From Isoetes taiwanensis (lineage: Eukaryota; Streptophyta; Lycopodiopsida; Isoetales; Isoetaceae), in contig JAJEKV010000189.1 of the NCBI GenBank assembly GCA_021234155.1, positions 293,706 to 357,705 of the forward strand: a stretch of DNA of 64,000 nt, in the 5' to 3' direction. The position numbers and the translations under genes are program-made. Position 1 is the first letter of the stretch; each line of letters starts with the position of its first letter. The notes beneath the pieces were generated by a model, which saw only the letters and a list, made by a program, of their open reading frames with translations, was not told the origin of the DNA and ran no database searches. Shown piece after piece: positions 1-64,000 of the stretch.

Positions 1-587
1 AGAAGCCCAGATAATACAAAGTTGTTCATCTTGATGTTTTCAAGTTGCATACGTTCTGGAAGTTTGAGTGCTTCTCTACCTTGTCCATGATGGGCATATC
101 CTACAATCATGGCTCAAGCCACAACATCACGCACATGTATCACGTCGAATATATGGCAAGCATCTTGTATGTTTCCACATCTATAATACATGTTAATTAA
201 ATTATTCACCAAAGGAATATGTGAACCACATTGGCACTTCAGGATGTTGGAATGCACCAGCTTTCCATTTGCTAAATCTTGAAGCATAACACATGCACTT
301 ACACAGCTGACAAAGGTTACCTTGTCTGGCTGAACGCCTTCCTGTTGCATTTGCAAGAAACATTGAAGTGCCTCAGTACCTCCTCCATCTTGTACATATC
401 CCGTAATTATTATAGTCCAACTAAACACGTTATGTGCCAACATCCTATCAAAGATTTCACATGCAGCCTTTAAGCAACCATACTTGGCATACATGTTCAT
501 AAGATTGTTCCATGAAATGATGCTGGGCTTAACGTGGGCCTTAAGAAGCTTAGCATGAGCTTGTCTTGCTGATGCCAAGCTTTTCAT
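1..587 (-). pseudogene. PLS-type pentatricopeptide repeat protein fragment, broken
   Basis: The minus-strand frame from 587 to 114 reads as consecutive PPR motifs of the P-L-S kind (SWNNLMNMYAKYG, FSWTIIITGYVQ, PDKVTFVSCVSAC, VNNLINMYYRCG). PPR proteins of this class bind organellar RNA and take part in editing or processing. At 114-116 a TGA stands where the family has Trp in the phrase VVAW-AMI, and one neighbouring codon is missing. Past that stop the same frame continues as AMIVGYAHHGQGREAL up to the window edge, so this is one decayed gene rather than a short protein. No DYW or E domain is in view; it would lie to the left. The ATG at 587 may be internal, because typical proteins have more repeats upstream. 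The wording of the repeats resembles fern PPR families, which is the main lineage clue. Confidence 0.8.
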
Positions 588-1588
588 TTGTCTGTTCCTC
601 TACAATGATCTTGTGCTCCGACCCACTCTCTGTATGACTAAAAAATTGGCTAACCCCAATATCCCAAGTACAGAGAAATCCACAAGAATGCACGACCATA
701 TTTCTATTCAAGAAGTGCCTACATAAAGAAATCGCACACAGTTTCTTTGCCCACCCACCTTCGAGCAGAACGCTAAGCAAGCAATTTCCTTTTGAGTGAA
801 AGAACCAGGATATCTTCAGGCATATTACAAAAAACCAAAAACCGGGGAGCCGCGAAATGCACCTCCTTCCAAACCGCCACAAATCGTCTTTTACAAGTAT
901 ACTCAACCAAAAATCCAATCCTTTATTTTCATATTCATAATTCTAACAAGACATTTGGGGCCAGGGGCTTGGTTTAAATCCTTTGCTGTTGGACCCCCTA
1001 TTAACCTCAATGTTTGACCTGGTTTGCTAGTTGATGAAAGGGTACATTTATAACATATGTTTTGGAAGGTTGAAAGGAGGTATTGTATGAAAATGAGTAT
1101 AGGAATAGGGCAAAATCGAATCTTTTCATTTCTTCTATTGTTGGAAGGGTTTTGTTGGGGTCGAGCAGGGCGATGCGATGGTCTGATGCAGGTCACCATG
1201 TTTAGAAGGTAGATATTCTTGTTGTTAGAAAGGCCTTGGCGGATTTGAAAGGTAGGGGAGCGTGTCACGGAGCAGCATTGCGGGGAGCCAAAAATAAGAT
1301 TTTGCTCTTTCGCATCTTCATATCCAGAAGGTGAGGTTTTGTTGTTTATTTCCGAGGGGGTTGCTTGTTATTGAAAAGATGCTTTCTCTGCTTCAAATCC
1401 GACAAAGGAGAAGCTTTCGCAATGCCGTTCTTCCCATTTGGGGTACAAAATTCAAAAATCTGCAAAGGGTAATTCAAAAATCGTAAACCACTAGGGCCAG
1501 TGTTTTGCTGTTTATTATGGTGTGTGTTTTTTTCTAGTATTTTAGGTTTTCAGTGTCCTAGGCGGCGCCACCAACCGTAAACCTTTAT
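588..1588. other. Intergenic, no gene recognised
   Basis: Short overlapping open frames exist on both strands, but none shows a family motif, splice structure or compositional bias I can support. Confidence 0.5.
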
Positions 1589-1673
1589 CATTCAATCAAA
1601 TATTCATTCAGGTATTCAGACATTCAATCAATCAAATATTCATTCAGATATTCAGACGTTCATTCAGATATTC
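1589..1673. repeat. Short tandem repeat built on ATTCATTCAGATATTCAGAC
   Basis: About three imperfect copies of a 20-30 bp unit made of ATTCA and CAATCAAA words run through this stretch. Confidence 0.7.
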
Positions 1674-1936
1674 CCAAAAGTCTTGATATTCCAAATTCTA
1701 ATTACAAGACAACAGAAATTCCTGAATACAGCTTCAACTGAACTCACACTGATCCTTCATTTTGAGATCAAGTTTGTTTTATCAGCAAGAGGGCGGCCAC
1801 TAGAATCTAGAAGCACAAATGCACAATTATTGAATGTTGCACCAACAAAACTCTGACCACCTGCAATATCAAAAAATAAGTATAAACATAATAGAAAACA
1901 CATGAAAGATCGAAAAGATAAAAATATGAAGCTTAC

Positions 1937-2405
1937 CAGAAGTATTTACTTGCACGGTCTTCCTGGAAAATACTGTCGCAGTTTTGGAGTGGTTTCCAGG
2001 AGTTCTTCGAGCATGTCATTACTAAAATCATCACAAGGTTCACCAGAATTTCCAATAAAAGGAACTGCAACTGTGCCAATGTACTTCTCAACACTAGAAA
2101 CATTACAAATATCCATCTTTTCCACGTCTGAACTTAAGTTTCCACCATTGTTCAAACCTTAAAACAAACAAAAAACCAATAAGACAAACAATAAAACAAT
2201 TAATAAACAAATAAAGCAGACACTAACCTGCGCTAGCAATTGGAAGTGGCAAAAGCACCTTTGATGACCTTGAACCTAACAAGGACTTCTCTTTTGCAAT
2301 AGTCAAATCACGCAAAACATCATTGTACAACCTTAATGAACCGTCAGTCATTATAAGGTTTCGCATTAATCTCCATAGCAGCGTTCACCTTGATATCCTT
2401 GCTTC
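1937..2405 (-). other. Possible downstream exons of the tyrosine recombinase gene
   Basis: Two open stretches follow the recombinase exons on the same strand. One reads MTDGSLRLYNDVLRDLT and ends near 2228 at a GTTAGT donor. The next begins after a TTTAAG acceptor near 2162 and reads through VEKYIGTVAVPFIGN to PGRPCK at about 1937. Their phases join each other (GCA-G then GT), which suggests real exons. I could not find a phase-compatible junction to the recombinase exon ending near 2477, so they may belong to a separate or broken transcript. No domain is recognised. Confidence 0.4.
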
Positions 2406-2476
2406 TATCATACCAAAATTAAACAAAACAATATAATCTCTAAACAATAGTACTAAGAAATATAAAAATTAAGAAC

Positions 2477-3799
2477 TTGCTTCTGATATGAGTCGATGCT
2501 CCGGGGTCCCATAACAAGTTTCCCAATCTCGGGAGGCACACCAGCAAGTGACATGCGAGTTATCGTAGACACCCGACCACTTTTGTTTGAAATTTCACAA
2601 TCAACAACGCTGCCCATGTCTCGTACCCAGCTAGATATTTTATTCACACCAACCCTAGTCTTTGCAAACCACATCTACATAAACGAACATATTCAAAATT
2701 ATTATTCAAACAATACTTAAAAACAAATAAAGGATGTTAAAACTTACATTGTATCGATAGTTTGGAATAGCTTGCAAAAAGAATGGCCTTGGACCTGGAG
2801 TCTCCTTCACTGGAATATGCCTAATATACTGTTTATAGGTAAGAATGAAGTCTTCTACAAAACTCCATATTGATGGCCTAAAGTGTGACTCATCAAACCG
2901 GGTCACTGTTGTGCCCCAATTCTTTCTTGTTCTTTCGTCATGAAGTAAAAACTCAGAAGAACCATCAAATTTTAAACTGAAATCAACATCCTTGCATTCA
3001 TACAACTCTGCGCCACCTCTAATAGCAAACCGAGTAACAAGAAAGTAAAAGAGCCTCTTTTTAATCCCCTTTGGGCTATGGATTTGAAAATCTACATCTG
3101 CAAGCAGATCTAGTTTTGTATTGAATGGAACATGAACATCTTTGTCCCTCTTCACACCTACACCCTCCTTCCTTGCTTTATCAGCAGCAGCAACAACAAA
3201 AGCTAATCTAGCTTTATTGAATCTTAGATCTCTCAAGATATTAAAAACTGGCTCCTTAAGATCACCTGTCACATTCACTATACTTTCCTGCTTCTTCCGG
3301 ACGATATGACCTATCGCCTTGAGTAGACAATTTAAACTGCAATAAACAAGTAAAAAATATTAAAATGTCTACAACAACTACCCTAAAGCTAACTACCATA
3401 AAAGAAACTACCCTAAAATAAACTACTAAATAAAAATAAAACCGACATGCCAGCTGGAAATATACTGTCGTCCTTCTTCCTGACTCGCAACATAAACCGC
3501 ATAACCATTTCATTCGGCTGCAACAATGGAATGTCTTCAATTGGAATATCTGGCGAAACAGGTAACTCTTTCTTGAAATGCCTTCTCCAAGCATCAACCC
3601 GGCCTCTAACCCATTTAATCTGCTTGTTAGACCTATCCTTCCCTCCATTTTCAATTTCAACCACAACCTTTTCATCAAGATCGATGTATTCCTTGCATTG
3701 CTTACTGCCCTCACCCTTACTATCAGTACTAAAAAATGGTTGATTAAACCAAGGCTCGTTTTGAATGCCTTGCAACTTCAACATCATGGGGATCAGTTT
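2477..3799 (-). CDS. Crypton-type tyrosine recombinase (DUF3504-like), three joined exons
   Basis: Three minus-strand exons fit by phase: 3799-3447 (acceptor TAG, donor GTCGGT), 3336-2748 (acceptor GCAG, donor GTAAGT) and 2674-2477 (acceptor GTAG, weak donor GTTCTT). The product follows the order of the KIAA1958/ZMYM/Crypton recombinase domain. First comes a helical part with RKKDDSIFPAG leading into LNCLLKAIGHIVR, then an F..LR..L block, then FAIRGGAELYECKDVDF with the first catalytic Arg (codon 3018-3020). After that come HDERTRKNWG, NKSGRVSTITRMSLAGVP, and GPRSIDSY with the candidate nucleophilic Tyr (codon 2486-2488). Two catalytic positions differ from the family: the His of HxxR is Lys (codon 2582-2584) and the later His/Trp is Pro. 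Cryptons insert by tyrosine-recombinase chemistry rather than DDE chemistry. This copy may be a decaying element or a domesticated gene. An upstream frame to 3971 may hold a further 5' exon. Confidence 0.62.
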
Positions 3800-3971
3800 C
3801 TAGAATCAATTGATCGACAATAATGGTTTCATCATCAACAAGGTTGTCACTCGAAAGGAAACCACTTCCAAGTGAGAAGTTTGGTCCACTACTTGTATTG
3901 CAGTCAATAATCGCTACAGTTACCAAATATAAAGCAAAAGCAACTAAAATAAACCACCTTCCATCCTCCAT

Positions 3972-4320
3972 TCCATTGATTTCTTACTCCACAAGTATCC
4001 TGCCACAAAAATAAAATGCAAAATTAGCAAGATTACAAAAGAAAGCATTTAAAGACAAGAAATAGTTACTTTCTGATGCAAGATTCACCATGATTTACCT
4101 TCAGCAAGATAAAACCGCCAAGATTCAACTCCAACAAAAGAAAACCGTCAAGAACCTTCAAAAATAGTGAAATATTGAATAAATAATCGAGATATCAAAT
4201 AAAATAAGCAATGCCATCGTCATTTACCTTGTGCAACAGATTTTAGTCAAAAAGCTTCACAATCTTGAAATCGGGGTAGGGATGCAAAAATGTTAAAAAT
4301 AGGGCAAAGCGCCCGGTTAG
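3972..4320. other. AT-rich spacer upstream of the recombinase gene
   Basis: No coding signal is visible. This is the likely 5' leader or promoter side of the minus-strand recombinase gene, but I cannot point to a core promoter element. Confidence 0.4.
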
Positions 4321-4620
4321 ATTAACACCATAGCAAGTAAGGTATACCAGATTTCTTCAAAAAATCGTTGCTCCAGCAACATGCATCCACAAAGAACGAT
4401 GCCAGAGCCGTGGAGACAGAAAAAACAAAAAACACGGTAAATCTGGACGTGTTCCACTTGGCGCCAGTTACATTAACACCATAGCGGCGGGATATAGTGG
4501 ATTTCTTCAAAAAAATGGCACTCCCAGCCCGACATCGTATAAAGAATGAAGTCGCCGAGGAGAAAGAATAAAAGAGAAAACAGGGTAAATGTGGACGTGT
4601 TCCACCTGGCGCCACGTGTA
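4321..4620. repeat. Two-copy tandem repeat, period about 151 bp
   Basis: ATTAACACCATAGC starts at 4321 and again at 4472. Both copies continue through GATTTCTTCAAAAAA and end near a phrase of the form GGACGTGTTCCAC-TGGCGCCA. The copies are diverged. Open frames over this stretch on both strands are by-products of the duplication. Confidence 0.8.
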
Positions 4621-4744
4621 TGCAAAACACTGCCCTTGTGGTCCAAGTGTGGGAACCCACCGTCGTCGCGAGTTTCCAGCGGGAAACCTGCTCCGGCCGG
4701 TGGGTTCCCAAGCACGTTACACTTCTCATGATGTGATGTGGAGG

Positions 4745-4960
4745 GATTTGGCACAGGAATGTGGAAGACAAGCTAGGATTTGGGAGTTTTATTCTGATGA
4801 GGCCAGACCATTTTGGAACCGTGCTTTGCACATGGGGTTCGAATCCTCAGGTCTGTTATATTTGCGTGCAGGTTAGGTCAAGATCCCATGCACTTCCAAA
4901 GCCGTTGAATAGAGTTGTATCTCTTGTATGAACGGGCTTAGCCTTTCATTTCATTTGAAA
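4745..4960 (+). repeat. Possible tRNA-derived SINE
   Basis: A perfect pol III B-box word, GGTTCGAATCC, lies at 4836-4846, and an A-box-like TGGCACAGG lies at 4749-4757. Downstream, near 4915-4960, comes TTGTATCTCTTGTATG, a small GGGCTTAGCC fold and a TTTCATTTCATTTG tail. That order (pol III boxes, body, short-repeat tail) is what a plant SINE would show. The A-to-B distance of about 80 bp is longer than usual, so chance similarity remains possible. Confidence 0.35.
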
Positions 4961-5273
4961 GCACACGCATAATCTGTAGTTAAAATTGGAATCTTGCTTG
5001 TTTCTGTATGTATACATGAATAATGCAATAATGCTTGCTTATGTGTCCACAGGAATAATGGCAGGGACTTTTAAAGGCCATTAATCTTGTGGACCACTCT
5101 GCAGATGTTGTTTTGAAGCCTCATGCAGTAAAATGAGACTCATACCGAAAAAATTAAATTTTGCATTGCATCACTAGAAAAAAATCACATCATAGAACCA
5201 CAACCAATCTTATGTCTTTCTCATAAAATTCACAGACAAGCAGTCGTGAAAGTTCTAAAGAATTTGAAAGTTT

Positions 5274-5495
5274 ACAAGGAGGGACAAGGGGCAAAGGGTA
5301 AAGGGGGAAGGCAAAGGGGTTGTATGAGGGAGGGACAAAGGGAAAGGGGGAGGTGAAAGGGAAGTTTGGGAGAAGGGAGATGAGCAGGGGATTTTGGGAA
5401 AAGGGATGGACATGCCCCAAATGGGAAGGGCAAAAAGTTAGGGGCAAGGGGGGAAGTTGGGGTGGGGAGGGAGGAGCCAACAAAAATTAAAGGGG
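5274..5495 (+). repeat. Purine-rich (A/G) tract, about 220 bp
   Basis: The + strand is almost entirely A and G, with repeated GGGACAAGGGGCAAAGGG words. Open frames across it (Pro/Leu/Phe-rich on the minus strand) are compositional artefacts. Confidence 0.75.
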
Positions 5496-5499
5496 AATG

Positions 5500-6285
5500 G
5501 ATCTCTTTGCAAAAAATAATTAGTATTAAAGCATAATTAATATCAATTTAATTATATTTAAATCAAATAAATTAATTTATAATGACTAAATATTATAAAC
5601 CATTTTCGAATACTGAGTCGAGAATGGGATGAATCAATTGATTTGCTCAGACCGACTCCACATCTGAAGCATCTACTTTTCATACCGACTAAGCCCATCT
5701 AAAGCATCTTCTGCCATTCCTTTAGAACCGGGCTAAAGTAGAGGAATGCATAATTTGGAAGTTCAGCTTACCTTAGGCAGTGCCTGGCTAGCTGATCGGG
5801 AGCTTCAGCACATGGATTCTAAGCAAAAGGCTCCACGCTTCTGCCATGCCTACACACAGACCAGGGCAAAGTCCATCCTCTTGTCATTCCGGACCAACAA
5901 TCGATCAACACCATGTTCATTCTCTAGCCCTGCATCTTTGTCCACATGCTCAAATCCGTTATTCTTTTTTCGCACTGCATCTTTGCCATTCAAATTTGGC
6001 TCTAGGCTAAATAATGACAAAGGAGAAATGGAAGGACAGATGGCCTTGGAGCTCAATAGTCATTTTGGCAAGAGCCTGAAGAGGGATTCTTCAATCTGGC
6101 ACATGCACTGCTATGCCATAGCTTGGATCAATTCCAGATTTAAGTACCACACCAGAGTGGATGAAGATGGAGGCTGTGATCCGGTATAGAACCAAAATTT
6201 CATTATTTGGGCTAAAAAAATCCGTGATCGGGGATGCATTTAAGTGCATCACTGTGGAAATTTATAACAAAGGTCCGCTGCATCA
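5500..6285. other. Intergenic, no gene recognised
   Basis: An open frame at 5746-6189 on the + strand shows no motif I can name and lacks splice or composition support. Confidence 0.4.
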
Positions 6286-6289
6286 CAAT

Positions 6290-6545
6290 TTCATTGGCCG
6301 GCATCTTTGGCTAAGCTCCAGCATCTTCGGCATCTCCAAAACCTTGAGATCCAGCATAAGGTTTCTAGCATCTCCAACATGTTTAGCATGATGCTTCGGC
6401 ATGATCCAACGTAAGGTCTCCAGCATCTCTAGCATCTTCAGCACAAGGGTTTGAAAGACTCCAGCATCTTCGGCTAAGCCCTAGCATCTTTGCTCATCTC
6501 CAGCATCTTCAGCTAAGCTCCAACATCTCTAGATGTGCTCTGCTC
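6290..6545. repeat. Degenerate AGCATCTCC / AGCATCTTCGGC repeat
   Basis: Words of the form CCAGCATCTTC, AGCATCTCC and GGCTAAGC recur more than ten times at irregular spacing, as in a decayed minisatellite. Confidence 0.65.
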
Positions 6546-6849
6546 TAGCTGCTGCCGAAAGGGGGATGCATCCCTTGTTTATTTCCAATATTTTCCCTGT
6601 TATTTTCAATCTTAGTAAGGAGATATAGTTCTCCTCCAAAATCGCCCGTGCTCCTCGGCCATCGGAAGAGAGACATAGCCAAATTCAGTAGCAGGTATCC
6701 AGGATGCAAAGACTGGAAGCGGGGATTCTGAGTTATGCAAAAATGAACATTCCCAAAGATATGTACCAAATTTTAAATCTCAAGCATGGGCGGGAAAAAA
6801 AACTGGAGTAGACTTTAATAATTTAAAAAAAGCCCAGGTCGAATGTAAT

Positions 6850-7085
6850 GGAGGGTTTACTTTTTGATATATGTATATCTAGAAAATACATAAGGTATGG
6901 TGTCTATTAGAAAATATTTGGGGAGGGTCTATGGTGTCTTATTTTAAAAAACCTATCTTTGAAAAAGCTATGGGGTAAACATTTGTTATATTAAAAAAGG
7001 GGAAGGGTCAATTTTTTCGTATATGTGTACATAGAAAATGCATAGCTATGGTGCGCATTAGAAAATACATAGGATATGGTGCAAT
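6850..7085. repeat. Imperfect direct repeat around TATGTATATCTAGAAAATAC
   Basis: The phrase TAGAAAATACATAAGGTATGGTG at about 6880 returns in altered form near 7030 and 7062, each time beside GGGGAAGGG-type words. Confidence 0.5.
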
Positions 7086-7261
7086 TAGTCATGATTTGCG
7101 CTCCATGATATTGGAGCTAGAAACCATGTTTGTAGGCAAGTAGGTTCGCCACACTTGTTGCATGTTTGATCACATGTGAATAAAGGTATAGTAATACGAC
7201 ATGATGTTTGAAAGTTATTCATTTTCGACCTTCTCATACCTGCATTTTTTAACTTCAAATT

Positions 7262-7580
7262 TGTGTTTTTCACTCTAAGCGGCCTTTCATGACTCGCAAA
7301 TCGAGAAAGGACCTCAGGCTTGCGTTTTTCACTCTAAGCTACCTTTCTGACTCCGCAAGTCGAGAAAGGCCATCAAAATTGTGTTTTTCACTCTGAGCTA
7401 CATTTCCCGACTCGCAAGTCGAGAAGGGCCTCAGAACTGTGTTTTTCATCATGAGCTCCCTTTCTCGACAAAATCGCGGTCCGAGTGAAAAATGCAGTTC
7501 ACGAGGCCCTTTCTCAATCGAATCAGTTTTTCACTCTAAAAATTTGCCTTTCTCGACTCATGAGTCGAAGAAAGGACCCT
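7262..7580. repeat. 59-bp tandem repeat whose units each carry a hairpin
   Basis: Unit starts (GTGTTTTTCACTCTAAG and variants) fall at about 7263, 7322, 7381, 7439 and, more degenerate, 7526. Within each unit the left arm CCTTTCTCGACT faces the right arm AGTCGAGAAAGG across a few bases, so every unit can fold. Confidence 0.8.
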
Positions 7581-9930
7581 GAACCCATTTTTCTCCCGGA
7601 AATGCCTTTCTTGATTAACTTGATTATGTATGTTGCAATCCTTATCCCGATTAGATTACATGCTCAGAAGCAATAAAAAGACCCGTTCGTTGACGAAAGG
7701 GGATGAGACGAGTGTGGTAAAATTAGTTGGACAGGCCAGATCCTCGCCAATGAAGCACCTCCTCGTACAAGTTTTTATCGTCTTCAAGTTCCTCTCGTGG
7801 GTTGGAACATGTCGAAGAGGGCTCCACACCTTGTTCCGATTAAGTGGTGTAATCATTATGACAGCACGGCCACTATGGTCTCTTCGACCACTGTAAAATA
7901 CAATGCAATGGAATTATTTTGAATGAAAATTTAGTGCAGATTAGTACTTTTTTTACAAAAAGAAAGCATTTTCATTGGTTTTAACTATGCTTTTTACCTT
8001 CTTGACTTGCTAACCGCAAAAGGAGACCATGTAATTTTCCTTAGCTTCGTTTTTCCTTAGCTTTCGTTTAGCTTCGTAATTTTCTAAAGCAATTAAGGCA
8101 TTTCAAAAGTTTCGCACGTCCTTTTGGGTGAGTTTAACCGAGTGCAAAAAAAAGGGGTGGGAATGACATGAGAACCACTTTAATCAAATGTGTTATCTCT
8201 AATTACCTGCATTGAACATTGAGGACTAAGCTGAAATAAATGAATTAGCCACTTATTCAAAATTACAGACATTCTGCTCATTAGACATGTGGTAAACCTG
8301 CAAATAAACATCTACTTGCAGCTAACATTGAATCCTTATCTATCCTTATCTTATCTATCCTTATTTGGTGCAATAACTTACCATGCAACGACATTTCTTT
8401 CATGTGTTCATTCCAATGGAACCAATAGTTCAATATGAAGAATAGCCTCAAACTAAGAAAACAAAACCAGAGCATTAGCCACCCCAAAATGTGTGTGCGG
8501 CAACGAAAAATTTGTAAAACTCACAACCAAACAAAATGAAGAATGTATTTCTAAAGTTGTAATGATGTCAAAACCCATGTTCAAAACCAGATCCTCTGCT
8601 TCATCTATAGCCTTCCAGTGTGTCCAAGAAGGTCGAAAATACATAGTGGTCCTTTCTTAATGTATTGTTGTAATTCTAACTATCGGAGATAGAAATAAAA
8701 CCCTTCAATTAGTAAGCCATTTTGAACAGAAGACTGACAAGGATGATAATGTTTGGAGCCATTAAAACTCAAGGGTTTTGTCAAGATGGCAATTTCTAAA
8801 AATATGTTGCAAGCAAAAGTCCTTGAAAATGACATCAGGGTTATGCATTTCGTCATGAATTCTACATGCATCTTCACTGCTCCACAATTCGCATAAATAC
8901 TTACGAGAGAATAGAATAGAATAGAATAGTTTTTTTAACGTCCACGGAGACCAATAGGTCATGGGACCCATACAATGGGCTAGTACAGAATATGTAATAG
9001 ATAAATAGATAGATAATATTTTTTTACATTTGACATTTGACTTCAAGTCCTGTAACTGCTTCCCTTCAACTAATACTGCAAACATCATAAACATATAGAA
9101 GGGTCATACATGTGAAGTTATCTGGACAAAAGCCTGTTATCATCCTTCCTATACAGTCCAAAAGTCATGTTTCCAAGCCCATTTTGGACATATGATGTAA
9201 GTATTGCATTCTAGGAGACATCATCCCGTTGAAGACCACTAAGGCATCACAGATAGGGTTGCCCTTAAGGGGCGAATTTTAGCCCAATGGCTATTTTCGA
9301 GTTTTTCTTAAAAATGTATTTCTAAATGTTAGTAGGATACCATTAAATAATATTAAAGAATTTTCGCCAACTTTCGATGATTCATCTCCCCATTTTTTTT
9401 TCCTTTAGCCCCAGATTCTTGGGCCGAGGTTTACGGTTTAGCCGCCAATTCTATGGAGGTAGCGGACCAATTCGATGGATTCGCCTCTTAGCACCCTTCC
9501 AATTTAGGTACATTTGTTGCTAGCATCTTTGTGCATCCACACAATATCCCATCGTCAATCTGCCATACTTTCCATGCAAACTCGAAATTTGTTTATGATT
9601 TTTGTAAAATCTTCATAACTTGAGAAGCAAATTTATTTCTTCTTTTGTTACTTTCCTTCTTTCATTACTGCTCTCTTATATAAAAATATTTTCATATTTC
9701 AGGCCATCTCCAGCAGTTAAATAGACGGTCCTCTGACAAATCTTATAACCATGCCAAGCCTGCCTCAAAGGGAAAACACAAGCAAACTAAAATGCTCCCC
9801 AGAACAAAAAAACCTAACCTTTTTGACATAACAACCCAACAAGATTCATGAAACCATGTCTAAATGCCCAACCTATGCAACAAACTGAAAACAGGAAAAC
9901 ATAGTATAAGAACAAGGACCGAGTGTATAT
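7581..9930. other. Intergenic, no gene recognised
   Basis: Only short unsupported frames are present. An (ATAGA)n microsatellite lies near 8908-8929. Confidence 0.45.
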
Positions 9931-10684
9931 AAAAAATACAAAAAGCATCTAGGCTATGTTGTATTGGATCCAAGAAGCATGGCAACAGACCTTAGACTCA
10001 AAGCACCTCAAAAACCAACAAAGCCTTATAAGACAAAACCAAACAACGCAATCTAAGGGATACCTAAAGCATCTAGGCTATGCTTTTAATCTAAGAACAT
10101 AAGACTCAAGACCTTAGAGTTCAACCATATCTAGCTTAAAGGACAAACTAAAAGCAAGGACTCCTTTCCAACAAAAACACATGTTTAAAACACGAAATTA
10201 AGGGACATGCACCCCAGGCCAACAGGGATTGACAAAGCAAGACCCCAGGCCAACATGCCAACCCTACGAGCATAAAACAAGAAGAGCAACAAAAAAACAC
10301 TATGCTTAAAAAATACAAAAAGCATCTAGGCTATGTTGTATTGGATCCAAGAAGCATGGCAACAGACTTTAGACTCAAAACGCCTCAAAAACCAACAAAG
10401 CCTTATAAGACAAAACCAAACAACACAATCTAAGGGATACCTAAAGCATCTAGGCTATGCTTTTAATCTAGGAACATAAGACCCAAGACCTTAGAGTTCA
10501 ACCATATCTAGCTTAAAGGACAAACTGAAAGCAAGAACTCCTTTTCAACAAAAACACATGTTTAAAACACGGAAATAAGTGACATGCACCCCAGGCCAAT
10601 AGGGATTGATGGAGCAAGACCCTACGCCAACATGCCAACCCTACGAGCATAAAACAAGAAGAGCAACCAAAAAGCACTATGCTA
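9931..10684. repeat. 377-bp tandem duplication
   Basis: The unit at about 9931-10307 is repeated at 10308-10684 with an offset of exactly 377 bp (AGCATCTAGGCTATG at 9944 and 10321; ACCCTACGAG at 10261 and 10638). The copies differ by only a few substitutions, so the duplication is fairly recent. Confidence 0.9.
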
Positions 10685-11531
10685 TAAAAGACGCACCGCT
10701 CAGCTACCAACTACAAACGTAACAAACAAGCCAAAGCAACATATCTTAACATGACCCACGCCAGCATCAGACATCCAAGAAATTGATGGTGTAAGACCCA
10801 AGACTGAGCTTGTGCATTGATATGGAATTAAGAGGGAGATAGTAGTAAGTAGAAACTAAAGAAATTGCATAGAGAAGAAGGAGAAATCTAGCTAATGAGA
10901 ATAGATGATATAGGACAGCTCAGAGGAAACGCCGATGAGGAATGCAGGAAGACACAAGGCTTTTTTAGGAGAACGGGCGAAAGAAAGCCTGCGCTATAGC
11001 AGGCTTATGCCAAGGAAAGCCTGGGTCCGCAAGGAGAGCTGGCACCAAAACTGGCGTTCCATTCCCTAGAATGATGGTTCTCTTCTATATAAGAAGAAAA
11101 CCATAGCATTTTGCCTTTGTAAATGTAAAATATGGGCCCTTTTCTTTGCATCTACTCATAGGCTACTTTGGACCTCGTACAAGTTGCTTGTTGAGGCTTG
11201 TATAGTGGCATGTCGTATATGTTTTCCATAGCATATACTCTAGGGAATGTCACAATATGGAAGTACATAAATCTGGTTAATTATTTAAGAAAGAGTGTGG
11301 ATATTTTCTGGATGAAAGTTGCCTTCCAAATTGAAAGTAGCTAGGATATAGTATAATAAACTGATATTTTCCATCTATTTGTATGTCTATGCTGCTCACT
11401 AATGATATTTTTGGATGCAGTTATATGACTTAAGCAATTATATCCACATTTATTGAACACTATGGAATTACAAAGAAGTATATCGAGATGTGGAATAAAA
11501 CAAAGAAGTAACGAATCAAATGTAAAATTAG
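10685..11531. other. Intergenic, no gene recognised
   Basis: I found no coding or repeat structure beyond ordinary AT-rich sequence leading up to the Mutator-like element. Confidence 0.45.
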
Positions 11532-14500
11532 TTCTAAGAAGGGAAAAACTATAGATTACCCTTATGTTTTGACATATTTTCCCACATACCCCTAACTTTT
11601 CAAATATTAATGGAATGCCCCTGGTCAACGTATTTGGCCTTGTAGTTTTTCATTTATCACAAGATACCCTCCAGTTTTTTCGTATTTCTTCAAATACCCT
11701 TTTTGCAAGCGGTTCGTTTCCGCTCCCGCCAGTTTCTAGAAAAAGCTTATGCTTTTTCGGTGCTAAAGCAAGAAATTTTCGGTGCTTATGCTTTTTCGGT
11801 GCTTATGCTTTCTCGGTGCTACTGAGCTTAGTATTTTCACTGGGTTTAAGGTTCGATTGGAGCAAATCCGATTTCCTCAGCATAAAGCAGCAACGATCTA
11901 ATGACATGCAAGATTGGAGCAGCAGCAAATCCGATTTCTTCAGCAGATTTTCTTATTTCCTGATACAGATTTCCTGATTCCCTGATTTCCTGATTTCTTC
12001 AGCAGATTTCCGATTTGGGTATCGATTGGAGCAGCCGAAATCTTTAGACTGTAGCAGATTTCCGATTTGGGTCTGTTAGTATTCTAACGATTTGGGTCTG
12101 TTAGTATTCTAATGATTGGAGCAGCCGATTTGGGTATCGATTGGAGCAGCCGAAATCTTTAGACTGTAGCAGATTTTCGATTTGGGTATCGATCAGAGCA
12201 GCAGACCATAGCAACAAATCTTTTGCCACAGATTCTTTCATCATAGAAATCTTGTTGCCATGCAATTGTAGCGAAGCTACTGGAAGAAGATTCCGATTCC
12301 GATTTGCATTTTCCCACAGATTTCACACAGCTAGAGAGATAGATTTCGATTTTTGGATCTTGCCACAGATTTGGATTTTGCCAAAGACTTTACACAGCTA
12401 GAGGATTTTGCTACAGACTTTTGCCATAGACTTTTCTATGGAGCTGCAACAAGGCTCTACTTGGCCTTCATTGAAGGAATTGAAACTAGCCGTGAAAAAA
12501 TATGCCATATCGAACCATGTGGAACTAAAAGTGTTAAAGTCAGATAAGACAAGGTAATTTTGTCATTTCCCTTCTCAGATGCAATTGCTACAAGATTGTT
12601 TACGGTGTTTTTCCATTGTAGATACACAGTGACTTGTGGTGCTGGGAATTGCAATTGGCGTCTTCATGCTTCTATCATAGAAAATGGTCCCCAGTGCGCA
12701 ATCAAGAAGTTTGAAGTACTGGCAAGCTGTCTTTGGAGCGGCTTCGTCTTGGCAACAAAGAAGTTAGCACGGAATGGCTCATTGTCGCACTATTGAAAGA
12801 TTCCTGAAACGACCTAGTTCTGCGCCAAAAGATCTCGTTGGTGATGTCGGGAGAAGAAGGTATAGGAATATCTTATGGCCTTGCATGGAAAGCAAAAGAA
12901 GCGGCAAACTCCCAAATCCATGTTGATCAATGTGAGGCCTATAAGAAATTGGAGGATATTGTGAAAAAAATATTGAAGATGAATCTAGGAAGCATAGCAT
13001 TTGTTGAGAAGTCTTCCGAGGGTCGCGTTTTTCGAATTAAGCTTATAATGCTAGTTTGAAGGGATTCTCTTCTTGGGAGACCATGGGTTTGGATGGCACC
13101 CATTTAAAGGGACGATATCTTGGTATACTATTGCCGAGGCTCTGAATAGATGGGAATGATGGATTGTTTCCAATTGCTTTTGCGTAGTAAGTGCTTTAAA
13201 AACTTGATAATTGGGTATGGTTCCTTCAAAATTTGAAGAATTGTATGCATCATGCTGTGAGTCACTTTCATTTCGGATAAACGTAAAGGTTTGGTTGAAG
13301 GTGTTGAGATTATTTTTGGGGCACAAGTACCTCATGCTTATTGCATCGCCATTTAGCCGACAATTTTAGGAGGGTCTTCAAGAGTACAACCCTTGTGCAT
13401 TTGTTATGGAATGCGGCCGTGACCTTGCCAGAGAAATATGATGAAGTGATCCTACGAACGCGCGTCTTTGCTAATGCCCAAGCCACCATTTGGATACTTG
13501 TCAGCTGATCCTATACATTGGGCTTAACTCAAAATTCAAGGGAGACGGAGGTATGGTCATCTAACTTCTAATATTCGGAGTCTAAATTCTTGGTTTCGTG
13601 AATCTAGGGAGTTGCACGTGTTAGCTATGTTGGAGTTAATTCGGCATAAGCTAATGACATGGTTCCATGAGCGTCGACAACAAAAAGCGAGAATCCTACA
13701 TAGGCTGACCAATATGCGGTTGGCATTGACTCCCACGTCTTGAAGCATGATGTGAAGAGGCATGTGATGCATTGAAGCTCTTCTTAGGATTGTGCGGCCT
13801 CGAAGTTGAGTATGAGATTTTTGTCTTCCAAAATCTAGGATTGTGGTTTGGAAATGAGAACATGCTCTTGCGTGAATGGCATTAGGAGGGTATTCCTTGT
13901 GCACATGCGGCATGTGCAATACTATATAAATGGCGTGTTCTATGCTCATCAAGCATTTTTCTCACTTCCTAATCTAAACCTATAGGGAGATCATGCACCC
14001 AAGTTATTGTTCCTAATGTTCTAGGTACAATGTTGCCTCCAAAATGACAAGAAGACCTCCGTAAACAACAAAGAGGATTCGTAAGGTGAAGAAGAAGTGA
14101 AGGAAGTTCATCATTGTAGTAGATGCAAGGTAGGGACCACAACTCAAGAACATGGGGGCACCCATCTAGTTAACCAATCGTCCATTGTGTTTATTGTGCT
14201 TCAAAACAATATTTATGAGATTTAAAGTTAATCTTGGCCTACTTTGGCATTTGAAATTATCTTGTTGAATTTTAATGATGTATGGAGCATTCAAAACAAA
14301 CGTTTGGGCTCAAGGGCATTCCAAACATTTTTTCCAAAACTTAAGGGTATTTTGTGATTCTTGAAACTTTTGAAATTTGAAATAAAACACAGGTTAGAGG
14401 CATCGAGGGTATTTTGTGAATTTGAAGGAAACATTAGGGCATTTGAGAAATTATGTCAAAACATAAGGGTATTTCAACAATTATCAAAACTACATTATAC

Positions 14501-14605
14501 ATTGTACATTGACCAGGGGCATTCTATTAATATTTGAAAAGTTAGGGGTAAGTGGGAAAATATGTCAAAACATAAGGGTAATCTGTAGTTTTTCCCTTCT
14601 AAGAA
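11532..14605. mobile_element. Mutator-like element with 9-bp target duplication and 88-bp TIRs
   Basis: A perfect 9-bp direct repeat, TTCTAAGAA, lies at 11532-11540 and 14597-14605. Immediately inside are terminal inverted repeats of 88 bp, at 11541-11628 and 14509-14596, beginning GGGAAAAACTA. They differ at only about three positions. A 9-bp target duplication with long TIRs is the mark of MULEs. The interior carries a MuDR-type transposase remnant. The left interior (about 11940-12430) is a mesh of AGCAGATTTCCGATTTGGG words, and the right interior repeats AGGGTATTTTGTGA words. Confidence 0.93.
12838..13960 (+). pseudogene. MuDR-type transposase remnant
   Basis: The pieces follow the order of a MULE transposase, but in shifting frames and with stops. 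AWKAKEAANSQIHVDQCEAYKKL (about 12880-12950) is the pre-catalytic helical part. LDGTHLKGRYLGILLPRL (about 13090) carries the first catalytic Asp, followed by GNDGLFPIAFA (about 13160). NWVWFLQNLKN comes near 13215, WFRESRELHVLAMLELIRHKL near 13590-13660, and a SWIM-like GIPCAH phrase near 13890. In intact elements this enzyme cuts at the TIR ends with a DDE triad. At least two stops (after LLPRL and after AFA) and several frame changes make this copy non-functional. It lies centrally within the element. Confidence 0.85.
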
Positions 14606-14683
14606 CGCTATCTATAGACCGCCTTTATAATTTTCCAATATTTTCTTCTGTTACTCTTTGTCAAACGATTTTTTTGTGATAAC

Positions 14684-16139
14684 TGCTGCCATGATATGGC
14701 AGCAGAGAAGAGCATTGCACACAACAACATGTTGACTTGAGCATTTGAGCATGAAACTGCAGATCTGATGACTTTCATCCCTAAAGATCACAAGAAGACA
14801 CTAGCTTGAAGACCAAGATGAAGACATCCATGAGAGATCACAGAAGCACGCAAGAAAAAGAGATTCAAGCAAAGCAATTTGAAGTTTGGAAGACCCCTTG
14901 AGTTGACTTGGTATGTGGTTTTACTTTGAGTTCTTGGCATGACTATTTCATATGAACCATTTCTAAAAGCTCTTCACCTCTTCCCCTATGCAAAACATCC
15001 CACTTGCCTCAAATTCCATGCCTTACCTTCATATCCCATAGCAAATTTGGCAAAAAGCCTTTTTTCTAGTCAAAACATGTCATTCATACTCCATTCGCCC
15101 TTCACACATCCATCATGCCACCACCATCTTGAAAAAGCAAAAAATTCCACTCAATTTGGCCACTCCCATGACCTAAGGTCATATTCTCTCTCTAAAAGTC
15201 AAAGTAGAGAGAGAAAGTGCACAAATTCCAAAAGGGAGCATGAAGAAGTCAAGCAATCAAATTATTACACAAAAATTGCAAGTTCACGTGCACTAGTGCT
15301 AAGTTGCTCCATTTCATCACCAAAAATTGCCAAATCACCATCCACATCATCACCATTGCCATGTCATCACACACACATATTACCTTTCATGAAAAGTTTA
15401 TTCTTTCAAAAATATTTCCTAAACAAGTTACTTGGACTATTAAGGGGACATGTCATCATGCCACATCATCACTAATGCCTCCACATCACCACACAAGTGT
15501 CACACACATCATATCCATCTCATCAAAAGTTTTGACTAGAAAAAAGATGTTCTGCCAACTTATTTAACACCTCATCATTTCGCTTTGCCATGTCATCCTC
15601 CACTTGACAACTCACCTTGCATCATTTTGAGCCAAAAAGTCAAAGTATTCATTTTGCAAAAAAGATTCTTCCATCTCATAGAGCATCAAAAAAGATTCTA
15701 TTTGCAAAAAAGAATTTTCAAAAAAGGGCTCATTTTGACCTTCATTTTTTAATTCTTGGGAATCGTGCCAAGGTTCAAGAAGTAAAAAAATTTTCCTATC
15801 CCTCCCCCTCCCGGCACCCAAGTCACTCACCCCATCCAATCTCCCCTCGCCACGTGGTACCTCCGGGCATGTGAGAGGGCAACGGGCCAGCATCACGTGG
15901 AGACAACACGTATTATTACTAAGACACGTCAGAGTTTACCTTTAGTTGCTTTGCTTGAATCTCCTTTCCTTGCATGCTTGTGTGGTCTCTCATGAATGCC
16001 TTCACCTTGGTCTTCAAGCTAGTGTCTTCTTATGATCTTCGGGGATCAAAGTCATCAGATCTGCAGTTTCATGCTCAAATGCTCAAGTCAACATGTTGTT
16101 GTGTGCAATGCTCTTCTATGTTGTCATATCATGGCAGCA
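14684..16139. mobile_element. Non-autonomous TIR element with 195-bp inverted repeats
   Basis: The left arm 14684-14878 matches the reverse complement of 15945-16139. Both begin TGCTGCCATGATATG and share GAGCATTGCACACAAC and GAAGACACTAGCTTGAAG. The arms are equal in length and diverged by roughly 10-15 percent. The 1.07-kb interior has no transposase; its open frames are unsupported. No convincing target duplication remains next to the arms, so the superfamily cannot be fixed. The arm length would suit a MULE or foldback-type element. It starts only 78 bp after the MULE's right duplication. Confidence 0.85.
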
Positions 16140-17396
16140 TCATGCTAAAAAAGGAAGCAGGCTGGTCTGCTAGCCCCTTGGAGCTAAAGAAATTCTCTTT
16201 TGTCTTCAGATAATTGCCTTAGATGGGAAGGCGATAGGCAACATGGGAACTTTGTATGGAGTAGGAGTCAAAGTGTTCATGGTATTGGTCACCTCTGGTG
16301 AACCTGCATGACAAGTGAATGTTAGAACACAACTTGAGTTGCTGTTATGGCAGGACTGTCAGCAACTTAATGAGATGGATATTGAGGGCAAATGTGAACA
16401 ATGCATGGTGTTGAAGGCAGGTAGAATTGATGTATGACAAAATGCATATCAGATGCTCCTGCATGAAAACATGTACTAGTTAAGCTCAACAACTTGCATT
16501 TTGCTCTTAGATGGTCTTTGATCCTGCTCTTCTGCAAGCACTTGAAGAACTGCTTAGTCTTTTTTTATTTGAAATCAATCTATCTTGACTAAAATAAGCT
16601 AACTTTAAGATTGTTCACTACTTAACCTATTCAAGCTTCTAAAAAGAGACTAATCTACTGCAACAAGTACAAACCTACATCAAACTAATAATTAATTCTA
16701 AGGCATGCTTACTCAAATAAAATTAAGGCAACAGATATTGTTGCCAATAACTCGTGAGATGTAGAATGTTGACAGGGTTGAGCAGTTCATTGCCATCAAG
16801 AAGTAGATTTAACCAATAGAATTTTTTCTTGTGCCAATGACTTCAAATGGTCCTTCCCACAAATTCTCAAACTTGCTGGCTGTTTTCTCTTTGGTCTTAT
16901 TCTATTTCATCACCAGTTCACCATTCTTGAGAGTGCCTTGAAGTTTGTGAGAAGCCTTTGTGGATGGTGATTTGGCAATTTTTGGCGATGAAATGGAGCA
17001 ACTGAGCACTAATGCACGTGAACTTGCAATTTTTAAAGTCAAACAAAAGAGGCATATATATCAGGGCTCGAATTTAGTGGCCGCCATTCGTTTGATGTTA
17101 AGCTTTCACCTCCTTTTTAAGCCTATTTCCCTATGGAAATTTTTAAGGATGGCCGGATTTTTCGGGGCCAAACCTCCCTATTTGCGAACCATTATAAACG
17201 CAAGGTATAATTTTCGAACCATTACAAATGCAAGGTATAAGTGTGTCGTAGAGAATATATCTTTATTTAAAAAAAAAAACAAAAGGGGGAGGAAAGCCCT
17301 GTCGGGGCTGTGCACGGCAGGGCATCGCCTCTGGAATGGTAAAATTAAAGGAGAAGGCTATTCCAGGTGCAGATTAGCTCCATTTTGGCAGAGCAG
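16140..17396. other. Spacer upstream of the histone deacetylase gene, with a 30-bp tandem pair
   Basis: No gene is seen. CGAACCATTATAAACGCAAGG and a close copy start at 17185 and 17215 (period 30). The 3' part should contain the promoter and 5' leader of the deacetylase gene. A run of A at about 17267 and a GC-rich fold (GCCCTG...CAGGGC, about 17296-17323) precede its start codon. Confidence 0.5.
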
Positions 17397-20300
17397 ATGG
17401 AGCTTCCGAAAGTGGGTATTGTTTATGATCACCGGATGTGTGCCCATGCATGTCCAGATGATCCAGATCATCCTGAAACACCTGAAAGAGTTACCTCCAT
17501 CATAGATCGTTTGGAGTCTGTCGGATTATTGGAAAGGTAAGCTGTAGAAAAAGTTGAAATTCTTTTCTTGTTTAATTGAATCTCCATGCCTAAACTCCAT
17601 GACCTTTTCCCCAACCTGTAGATGTGTTCGCGTAGAAGCTAGGGAAGCAACTACTGAGGAGTTGGCTAGTGTACACAGTGAAAAACACATTGCGCTCATG
17701 AAAGCTATAAGCAGCAGAACCTATGGGAAAGGAGGCAGGGCAGCTCTAGCTCACCGGTACAACTCCATTTATTTCAATGAAGGATCATCACAGTCTGCAC
17801 TTCTCGCAGCTGGCTCTGTTGTGGAGGTGGTTATAAATGCCTTTAGCATAAGTATCGTTTCGTCTTTCTTTACATAAATGGAAGGGCTTTTACTTTCCAA
17901 GTAAAAATCTTTTGATGATGGCTGGTTTCACATTTTTGGACTTAGTCACATACCTTGGATGTACTGTTCCCAAAATACCCAGGTTTCAGTTATCAGTCAT
18001 TCCCTTAGGATGCATCATTATGGTGGTAAATGCCAACTCTTTGGATGTGGCCAAATATGTTCTAATTGCTGCATTGAGAAGAATGGTAGTTATTTGGGGG
18101 ATATCAAATATGTGTAAGATGTAATGACTTTTTGGAATCTCTCTGTTGAAGTTGCATTCATCTTTGTGGTGCCAGTTTAAAAGTGAGAGGGGTTTGGGCT
18201 TGAGTTGGTAACGCAAGGCTAGATGGGTTGCCAGATTAGAAAAGAAATTCTACCACATCAAGTAAAATGATCTAGCTTCAAAAAGGTTAGGAAAAGCTCA
18301 TCTGATTTGATTTGTAACTGATACGCTTGGGTGCTCCAAGGGGTGTGATAAGATCTACAGAAACCTGGCATAAGGAAGATACATATATTGAATGCAAATG
18401 CACCCAATAAGATCCTAGGTTTGCTCTCGATGACATGATTATGAATTTTCTATGCTGTTAGTTGTATTTGGAGTAGAAGAACGATTGCCCAGCCACTTCT
18501 TATACTCAATTTCTATGATCAGATTTGATACATCCTTGTTGAGCTGCCTTCTTCTAAATGGCCTTCTACTTTTCTCAAGAGATTAACTTCTGCGTTGACG
18601 AGGTTCAAAAGCTGCTAGAATTTTTTGAATAAGGTAGTTTGATGCGAGTTGCTACATTTTCCTGATAGATAGTACACCTGCATTTTTAGGGGTACTTACA
18701 GGATTTTAGCCTTTAGTCCATTCATCTTCTAATTTATGTTATTGTTCTATCAAATCCAGTTATCACTTCGTGTGGCTAAAGGTGAGTTAAGTGCGGGAGC
18801 TGCTGTAGTGAGGCCACCGGGGCATCATGCAGAGGCCGACGAAGCTATGGGGTTCTGTTTGTTCAACAATGTTGCCATTGCAGCCCATATTCTTGTTCAT
18901 GGCAAGGTATTTTCTTATAGGACACATTTCCCTTCATGAATTTGTTTGTGACTGGTGAATCCAGTACAACTTTTCTCCTTCACATTGTAAGGCAGATGTG
19001 AAAACGTTCGTGAATGTTGGTGACTTCTGCATCTAAAGAATGTTCAGTCTGTATGCATGTTTTGCCCTGTAAACTGGATTAACACGAAACTTCTGAATTT
19101 AAGAGAAGTTCTGTAGGTTACAATTTGCATAGGCACAAATTTTTTGAAGTGGAGGTAGCATTATAACAAAATACATCGATAGCACACTTGCAAGATGCAT
19201 CTTCTAAATTAGCCATGTGACCCACAAGCAAACAACTGGCCATGCTCAATACAGGCAGCCATATGCTATAGTATGCCCGCTGTCTTTTAGGTATTTTTTG
19301 AGCGCCCTGTGAGTTAGGAAATCATATCAAGGACCAAGGAATCTTACAACTGCCTTCAACCAAAGTAAATCTTACTTTTGAAACATCTGTAGTTGACTGC
19401 TTCTTGAGTGCATGGAGGTCTTATTTTACTCATGAACCCCGTTTGAAGATGTTTTTTACATAGTAATATCATCTACTAGAAGCTTTAAGACTTGGGCAAG
19501 TCCCCTCTGTGGTGTGATACCATATCCACGGGGAATGCTACAAAATATGGTTTCCATTCTATTCCTCTGCATTCTTACACTTTAACATTTTGTATTTGCT
19601 GCAAGTATAGCAAGGCACGTATGTATATTCATTCATTTATTTATTTCTACAAATTCCATGCCAATCAGCCCACTAGCATTGAATGCCGATTGTTTGTAAG
19701 CTTTAATTCAGGCAGTTACAGGAGTGAGAAGGGTGTTGATTGTCGACTGGGATGTGCACCATGGCAATGGAACACAACATATGTTTTGGAATGATCCCCA
19801 GGTGTTGTACTTCTCTATTCATAGGTATAGCATTAGTTCCTTTCTGTTCTGCATTTTTTGAATTCATAATCTGAAGGGCAACGTTCTATCACATCTTCTC
19901 ACTCGGTATCACCTTTAATGTGCTCATATAATGAGTAATGTGCTGAGTTCAAGGGGTATAACCTTTTTATTCGTCACAACTACCTTGCTTGGAAAGGCTT
20001 TTTAGATTAGTTGTGGTTTAGATCAGCATCTACTAGGCAGGCATATACTTGTGGAGGCAATCTATGGAAGACAATCTATGTTGCCCCCTCATCCCATCAC
20101 CCTTTACTCACAGGAATGACATGGGGGATGGTTCTACAGCTTTAATGCGAAAGACTTTTAGCTGCTTGATGATTTCTGGCAATATCTTAACTTTGTGATG
20201 TCAATCATATGAGAGGCATGGGAAAGCCAAGTTTGGTACCATTTTACATTTAGTTTGTCTAATTTCTTTCCTAGGGTGTCTAATCTCTGAGTTGACATAA

Positions 20301-22364
20301 ATCTTTTTTGGCATATTTTAAAGGAATGGATGTTTAATTGAATAAGATCTGTATATTTTTCCTTCTTGTCATTTGTTAAGCGTACAGCTTATTTCACATA
20401 AGCTTTATACATAGCAGATATGATTATGGAGGATTTTACCCTGGAGGAGATGATGGTTATTATGACAAAGTTGGAGCATCTGAAGGTGCTGGATATAATA
20501 TCAATGTTCCTTGGCCACATGGTGGGTTTGGAGATGGCGATTATCTGACAGTTTGGGAATACCTATTGATGCCAATAGCAAAGAATTTCAATCCTGATAT
20601 TGTTTTGATTTCAGCCGGATTTGATTCTGGTAAGGCACCACTTTCTGATTTCCTTCCATCTAGGGTGTTCTGACAACATACCTGGTTTTCTTCAACTTTA
20701 GCTGAAGGGGATCCTCTAGGTGGTTGCAAAGTAACACCATACGGCTACTCTCATATGATGCACAAGGTAGTCTAATCTATTATTTTGTATCTGTGAGCTC
20801 CGTAGCAAAATTGACAATGTTGTTTACAGTTGATGGAACTGGCTGGAGGGAAAGTTGTTTTGGCCCTTGAGGGTGGCTATAATCTTCATGCTATTGCACA
20901 TGCATATCATGCATGTCTCCAAATTCTTCTTGGCGAGTCTCCAATTGAATCTCCAAGAATCTCACAACCATTGGGGATAACTTGGTGCCTCTTAGAGGAG
21001 GTCATGTTCGTTCAGAGCTGGCTCATATTCATCTTATTGATTATCTGATGTTTTTTACAGCATTTTTCTTACAAAGTATATGCGACTTAGATTTTCCAGA
21101 TTTTGTTTTGACAGATACGTCAGGAGATTTATAGCTATTGGCCCTGTCTAGGAAAGAAAATTGAGATAAGTTTTGTTGAGATTGAAAGTAGTGAGAAGGC
21201 AAGATATTTCCCTATACGCATTTACAGCTTTAGAAATAGTCATTGAGAATATGCATGTTGCTATCTTTCCCAGGAGGAAACATTTGAAAGCATTAGTAGT
21301 GATGGGGAATGTCAAGAAGCTTATAGCAAACAGCAAGAGAACTGGATTGCGACAGAAGCCAAGACTATTTTTGAACATGAAACATCATGTGGAGAGCTCG
21401 TTGTTCTTCTTGACCAATTAAAAGTGTCTGCAAAAGACAAGTCAACATTGTCCATTGAGAAAAATGAATTTACTGTCTCCGAAGAAGATGTGGAAACACA
21501 AGACTCCTATGTTTGGTATGCATCCTATGGTTCAAATATGTGGTATCCACGGTTCATGTGCTATATCCTTGGAGGCCAGGTGTGTCATGCTAATAAAATG
21601 TTTGTCTACTTTTTTTAGATACTGAATACATTAAATGCATTATATAGGTTGCTCCGATGGCTCGTCCTTGTGCTGGTGCACGAGACAGAAGTCTGCCGGT
21701 GGAGAGTGATTGGCTTGTTGTCCCCCACAGGTTGTTCTTTGGGCACGCACAGACATTAACCTGGGGAAAAGGGGGAGTTGCATTTCTGCATCCAACACCT
21801 TGCGAAGATGGCTTGTCTAGTCATATCCGTATCTACAAAATTAAGTAAGTTTTGATCCTAAATATTGCAACGGATATATGCTTGTTGTCCTGCGATGTAA
21901 TCCACTCTATTCAAGCATGGTTATGATTTGTTATGCAGATTGCAACAGCTAAATGATTTGTTCTCTCAAGAAAACCGAATCGAACCAAGTAACTGGAAGA
22001 CATGGTTGGATACATCACATATAGAAATCCTCAGGAAGGGTGATCAACGTACCATTGAATTGATTAAGGACTGCTGGTATGGAGCAATGATATACTTAGG
22101 TGAAAGGGGTGGACTTCCAATTTTGGCAATTACGTAAGGCCTCTAATACATTAAATTACATGAACATTTTCGGCAAATCTTAATAGCTTAATGTTCTGAT
22201 TTAGGTGTTGTTCCTTTGACATCAACAATTTCGAAGAAAAGGTGCATCCAATTAATCCACCATCCCCAACATACGCAGATGTTATAATGAGGGGCCTTAC
22301 TGAGGGCAGAAACTTGTCTGAACAGGAAGCACGTTCATATATCGATCTACGATCCACTTTCTGA
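17397..22364 (+). CDS. HDA5: Class II histone deacetylase, HDA5/HDA18 type, 12 exons
   Basis: The product removes acetyl groups from lysines of histones and other proteins by zinc-dependent hydrolysis. Exons: 17397-17536, 17622-17826, 18760-18906, 19712-19824, 20418-20629, 20702-20766, 20830-21000, 21115-~21174, 21274-21579, 21648-21844, 21939-22133, 22205-22364. They join to about 656 codons; Arabidopsis HDA5 is about 660. The N-terminus [20 protein letters not shown] matches plant class II enzymes. The catalytic His pair sits in [15 protein letters not shown] (137, 138). Zinc ligands are Asp178 and His180 in [10 protein letters not shown] and Asp271 in SAGFDS. Tyr311 lies in LEGGYN, so an active enzyme is expected. 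The C-terminal third has [10 protein letters not shown] (YGSNM 456-460), the signature seen in HDA5/HDA18 and reminiscent of gamma-glutamylcyclotransferase-like folds. The first in-frame ATG after a stop was chosen as start. Only the exon 8 donor is weak (GTTGAG). Confidence 0.93.
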
Positions 22365-23680
22365 TTATGTAGAATTTTTTTTTACCAATTAAACATAATA
22401 TTTATTCTATTCCAACGAAAGGATGTGTCAATCCTATCAGCAAACATGTGGCATATGGAAATACCTTAACATCCTTGGTTCTGCGCAATATGTTAATTGT
22501 TAAAGTAGTTTGTTATTATGTCATTCTTGCAGCAGAAAACACAAAATCCTAACCTTTTGGCAACTCAGCCTTCTTTTCCTTTTTCTTATAAAGGTAACTC
22601 GGCCTTCTTTTGCATTTAATTTTGCATCATTTTTATGTATCTAGCTGTTGTACATTAAGTCTTAAAGGCTTAGACACGTTTACGCAGAAGACTTCCAATG
22701 GTGCAATGGTGCACCATGGTGGTGTCTTATACTATAGCCATTTCCATTGCCACATAAGCGAACAAAAAAGAACAGCAAAAAATGTGTTTTCCACTGTTAA
22801 TAAGGTGTTGTCCTACGATGGGTTGTCTTCGTTTGGGTTGTGCTAACGTTGCCGAAGTGGGTTTTAGCGCATCTATTTCTAGATTTGACGGTGAGGATTT
22901 GATTTGTGTAATGGACGATGGCGATTCAACACAAAAAAGGAGACGGCTGATGGTTCTGCTGATAGTCTTGGTAAGCTTCACTCACTCATGTTGTAGTTTT
23001 TTCCCTCTGTTCAATGGCAGAGAGTAGGCTCTGTTCAAGGGTAGGGACAATTTTGTATGCTCGATCGAAATAGCCATGTGCCGCATTGCCAAAGTCGTGG
23101 CTTTTTTCCTTGAATATATCTGCTCCAGAAGTTCTTGCAACTTCTAAACAAGGTCTTTGGCCGCGGAGGGGTTGCCCCCCCAAGTGGGGCACGGGTGTGT
23201 TTTGCTTGGTTTTCATTTTGTTGTTTTATCTTGTAAAAGCATCAACAACAATTCCAAGACCTAGATATGGCACCTATAGGAATCATAGCCATATATGAGC
23301 ATTGATGCAAATGCGATCATGGTTTCTATGGTTTAAGTTTGGACCAGTGGATGGCCAAGACCAAGAGTGCTAATCTAGAATTTCATTGATATGGTGTAGG
23401 AATGGCATCAATATGATGTAAGAGTGCTTGAGCCATAACTTATTGTCCAGATGTGTTGTTGAATTCCTATAGCTTAAGTTTGAGATGTAATCACTTGCAC
23501 AAAAATTAGTTGTAGACGGTTGGTGTGATAGTCTAGGCGGAGGGGTTGTGGCAATGGATGTGTTGTGTTGTGTTATGTAGATGTGTGTTGTGGCTATGGA
23601 TGTGTTGTGAACACCACGTAACCTTTTGAAGGCATTGCATTATTCTGTGTGCTCTTACACCATTTGTTCATTGTGTGTTA
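22365..23680. other. Downstream of the deacetylase gene, no gene recognised
   Basis: The deacetylase 3' untranslated region lies at the start; no canonical AATAAA is obvious close by. Frames at 22782-23027 (+) and 22986-23216 (-) show no family motif. Confidence 0.4.
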
Positions 23681-23765
23681 CTCCTTTATCTATAGCTACC
23701 TCTAAAAGCTCCTTTATCTATAGCTACCTCTAAAAGTATTTTGCATCTTTAATTAGAGCTACCTT
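23681..23765. repeat. 28-bp tandem repeat, two exact copies and one degenerate
   Basis: CTCCTTTATCTATAGCTACC followed by TCTAAAAG occurs twice back to back, then a diverged third copy ends in AGAGCTACCTTTAAAA. Confidence 0.8.
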
Positions 23766-24739
23766 TAAAAATAATGACGTTTTAAACATGTTTGTGACTC
23801 TTGCCAATTAAATATCTAACATTGCAAAATATGAAAGATGGTCTTTTAATGGATTTTCCTTGATATATATATCCCATGTTGAATTTATGAAAAACTAAGT
23901 TCTTTTTGTTTAAGGCTTTGGAGACATGGCATAGAAGAACGTTAATGGAATCTCAACATTAAATTATGTTCTCATGAGACATGGCATTGAAGAATGTTCC
24001 TGAAATTTTTACTACAACTAAGCATGGAAGCCTGGACACCTATAAGAATTAGCATATATTAATGCAAGAGTAAATATATACAATGGTCCAGCTTTCCTAC
24101 CCTGCTTAAAATCTGACCAGCTAGCATTGAGTAAAAAAGGGACATTGTAGCATGCAATAGAGAATGCTGGGTTGAGTCGAAAGATGACATTGGAGCATAA
24201 AGGAGAGAATGAAGCATATTGAAATGGAATTTTTGTGTCACTGCTAGCCCAACAACAAACACGAAGAGGGTTCTTATAAGGATTGCACTCTAGAAGTAGA
24301 AAAGGACTAAGCAGTATGGTCAGAATTGAATGCTTAAAAATGATTCACAAAACAATATGCAAATTAGATTTACCATTGCAGATGCAGTTTGTTCATTTTC
24401 AATCGTGAGACTCTCACTTGCAATACAACAACAGATTGTTAGAATAGATTTGACAGACAAACTGTGTTCCTTGTGTCATCTCGGCACACACTATACAATG
24501 ATTAATTGTATAGACAAAGACAATAGAATACGTTTAACAAATACCTCTCTCAATTTCCTTTTGAATTCAAATGCATCTAGAAAAGCTAGAGCAGGGAAAC
24601 TCAGAGATCAAAGCCAAAGGTTCTCGGCCAAGTTACAAAATCTACAAAGGGCATACATGTCCCTTAACTCAGCTTGGGTCCTGGATTGTGGCTACAGCCA
24701 TCCCAGACGCTAGGAATTAGGAGATCTTAGCCTCCAACT
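23766..24739. other. Intergenic, no gene recognised
   Basis: Frames at 24059-24262 (-) and 24330-24713 (+) carry no recognisable motif. Confidence 0.4.
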
Positions 24740-25320
24740 TATTTTCTTACACTGGCCACTAGCCACTGGAAAATGTCGAAAACTGAGCTCTTACGGATGG
24801 TTCTTGAAGTTACATTTTTTAACTGCAGGCAGGTTAACATAATCAGGCCATATCTTCTCATTGGGAGTTCCCAAGGTGCTGAAGATCCGGAAAACACCAC
24901 ATTTTTGGTCATGTTCTTGCCAAATTGCACCCGGTTTTTAAAGTAGATAAAATATAAATGTATACTCACCTTGTCAATCTGTTCTATTTCGATTTTCCGT
25001 TGAAAAGGCTCCTTTGCTAAAAGTTAAATACGTCGTAATCTGACCTAAGGACCACATATCGATTGCAATAGAATATTTCCTTCGGGCATCCATTGAGAAA
25101 GGACGATCATAAATTAAAAAAGCGGCCGAAAGAGAAAGGAAAGTTTTCCGCTCAAGATAAAAGATATCATACCTATACCAAAGTGTAACAACTGCCTTAG
25201 TGTAGGTCTTGAGATGGCTACCATATTGATGAGCCAAACCAAAATCACAAATTTTCAACTCTCCTCTATTATTCAAAAGACCCCAAGCACTTTCTTTTGC
25301 CATATTTCTGTTAAGCTTCC
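24740..25320 (-). pseudogene. CDKG/CDK11-like protein kinase pseudogene with introns
   Basis: From high to low coordinates, the minus strand first reads [21 protein letters not shown] and TLWYR, the DFG and activation-loop part of a PITSLRE/CDK11-type cyclin-dependent kinase. The Arg of WYR is split at an AG|GTATGA donor near 25173. Then come [12 protein letters not shown], a frameshift near 25025, AKEP with IEIEQIDK, and a GTGAGT donor near 24970. After the intron comes IFSTLGTPNEKIWP (about 24880) and a stop. The usual HRD/KTSN catalytic-loop text is replaced by unrelated residues, the APE segment is absent, and the acceptor before IFS reads CGG instead of CAG. Retained introns show a duplicated genomic fragment, not a retrocopy. 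Active members regulate splicing and cell-cycle transcription. Confidence 0.8.
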
Positions 25321-26225
25321 TCACTTTCTTTTACGCCATAGCCACAATCGCAAATCTGCGTAAAGGGCATTGTTCTCGCTCCACACATGTAAAAAGATTA
25401 AATGTTCTCGAGAGGTGGAATGCGACAGCCTTAGAAAGAAGCTTCGAAGTTGCAATGCAACAGGAAGCCTTTTAACCTTTATCCTAGAAGCAAATAGTTC
25501 ATCACTTAGAAATGAACCCATTTGTAAAATAGAAGTTAAAAGGTGATTCCACAACTTTGGTGCATGTGCTATGCAAAGATGAGCCAACATCCTTTTGAGA
25601 CGACGGATGATCCACACTACTCGGTTATCTACTATTAATGGTCAAAATATTGTCATCCGGTTGTTTGATCCCCCGAGTTTGAGCTCGAGACTTGATACGA
25701 GCATGGAAATCTAAATGAAGATTATACCTCAAATGGAACCCATTGAACTACCTTGTATTTCAACCAAAAACTCAAACCCCCTTACTTTCTCGCCGGATGT
25801 TGTCAAGTTCTCAGCCTAGCGCCTGCATAATGCAACACCTAATGTCCCTCGCAATGCCACCAGCAACAAATCCTCCTCCCTGTATGAACATACCATATTG
25901 AAACAGAATCGAAAAAATATACCCTAGCAAAGAATGAATCATACCATGGAATGGATTATTTCAGTATTGGACCATTACGGAGAAATTGATCCGGCTCCAA
26001 CATCATCGTTTCCAAATTATACCAGTGCCTTCTTAACTAAGCATTTTCAACCAAGATGTGTTCCTATTCTTCATCTGGACCGTGACCATTTTCATAAGGT
26101 CTCTCCTAACTTTAAAATCTATGGAACTCCAACACTATGAATACTCTTTCCATATATCTCAAAGTAATTGGTACAAATATTTTCAAAGTCGCCGGTGACT
26201 ATTTTCACTTAAAATTATGGCATTA
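25321..26225. other. Intergenic, no gene recognised
   Basis: A minus-strand frame at 25321-25617 might be further degraded kinase-locus sequence, but it shows no kinase motif. Confidence 0.35.
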
Positions 26226-29200
26226 TTTAATTTAATTTAATTTATATCTATTGCTCTCTTGGGCCTCAGAGACCATGGAGCACATGAAACAATATTTTAC
26301 AAAGCCTTTTGTAACAAGGAAACGGTGTGCATCCACCGCCTTTATATATGGTCCTAATGTCACAGGAAGAGAAAATAATGAGTAAAGATCGACCACTTGA
26401 ATACCCAAAACATGCCGGATATGTACAAACTCGACAATGTAGGAAAACATGTTGTTCATCTTCAATGTCTCCTCGCTTTGCATGATTGACAAACCCGCCT
26501 TCTATTGGGGTTTTGACCATCTCCACTGCTTTTACCGCTTATGGGAACCTCGTTTCAGATCTAGATAGTAGCCCGCTTTGAACCTTGGTAGGCATGCCTT
26601 CAAGTATTTCCGGCATTCATAAGTTTCCATGTGGTTTATGTTATTCGACATCAGATCATCCTCTTCCCCGATCTTCCCATAAATCCGCCTACCAAAGCTT
26701 ATCTAACGTAGTTCTCGCCCTCGCTTATCATGTGGCCAATTCGATTCATCTATACCCCATCGATTTGCCCATGCCATCAAGTCCTTCATCCATCCCGTAG
26801 GTCGAATTTGTCATGGCCCGGACGAGATAACCCGTCCGATTTCAGATCTTGACCCCCCTAAAGAAATTAATCGCCCGAATAGACCTTCCATTTCAAGAGG
26901 AAACATGCCTACTTCGCTAACATGATGGCATAGGGAATTTGGGATCTAATTCCTAGTTCCTCCTTTAGGAACATCTTCAACTCCTTCAACTGCGCCCACA
27001 TGCGAGCGAGATCCCCGCCCCCAAATGGGGACACCATACAATGCCACCGCTTGTACCAATGTTTTAAAATGCATTTTCTTCAATCCCCATTCTCGTAAGA
27101 GATGCTCGATTACATTTGGCCAGCATGCTATACAAGGTCAGCCTTCCTCCTCCCTTCTCCCTGCTCACACAGATTTTCCAACTATAATTGGAAGCAATGT
27201 CTAGCCCAAGATATTTATAGTGCTCAACTGCTTTCCACAATTTGCCCTTTTGTATGTAAATTCGGTCTTTCCCCGGGTGCCAATGACCATAATTTTGGAT
27301 TTAGCCAAGTTTACACTCATCCTGCTTTTGTTTCACGTAAACTTCCAAGCTAAATAGATGGTCCCTTTAGGTATTTGTGGTTTGCTTGCTAGTAACACCA
27401 CATCATCTCGCAGAGAGAATGCCCAACCCGGTGCCCAAGTAGGGATCTAGCTTTCAGCCAATCATCTAACTCATCTATGAAGATTCCTAACAAAGCTCCG
27501 GAGATAGGGCAGCTCGGCGCACCTCGATGGTGGTGCTCAATCCGCAGGTCCGATGAGATTTGATCAAAACTTCAAAGATACAATTGTGAAACAGCCTCCT
27601 CTAATTTCTCAAGGACCCCTAACTCGCACTATTCTATCAATTGAAGTTTCTTATGGACCTCAGACAAAAGCTTTCGTAAAATCTATGAATGCCAGGTATA
27701 ATGCTGCATTGGGTTTTTTCGCATCTTCAATTAGCGTTCTCAGGGTGAGCACATGATCCAGTGTATTGTGATCTTTCCCCAAACCAACTTTGACACTCTG
27801 GGCGAAATGCATTTTTGCCCCTTTCTCGCCCAAGAGCTCAGGTTTGCTTTCCAAAAGGTCGCCAAGGAGTTTGGCGAACACACCGCCAATTAATATGGTT
27901 CTCAGAAGTTGCCGCCTACCTTTTTTGTCCCCACACTTATGAATTGATGAACACGTTAATTCTCCAATTTGTCGCATCCCCGTGATAAGACTTCTGTTCA
28001 GTACATCTGTGAGAATGGATATGGTTTTTTCTCCACCCCCCATTTGAATAGCTCTAAACAAAACCCATCTGCATCATGTGCCTTCCCATTTGCTGCTTTG
28101 GACAAACAATTTTGGACCTCAAATTCTCAGAAATATCTTTTCTCAGAGGGAGCTATAATTGGCATGCATTCGCCTCCCTTTTCATAGATGCTTTTGACTA
28201 ATTTAGCCAAGTCCTCCACGCCCAAAAATATCATGCTCTAAGCATCTTTTAGCGTGTCCTTAAGCTCTTTGGTTTTTCTTGAACTGCTTCGATAATTGCA
28301 TTTGTCTTTTTGCATAAAATGCTCGCTTTTTATTCCCTCGATCAATTGCTTGTACCATTTTGGTTTACATGATGCAATTGCGGGCGCTTGGTTTCTTGCC
28401 TCTTGGCACTCGTGATCCCACCATGAATTGCATGGCCTGGCCACACATGCTTTTTAGAGTGCCCGGATACTTCTCTTTGCCGCAGCAAATACTATGTTTT
28501 GGAACCGGCTTGTGTCTTCCCTCAAGGTGTCCCACCACACCGCGCTTGTCGGGTTGTCCTCTACATGTTGCTCATATTCCTCGTGGAAGCTCATAATTCA
28601 CCTTGAGCTTAGGGCAAAATTTCTTTGTGGCTTTCCCCTCGATTTTGTAGGAATCTTAAGCACCAAATGCAATGGTGCATGATCCGATTCGGGTCGCTTT
28701 GTGCCTACATCAAAATATGCTATCAAGTGTTTATCTCTGCGGCAATGAGATAATCTATTGTGCTAGCACCTCACGTGATTCCGATAGGTAAACTTCCCGA
28801 TAAAGGAAAAACTTTGATTCCATTTAGTATCTTCAATTGGCATGTCATGCACACTTCAAGCAAAATTTTCACCCATTTCGCTTGAAATGTTATCCTCCTG
28901 TTCTAAACATATATTGGGTCTTCTACTTCATCCGGATAGATGTTTGTAAGGTCATCAAACATCCGAAGCTTGTTGGCAACAACCAAGCTTTACCAAGAAG
29001 TCACCGTTATGATTATCTCTCCTTGAGAGGAGTATTCCAATATATCCAACAAAAATTCCCAAATGGGTTCCCTTTATCCATTCCCCGGTTTATTGTATAT
29101 ACTAGAGTTTTCTGAGCAAAGTAACAAACAAAGAAAAATATCCGCGGTAGACACCTTTCATGTGCGCCATATATACCGGTTGTTTGCATCCTTTTAAAAA

Positions 29201-29560
29201 TTTGAACTTCATGTTGGGAGCCCCGCTTTTTATATATTGCAATCCCTCCAAAGCCTCGGGCCTCACCTCGTGATTTTTCTCATTCCAAACATGTCCAAGT
29301 AATACAAAGCCGTGCATTGTAGGGGAAGACGAAATTGATGCATCCATGTTTCGCGGAAGCATAACAAATCCCGAAGTTTCCCATGTCTCCTCAGAGTAGC
29401 ATTTATCTTAGCCCGAAGTCCATGTATGCCCATATGTCGACTCTCAAAGCCCCTATTTCCTATTTGTGTTTTCTCGCTTGTGACAATGGCCTTGCCTCCC
29501 TGATCTAAGTATGCTACCAACCCCATTCTCCTCGGGCTTTTTCACCTTCTTCATTCCTTC
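26226..29560 (-). mobile_element. Degenerate LINE, minus orientation
   Basis: Pieces of a non-LTR retrotransposon occur in the right order on the minus strand. Endonuclease-like LCFRETWMHQ and RGFGGIAIY lie at about 29450-29220. A WWDHECQEARN linker is at 28420, as in the better-preserved LINE at 33.6 kb. The RT part AKLLGDLLE...FIDFTKAF is at 27900-27660, and DDVVLLASKPQ then LAKSKIMVIGTRG at 27410-27280. LVQAVALYGVPIWG follows at about 27030. A C-terminal Cys/His stretch with DEQHVFLHC lies near 26450. A (TTAAA)n-type tail at 26226-26245 marks the 3' end. Many stops and frameshifts show an old, dead copy. The 5' end and any ORF1 beyond 29560 could not be placed. Confidence 0.8.
27660..28061 (-). 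pseudogene. Reverse transcriptase fragment of the minus-strand LINE
   Basis: The longest surviving frame of this LINE covers RT blocks 1-3. It includes VFAKLLGDLLES, the template-binding HNTLDHVLTLRTLIEDAKKP and the first catalytic Asp in LAFIDFTKAF. Further blocks continue to the left in other frames. It is closely related in wording to the + strand LINE copy (HSTVDHLVTLAIMAEGAK, CFVDFTKAF). Confidence 0.8.
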
Positions 29561-32500
29561 TTCCTTAGTTCCAATTGACTGTGTTAGATCTATATCTAAC
29601 CGTATCTAATTATAATAACCCAAATTTTGTTCTTCACATATATTTCACATTTCAAGTCAAAAATCAGTATCCTCGTAGAAAATTCTTTTCCTTCCTACAA
29701 TGCTTCCTTAAATGGCTTTCCTCCAGAGGTAACTCCCGCTAATTTCACCGGCATTCCAAGAACGCTCCATGACATGGCGGACCTCAATGTTATGTAATGC
29801 TATAATCAACAACCATGATCCAAGATGATCTTAGCAAGTTCTTTTGTCGTCCGCCTCGCTTGCTTCCTCTCTGAAGCACCACAACAAAGTATATTTTTAC
29901 GCCTCTCAGACAAAAAAGTTGGGAAAGTCGGGTGCAAGACTAATGTGAAGTTCCACTTTCGGATGGAACCGGTTCATGACAAACCTTAAGCACCGTAGTT
30001 TCCTGAACACCCAATAATCTTTGAATAAAAGTGTTCATTGCTTCCAATCATCCTCTCCCCGCACTCATTGTAAGTTCCTAGGGACAACAAAAACATCATG
30101 TCCGAATAGGACATCCCCTATCGCTGTAACTCAAATACGGATCCCTTTGTTCGATTGGCAACAAAAGCCTTGAGTTATGTTCAACAAAGCAAAAAGTTGA
30201 GTTTCTATAAGACTAACAAATGATCATACATGAACAGAGAGGAGCCGTTAGACCAAATAAAGCCATTGGCGAACCGGGCTTATATAAGCCTAGCGTAACC
30301 ACACTTCTGACGGAGGAGAATACAAATCGACCTTAACGCTTTTTGGCCCGGTTGGTGGAAATTTAGTTACATGGTGCAGCTTTCTCATAGTCACCACTAG
30401 CCACGGGTCAAGAGCACAATCATGGGAATGGCATGTGGAACAGGTTAGATAAAATCAATGAAATAGTGCTAATGAATATTGCTCATCCCCCATCCACAAG
30501 TTTCCCAACCTTGTTAGTTCTAAGTGGGCTCGGACCACCATCGTTAAATGCAGAGATAAAATATTCTACACCACCCGGTGAGGATGCTATGATCATTAAA
30601 ATTGGCATAAAGTGTCGAAAATTAAACAAATGGTCCTTGCAATCCGCCATGTTCATGGGTTCAAGAATGTGCATGTCGCATAGCTTTCGGACATTTATGA
30701 CTAGCCTAATGCTATAACATAATTAATCCATTAGCATTCAGACAATAGATGCAAAGACATGCAATAATGCGCCACAAGCTTTTCCATACACAAAGATATA
30801 TACTTAGTATTAATCTTCTGATGACATGCGGTGTATTTATGGTAGTGAGGGAAGTCATTAAACCTCAAATTCGAGGTTCAAGAGATTTAAGATATTGAGC
30901 AGCTCGTTTTGCCCACTTAGGGCGACTTTTCGCTTTGCTCTACTTCTTTTTCTAGCTCGCAAGAATCTCGGTTTCTAATAGTTCAATGTATTCTGCACGC
31001 ATCCATTTCCTTTGGTCCTTCTTCTTTCATCTTAATACATTCCCATTCACATGTGACTTCGAGAGCCCCTTTCATAATCATCCTCACCGTAAAGAGAGCA
31101 AGCAGTTCTTATTGCAATGACAAGAGAAATATGACATCGCTTAACTCCTTAAAACAAAGACATAAGTACATGAAGTCATTTAAAACCACATCCCGGAGTG
31201 TATTGTTTGAAGTGAAATCCAAAAATAACTTCCTTTCCAAAATCTCTCCAAGGTCCCATGGCAAGTATAAGAAGATTTTAACAACAAAATAGTTATGACG
31301 CATAATTTGAAAAATGAAGACTAATGGTAAGAAACAAAAGGTTTACCCCTCGCTTGTATTTGCATCGGCAATGCGGCAGATTGAGACTTTGTTGCAACTC
31401 AAGACGATATTGGGCATTGCTAAACATGTACCCATCATCATAATACGTACATAAAGTCATGCAAGATTTTCTAAAACCTCGATTCAAATACGAGTCCCAA
31501 GAATGTAAAAAATTTTATTAAGGAAACATATAATTTAAATACATCGACTATACCATTTTTTTTTTATTTTCCATACAAACCAAAGAGGGTTGTACATGTC
31601 ACCGTTGCCGCATTGCTTCAACCACATTGTAGAATAGCGGGCAACCAAGTGCAACGACAAAAATTATAATAACCTCTTGCAACCCATACGTAACTTCAAA
31701 AGGAAAAAACTATAAAAGCTTCAAAATGTCCGTTTCTAGAGCACTCATATGTAGCATAATAACAGGGGGTTGCTTTTAGATTTTTGTACGCTTTTTTGCA
31801 TGGTTTTTCTATGATTTCGCCGTCGTATTCATTTACATATACTAAATGGTATTTCTAGAGTGCATCCGGTTTTGGCCATTGATTCTAGAGAAAGCGAAAA
31901 TCCTGTGGTAGAGTCCCTTTTTTTTTTTGCATGGATTTATGTATTTCTTATTTGCTTTCCCTTAATCCGCAACACAAACCCGAAGGGTTGTGTCTATTCT
32001 TCGTGGTTATTACTGGACGGCTTAAAGCTTCATCTTCGACACAACCAAGCTGGCCTCCACGATTTAGGGTGAGCTTAGCGAACATGCAGAGCTTTCAATG
32101 TCGATTTGCCCTCGCCGCCATTGGATTGCAGAGAATTTTAGGGTATGTCTAGTATGACGAGCTCGAGCAGAGATAATTCCCATGTGGGCCTGCTTTGCCT
32201 CAATGAGCTTTGTCATATTGGAAATTGGTGGCGCATATGCGGGGTTGGCCGAAGATCCCGCTGCCCATGATCGGGAGCTCCCTGTTTCATCCCGGGCTTA
32301 TAAATTTCAGTATGAATGCTTTCGGTTCATCCATCATTTCATTAGTTTTAAATTTGTATATGTACGAGCTTTTGTGTAACTGGAACTTAGAAATGAGCAT
32401 GCCAAACTTTGCAGAGTTTCATAATTGTTAAGATTCAAGTGCTTAGGGTATAGATTTCCTCTTGACTTAGGGCGGGCAACAACGACTGTATATAGTGTGT

Positions 32501-33577
32501 AGCACAGGGAAAGCTAATAAGAAATATCTTCTTTTTGTTCGAACTGCTCTCCCTCAATTGCTTATTGTTGTTCAGCCATTGGCTCCATTGTTGACATAGT
32601 TTTTCTAGTTCTCTCCATGGTCTGCATCATTCAACTTCGATTTGGATCAGTGCATTGTGAAGATGCTTGGGCTACTTACTGCACAAAGATGCTATTTATC
32701 CATGTCCAAGAGCATTTTCCCCGCACTTATGTCTTCCTTGGATACTACAACAAAACGAATTCTCACCAGGGTAAGGTTTTTACTATTGGAAGATGCATAT
32801 CTAGCATAATAACAACTCTCTTTTTCTTTTTAAAAGTTCTTAATGCTTGCCCTGATTTCACTTTCCCATTCTTATATGGCAGCTACATTGTAGCTGATTG
32901 GAGTCGTTCTTGTCATTTCGAAGATCACATGACAACAATCTATGCCATTGACCTGGATAAACATTTCTTATCAGGTAAATATGGCCATTAATTCTCCTAG
33001 AATGATAAGTCGTACAAGGACATGATGGGTTAACTCCCATAAACACGCTCTTATTATCTTGTTACAGTGCTCTTATTATCTTCCTGATGCACAGTTTATG
33101 AGCATCTAGACTTAAGAATGGCTACTAGCGTCTTCAGGATATATTCTTGTTTTCTCACCATTCAAAATTCTGTTCCTGATGCCTAGTATAAAGGGTTACT
33201 TAAGTGTGATTAGAAGTTGTTTAATTGTGCTGAAGCAGTTGTCTACTGAGCTAAGATTGTGCCATGCATAGAAACTAAGAGACGTAAAATTCCTACCTTA
33301 TACTGTTGTGTAATGGTAATATCTAGCATGTATGCTTCGATCATGTTCTCATATATGCGTTTTCAGATTTGTACCATTTCTCAGGTGGAAAAGCTTATCC
33401 GAACTTTGATACTGTCAAATTATAGCACAACTCGTTTATGTATTGATCTTGCTTAAGCATAGCAAGCTCCACATGCACCAAACAAACCATGGGAGCACTG
33501 ACTCTGCGCTGAAAAGAAAAATATCATATACATTGTTGTTGCAAGATTTCGGCGTGTTCAATTCCGACAACATGTCC
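29561..33577. other. Intergenic, 4 kb with no supported gene
   Basis: It may contain the unplaced 5' part of the minus-strand LINE near 29.6-30 kb. Poly-T runs lie at about 31556 and 31917. A GT-AG-bounded open block at 32883-32974 (reading YIVADWSRSCHFEDH) is the only exon-like spot and matches no family I recognise. Confidence 0.4.
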
Positions 33578-33634
33578 TTGTCCTAATGATTACACAAAAT
33601 ATACTCATAGTTGTTTTCAATGGAAATTGGCATT

Positions 33635-33889
33635 ATGAAACAGGAACTTGTGTCTGCAAACACTGATTTAAAATCTGTGAAGCAAGAGCTGATAGCTGCA
33701 AATACTGAATTAAAATCAGTAAAGGAAAAGTTGGGATCAGTGGGGAATTATGTAGAAGAGATTAAAATTGATCAGGAGAAGAGAGAAGTAGATGACAAAG
33801 TAGAAAAAATCGCTGAGCATGTAGAATCTTGTGTTAGCAATGTCATGAGAGAAGAGCAAGCCCGCGCTAATAAGCCGAATGAATATTAA
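33635..33889 (+). pseudogene. LINE ORF1-like coiled-coil fragment
   Basis: The frame begins MKQELVSANTDLKSVKQEL and repeats a 14-residue phrase (LVSANTDLKSVKQE, LIAANTELKSVKEK) before a charged stretch ending in EEQARANKPNEY. This is a classic heptad pattern for trimer- or dimer-forming coiled coils, as in LINE ORF1 proteins that bind the transcript. No RNA-recognition or zinc-knuckle part follows before the stop at 33887. It lies directly inside the left target duplication; an ATG four codons upstream falls in the duplication itself and belongs to the target. Confidence 0.6.
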
Positions 33890-34177
33890 AATTCGTCGAG
33901 CCTTCTGAAGAAGAAGTAGATGTGACAAAAAGTGGAATGACTTTTTGAGAATACAATGCACCTACATGATCCTGGTTTTGTCGGGCTTGTTTCCGTGGTG
34001 GGAAAAAACAAATGGGTAAACCGAGGCCAATCATAATTAAGTTTCAAAGCTTGCAAGCTCGGGGAGCGAGTCATGTTTAACAAGAGTGTCTTTGAAAGGA
34101 TTGAATCTTTGGTTAAATGATGATTTAACACAAAGAGCGGCAAGAGGAATTTAAGGGCAAATTGCAAAAGATGCGAA

Positions 34178-34960
34178 ATGTATAAAAGAAGGGAAAGCAT
34201 GCATACATTCAAGGAGGCAGGTTTGTGGATAAAAGAAACGGAGGACAGGCTAAGAGTGATGAATAGGAACTTCGGGACCCTCGGGTGCATGATATGGAAT
34301 ATTAATGGTTTGAGCGGGCGAGAAACAAGTTACGATTGCATCAATTTTAGAAACAAAGTGGATTTGTTTGTCATTGTAGAAACATGGGAACATGAGACTA
34401 GTAGATTGGGAAATCTACCAGGGTTTTGTAATCGATAGAATCGGATGGAATATAAAAAGGCACCGAAGAAGCGAGGCAGGCTTTGGTGGCATTGCACTCA
34501 TATCTTGCCGCCCGGCCGGTGCCCAAATGATAAAAGTAGTCAAAACATGTGAATTTAAACAATACATGTGGCTAGCAATTAGAGGGCAAACTGTGGTTTA
34601 TGTTGCAAATGGTATATTTTGCTCCTCCGGATAGTTACGTATATACAACCAATCAGGTATTCTTGCGAAGATCCATTTATACAACTTGCACGTGATATTG
34701 CTTGAATTTAAATTGAAAGGACCAAAGTTTTTTGGTGGGATTTTAATGGTCGGATTGCTCAAACTGGCGGGTATCAAATTGGAAGGGATAAGAGATTTAT
34801 GGTTGCGGGAATTATCCGCTTATGAGATGAAATTAGCAGGTTGGCAAAGATTATCCGGCGATCACGGTGGAAAATGATATGGGTAATCTTGTGCTTCAGC
34901 TCTGCGAGGCTTCTGAAATGGTAATTACGAATGGTATACCTAAATTTCCCTCCTCTTTGC
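34178..34960 (+). pseudogene. LINE endonuclease domain, frameshifted
   Basis: GCMIWNINGLSG followed by FRNKVDLFVIVETWEHET matches the start of an apurinic/apyrimidinic-type endonuclease (the WN-NG and ETW positions). In the next frame GFGGIALISCRP and YMWLAIRGQTVVYVAN continue the fold. The later catalytic segments (D-N, SDH) are only partly recognisable. At least two frameshifts lie between 34430 and 34700. The enzyme would nick target DNA to prime reverse transcription. Confidence 0.7.
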
Positions 34961-35224
34961 GGCATGACTTGTGTTCGACCACAAGGGGGCTAGTGTGGTG
35001 GATTATCTAGTGGGAGAACCCGCTTGGAGGCTCGTAGATGATTTTAGAGTGGAGGCGTAACTCGGACCGATCATGCCGCATTAAAATTCAACTGTCTTTA
35101 AAAGCTTTGAGCAAAGCAAGTATTAAAAGCGCCTACGGGGTAAGGTAAAGTCTGATGGAAAAAGGCAGCAGATTATGCAATAGAATTAGAGAAAGCTCTT
35201 CAAGATATTGACTGGTCAGGAGAT

Positions 35225-36551
35225 TTGGTAGAAAAAAATACATTGCTTATGAATACAATGTATGCAGTGGCCTCTAGTGTTTTTGGAAAGACTAAAGGTG
35301 GTGTGCACCTAAGAAAATGTCAACCGTGGTGGGATGAAGAATGTGTAGAAGCCAGGCGTGCCTTCTATCAGTCATATGCAAAACTGGATGCTAGAAAGAA
35401 ATTTAAGAAGATCACAAAAAGGAAAAAAAGGATATGGGAAAAGGAATGGCAAGAGAAGCTTGCACAAGAACTCCAGCATTTTCCTAGAGATTTTTGGGCT
35501 AAACTGAAACCGCCTGCATCTAATGCAGGAGATTTCAGTAGACATGAGTTACTAGATTATGCCCGTGAACTTTATACAGTACCAGGGGCGGCTCCTATGG
35601 ATTTAGAGCCTGGAGACGTGCCAGATATATTTGATGCTGAGGATGTTAAGCTATCTTTGCAAAAGATGGCGAATGGAAAAGCTCATGATCCTGAAGGTTT
35701 TGCCGTTGAGATGCTTAAATGGGGAGGAGAAATTCTTCATGCTAAAGTGGCCGAGTTGTTTAACTTGGCGCTTATGTGGGGTTTCCCAACCAATGGTGTT
35801 TGAGCAGGATTGTAACTATCCCGAAAGTGGAGATCCACTGTGTTCGAATTATCGCACTATTATGATTAGTAGTGTGATGGCTAAGCTCTTTGGGGCTGTA
35901 CCAGAGAAAAAATTTCATCTTTCCGGCGAGATATGGGGGCGCGAGCCTTATGCCAAGCAGTGTTTTCGCAGAGATCATTCCACCGTGGACCACTTAGTGA
36001 CCTTGGCGATCATGGCAGAGGGAGCTAAGGGTGCAGGTAATGCATTATATTGCTGCTTTGTTGATTTTACGAAAGCATTTGATAGAGTGCCTCGTACACA
36101 ATTGGGGGCACGACTGGAGAAATTGGGAGTGCCACTCTCACTACGAAAGGCAGTTGCTCGGCTGTATGAAAAAGTATTGGTGGAACTCACATTCCCATTA
36201 GATGGATTAGAGAAGGTGGAGAGCAATATAGGGGTGAAGCAGGGGTGTCCTTTATCACCTACACTTTTTGGCCTTTTTATCGATGAGCTTGAGGCATGGA
36301 TGACAGAGGCGGATGTAGGAGTGGAGGTTGGGGATTATCTTCTGAAGCTTCTGCTTTACGCCGATGATGTGGTACTGGTATCTAAGACAGAAATGGGTTT
36401 GCAACGTTTGTTATATGTGCTTGAGCAGTTCTGCGAAAAAACAGGTATGAAAGTGAATAAAAATAAAACCAAAGTTATGGTGGTTGGCTCTCGAGATTCA
36501 GTGGTGATGTATCTGGATGGGGAAATTTTGGAACAAGTAAAACAAAGATAA
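35225..36551 (+). pseudogene. LINE reverse transcriptase, one frameshift
   Basis: The first frame (35225-35803) has the linker CQPWWDEECVEARRAF and RT block 0 (MANGKAHDPEGFAVEMLKWGG). A frameshift near 35800 moves to the frame ending at 36551, with NYRTIMISSVMAKL, CFVDFTKAFDRVP (first catalytic Asp), GVKQGCPLSPTLFGLFIDEL, and LLLYADDVVLVSKT (the YADD pair). The thumb-proximal MKVNKNKTKVMVVG follows. All polymerase motifs are present and only the frameshift and a TAA at 36549 spoil it, so this is the best-preserved LINE polymerase in the window. Confidence 0.88.
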
Positions 36552-37531
36552 ATATTTAGGGATCGAGTTTACTAATGATTACAAGTGGTCAATGGGAGTA
36601 GGGAAACGAGTGTCTGGAGGTCTCCGTGCTTTGTATTACTCCCTCAGTTTATGGCGCCAGAGAAACATTTGGAGTGGGTCTCTTAGGAGGCTTATGTTCA
36701 AAGTGATGGTGCAAACAGTTGTACTTTATGGTTGTCCAGCTTGGGGGCCAGGTTTGGCCAGGGCAAAGTGGCTAGAGATTGAGCAGTCGAAGAAGAGATT
36801 TACGGTGGAGGAGCCGGGGGGTAAAAGTGCAAACTCCCTATGAGATGCTACTAGCAGAGGCGGGGATTATATCCTTTGGAGGTAGAAGCATTGTTTCAAA
36901 CCCTAACCTATTACCGGAGGATACGTAGTATGGATGACATTAGGATACCTAGACGAGCCTTTGCTAGAATCCCGATTCTGGCGTCATGCGGTGGTATAGT
37001 CATCTTGTGGATTGGGTGACATTTTGGGGTATAGATCTCAATGATCTCCCGCACACGAATGTGGGGTTACGTGCATTTGTGATTGAGCGAGCATTACGGA
37101 AGATGTGGCCACGTGGTGATCTTGGGGTTAAAAAGAAATGTCTATAGGCAAGAAGTTAATGCGATGGTAATATACGAGGAGCAAGGCTACTTAAAGGCGG
37201 AGCTTAGCGGAAAAACGTCGGGTAATTGCTAAACTTAGGCTCAGTTCTCACTCTTTTACAGATTGAAAAAGGGGCGAGAGCAAAAGATTCCAAGAGAGAG
37301 CTGCGCTTTTGTCAATGTTGTTTTGAAGCACAAGTGGAGGATGAAGAACATGCATTGATTAGATGTTCGGCTTTCGATCATATTCGAGAAAGTCACAATA
37401 TTACATGTGGCTCTTTTTCAAATCTGTTAGATTTACCCCCATCCGAACTTGGAGCTTACCTATATGAATACTTGAAATCGAGAGATGAGCTATTAGCATT
37501 ATATAAAATGGCTGAAAATTTGCTCACCTAA
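36552..37531 (+). pseudogene. LINE C-terminal region with Cys/His motif
   Basis: After the RT stop, the text continues with KYLGIEFTND, GGLRALYYSLSLWRQRN and VMVQTVVLYGCPAWGPG at 36560-36760, then, after frame breaks, FCQCCFEAQVEDEEHALIRC at about 37305-37370. The last piece is the C-x2-C...H...C segment found at the end of many LINE second ORFs. A stop at 37529 is followed by the 3' UTR. Confidence 0.75.
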
Positions 37532-37886
37532 CGGTGAGCCCTTGTTGACTGAATATTGTTGTACTTTTTCGCTGATAGACCTGAGGGTCTGAAGGCGTGA
37601 CAATAATAATAATAATAATAATAATAATAATTTGTCCTAATGATTACACAACATATATTCATAGTTGCTTGCAATGGAAATAATTTGTTTGTCTTGATGT
37701 TATTGTGCTTTTTAGTAATTGATATTTAGACCCATAAAGTTTACTTATGTTTGCTTTAGTTAGGGCCCGAAGGGCCCAAAATTTTTTTTAGTATAACAAC
37801 CAACACATAACTACTATTAACATTAAATAACACAACCATTGGGTTCAACACATTTAAAATCCCCCTTAAACCCCCTTTGGTTTGGG

Positions 37887-38145
37887 TGCATATTCACACG
37901 GGGGGTGACGTAGGGCAGCGAGAGCCCTTATAATTATATTTTACACGTACAAAATCAACACCATATAGTATTTTGCTTGAAATCTTATAGTATTTTGCAA
38001 ATCTTGTTATACAGTATAGCAAACTTTGTACTTGCATACCCCACAAACGAGGAACTTTACGTACGGTGTAGATTAAGGAATAAGGGGTGAATATGCCTAT
38101 CCAACAGCTCTCGTTGCCCGAAGTCACCCCCCGTGTGAATATGCA
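37887..38145. mobile_element. 259-bp MITE-like element with ~40-bp TIRs
   Basis: TGCATATTCACACGGGGGGT at 37887 reads outward to inward and returns as its reverse complement ending at 38145; the arms agree over about 40 bp (through the GGGC-CGAGAGC part). The interior is AT-rich and non-coding. No target duplication is clear. Confidence 0.8.
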
Positions 38146-39920
38146 TAAATCACCTGTGGAGGTGACCGCTTTATAAATAGTTCCATAAATTCGGTTGAAC
38201 ATTCCCTACATACTCCAACAACATTTCTCTTGAGTTTTTGCCTATGACACATCATTGTTGCAATAAACATTCCTTAGAGATGTGCACCTATGTTTCAGAA
38301 TTTCTGTCTTAATTCCTATTCAAATCATGATTAAAAATCCCAGTAATATGTTCTCATTGCATGAAAAAAACATAGTGAAACCAAATTATTGATGAACTCA
38401 TACAATTGATCTGGCTATGGATGGTGTACTCCCATTTCCTAAGAGGCTCCATTATTGATAGTTCCATCGAATAACATCTCCATTGTTGTAGATACTTTCT
38501 ACTAATTGGGCTCAAAAGTATCATCTTTAAGTCGAATTGGGATCTGAAAGAATAACATTTCAAAGCTGTTAGAAGGTAAACTCCCACGGCGGCAACAATG
38601 GGCGATGGCAAAGATGGAGAGGAAGAGGAGGGAAGGGTGGTGTGGCGATGGCGTATCTTTACCAAATTTGACCGAGAGTTTACGAGGAAATAGGAGGTTT
38701 GGAGCGGGTCACCCGGATATCCTAGGGATATTCTAGCATATACCTAGGATATGCCAAAACCCATTAAACAAGGGTTTGCCCCTAGGGGCAACCAACAAAG
38801 GTTTGCCCCCTAGGGGCAACCCAACAAGCACAAGTAACTCTCTCTTTCGAATTTGCAAATAAGTCTCAATGTTGAGCACAAATAAGTCTCTTTTTTAGTC
38901 CGCTCTTTGCCTGGTTTTTCTCCTTATATTAATAGACCTCAACTGTGTTTTGCTATTGGTGGACACCAGCTTCCAACGACACTCTGAGGTGTTTCCTGCT
39001 GCATCACTAGAATAGACTATGGTGCTCTAACTCCGGCAAGGGCTTTCAATCTTTGTTTTGGCATGCGACCTCCTTTCAGGGTCGATGGAGTTGTTGGTAC
39101 GTTTTCTGCTTATGTTGTTGATTACTTCGTTTTTCTTTCCAAGGCTCATTTTTGTAAAGACGTAGACTAGGTTTTTTGCATTTGCAGTGTTACAAAAATA
39201 TGGATTCATTCACCTCGAAATAGTGCACCAAGTTTTGCTCGTAGTACATGTTTACCTCTTGGCACCATATGGATTCAATATTAGATTGCTGCATTAGGTG
39301 TCACATACTTTCATTCTAGACGGGAGAGCATTGCCATAAAAGATAACATCATCAACTAGACCAGATCTTATTCTACTTAGAAGGTGTTGGGAGTTGTCGC
39401 TAGGGCTAGGAAAGGAACACTTTTCATGAGTAATATGTGGAGCTTATCTTGGCAAAGATGTAAACTAACTAAAAGCCTATTGGATGTGACCATGCGATTT
39501 AGACCATTGGATGTGGCTTTGAAACTGGTCGAGGATTTGGAAGTATGCTTTGGTGCTTTGGTTAGGCTTCCATCGTAAATTTTAAGTTTGTACATTTAAC
39601 AGGCACAATTACATATTCCTATAAAGAAGGAGGTGTTTATAGTCTTTAGACAATGAAATGCACCATTTATGAATCATCATTGCATGTGTACTGACTGTAT
39701 TATAATATAACATCTCAAAGGCTGCCTAAATCAGACCAGTATCAAATAATAGTTACATAATACATTACACAAAAAACAAACAAAATCTTCTAGAAGATCT
39801 CATGTTATTAACATTAGACTCCAATGGTTATATTATACAAGAAATTTATCGCGGCGGCCAAGGCTGCCGCGAACATTTCTCTTTACCGACTTGGTGTCAG
39901 TCGAAGCCCAAGTAATATGA
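38146..39920. other. Intergenic, with two palindromes
   Basis: No gene is seen. Two near-identical palindromes, TTGCCCCTAGGGGCAA (38776-38791) and a 17-bp version (38803-38819), stand 27 bp apart. Confidence 0.5.
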
Positions 39921-40200
39921 AGGGCATTAAAAAAATAAAAAATTTCCACTCAACAATTCATTGATTAGTCATGTTAACTAGTCCAATAGCTAAAAGGCAT
40001 AGTCACCTCAACGGACGCGGAGGCGTGGTTGACCCTCCCGGAATGCAGGGTAAACGGAAACGCGGAGGCGTGGTTGACCCTGCCGAAATGCAGGGTAAAC
40101 GATGGAGGGCATTAAAAAAATAAAAATTTTCCACTCAACAATTCATTTATTAGTCATGTTAACTAGTCCAATAGCTAAAAGGCATAGTCACCTCGACGGA
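39921..40200. repeat. 95-bp direct repeat flanking a doubled 43-bp unit
   Basis: AGGGCATTAAAAAAATAAAA starts at 39921 and 40106, each copy running about 95 bp through TAGTCATGTTAACTAGTCC. Between them, CGCGGAGGCGTGGTTGACCC followed by a GCAGGGTAAACG phrase occurs twice (about 40016 and 40060). Confidence 0.88.
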
Positions 40201-41632
40201 ATCACCAAAACCGGGATAAGTCCTTTGAATGTGTACACACTCAAAGGACTCATAAAAAAAAGCCCTCAAAGGACTATAAGAATGAGCCCATCTACAGACT
40301 ATTAGATTATGATAATTTAATATACATTATTACCTTATAAAGAAGAACATGACATTTTCAACGTCACTAGACCATGCACACAGAACACCAACATTGAATA
40401 TGGGTCCTGCCCCCATTCATTCACCTTAGAGAACATCATGTTGATGTTGGAAACCAAAACACTTACTTTTTAACTATGTCTGACTGTGGTACTCATAATA
40501 TATAGATTATAGAATGGTGTGAGAATGTCAGCTTGCTCATCTAGAGTAAAAACCCCAGTATTCACACTTTCTAAAAGTGTCCCAATTATATCTTCAAATC
40601 TCTGGATGCATTGTTTCAATGAGTTCCCCATACTCCGTTGCTACACTTGAATATATCTCAAATGGTAAGCAAATGATAGTAAAAGTTCCAAACTCCATAT
40701 CTTTATGGACGACCAAAATTGGAACCTCAAGCTACACTTGTATACAACACATACCTATATAATGCTTATATGAGCTTCAAAAGCACATTTCTTCTGAGAA
40801 AATAGCAGCGCCAAAAGCTCTACTAGAACCTTTGTTCCTCTGGCATCCCCATAGGCAGCAACAGCAACAACCTCATGGGATCGCTTGTGAGCAAGAGTCA
40901 CATGAGCTTCCTTTAGCTGTAGTTATTTGTCACCAAAAAATTCTCACTTGCTTATTGGAATTTGAAACCTGTCAGGCAGCTCATAGGAAGCAGATTCAAA
41001 TTCAAACTCAGCCAATAAGTTGAGTGACCAAAAAGACTTTCCTATACCTTATTTAAAACACTAATTACGTCCTGCTGAATTTGCAAAAAATATGCTGAAT
41101 TTGCAAAAAATACTTGTTTGAGTTTCTTTTCCCATATTGCCCATTCATTTCTGAAACTTCCTTTCAAAGGCTCTTCCCTGAAACATTCAGGGAAGTAAAC
41201 ATGGACTAATTAATATGTATTGGAGAGATGGCAAATTTGTTCTATTTTTCATACTTTCCATGCTTCGCGCTATGTAGTTTATATGAAGTCAATCCCTCCT
41301 TCAGTGCATCTCTTATAGCTGTTGGCATTGGCTGTCTGAAATAGAGAAACATGGCTAAGGAAAAATGAAAAAGAGAAGTGAGAATTCGTTTGCTTTGACA
41401 TGCATTTACTCTTGCATAGTATGCACAGTAATGAAATCTCTTTAGGAAAGGAAAGGTGGGGCATGAGGAGAACCAACCTTTGCGATTTCAGGACCGACAT
41501 TCTGACTATGTGCCCAAAACGTATTTTCAGTGCAACTTCAAATTCTTTCCGATCCTGCATTCAAATCACAGAGAACCTTTTTAATGTAATGGCATGCAAA
41601 GAAAACAAATGCTGGAGAAGTTTCTTTGCAAC
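40201..41632. other. Mostly intergenic, with exon-like blocks on the minus strand
   Basis: An open minus-strand block bounded by a CTACAG acceptor near 40917 reads through LKEAHVTLAHKRSHEVVAVAAYG to about 40800. Another at about 41555-41480 reads DRKEFEVALKIRFGHIVRM before a GTTGGT donor. Neither is a family I recognise. They may be remnants of one minus-strand gene together with the ascorbate-peroxidase-like exon to the right. Confidence 0.3.
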
Positions 41633-41690
41633 CTAGCTCAGAAAGTTTCTTGTGAGACTCTGCATAGTCCTTGAAAAATATTTCTTCATC
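41633..41690 (-). pseudogene. Ascorbate peroxidase C-terminal exon fragment
   Basis: After a TATGCAG acceptor, the minus strand reads DEEIFFKDYAESHKKLSELG. This is the hallmark last-helix phrase of plant ascorbate peroxidases, nearest to the peroxisomal and cytosolic forms that use ascorbate to remove hydrogen peroxide. The exon break just before DEE is plausible for the family. The haem-binding and catalytic exons that should lie upstream (above 41760) are not found, so I take this as an orphan exon, copied or left behind. The frame runs on past SELG into unrelated residues. Confidence 0.62.
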
Positions 41691-42560
41691 CTGCATATGC
41701 CTCCTCCTTGGTTGTCTAAAGAGGTTGTTGCAGCTTTACAGGCTTTTGCGGTGTATGTGACCACAGTATTTGGGGACTTCTTTTGAAAATGGCTAGGGAA
41801 GGAGCAGGCCAAATTCTGATTTGAATGACCTGCATAATTTTAATTAGCAGTTTCAAACGGCAGTGAGCATGTTTATCTACGCCACCGGGCAATTGGCCGG
41901 AAGGTTAGATATATTTACGGATTTCACAAATATTACTATGAATTTGTCTACATTAGAATCCATCACCCATTTACAGGTTTCAAACACCCATACTACAAAT
42001 ATTGAACTACAAATATTGAAGAACAAAGATAGAAAGCTTCTTTGGAACATGACCAAAGACAAATCATTGCGAACACCAAGCACATTGCCATACACCTAAT
42101 ATATAGAATGGCCCAATTTTAGAGCAAGCAAAGCGGCAGAACTCTAGGCTTTTATATCCGCATGCTTCATGAATGTGTGGCGGAGCTGCTTCAAAAATGC
42201 GGGAATGGCGACAACAACAGAGGCCGGGGGGCTAGCAAGTAGCAAATAACATGCATTTGACAGCTTAGAAGCCGGAACACGCAGCCATAGCGGGGCCGGA
42301 GCCCTGTCGCCATTCCCATCCGGCAAAAGCTGTCCCTGTTACATAGCTACCGGTTTGTCACAAAACCTATTTTCGTCATTTTTACTTTCCCTACCCCCGG
42401 AAAATACGTGGCGATTTTAGGAGCAAGCATCGACCCTCTAATATGCCTAAAGCATCTTGCCCATGAGAGTTATATATGTTAAGATATATAGGAAAACGAG
42501 GATAATGTTCAAAGAAATGTGCATTAAAATGTTAAACGTCTTTGTATCCATTTTCCCCTC
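41691..42560. other. Intergenic, no gene recognised
   Basis: No coding motif is visible. A direct repeat of ACTACAAATATTGAA occurs near 41993-42020. Confidence 0.4.
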
Positions 42561-43998
42561 GGCTTACTGAGCATGGGGGGATGGCATACAGCTTTTGCAC
42601 CAGGTCATCCGCCAGCTCATTTATGCGGACGATGTTGACCTTCTGGCCCACACCCCAGAAGCTATGCAGTCTCATCTGGATGCCCTAGACACATTCTGCC
42701 AGGCTACAGACATGCGCGTGAATCTGGCCAAGACCAGGGTGGTTCTCATATCCTCTTCACGCCACCCCACGCCTCCTGCACTCACATATCGAGGACAGCC
42801 TGTGGAGGTCACGCCCACCTACAAGTACCTAGGGGTGGAGTTCCCCTCCTCGCTCTGTTGGGAGACGTCCATCCGCTTGCGAGTGATGTTGTTGGAAAAG
42901 CGCTTTATGCCATCGTGAGACAATAGTCACCAGGCAGAGCTCTATGATTGGGGCCATCAGTCACATCTGTTTGAGCGTTAGTCGAGCCCCGTCCTTCAGA
43001 CGCGATTGAGAGTTTGGGGTCCTATTGCCTCTTTCGCTTAATTCGGAATGACTTGGAGCAGTGCATGTTTTGGCACCCGCACTTGGGTGAAACCTTCGCC
43101 CCCCATCGATTTCGGCCGCAGAATGATTCTGCCGCCTGGCAGCCCTGATAGACACATCGCTCACTTTGTAGTGGTTAATATGGGTGATGCTTCTGGCCCC
43201 GCACCTGGCTTACGCTCGCGGGTAATGGACCCCGCAGCGGCTCAGAACTGGTGGGGTAAGAGAGATCGATGGTTCGCCGGATAGAACGCGGGCAGGAGAA
43301 CCTGATGCGTCGCGGTGGACCACAGGCCGATCGTGATGACTTCTTTGAGGGAATACGGGCGGCGCTTGTTGGAGGCTCGCGTTCGACCCCGACGCTCTAG
43401 AGCAGGTCAAAACGACCATTATAAGGGAGCTTATCCGGGGCCGCGACTCTACGCATTTCCAAATTACCGAAAAAAGCGGAATTTATTGCCTCTATTCGCG
43501 ATAGTGCCCACCATCTCCGCAGACGCCCAGGCGGTGGATTGGGAAGCCCGCCAGACAAGCTCTGTCGTCTTTGTCAAACGGGTGCCATTGAGGATGAGTC
43601 TCACACTTTCCAAAGTTGTCCAGATTCCGGTCGATCCGGGCGATATCGTCCTTAATGCGGCCGACTTGCCCCTACATTTGTTGATGAACACACCGTCGGA
43701 TGTGCCCTTGCATTGTACATTCGGGGAGGTCTTGGACACTGAGCCCACCTTTGCCCCCCACGGGCTGCTCACTGATCAGGCACTATGGGTACGGTACATG
43801 AGTGTATATATTTGTGTGTTTTTGTATTTCAGATATTGGAACGGTTTGTCGGCATTCTTGTCCCGCAGTTTTCCCTCGAAAACCCTTTGGGGCGGGGTTT
43901 TTAATCCGGGTAGTAATCCAGCTTGCCGCTTTACAGATTGGGTCCCATAGACCGATTGGTCTCCGTGGACGATAAAAATACCTTCCTTCCTTCCTTTT
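42560..43998 (+). mobile_element. 5'-truncated LINE of a second type
   Basis: It opens in the middle of a reverse transcriptase: RQLIYADDVDLLAHTPEAM, NLAKTRVVLISS and TYKYLGVEF at 42595-42860. RT-downstream text follows in several frames. A zinc-binding tail reading LCRLCQTGAIEDESHTFQSC lies at 43565-43625. The sequence is clearly more GC-rich than its surroundings. A CCTT microsatellite at 43979-43994 may be its 3' tail. The wording differs from the other two LINEs, so it belongs to a different lineage. Truncation at the 5' side is usual for LINE insertions. No target duplication was found. Confidence 0.82.
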
Positions 43999-44689
43999 CT
44001 AAAACAAGAATGTTCATTTAGATATTACTTTCTTGATGTTGGTGCTTACTTGATCACCCAAGGCAACGTGTATTGATCTCTCTGCTGCTTCTGGGTTGTA
44101 AGACTTAGGAATTATGTAATAAACATATGTTTAACAACATGGGACTTTTTTTATGCTCTCAAAGTCGCATGGAAGGTTTGAGCGTATAACCTTCAGAGTC
44201 AAGCTGAATTGTAGCTTCCCGACTCAAAGTAGAGTCAAAGTACCACTTCGCAATATTCATCCTTACAATAGTTGTGAAGCACTGATGTATGCTACCAAGG
44301 GTAACAATATGGTACTTGGGTCGCCAAATTTGGCGTTGCGTTATTGTGGTGATGCCATGTGGCATAGCATTCCATTGCAGAAGGGCATCTTAGGTCGGCC
44401 ATTCTGCATCTCCAGTTTCCAGCAGGTTACTTTTATTTTTTCTTTCGATTGATTCTTTACAGGGCCATAGCTTGAATCCGGCCCTGTCACAGCTTGTTTA
44501 CCTTGTCAGAATAGCAGTAGCCTTAGCTTAACCATATCTATAGTTCTGAATCTCTCTTTTTTTGCTGCAGAAAAGGGAAGAAGAAGAAAGGGTCTCGATC
44601 TAAGAAGTAGGGCTAGCACAAAACCTGGAAGCACAGACCTTATATCGGCTAAAAACCAGAGCTTTGGGCACAGAAGGAAGACAATAGCA
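43999..44689. other. Intergenic, no gene recognised
   Basis: An open frame at 44153-44452 (+) shows no recognisable domain. Confidence 0.4.
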
Positions 44690-44832
44690 TAGAAGAAAGC
44701 TGATGCAGAAAAAAGCCAGAAGAATGCCGATGCAAAAGAGGATAGCACAGAAGAAAGCCGATGAAGAAGAAAGCTAAAAGAAAGCCGATGCAGAAGAGGA
44801 TAACACATAAGAAAATCGATGTAGAAGAAAGA
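44690..44832 (+). repeat. Minisatellite of GAAGAAAGCCGATGCA words
   Basis: About six imperfect copies of AGAAGAAAGCCGATGCAGAA with intervening GAGGATAGCACA words. Confidence 0.75.
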
Positions 44833-45022
44833 GAAGAAAGTCGCTACAGAAGAAATCATACTATTTCGTCTCACAAAACCCCATTGCTGCAGAACTTCAT
44901 TTACAAAACCATCCTCTTTCATCTCACAAAACCCCATCTGCATCACCTAGGCTGCACCTCTGCCCGCCATCGCTGGAGGAGGAAGGGGGAAGGAAATTTT
45001 GGCTTCCCAGGTACCATATTGT

Positions 45023-45140
45023 CAGTTCAAGGCATATGGTCTGCCATTCTGGCGTGGCCGGTGACCTGCTCCCGGCTAACGCCGGTCGCAGGACCCCACC
45101 GGTCCATGCTGGAATGGCATCCCATATGCTTTGAACTGGT
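45023..45140. repeat. Imperfect 118-bp palindrome
   Basis: CAGTTCAAGGCATATGG with TGCCATTC at the left is answered at the right by GAATGGCA with CCATATGCTTTGAACTGG. The GC-rich centre contains a smaller CCGGTGACC/GGTC...CCGG fold. Confidence 0.8.
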
Positions 45141-45194
45141 ACTTGATGTTATAGATAAACGCATATGATATTTTATAAGCAACTTATAAATATG

Positions 45195-45305
45195 ATCCCA
45201 TCGATCCGAGACATCGGATCGCCATTCTAGAATGGGACGAGCATGCATGTTTTGCATGCATGCGCGCGATGCCCGCTTTGGTTGGGAGTTCGCTATTTTA
45301 GGCGT
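45195..45305. repeat. Palindrome-rich repeat, copy 1
   Basis: About 110 bp containing three palindromes in a row: CGATCCGA-GACA-TCGGATCG, ATTCTAGAAT and GCATGCATG-TTT-TGCATGCATGC. The first 69 bp are identical to copy 2, exactly 350 bp downstream. Confidence 0.9.
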
Positions 45306-45544
45306 TTTACGCCGACTTCGCCGGCGCTTCCCTCTTCTCTCCAGCAGTACCTTATTCTCTTTGAATTGTTTCCATGCGGGGAGGGGCTTCTTCCCCCTAA
45401 TTTGGCCATTTTACGTTTCTTTCATGCTGTCCTTTCACCGCCTTTAGCCTTCATCCATCCCGTGACCTTCCCGCTCGATCCTAGTTTGTTAAGGGTCCTT
45501 TGGTATTCCCGGTTTATTTGGTTTCATGCGAGTCCCATTCTAGA

Positions 45545-45660
45545 ATCCCATCGATCCGAGACATCGGATCGCCATTCTAGAATGGGACGAGCATGCATGT
45601 TTTGCATGCATGCGGCGGCTGTCGCCCGCTTTGGTTGGGAGTTCGCTATTTTGAGGCGCC
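45545..45660. repeat. Palindrome-rich repeat, copy 2
   Basis: Second copy of the unit at 45195. It adds a few bases (CGGCTGTCG) after the third palindrome and then rejoins GCCCGCTTTGGTTGGGAGTT. It is preceded by CGAGTCCCATTCTAGAAT, a word that returns as CGAGTCCCATTCCAGAAT at about 46182. Confidence 0.9.
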
Positions 45661-47640
45661 ATTTCGCCACTTCCGACTTCTCATCGGCTTCCTCTTCTCT
45701 CTAGCACCTTATTCTCTTTGAACCCACCTCCCCCTTCTTTGTTATTGTATTTTTTATCGCGTGGCACGCTACAGAATCAGCCCCCTCCACTCGGGAGGTT
45801 TGTTTTGTCTTGTTGTTTTGTTGGTGATGTGCGGTGCATGTGTTAGCGGCGACATCTGCTTCGACTTTTCCATTCGGTGGGTTTTGGGCCGATTTTTTAT
45901 GCCTTACGCTTGTCCAAGCCCCTTGCGAAGGCTTATCACTAGGGTTTTTCCTCGAAAACCCGAAAGGGAGGGGTTTTTTAATCCCGTGATAAAGCTTCGG
46001 TACACTAGCCAGTCTCTTTTAGCATTGTATTTTGTTGGGGTCCAAATGATATAATTGGATTTTCCCTTTATTTTTTATGGGTAGTTCGATGTATGCGGCT
46101 ACCCACTATCCACCATTGTAGAAAATCACTTTGAGATGAATGAGAAGCAAGTCTAAGTCGGGCGGTTTGTTGGTTTCATCACGAGTCCCATTCCAGAATG
46201 ACTTCCATAAACCCGCAATATTGAGTTTTTCTATTTTGGGTTGGGGGAGGAGGGGAGGGAGGAGGGCTTCTCGCAATGGTTGGGACTATGATTTTGGTAT
46301 CTTGTTTGTATGAAACGGGTATATTTTCCGTTTATGGCTGGAAGTACTCAAATTGAACATCGGGATGTGGTGTCGCATGGAAGAGATTCAAAATTTTGCC
46401 CAATTCAAAATTGGGCGAAAGTGGGTCGGATCGATGCTTAGCGGTTGCACAAGCTTGAGGCTTCAAAAATGCTTTCTTTCTTTGTTTTCGTTGCTCTCTT
46501 TAATTCATTCGTTGCCAAAGTGAGGGGCCTAGTGTGGCCGGTGTTTCATTCCGGCATTCTGATTGCTTTTGCAAAGCGATTAGCAAAGGATTGATTCCAG
46601 CAAGTAGGAGCTTAGGATATGCTTCATGCTAACCATTATATGTTTGATCAACACCTTAGGAAATGGGGTGGTTTTTAATTCACATACTCAAAAGCATGTG
46701 GGCGACACATGTGCTGCATATGCCCTTCATTGCCCTTCAACCATTGCCCTTCCCATAGCCCTTCATTGCCCTTCAAAAAATCATGAGTGTTCTCTATTAT
46801 ATAAACGATATAATTAGCATATTAGTGATGCAAATGATGATGACATAAATTATTTGGTGAAGGTGCTTGTATGTGCTGTGATGGTACCCAATGGCATGAC
46901 AATTTTTTTCCAAAAAGATGGTAGCCGTCCATCTGATATCATATCCAGGATATGCTCCGGATCCATGGCTACCATTTAACACCACCAGAATAACCCATAA
47001 AGATAGTAAATAGAGTGGTGTACCCTTATTTGGAACAACTTATTGAATACAATGACTTCCATAATATGCACATTCTCAAAGTGGTATTGCATGAGCGAAG
47101 CAATAAGGTTTGCTAATTGATGAAACCGTAAGTTCATAAGGTTTCAGTTAATATGCTATGAGACCATGACACGTGAAGCTTGGGGTATCATGCTGTGAAG
47201 GGTCGTGATAGCTGTCAAAAAGAAAAGTGACTATAAATTTTAAATCCATTGTTCCTTCCACCCATGTAGAATATTCTATTCAATGAATTCGAGATTGAAA
47301 TACATTATTGATTTTGAGCTGAGATATTTGCTTTGTCAAGGATGGCATTCTATTTATCAATTGCTGTTCAATATACCTATCTACATAGAAACATGACCTG
47401 TCACTAGATTATAACTGAAGCTTCCCCAGTTCTCTTTCATGACCGGAATGATCTAGTTAATGTTATTCGTATGATACTAGCCATAGTAGTTCCACAACTA
47501 ATGGAATTAATGAATTTAAATTGATATATTTTTTTTTATTTAGCAGAATGATGAAATATGTTACGACATATATGGTATATGTTAACATATATAAACACGA
47601 AAATTAATATGTCCTACAATGCATGTTCCCGTTTTAAAAT
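45661..47640. other. Intergenic with a short TTGCCCTTCA repeat
   Basis: No gene is recognised. TTGCCCTTCA and CATAGCCCTTCA words recur four to five times at about 46722-46785. Confidence 0.45.
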
Positions 47641-48187
47641 CCTCTATAATATTCAAAGACATTCTATTTGGATGGTTTGCACGCTTTCAAAAACACCTTC
47701 TAGTAGGATATTCTAAGACTATCTAGAACATTATAGAACTTTCTAGAACATTCTACAACACCTTAATAAAAAAGCTTTCTATTTATAGATTAAGGTGCTT
47801 ATCCACAAGCATGTAAAACGTTTTAAAATATTCTATTTTGGTTCTTTACACATACTACAACATTCCAAAATATTTTATTTTGGCTCTCATGCACATCTAG
47901 AACAATAGAAAATTTTCTAAAACTATCTAAACCATTATAGAACATTCTATTTTGACTTTCACAAATTAAAAAAAAAAAGGAACTTTTTATTTTTAGGTGC
48001 TTACCCACGACTATCTACAATATTCTAGAACAATCAAGAATATTCTAGAATATTTTAGAACTTCCTAGAACTAAGATTCCCCTGGGTTATGTAAGAATTT
48101 ATGAAGATTCTTTTAGATTCCTTTAGATTCCCTTAGACTCCTCTAGATTTTATGCGATTGTCCTTGGTTCCCTTACATTATATGAGA
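47641..48187. repeat. AT-rich array of CTAGAACATTCTAGAA and AGATTCCCTTAG words, left part
   Basis: Short words TTCTAGAACATT and, near the right end, TTTAGATTCCCTTAGA repeat with many variants. The same array resumes after the Helitron-like element at 50067, so that element split it. A small related patch lies at 57955-58010. Confidence 0.75.
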
Positions 48188-50066
48188 CTAGTAATGGTGC
48201 CCAGCGTTGCCAGGCATAAGTTGAGAGCCTGTAAATGCTTTGGGATGCAGTGAGAAAAGCCCTATCCCTTTCCCTTTCCTTTTTGCTCTATCCCGCATTT
48301 CATTTTTTCTTATTTTCTCTACGTTTTTTTTTTTTTTTTTTTTTCTTTTTTTTTTTCTCGTCCTTTTCTCACATGTTTCTTTTGTTTTCCCCATCCCTTT
48401 CCTTCCCCTTCCCCTGTTCCCATTAACCTTTTTCCCTTCCCTTTGCTCCTTTCTCCACCTTTTCCCTCTTCTCTTTTTTCTTTTGCCTTTTCCCTTCCCT
48501 TTCCCTTTTTTATGCCTTCTTTTTCCCCACCCTTTTTCCATGTCTTCCATTTTTTCTCAACCTTTTACGGCTTTAAGCCCTTTTCCATACCTATTTTCCC
48601 TTCTCTTTTCCTCATTTTCCACTCTTTTTCCTCCCTTTTTTGTGTGCCCTTTTTCCTTCCATTTTTCTTTTCTCCCTCCTGTTTTTTCCATGCCCTTTTT
48701 ACCTTCCTTTTTTCCATCTCCTCACCCTTTCCCTCTTTTCCTTTTCCATGTTCCCCTTTTTCTCTTCCCCTTTTTCATTTTTCTCGTTTTTTTTTTCCCG
48801 TGGCTCTCTCTCTTTCCCCTTTCCATTCTTTTTTTCTTTTTCTATTTCCTTTTCCCATGCCCTTTTTCCCACCTTTTTCTTTGCTTTCTATTTTTCCTGT
48901 GCTTCCTTTTCCTCCTTTTCCCACCATTTCCTCTTCCTCGGTAATTTTCCTTCTTTCAACCTTTTTTCTTTTCTCTTTTCCTTTCCTCATGTCCTTTTTC
49001 CCTTTCCCTCCACTCCATCACCCCCTCGCTTCCTTTCCCCTTTCCTTTTTTCCCATTTCCTTTTCTTGATGGATTTTTTTTCTTTCCGTTTTCCTCCTTT
49101 GTCGATCCTTTTCTTGTGCACTTTTCCCCTCCTTTCCTTTTCCTTTTCCCCTTTTCCATGCCTTGCACATTTGTTTTATTCTTTATTTCCTTTTCTCTCT
49201 TGCCCTTTTTCTTTTCCCTTTTTTTTTTTTTCCTTTCTTCACCATTTTCCTCTTCCCTTTTCTCTCATGCCCTTCCACCTTCCCCCTTTTCTTGCTTTCC
49301 TCTTTCTTTTCCTTGTGACCTTTACTCAGGTTCCCTTTTCCCCTTGTCCCTTTCCTTTTTTCTTTCTTCTCACTTTCCCACTTTCCTATGCCTTTTCTTT
49401 TCCCCCCTCCCCCATCCTTTTTTTGTTCCCCTTGTCCCTTCCCTTTTCCTCATTTTTCCAACCTTTCACTCTTCCCCTTTCTTGATGCATTTTTTTTCCC
49501 TTCCCTTTCCCTCTCTTTTTTTTTCCATTTTCCTATGCTATTTGTCCCTTCCTTTTTCCTCTTTCCTAGCTTCTCTTTTTTCCCCTTTTCCCATGCTCCT
49601 TCCTTTTCCCATGCTTTTTTTTTCTCCTCCCCTTTTCCATGCTTTTTTTCTCTTCATTTTCTCCTTTTTTTTTCAACCTTTTCATCTTTCCTTTTTTTTC
49701 ATGCCCTTTTCCATTTACCTTTTCCACTTTATCTCTTCCTCCTTCCCTCGTGCCCTTTTCCTGTGTTCCCTTTCCCTTTTCGTTTTCCATGCCTTTTCTC
49801 TTCTCTTTATCCCCACCCCTTTTCCCTTTTCCTTTTACCCTTTTTCTTTTCCCATGCCTTTTGCCTTTCACATTCTCTTTCCACTTCCCTTTTCCTTTTC
49901 CCCCTTTTCATTTACCCTTTCCCCTTAAGAGATCGAAGCATGACCAATCACAGTGTTGGTAAGTCGTGCAATAAATCTAGGCCTTCGGATGCATCCAGAT
50001 GATCTTGGCCATTCAAATTAGGGCTCGATGCACTACACACTTACAGTATAACATTATAATATAAGA
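48188..50066 (-). mobile_element. Helitron-like element 1, carrying the pyrimidine tract
   Basis: In minus orientation it starts TCTTATATTATAATG at 50066, with host A before it, and ends CTAG at 48188, with host T after it. A GCCTGGCAACGCTGGGC hairpin lies seven bases upstream of the CTAG. TC...hairpin-CTRR between A and T, with no target duplication, is the Helitron signature. Flanks on both sides are the same AGATTCCCTTAG array, which supports the borders. No Rep/helicase gene is present, so it is non-autonomous. The subterminal 5' part shares an AATTAGGGCT phrase with the neighbouring elements. Confidence 0.8.
48250..49926 (+). repeat. ~1.7-kb nearly pure C/T tract
   Basis: Almost every base of the + strand is C or T. 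The rare purines occur mainly as CATG inside words such as TTTTCCCATGCCC, suggesting decay or expansion of a CCCTTTTCCATG-type minisatellite. A poly-T stretch lies at about 48327-48357. All long Phe/Leu/Ser/Pro frames here on the + strand, and Lys/Glu/Gly frames on the minus strand, are compositional. Such homopurine-homopyrimidine DNA can form triplexes (H-DNA). Confidence 0.95.
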
Positions 50067-50345
50067 TTCGAATAGATTCTATGAAGATTCCCTAGACACT
50101 CTAAGACTATCAAGATTCCCTTAGATTTTATGAAGATACCCTTAGATTCCCCTAGATTTTAAGAGATCCCCTTAGACTTATAAATGTTTTCTTTATATTT
50201 TATGAGATTTTCTTAGATTCCCTTAGATTCTCCTAGATTCTCTTAAATCTAGAACTTTCTAGAACATTCTCTTATATTTTAAAACTTTTTTGAACTTTCT
50301 AGAATATTTTGGAATTTTCTCGACATTCTAGAACTATCTAGAAGA
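50067..50345. repeat. AT-rich CTAGAACATTCTAGAA / AGATTCCCTTAG array, right part
   Basis: It continues the array seen at 47641-48187 after interruption by Helitron-like element 1, with TTAGATTCCCTTAGATTC and TCTAGAACTTTCTAGAAC words. Confidence 0.75.
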
Positions 50346-53196
50346 CTAGTAACAGTGCCCAGCGTTGTTGGGCATATGTTGGCAATATAAGGTCAATGGG
50401 GCCTTTGCACTCAAATCAAGATCTTTCTTACTAACCATCTAGTCCTAGGGCAATAAGCTACTAAAATTGCACATACACAACCACTATAACTTCCACGAAT
50501 TTAAACCGAACCCCTTCTAATCTGACTATTTTTACATCATAGTTGACGCTTCCATATGGGCAAACTAAGTATTGTTTCAAGTAATCAAGAATAATATAAG
50601 TTCTTAGGAATGGTGCCCAACATTGCTGCGCAATGTTTGGGTTTTTATACGTTCCATTTTGATAATAGAAAAATTGCCTAGCATTGCTAGGCCAGTTTAT
50701 TTGATATAACGATATTATATAGCTTATGATCTAGATATTATATAGCTTGTGATCTAGAATGGAGGCATTTGTAGATTCAAGATGATGAAAGTGGTTCTTG
50801 TAAATGTCATTTCACTAAGTGATTATGCAGGGGTAGATATAGGTTGTAAGTATGATAATGATCTTCTATTTTTGCTATGTTACCATGGAATTTTAACACC
50901 TTTAATGTATAATTTAGTTTTGCATTGATCATTTAGCAAACACTTGACTCAAATAAAGAATTCCAAAAGTAAAATTAAGTGTATCAGGCTTCCAATAAGT
51001 ACATAAAAAATAAGTGATGCAATAAGTCAATGTTCTATTCAAGAGGGTGCATCAGTCAAACATCTTTAGCCTAAACTAATATGAAATGGCATAACTTTGA
51101 AGTTCTGAAAAACCACTTAAGCTTCTACGCACAAATTCTTATAATTTAACTTCTTTAATACTCATAAGGTTGTGAAATGGATGCATCTTGTCATTGCACA
51201 TGTTATATTTGAATTTAGGCTTTTTATCTACAAACTGAACAACCAGATCCACATTTGAGTCACATTAATTGGCATGGTGGTATTGCCTTGTAAGAATTAA
51301 CACCGATTAAAGAAATAAAGAGTAGGATTCAAATACTATTAGGTGTTACGATGGTGCAAAAGCTGAAGTGCTCTTACCCAATCACCCATTTGTCACGCAC
51401 TGCCCATAATCTTCACTGCAACTCTTACCTTAACGTAGCAGAGAGGTAGCAAAAATGTAAGTTTGTTAAATTGCATCAGTTGTCTGCCCCACAATTCTGC
51501 ATCCTTTTTAAATAAAAGTCACCAGATGGAGACAATCCAATGTGCCTATACAGTTGTGCTGTGAATATCCATTTCTCTAAGAAATTTATGGTCGTATTTT
51601 TATATTTTTATGCTCTCCAAATTGTCACACATGTTTAGAAAATTTCTGCCAAAGTAATAAACATCACAGGAATTGTATTTGGCACATGAAATTATCCTTG
51701 TGTCATCATATAAGCTAAGAGAAAATTATAAAAGTTTGAAAGTATACTTACATGAACCACAGATTCTTTATATACTATCATCTATAGAGGCATAGGAAGC
51801 AGAGATCGAGGCATAAGAAGCAGATATCAAGTCTATCTATGATCGTTGCTGTGCTTTTCCTTCATAAACAGTTTGTTTCAGTAAGTTGTAGCACTTGACT
51901 CAACTTTGGTCAAAGCTCCTTTTCCGAATAATATGTCGCTGGTCTGCCTCATGCAAGAACCTCCTTTCTTCGTCTGGTTATCCTATGACCTAGCTCCTAA
52001 AGCTTGTAACCAGAGCAAGAATATTCCATGCTCAGCAGACGTGTTGCATACAATGTAATCTCAGGCACATCTATGGCATGCCTGCATGTCAGCAGAATTG
52101 CCGCTCTGCTAAAATCCGCTCATCTAATCTGGAGCCCTGCAACCAGATCAGGGGATCCTGCCAGAAACAGCCGAATGGTATGAGGACGCTTCAAAAAATA
52201 AAGCCACACTCCTCTGCTAGCGGGCTCAGTTTCTCAACATAATGAATCAACTACTGGTACTTGGCATGGGGTTCTGGAACTGCTTCAAAAAGATTCAGGA
52301 TTTTTAAGAGCTTGAAAGGAAGATTAAGACCTTCAGGCAATTCCTTTGCTATGGCGGGTCATTTTGGATTAGCAGCATTCGGATATTTTGGGAAGGAATA
52401 CCTTTACATAAATTTCAAGCCATCAACTCATTTCGTTTCAGAGGGATGGTTTAAATCTTCAGCTTTGTTCGCAATAAACACTACTTTTGGAGTTCTTAAT
52501 AGCAGGGTCTTGCTCAACGTTACATCATAAAATGCAATTGCTTGAAACATTATAAAGTGAAGAGAACGATGCAGCTGGAATGCCTTACCTAGCAGTGGTT
52601 CATTTAAATACCATGTATGCTTGACCAAGTTCCGTCACCATGATCGTCTACAATATCCTCCTGTTCTGAACCACCAATATCTAATCCAGGCATCTCCAAT
52701 GAATGGCAATCTTCAACCATAGTAGCCAGCTGTATAAACATGATATACATTATTATTTTATGCAATCAAAAGATCTTCGTAGGCATTAAGATCTTGGTAA
52801 TTATTTGAATAAAATCGATTTGATCTTTATGCATTACCTGGTGCTTGGGCCAAAGCAAAGCTCGAGTTCACCTCCATGGATGTCGTAGGAGCACTGGATT
52901 TGTGTTGTCCTCCTATAATCTGCAAATAACGTTGTTGCCGATATGAGAGACTGGTCAAGACAGCAAAGAGCGACAGAGTGCAGATCATTGCACGTCCATT
53001 GGCTGGAGGAGGAACATCCTGGAAAGGAAGACGGCTCTTGGCCTCTGTAACTTTGGCCGGAAGGGCCTCTTTTCAACGAAGACAAAAGAAAATCTCGGCC
53101 TTCGGATGTTGTTCGAGGGATCTTAGTTAATCTGGACCGTTAAATTTAGGGCTGGATCCAAATCGAGGATTTACAGCAAAACATTATAATATAGGA
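50346..53196 (-). mobile_element. Helitron-like element 2
   Basis: In minus orientation the 5' end reads A|TCCTATATTATAATG at 53196 and the 3' end is a GCCCAACAACGCTGGGC hairpin, seven bases, then CTAG|T at 50346. Near the 5' end is the same GACCGTTAAATTTAGGGCT-type subterminal text as in the other copies. The 2.85-kb interior has no gene I recognise (frames at 52261-52530 and elsewhere lack motifs). A second 5' end of the same family at 54452 means the 3' end could instead pair with that one, with nesting. Confidence 0.68.
50594..50690 (-). repeat. Two further degenerate Helitron 3' hairpins
   Basis: At about 50594-50630, CTTAGGAATGGTGCCC followed by an AACATTGC/GCAATGTT stem resembles the CTAGTAATGGTGCCC 3' end of element 1. 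At 50675-50691 a perfect GCCTAGC-ATT-GCTAGGC hairpin follows AAATT. Neither keeps an exact CTAG. They look like the 3' ends of older, overwritten insertions. Confidence 0.5.
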
Positions 53197-54452
53197 TGAG
53201 TGGTGGTAGGAATATCTAATATAAGACCTGTAATTTGATTACTCAGTCTCCCATATTTTGTTTCAGAAAATGGACATTGATTATTCAGTCTTTCATAACT
53301 TGTCTCAACAGTGAAAACGAACTTGTGGTAGCTGACTAAGGCTATTACATTCTTTAAGATTCTTAAATGCCCAACCATCATAGGATTGAGCTATAGATCA
53401 TAACATCTAAGAGAGTATTAAATGCACCCTTACAGACGGACTTGGTTTTGACCATCTTTGGTTATGGTATGGAATAAGGCTACTTTAGGCCATGAATTTG
53501 ATATGCTAGATAAAAACCATAGGAAGGGAGGGACAGACCTGGAACACAGGTACCATAAAAAGCTCGAAACAATTATGACGTTAACTAAAATTCATGCTAC
53601 AGTGGCAGATTGCTAGTGTTTCTTATTCTTGAGAGCAAGAACAAATGAACAGGTGAAATGCTTTGCCTTATTCTTATTTATGCTCCTCTTCTATTCATAT
53701 TCTATTCTTGATGGGATGCTGAAGCATTTGCCTCAGTGGCCGAATTCATGCTACACTGGTCGGAATTAACATTACAATGGCAAATTGCTACTTTTCTTGT
53801 TCTTCAGTGCAAGGAAAATGACCTAAAACAATATGAAACAGAGGAAACAAAAACTTAGAACGTTCAAACCTGAATACCCGCATCAAGTAGACCACCTCTA
53901 CAGCTCACCATGCTCCTCTACAGCTATAACATCTGACATAGCCAGGCTTCTCTGCTCAAGCCCGCAGCCTTCTGAAACCTAATCATTGCAAGCTACTTGC
54001 AGATATTTTGCATCAAACAGAAACCTAGAAATCCGCAATAAACTCTGTGGTATCTTCAATAGAACAAAGGTTTGATCCGCAACAAAGGTTTGACGGGATA
54101 GCAGAAAACTGAGTAATGGCACCTCCTGGAAGAAATAAGACCTCCTAATCATTTGGGATCTTCAGAAAAGATCTGAGATCTGCTTCTATAGTTGTAGAGC
54201 GCCCTTTGGCTGGCAAAATGGCAGGCCCTGTTGCAAAATTAAAAACACGGCCACCAGATACCTTGGGCGATGCCGGAATGGTTCGATAGCATCACCCTGG
54301 GATAGCTTGATCCGTTTTGTTCGATGGCTTCCGAAAAAAACCTAAGACCTTTTGTTTTCTTTATTTCTGGACCGTCAGATTTGCTTATTTAATCCTAGCC
54401 GTCAAAATTAGGGCGTGATTCAACACCCTATAACATAACATTATAATATAGA
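53197..54452 (-). mobile_element. 5' part of a third Helitron-like element
   Basis: The minus strand reads TCTATATTATAATGTTATG from 54452, then the family phrase CCTAATTTTGACGG, i.e. a good 5' terminus. Its matching 3' end is not found between here and 53197. It is probably truncated, or it is the outer element into which element 2 inserted, sharing one of the stacked 3' ends near 50.35-50.69 kb. The interior shows no gene; a direct repeat of AACAAAGGTTTGA lies near 54065. Confidence 0.55.
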
Positions 54453-56490
54453 CTAGTACTAGTAACGGGTTGCCGGCGTTGCCGGGCTAACGTCTTGCAT
54501 GTGTTTTTACTCGGCTTGGGCAAGAATGGATATTGTTTACTTTTGTAATTATTTTTTCTATTGAAATTGTCTAATTAATTACAGCATCATCAATGTATTA
54601 ACTTTGCGTTTATGGATATTGCTTTGTTGGATGCTCTCGCGATACCTTCACTTCTCCGAAAGATAACATCTTAGTCGTGGTAAAGGTGAAATCGATGGGA
54701 ACATTGATTCGAGCGCCCACAATGTCTCATAACTATCAAGCACGTGAGACAACTCATCCCTAATGTAGGCTCATTATAATGGAATCAAGACAAAAACGAT
54801 TTTGTAGAATAATGTGCCTCGAAGACAAAACAATTTGTAGACCCTAAATTTCGATCCATTACATATTGCAACACATGTGAGTTCTTTTGCTACTAAAATG
54901 CCAAAATCGCCAAGGTGCATGTTGTTGTTGTTTCTCATCTAATTAAAAAAGACAAACACAATAGAGATTAGTCAAAAGCACTACATTATTCAATATGTAG
55001 ATACATGTAGTATATCCTCCACCTACCTCTCTCTCAAAGCACATCTTTGTAAACAACGTTCCTTGATAGACTTTGAAGCGAATAGGAAGTCATTAATTAG
55101 TTGGATGTAGTGCTCCAACTTGACAACCTCGTCGATGCTCCACGGCTTGTTACCCCATGCACATGAGCATAAGTATTTTCGTTCCCAATTTTGGTTGTGT
55201 CTCTCTACCATCTACGCGATTGCAACAAATCTCATCATTCTATTATGTTCATCACCCTCGAGCATGGTTTGAAATTAATGGGGTTCCTTCCGTAAAATCT
55301 GGACAATGGTGTTGGATAACGAAATTAGTTTATGTTATCTCTCATTCTAAATCACCTTCAAAAATAAACCCACGTCCCACTTACATCAGGTGCCCCTATT
55401 ACCAGAGTACTTTTAAATCCACAATTCGAACTTTTAAATCCAGAATTTGATGTGTGTGAGTGTCGAGATGGGATGTTATTCAAATGCTGCTCCTAGAATA
55501 TGAGGACTACTTTGACCATATAATAAAACGCGAATGGTTCTTAAGCAATGTGACATTGATTAGCATAACAATGAACGTGGAATGGCATAATGGCACATGC
55601 ATAAAATCATCACAATGCATATTAAAACCATCACTCCATATTTAAATTTACCCTTTAACAATCCAAATAGCCAATATTGCACAATTTATAACATTATTAA
55701 TTTATTAACATCACTTAGGCAACGCATCCATTGCTATGACTATTACCATGTTTTCATGCCTTTGTTAAAGCCAATTTATATTTGTCTGTTATTCCTATGG
55801 TCGTCACAACTATTGTTTTGCTACGTCACGTACGCATGGGCCGAAAAAGTTTATTGCATGGTGGACGTTGATAAATTGGGAATACATGTAATGAAGACCA
55901 ACAACACGTAATCATGTCCGCATGGGCCAAAAAAGCTTATTGCATGGTGGACGGGGTAGCATTGTTGTACATGTCCTAAGCATCTAAGTGATCTTGGCAT
56001 TTAGATACCAAACATTTATAAGTGATCTTGGCATTTAGATATCAAAAGAAGCATTTTCATAACTTCCGTCTCATAAAAAAATGAAAAAAAATAGCAATAT
56101 AAGATATCAAACAAATGGACGTAAATTATGCATTAATTTGCCGTGGTGGTCAAGGTTTTTGCCCTGTCGTGCTCCGGTTGAGAATCTGCATCTTCAGGTC
56201 TACCAATTTATGAATCGATGGGAAGGAAGAAAAGAATATCTTACAATCTATTACACTGTCTCATTGGTATTCCAAAGATAAGTTTCTAAAAAAGTAGACA
56301 CGATTTACTCGTGCTCAGTAGTCTATCTGTGTCTAGGCAATACTACACTGCCATAGAGAGCAGTATATTATATAACAGCAGTTACAAATTCTAGGTATGG
56401 AACACTGGTTAGATGCATGACTTTGGATGTTTGAAATCTACGTAACAACTTATATCATAATAGCATCAATTGAATAGTGACATTGTTGTA

Positions 56491-56736
56491 CAAAAAATTT
56501 GCACACAACAATACTTACCTACAGATTTTTGCCATGTTTATGCCTCCGGTCCGTAAGTAAAATGCACGCTAAATTATTTTCATGTCTCTTTCATTTACCT
56601 AAGAATGTGATCTATTACAAAAAATTGCACACAACAATACTTACCTACGATTTTTGCCATGTTTATGCCTCTCTCCGGTAGAAATGCCCAAGAAATTATT
56701 TCCATGTCTCTTCCATTTACCTAAGAATGTGATCTA
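56491..56736. repeat. ~125-bp tandem pair
   Basis: GCACACAACAATACTTACCT through CCTAAGAATGTGATCTA occurs at about 56501-56612 and again at 56626-56736 with small differences. Confidence 0.85.
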
Positions 56737-58087
56737 CGGCATCTGCAAAAAGTTTAGAGCAATATATACATCCGCAAAAAAAGTGGGTCGATGTTAAAGA
56801 AAATGACATGCACAAACATGAGAATAAAACCAAAATGGCATAAATAGAAGAAATCACAAAATGAGAAATAACCCCAAATGCAACGCACCTTGCATCGTGA
56901 CGGAATGAATCACATCGTAGGATACCATATCTGCATGAGCTATAAGCTCTCTTTGCAAAATGCACCGCTTAAAACCGTGGGATTCTTGAGCTTCTAGGGT
57001 AAATCCAGTTTTTGTGGCGCTTCTCGGCGCGAAGGCTGCGCCCTCTTGCATTTCTCAAACTGGAAGAAATCGGGAGAGAAGTGGAAGAAATCAAGGAGGA
57101 AAAGAGAAAAAGAAAAGAGATAATCTCGGTGATAAGCTCTATCCGTCCGATCTCCACTCACCGCCAGAATCAAAAGGGATCGTGAAGGTAAGAGAAAGAG
57201 AGATTAGGATTTGAATAACGAAAAAAGATCCGGCCATATTATAACCCAAAGGAATCTACCATGCCTTTAACAAAGGTCGGATTCCAACTTCTAAAAGTGC
57301 AATGATGAATCGCGGTAGAAAGGAGTGCACCATATGAACAAACCGTAAATGTGAGAAATGGTTTGCCTCCGCCATGATTGCTTGGAGCACTTTGCCGTGC
57401 GCATCAAACGCCCCTTTTCTTTGCCGGAACAACTTTTTAAATTTAGCCTTTAGAAACCCCGGATTACCCGCATTATTGCGTAATGCGGGCGAGCGCTCGA
57501 TCCACCGCCACAATGCTTTGAGACACGGAGAAGAGCGGGCAAGCACATCTTTAAGGCATCCATTGCCACGTTAGAAAAAAAAAAAAGCCACAATAATAAG
57601 AGAAAAGAATAAAGCGGCATCCTTGCCTTAGCTTCGGCTATGGCGGATAGGGCGTGAGACAAGAAAATTCTGTAGAATAGGAAAAGCAAGGTAACAATGC
57701 GGGAGTTGGCTATGGCGATTGGCGAATCGGACGAAGGGCAGCTGATTTCAAACTCCTGCTATATCGCTTTCCACGGTCGTAGAACGGTGCGTTACCAATC
57801 GCCTTCATCGCCCATTAAGTGCCCACCCACCAATCGAAAGAAAGAGAAAATGTCGTAGGAAAAATTTTTTTTGCCTAAAAAAGCGTAATATCCTAAGGCC
57901 GGAAGGGGAACCCGGCCATGAGAGAGAAAGGGCAAAAACTTTTAAGTAAGTAGATTCTAGAATCTTTAGAGCCTTCTAGAACATTCTAGAACTATCTAGA
58001 ACTCTATTTTATCTTAATTGTGTATTACCCCTTAAGTATGTTTAAAATTTTATTATTTTAATGAGTATGTTTAAAACATTATTATTT

Positions 58088-58175
58088 TAATGAATCAATG
58101 CTTAGTTTAGTGGTTAGAATTGAGGGACTTGGGGGGGCAATGACCAGGGTTCAAATCCCTCAAACAAAATAAAAA
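58088..58175 (+). repeat. tRNA-like pol III promoter unit (SINE head or tRNA pseudogene)
   Basis: A-box TAGTTTAGTGG at 58103-58113 and B-box GGTTCAAATCC at 58148-58158 are spaced 34 bp apart, as in a tRNA. A short AGGG/CCCT T-stem is possible, but acceptor and anticodon stems do not pair. An A-rich stretch follows. It lies inside Helitron-like element 4. Confidence 0.45.
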
Positions 58176-58189
58176 TTTTAAAAGTCAAC

Positions 58190-58615
58190 ATGAGCCGTAG
58201 GATCTTGGACCCAATCAAGGGCCGATATCGCGCCATATGGCAAAAATCTAAAGCAACATGAGTCGTAGGATCTTGGATCGACGATCAAAATCAAGAACAA
58301 CCTGGACCGTAGGATCTATTACATATTATTCCCAAAGCCATGTGCACCGTAGGATGCACCTCAGAGCAACGTGAGCCGTAGGATCTCAGACCGAACATCG
58401 TGGATCAAGAACAACACGACCGTGAGGGATCGATTACATATAATTCCCAAAGCCATGTGCACCGTAGGATGCACCTCAGAGCAACGTGAGCCGTAGGATC
58501 TCGGATCGAGAGCAACCTGGACCATAGGATCATCTATATAGAAACTCCCAAGCCATCTGAGCCGTAGGATATGTCCCAGAGCCACGTGAGTCGTAGGATC
58601 TCGAACGGACGGTCA
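58190..58615. repeat. Minisatellite of GCCGTAGGATCT words
   Basis: About ten copies of GAGCCGTAGGATCT, GCACCGTAGGATGC and variants are linked by CAACGTGAG or CAACCTGGACC. A higher-order unit of about 114 bp (AAGCCATGTGCACCGTAGGA...) is seen at about 58333 and 58447. It lies just inside the 5' end of Helitron-like element 4. Confidence 0.85.
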
Positions 58616-58650
58616 ATTTGAGTGGGACAAACATAAGAACATATATATCT

Positions 58651-58651
<1 letters not shown>

Positions 58652-58712
<61 letters not shown>
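58652..58712. repeat. (GATA)n microsatellite
   Basis: About 15 uninterrupted TAGA/GATA units. Confidence 0.98.
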
Positions 58713-58715
<3 letters not shown>

Positions 58716-59811
58716 TATGGCATGCTATGATTGAATGTGCGTTTACATTGTGTTATATTGGCATGTTATGTTAATATCTTCCATCGAGAACAATAACCGT
58801 GGTCTAGTATTTACTCCAGACTACCTCTATCCAAGCAAGAAACGAAAAGCTTGGCTCGAGATAGAGCTTTTCTATAGATATCCTCTAGGATAGAGTATCT
58901 TCAAGCAAACTATGCTCACAAGACTGCCAGAATAATTGCCCCAACATTATAGACTTCTACTTGAAGTTGGTTGTTGAAGAAGGTAAACCTGGAGCATAAC
59001 CATAAAAGCAAGTTCATCATTTTGCATATCTAGCACTTATAAGTATGATGCTGCAAGTTCTTATCTGCCTCAAGACTGCAAGAATTTGTGCAACATTGCT
59101 TGCCTTCTTTTATGGGAAAGATCAAGCCTTCCTTAGCAATTTCTACTTGAATCTGCTTCTTCTCCCCCGTTAGCACTTGAGTTTGCACTATAAACTTTAT
59201 ATGCCATACACCTGTTCTTCTGTTAAATAAGAACAAAACTAAAATAAGCAACACCTGCATTGCAGAATATGCACCCCTCCCCCCCCGCTATATTCTTACT
59301 TTTATTTATTTCTTATTCTTTGTAGCTCGTCGCTAGCCTCGAAACTAAGGAAACTTTACAATATGTGCAACATCGAGGCTAGGCCCCCACCCTATTTATA
59401 TTGCGATTATATGGTCCTCTTATACTTGGAGAATACGATTTTGTACTTCATTGACATGATAGTAATATCAATTCATATAACCCATAGTAGCCAGATCTTA
59501 TTTATGAGCTAAAGTTGCGAACAAAAACTATCAACGAACAAAAAGTATTGATCACAGAATAACACATGCTCCTAGATAGTAGATATCACCTTTTTGCTGT
59601 ATGCATATATTTGAGGTTCCTACTCTCTCGTTGGGACGTATCTCTATGGGAGAAGGTTGCAAAAAATTTGCCTCTTATAGTGCGAGTTGGTGTTGCTGAA
59701 AGGGTGCCATGGGACTGTCATGAAAATATTCACAAAGGCAAGTACTTTGTCAGATCAGTATACCGCCTTCTTTTAAAGCATGATTTCATTAATTGGAGAG
59801 AATAACACAAT
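58713..59811. other. Intergenic, no gene recognised
   Basis: Frames at 59030-59260 (-) and 59566-59805 (+) show no family motif. Confidence 0.4.
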
Positions 59812-61010
59812 TTTGAGAATTTCCAGCACAACTAATTTGCTCAAGCACCAATACTTTCACCTACTTCTTGAGCCCAAGATACATGAGGTCACATGATACA
59901 CATATCCATACAAATGCATTATACTTGTGTATATGATACTTGTACACGCCAATAATGGCGCTACAATCTACACCAATAATTCACATCAATAATTTTACTT
60001 CACTATAAAAGCAGCTCCATTCGGTGGTAGAGGTCATTCATTTCCCAAAGCTTCCTTGTCTCCTCGTCCGGAGCGCATCCAAACCATCAAGTGCTACATT
60101 AACTACAATGATCTTGGTGAATACGTGAGAAAGTGTGTCAAACTTGATCCCTATCTCGCAATCCAAAGTCGATGGTCCCGAGATTAAGGCTTTCGAGCTC
60201 ACCGTGTTGTGATCCACCTATATTGGCTTCCCGATCGGAGATCTATGAGTCAATGCCATCATCTCAAAGAGGTGTTGATGATGAGTGAATCGTTGATGGC
60301 TTAATGCATACTGTTAAGGATATAATGATATAAGCACTTCCTGAAATATGTAAGGATGTACAAGCATAATGAATATTATTTGATGTATCGAACCCCGAGT
60401 AATTTGTAATCGCGTGTCTTCGACCTCCACTTTTCTCAAGCGATTCCCAATTTCAAGCACACCTAATTTACTCCAGCACAAATACTTTTACCTTACTAAA
60501 ATCCAAGATACAAAGCATGATTTCACATGCCACATATATCCATATAAAATATGCATTATACTTATGCGTGTACATGACTTTTGTACACGCTCAATAATGG
60601 CGCTACAATCTACACCAATAATTCACATCAATAATTTTACTTCACTATAAAAGCGGCTCCATTCGGCGGTAGAGGTCACTCATCTCCCATGGATTATTCG
60701 CCATCTTCTCAGGCACCACATCGAGGCGCATCAAGTGCTCAATGAGCTACAATGATCTTGTCGGTTTACCAAATAAGGGTATTCTTCTTGATCCCTACCT
60801 GCAATCCAAAGCTAATGGTGCTGAGATTCGTTGGCCCGGGCTATGATCCACCTTATTTGGCTTCCTGAGATTCGTTGGCCCGGGCTATGATCCACCTTAT
60901 TTGGCTTCCTGAGCACAATAGCTATGAGATATCGGGGATCACCTCAGCAGTGTTTAATGATGTGTGAATCACCTATTCAACAATGTATATTGTAGTGATG
61001 TTCCGCATAT
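59812..61010. repeat. Tandem duplication of a ~630-bp unit with a TATA-like box
   Basis: Unit 1 (about 59812-60440) and unit 2 (about 60445-61010) share AATTTC-AGCACA-CTAATTT, AATAATGGCGCTACAATCTA with ACTTCACTATAAAAGC, and then CTTGATCCCTA followed by CAATCCAAAG. CTATAAAAGC (59993-60010 and 60641-60652 regions) is a good plant TATA-box word, and downstream each unit has partly open text (NDLGEYVRKCVKLDPYLAIQS in unit 1). They look like two diverged copies of a promoter and first exon. Unit 2 also has a 46-bp internal tandem copy of GAGATTCGTTGGCCCGGGCT (60822 and 60868). Confidence 0.75.
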
Positions 61011-61440
61011 AAGATATAGTAATGCATAAGAGCACTTGTATTAATCCAAAAAAGAAGAGAGCAATATAAAATAACTACTTTAATGTACCTTTGAAGACTC
61101 AAGTTTCATCTCCATCCTCGAGAGGCCTCTTTAGCCAATAGTTCCCGTGACTGATTCCCTACCGGGCCGGGATCACAACCAATAATGGCTTCGGTTCAAC
61201 TAACCAAGCATAGTCTATCATTTTGAGAGGCATAACGTGGTCTGTCCATTAGGATTCGCCCTCCACTTTTATGGCGGCAAGAAATCCCGATACATCGTGA
61301 GCGATATGCGGTACCTTTCCCTAGCCACAGTGCCCCACCAAGACACAAAAACCTCAAGATAATGAGGGGCAAAGGCTACCTCTTGTATAGGATCCTCCTC
61401 TCGCATAGGCTACCCATGTAGGACATGCATCCGCTAGTCT
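61011..61440. other. Spacer before the transposase relic
   Basis: No coding motif is recognised. It may contain the 3' side of the minus-strand transposon to the right. Confidence 0.35.
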
Positions 61441-61459
61441 TACAAGCGTAATCATACCT

Positions 61460-63930
61460 TCTTTCAGACATCTTGTATGGGTCGAATATTTCCACCGCAT
61501 TCTTGGTTTATCCTTAGCGTGTCCAACAAAGGCGCTTTGGAGCGTCGTATCGATCGACCAATAGATTTAGGCTCGTGAAGGCACAACTTGCCTTGTTCGA
61601 GGCCGGGGGTTCTCAATTTCTGCATTGCCGGGGATACACCTAGCACACGCATCACTGGCACTGAGTCTATGACCTCGCTCATGTAGGTATTGGACCACGA
61701 GTTCACACCAGCCCTAGAGATATTAGCCCAATGCACCATGTAATTCGCAATGGATGACCTTAATGCTCCTATGTCCTTGAGGCTTGCATATGGCTTGACA
61801 TTCTTGGGTGAGCCACCAAGATCTTTGGCAAACCACTTTGTCATCCGCTTTCCACATCCAATACCCTTTTTCGGCAACCATTCTCTATGACCAGGTCTCA
61901 TCTTGTAATACATTATCACCACCCATCATTCATGCGAACTTAAACAATAAGGGCTCCAAGTGACCAACCAAATGGTCCTTCTTATCGTGAATGTATCCTT
62001 CTATCTAAACCCTTCCAATTGGGAACCTCGGTAACAAGGTATGGTGTCGGTGCCTTTGTGCTACATTCTCGGAAGAGTTGCATTAGTTCGAATAGTTAGA
62101 GCATCCCACCTGCGCATTAACGTTGAATAGTTACGAATAGTACATCAATGTCATCATGAGTGTGGCCCACCATCATGAAGCTGTTCAGATTTGATCAAAA
62201 GTACCCAAACCACACAAGATAGGATAGATAAGAGAAGAGATATATATTCTTGTCTCGCCGGCGAATTGTCTAGCTGCAAGTAGAGCCGCCTAGGTAACAT
62301 CTTAAGGTGCCCTGGTTGCTTAGAAGGTGCTACAAAGTCTTGCCCAGTGCAATTGCTTTTTTTGGTCCTCAACCCGCACTATCGAGGAGTGCGCTGACCC
62401 ACATGCCCTCAGCCGACCTTCTTCTCAAATGGCCCCAATTATCTTCGAAGTATCCTCCAAGTGTTTTGATAGCATGATTCAAGGAACCAACATGAAAGTT
62501 TGAATCATCCTTCCAAAGGTCGAGTGAGAAATGTCCCAAGGCACTGTGTTGGCCATGCATCGCACCACCACACACTAACTTTCAAGCCGCTTCACCTCTC
62601 TATACCGATTTTGCTAATTTCTCTAGTCTTGGAATCATAGTCTTGTTTTGGTCCATCTTATCATGTATGATAGTGAGCTACTGGATCCTGGATCGATGGG
62701 ACAGAGCTCTCCATGACCAAGACAAGCTCCTACAAGAGATCCAAGGGGCCATGTGTGTCTTCCTTTCAATCCGCACTTCTCTTCTCTCCCGTGGATCTCT
62801 CGCCTTATCCATTTTCTCTTTATTACAATACAGTTATTGCACTTAGAGAAAGCTATCCTCTTTGCTATTGCAACCTCTGCGTGATTTAGCTTCCACCCAT
62901 GTGAGAGTGAAGAATGAGAGACGCGTGCTTTACTGTCATCTCCATCACATTAAGGCCCACCTCATGAAGAATGTCTTTTTGGTTAGGACGAGGGGGGAGC
63001 CTCTTCACATTCTCTCTCACCCCTTCAAAGAAGTGATTTTGGTCCAGGGGCATCGTCCTCAAAGATTCTCATCTATCTACATAGACAAAGACTACTTTCC
63101 TCGCTAGAGTGTGAGGCCTCCTGGCTTTTTTCGAGCCCGTGTTACCATGTTCAAGAACTCCTGGACCAGCAAGGAAAAGTCTTCGCCACTTATAGAAAGT
63201 GGACATTGGAATACCATAGGCTATATGACATGCTTTCAAATATACCTTGTTATTTAGCATGAGCATCTTGACCGGCCGCTCTTCTCAACAAAACGCCTAA
63301 CATGTTAAAAACAAATGTGGTCCCCGCTCAAGCACTCAAGTTCCAAAGAAACTCACGACGCACCTAATCCTTCGCTATGGAGAAAGTTTATAAAGATCTT
63401 CGCATGCAACAAAGCGAAGATGTAAAGTCTAAAATGGAAGCTGCGTCGATCTTTCTCACCTTTTTAGTGGTGACAAAAATTAGACACGTGATTGGGTTCA
63501 CCATTCTGCATATCCTCTTGGGTGCCTGCTCGACTTCAATTTGCATGGCATAGGGTTACGCTTCAATGACTATCTCTTACGGTCTTTTATGAGTGTCGAC
63601 ACAACAACATTGTCTACTAACACCAAAGCATTAGACCACCTCACCAAGTTGTGCAACTGTGGCATTTCACCTACGCTTGGCATCTCATTGACGGGTTTTC
63701 GGCATGGGGCATAGCTTCATCAAGGTGGCAGCCGTGAAGTCATCACCTAATCTAGTATCAGCAATAAATTGATTAGGGGTCGGAAAGATGATCACACCTC
63801 CCAAGCCATAAGGCATATCACAGCATTCATGCAAAAGTGTGCAATTCCTCTCAAGAAGTTCTTCCCTTGAAATGCCCTCTTGGCGATGTAGTGAACCAAA
63901 GGAGTCGTTGGGATCCTCTAACAACCAAAG
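61460..63930 (-). pseudogene. DDE-type transposase relic, DUF7869-like
   Basis: From high to low coordinates the minus strand shows a degraded N-terminal part (63924-63685). A helix-turn-helix-like ACHIAYGIPMSTFYKWRRLF with EHGNTGSKKARRPHT follows (63260-63110). Then LPRRLYLQLDNS (about 62300), carrying a likely catalytic Asp, and, after a break, a THDDIDVLF phrase near 62160-62130, equivalent to the family GHTHEDID. A Trp-containing PNWKG stretch near 62020 and VVIMYYKMRPGHREWLP with KWFAKDL (61920-61830) complete it. This order is that of the uncharacterised DUF7869 proteins common in ferns and algae, which I regard as a transposase lineage. Several stops and frame changes break it. No TIRs were identified; the right end may lie outside the window. 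Confidence 0.62.
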
Positions 63931-64000
63931 GAGGGAGACGCAATGTTATCTTGAAGCTCAGATTACATCTCTCTCGGGCCACAAAATAAAAACTCCCTCT

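Follow-up and report, generated by a model that had tools for sequence, protein, structure and literature searches.

Positions 1482-4714 of the stretch of Isoetes taiwanensis DNA analysed here (64,000 nucleotides, referred to throughout as the window) are very probably a decayed Crypton-type DNA transposon, in which the only recognised enzyme is a tyrosine recombinase (YR). The copy in the window is one member of a large, diverse and dispersed family, and its host is a lycophyte, not a fern as a sequence-only reading of the same DNA had supposed. Taken by itself this copy is an unremarkable fossil, and it is the family that is of interest.

Kojima and Jurka (2011, PMC3212892) record 94 Cryptons, all from animals, fungi and stramenopiles, and no plant appears in their table; the available text of that paper describes Cryptons as having neither terminal inverted repeats (TIRs) nor long direct repeats, with terminal direct repeats of 4-6 bp, and MarCry as a composite with TIRs and a Mariner part. 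Extracts from three further papers state that YR transposons have no TIRs and no target-site duplications (PMC3627910), that none have been described in Arabidopsis (PMC7385966), and that there are none yet in plants (PMC11397423); the accessible sections of a survey list Crypton among the superfamilies found in all groups, land plants included, and the relevant section shows no elements (PMC4438587). The Crypton mechanism is called undetermined in the available text of a 2022 review (PMC9406493). Within the partial texts retrieved on lycophytes, Selaginella, bryophytes and land plants, we found no characterised plant Crypton, and our searches found no literature joining Crypton and Isoetes.

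A dispersed family of elements

The genome searched comprises 1,658,258,908 bases in 1,110 contigs. The gene of the window copy, used as a DNA query, has at least 51 matches there (40 of 85 candidates scored), its exon 3 as a protein query at least 150 (150 of 941 scored), and the 3'-terminal 110 bases of a sister subfamily at least 40 (40 of 128 scored), all three counts being lower bounds. Two family copies are nearly alike, with 99.2% identity across 1,568 bases. Contamination is unlikely, since exon-3 matches were found on contigs as long as 53 Mb, one copy (L017) is inserted within a LINE, and the window copy lies close to a fragment of a PPR-repeat gene. That fragment occupies window positions 114-599, beside the element (PPR_2, E 6.6e-24), and LINE-like reverse-transcriptase frames, judged by eye, are present at window positions 35156-36551.

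The seven copies with both ends tabulated measure 3,083-4,783 bp (the longest has an internal insertion), and all seven contain the YR gene; no second transposition enzyme, whether reverse transcriptase or DDE, was noticed by eye in the reading frames of copies with known ends. The window copy and its terminal features are as follows.

1482..4714, minus strand: whole element, 3,233 bp, in gene sense TGCT...GGTTTACG; a decayed copy, with ends taken from comparing copies and from paralogous empty sites
4648..4714, minus strand: 5'-terminal hairpin; z -5.08, with 0 of 200 shuffles as good
4622..4647, minus strand: inverted repeat, 5' copy, directly inside the hairpin
1482..1508, minus strand: inverted repeat, 3'-terminal copy, ending GGTTTACG in gene sense

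Gene structure

The sequence-only reading had joined three minus-strand exons in phase, and these are indeed present (3799-3447, 3336-2748, and 2674 to about 2481), with GT-AG introns, about 380 open amino acids and the motifs FAIRGG, NKSGR, GPRS and SIDSY. That these three make up the gene did not hold: by comparison with sister copies, exon 1 reaches further upstream, to a start near 3971, and exons 4-6 follow downstream, giving the window element a gene of about six exons.

3447..3971, minus strand: exon 1; the reading frame changes near 3780
2748..3336, minus strand: exon 2, holding FAIRGG with the catalytic Arg
2481..2674, minus strand: exon 3, with NKSGR (KxxR) and with GPR where relatives have GHR
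2228..2413 (about), minus strand: exon 4, with the Tyr of KYDRS; acceptor lost, frameshift, TGA
1937..2157 (about), minus strand: exon 5, positioned by comparison with relatives; the frame probably changes near its end
1757..1860 (about), minus strand: exon 6, GGQSFVGATFNNCAFVLL, terminating in a stop; placed by comparison

Splice sites of the copies were read by eye. Divergent relatives have three intron positions in common: one precedes LNxLxK, one follows the NYK/NPRYN stretch, and one splits the K codon immediately ahead of YDRS. The subfamily of L022 seems to carry an additional intron within exon 2. The predicted N-terminus is hydrophobic in several subfamilies (window 3971-3890; L022, L025, L026 and L027), a stretch that may be signal-like or may be a short intron read through. 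At the other end of the protein the motif GGxSFVGATFNNC is conserved between the window copy (1757-1860) and exon 6 of L026 and L027; the exon 6 piece of the window gave no match in Pfam.

Identity of the recombinase

The proposed resemblance to the Crypton domain DUF3504 was borne out in part, as a weak match of the window protein (E 0.076) whose 13.5 bits fall short of the cut-off of 29.7; the core of the protein matches at E 0.26, its exons taken singly match no recombinase in Pfam, and alone it stays under every Pfam cut-off. With E values of 1 or lower, four of eight family members match DUF3504; no score shown passes the cut-off, the best being 23.7 bits against 29.7 (E 5.4e-5). These sub-threshold matches point weakly to Crypton group A. 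A DUF3504 search of the whole genome did not return the window's family, and put only two loci (C31 and C606) above the cut-off; both have internal stops, neither is in the window's family, and none of 14 control genomes has a match.

The assignment is carried by relatives in the same genome. One of these (L090) exceeds the Phage_integrase cut-off (E 1.1e-7, 32.3 against 27.1 bits); its alignment with the family spans 188 columns, with 41% identity (probability 99.9), and R, KxxR, GH and Tyr line up in it. Another (L030), with two exons joined, scores 28.9 bits against the same cut-off and aligns over 104 columns at 37% identity (probability 97.3). Since both relatives pass the cut-off and align to the family, the family can be taken to encode a YR, and they bear out the claim that this plant genome has a Crypton-type YR. 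Of 451 candidates found with the L030 lineage as query, 150 were scored; there were at least 74 matches, and those at E 2.9e-4 and 7.1e-4 belong to the window's family. Sequence searches of the PDB gave 1 and 3 weak matches with no recombinase among them; tblastn of L090 against phage records gave seven weak matches (E 3e-3 to 3e-2), of which five carry the annotation integrase or tyrosine integrase; and in viral contigs none of 173 pattern matches was confirmed.

The relatives fall outside the window's family. A second YR lineage comprises L029 (C31), L030 (C606), L091 (C1065) and L092 (C1100), and has KxxR followed by H (KTLRHYAVTR in L030). In a third relative, L090 (C1019, 677-2567), the catalytic part lies in one open frame of 417 amino acids (KSCRHTAIT), and a similar frame of 417 amino acids is found at C1041:12105180.

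Catalytic residues

The window copy was thought to have altered catalytic histidines, and both substitutions (Lys in HxxR, and Pro at the following His/Trp position) are present; only the Pro is private to it. Lys occupies the KxxR position in 25 of the 25 copies that cover the site (among 29 sequences, namely 28 genome copies and the window), and 40 further copies, hand-picked down the ranking of 150 exon-3 matches, have K in 39 and R in one, with R at the fourth position in 37. The His of GH is found in 21 of 21 other covering copies of the first set and in all 40 of the second, the window copy alone having Pro. Judged from these alignments, Lys in KxxR is normal for the family, and the window copy has suffered no lesion there.

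For the catalytic Tyr, SIDSY had been put forward; it is probably instead the Tyr of KYDRS at the start of exon 4, which a motif scan finds in 32 of 40 copies and which is retained in all lineages compared (it is kept in L030 and L090, and the SY Tyr is missing from L030). The exon-4 Tyr sits nine residues past H, a spacing that is also that of XerD. The family thus has R-K-R-Y and a further H, not the strict Crypton tetrad R-H-R-Y. According to the accessible text of PMC8371274, KxxR is an active variant in SSV1-type archaeal integrases, which share the consensus R...KxxR...Y and of which the SSV1 enzyme is active; those enzymes, unlike ours, are integrases of archaeal viruses, and the likeness is one of motif.

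Ends of the element

Among seven copies, the 5' end is TGCT in five, TGAT in one and TAGG in one, and the 3' end is GGTTTACG in six and AGGTTACG in one. The 3'-terminal 25-27 bases recur, inverted and imperfectly, near the 5' end, where the repeat is subterminal, behind the hairpin. The sequence of the inverted repeat varies by subfamily, and both ends of one subfamily match: ends from the window's subfamily agree at 17-21 positions and those from the L017 subfamily at 17-24, as against 9-15 when the two groups are compared; L022 agrees with itself at 21 positions and with the L017 group at 14-17.

When eleven 5' ends were folded, most gave a strong hairpin, with L003 and L011 weak and L014 less so; in six strong ends tested against shuffles, z ranged from -5.1 to -9.5, with 0 of 200 as good in each. 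Across ten of the eleven ends (L011 omitted), 106 of 120 stem cells pair, and an end's own arms pair on average at 10.6 of 12 positions, against 7.5 across 58 crossings between subfamilies; the arms were selected by eye, a procedure that favours pairing. Paired changes occur at stem positions 8 to 12, as in a covarying hairpin. In the Crypton literature found, to the extent of the accessible text, neither a 5' hairpin nor such inverted repeats are described.

Hairpins in the other lineages are strong in L091 and weak in L090 and L092. Those of L091 are very strong and lie upstream of the second-lineage gene (421-525 and 106-200 in gene sense); the larger is a long palindrome with outer arms CGTTACCTAC and GTAGGTAACG, like the ends of the L022 element.

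Insertion sites

Three insertions have paralogous empty sites that span the join, and none of them (L017, L009 and the window copy) shows a target duplication. For L017, the joined flanks are crossed by 19 of 28 search matches, and the six that were read have TTTATGTGG, an exact join of the flanks. For L009, 7 of 26 matches cross, five of them at 91-95%, and the four read have the flanks exactly joined. For the window copy, 4 of 14 matches cross, with identities of 78-86%; on reading, all four differ by about one base from the joined flanks at the join, with further indels beside it in L046 and L047, and the window's insertion site is less exact than those of L017 and L009. No spanning site was found for L022 among 40 matches, which gave half-sites only, the right one being CGTTTATG^AAAA.

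The empty sites read for L017 and L009 have a G before the crossover, and so do the L022 half-site and three of the four window sites; in L018, L020 and L014 such a G is indistinguishable from the element's own base. As to short terminal direct repeats like those of Cryptons, the terminal TTTACG of the element resembles targets such as TTTATG, but the left side differs among copies. An unrelated short insertion lies at the place of L017 in the LINE (L042 on C974, L043 on C943); with a run of T at its start and without the family's 5' end, it was rejected as a family member. L041 was not counted as an independent event, because its insertion is that of L017, present in a duplicated copy (91.7% overall with the flanks).

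Decay of the window copy and constraint on the family

The frame of exon 1 changes near 3780, that of exon 4 changes and then meets TGA, and that of exon 5 probably changes near its end, on weaker evidence. The splicing that had been called intact fails before the Tyr exon: the intron preceding exon 4 has a GC donor where relatives have GT, and AG is absent at the family's acceptor place. Two AGs lie further upstream, and by eye one leads to an immediate stop and the other to a different frame. As read from these lesions, the window copy is dead and no longer able to make the enzyme. Its sister L001, which has the 3' flank in common with it, is also damaged.

In the family, the median dN/dS of exon 3 is 0.186 (quartiles 0.091 and 0.325), from 76 pairs with dS 0.1-1 drawn from 40 open copies, the window's included, the pairs not being independent; by this measure the family's exon 3 is under purifying selection. 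The changes private to the window copy (1 synonymous and 4 non-synonymous; 4 and 7 in L001) are too few for a test.

Alternative explanations

Domestication with selective loss of the catalytic His had been suggested from the clean exon phases, with early decay as the alternative. A Crypton-derived host gene that has kept its fold and dropped its catalytic residues, like ZMYM2-4, QRICH1 and KCTD1 in animals, would explain why three exons are open and in phase and why one catalytic position is now Pro, but we consider it highly improbable: the frames of exons 1 and 4 are broken and the Tyr exon is without an acceptor, the Lys is the family state, the family is multicopy with paralogous empty sites, and the private changes just given offer no test of constraint. 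The window copy lacks the intact reading frame of a host gene, and the decay alternative fits, the private Pro occurring alongside broken frames and the loss of a splice acceptor. The animal DUF3504 genes (ZMYM2-4, QRICH1, KCTD1 and WOC) are weakly similar to the family, at best at the sub-threshold E of 5.4e-5, and according to the accessible text of PMC3212892 these host genes have lost the catalytic Tyr and the second Arg; the family, unlike them, is mobile and has R, KxxR, H and Tyr still in place.

A YR is also found in DIRS elements (PMC3212892, in the part available), which would allow the window element to derive from a DIRS-like YR retrotransposon as a non-autonomous relic; this is very unlikely, as the seven copies with both ends hold the YR gene within 3,083-4,783 bp, and the frames listed include no reverse transcriptase inside the elements, the window's among them. 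The imperfect inverted repeats of 25-27 bp could suggest a cut-and-paste (DDE) transposon with terminal inverted repeats and a YR-like passenger, as in the fungal MarCry composite. We give this the least credence of all: the three insertions for which an empty site spans the join have no target duplication, the 5' repeat is subterminal, behind the hairpin, no DDE gene was noticed among the frames listed, and the YR is under purifying selection. Against the Crypton explanation, which we prefer, we count the window protein's place under all Pfam cut-offs, a whole-genome DUF3504 search without the family, DUF3504 reached by four of eight members with none shown above the cut-off, the PDB searches without a recombinase, the inverted repeats, unreported for Cryptons with a YR alone, and L022 with half-sites only.

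A possible mechanism

Dispersal, constraint, insertion without duplication and matching ends are what the copies display. In open relatives, the recombinase would bind the inverted repeats, the element would be excised as a circle with its ends joined as TTTACG|TGCT, and the circle would recombine, by way of a Tyr-DNA intermediate, into TTTATG^ and similar targets, the Tyr carrying out strand exchange near TTTAYG. Circles have been proposed as Crypton intermediates in the literature as well. The hairpin could place the 5' repeat next to the crossover. In integrons, attC is a folded hairpin adjoining the place of YR strand exchange, and the hairpin at the crossover described here, known from sequence and folding alone, is similar. 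As a tentative and rather doubtful proposal, the family may form a Crypton group of its own in land plants, with a folded site as the place of recombination; the 5' hairpin, extruded or single-stranded, would put the inverted-repeat halves beside the crossover, and the enzyme would recognise a structured end as integron integrases do with attC. To our knowledge, no such mode has been known for a eukaryotic transposon.

Significance

In the accessible text of PMC3212892, Cryptons F, S, A and I resemble the family in having a YR as sole transposition enzyme, no target duplication, short length and an R...R...Y layout. The family differs from them in living in a land plant and in replacing the H of HxxR by K, and, on the same text, in its many copies, where most Crypton hosts have very few, and in its inverted repeats and 5' hairpin. 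A land-plant Crypton lineage so abundant, and with such ends, appears to be new in the literature as far as it was accessible, with the counterpoint that PMC4438587 lists Crypton for land plants. The genome of this vascular plant holds at least 150 exon-3 matches as well as related lineages, with some near-identical copies and exact empty sites, and the family supplies clear ends, targets and catalytic residues on which the Crypton mechanism can be tested. It further suggests that such elements go unclassified in plant repeat libraries.
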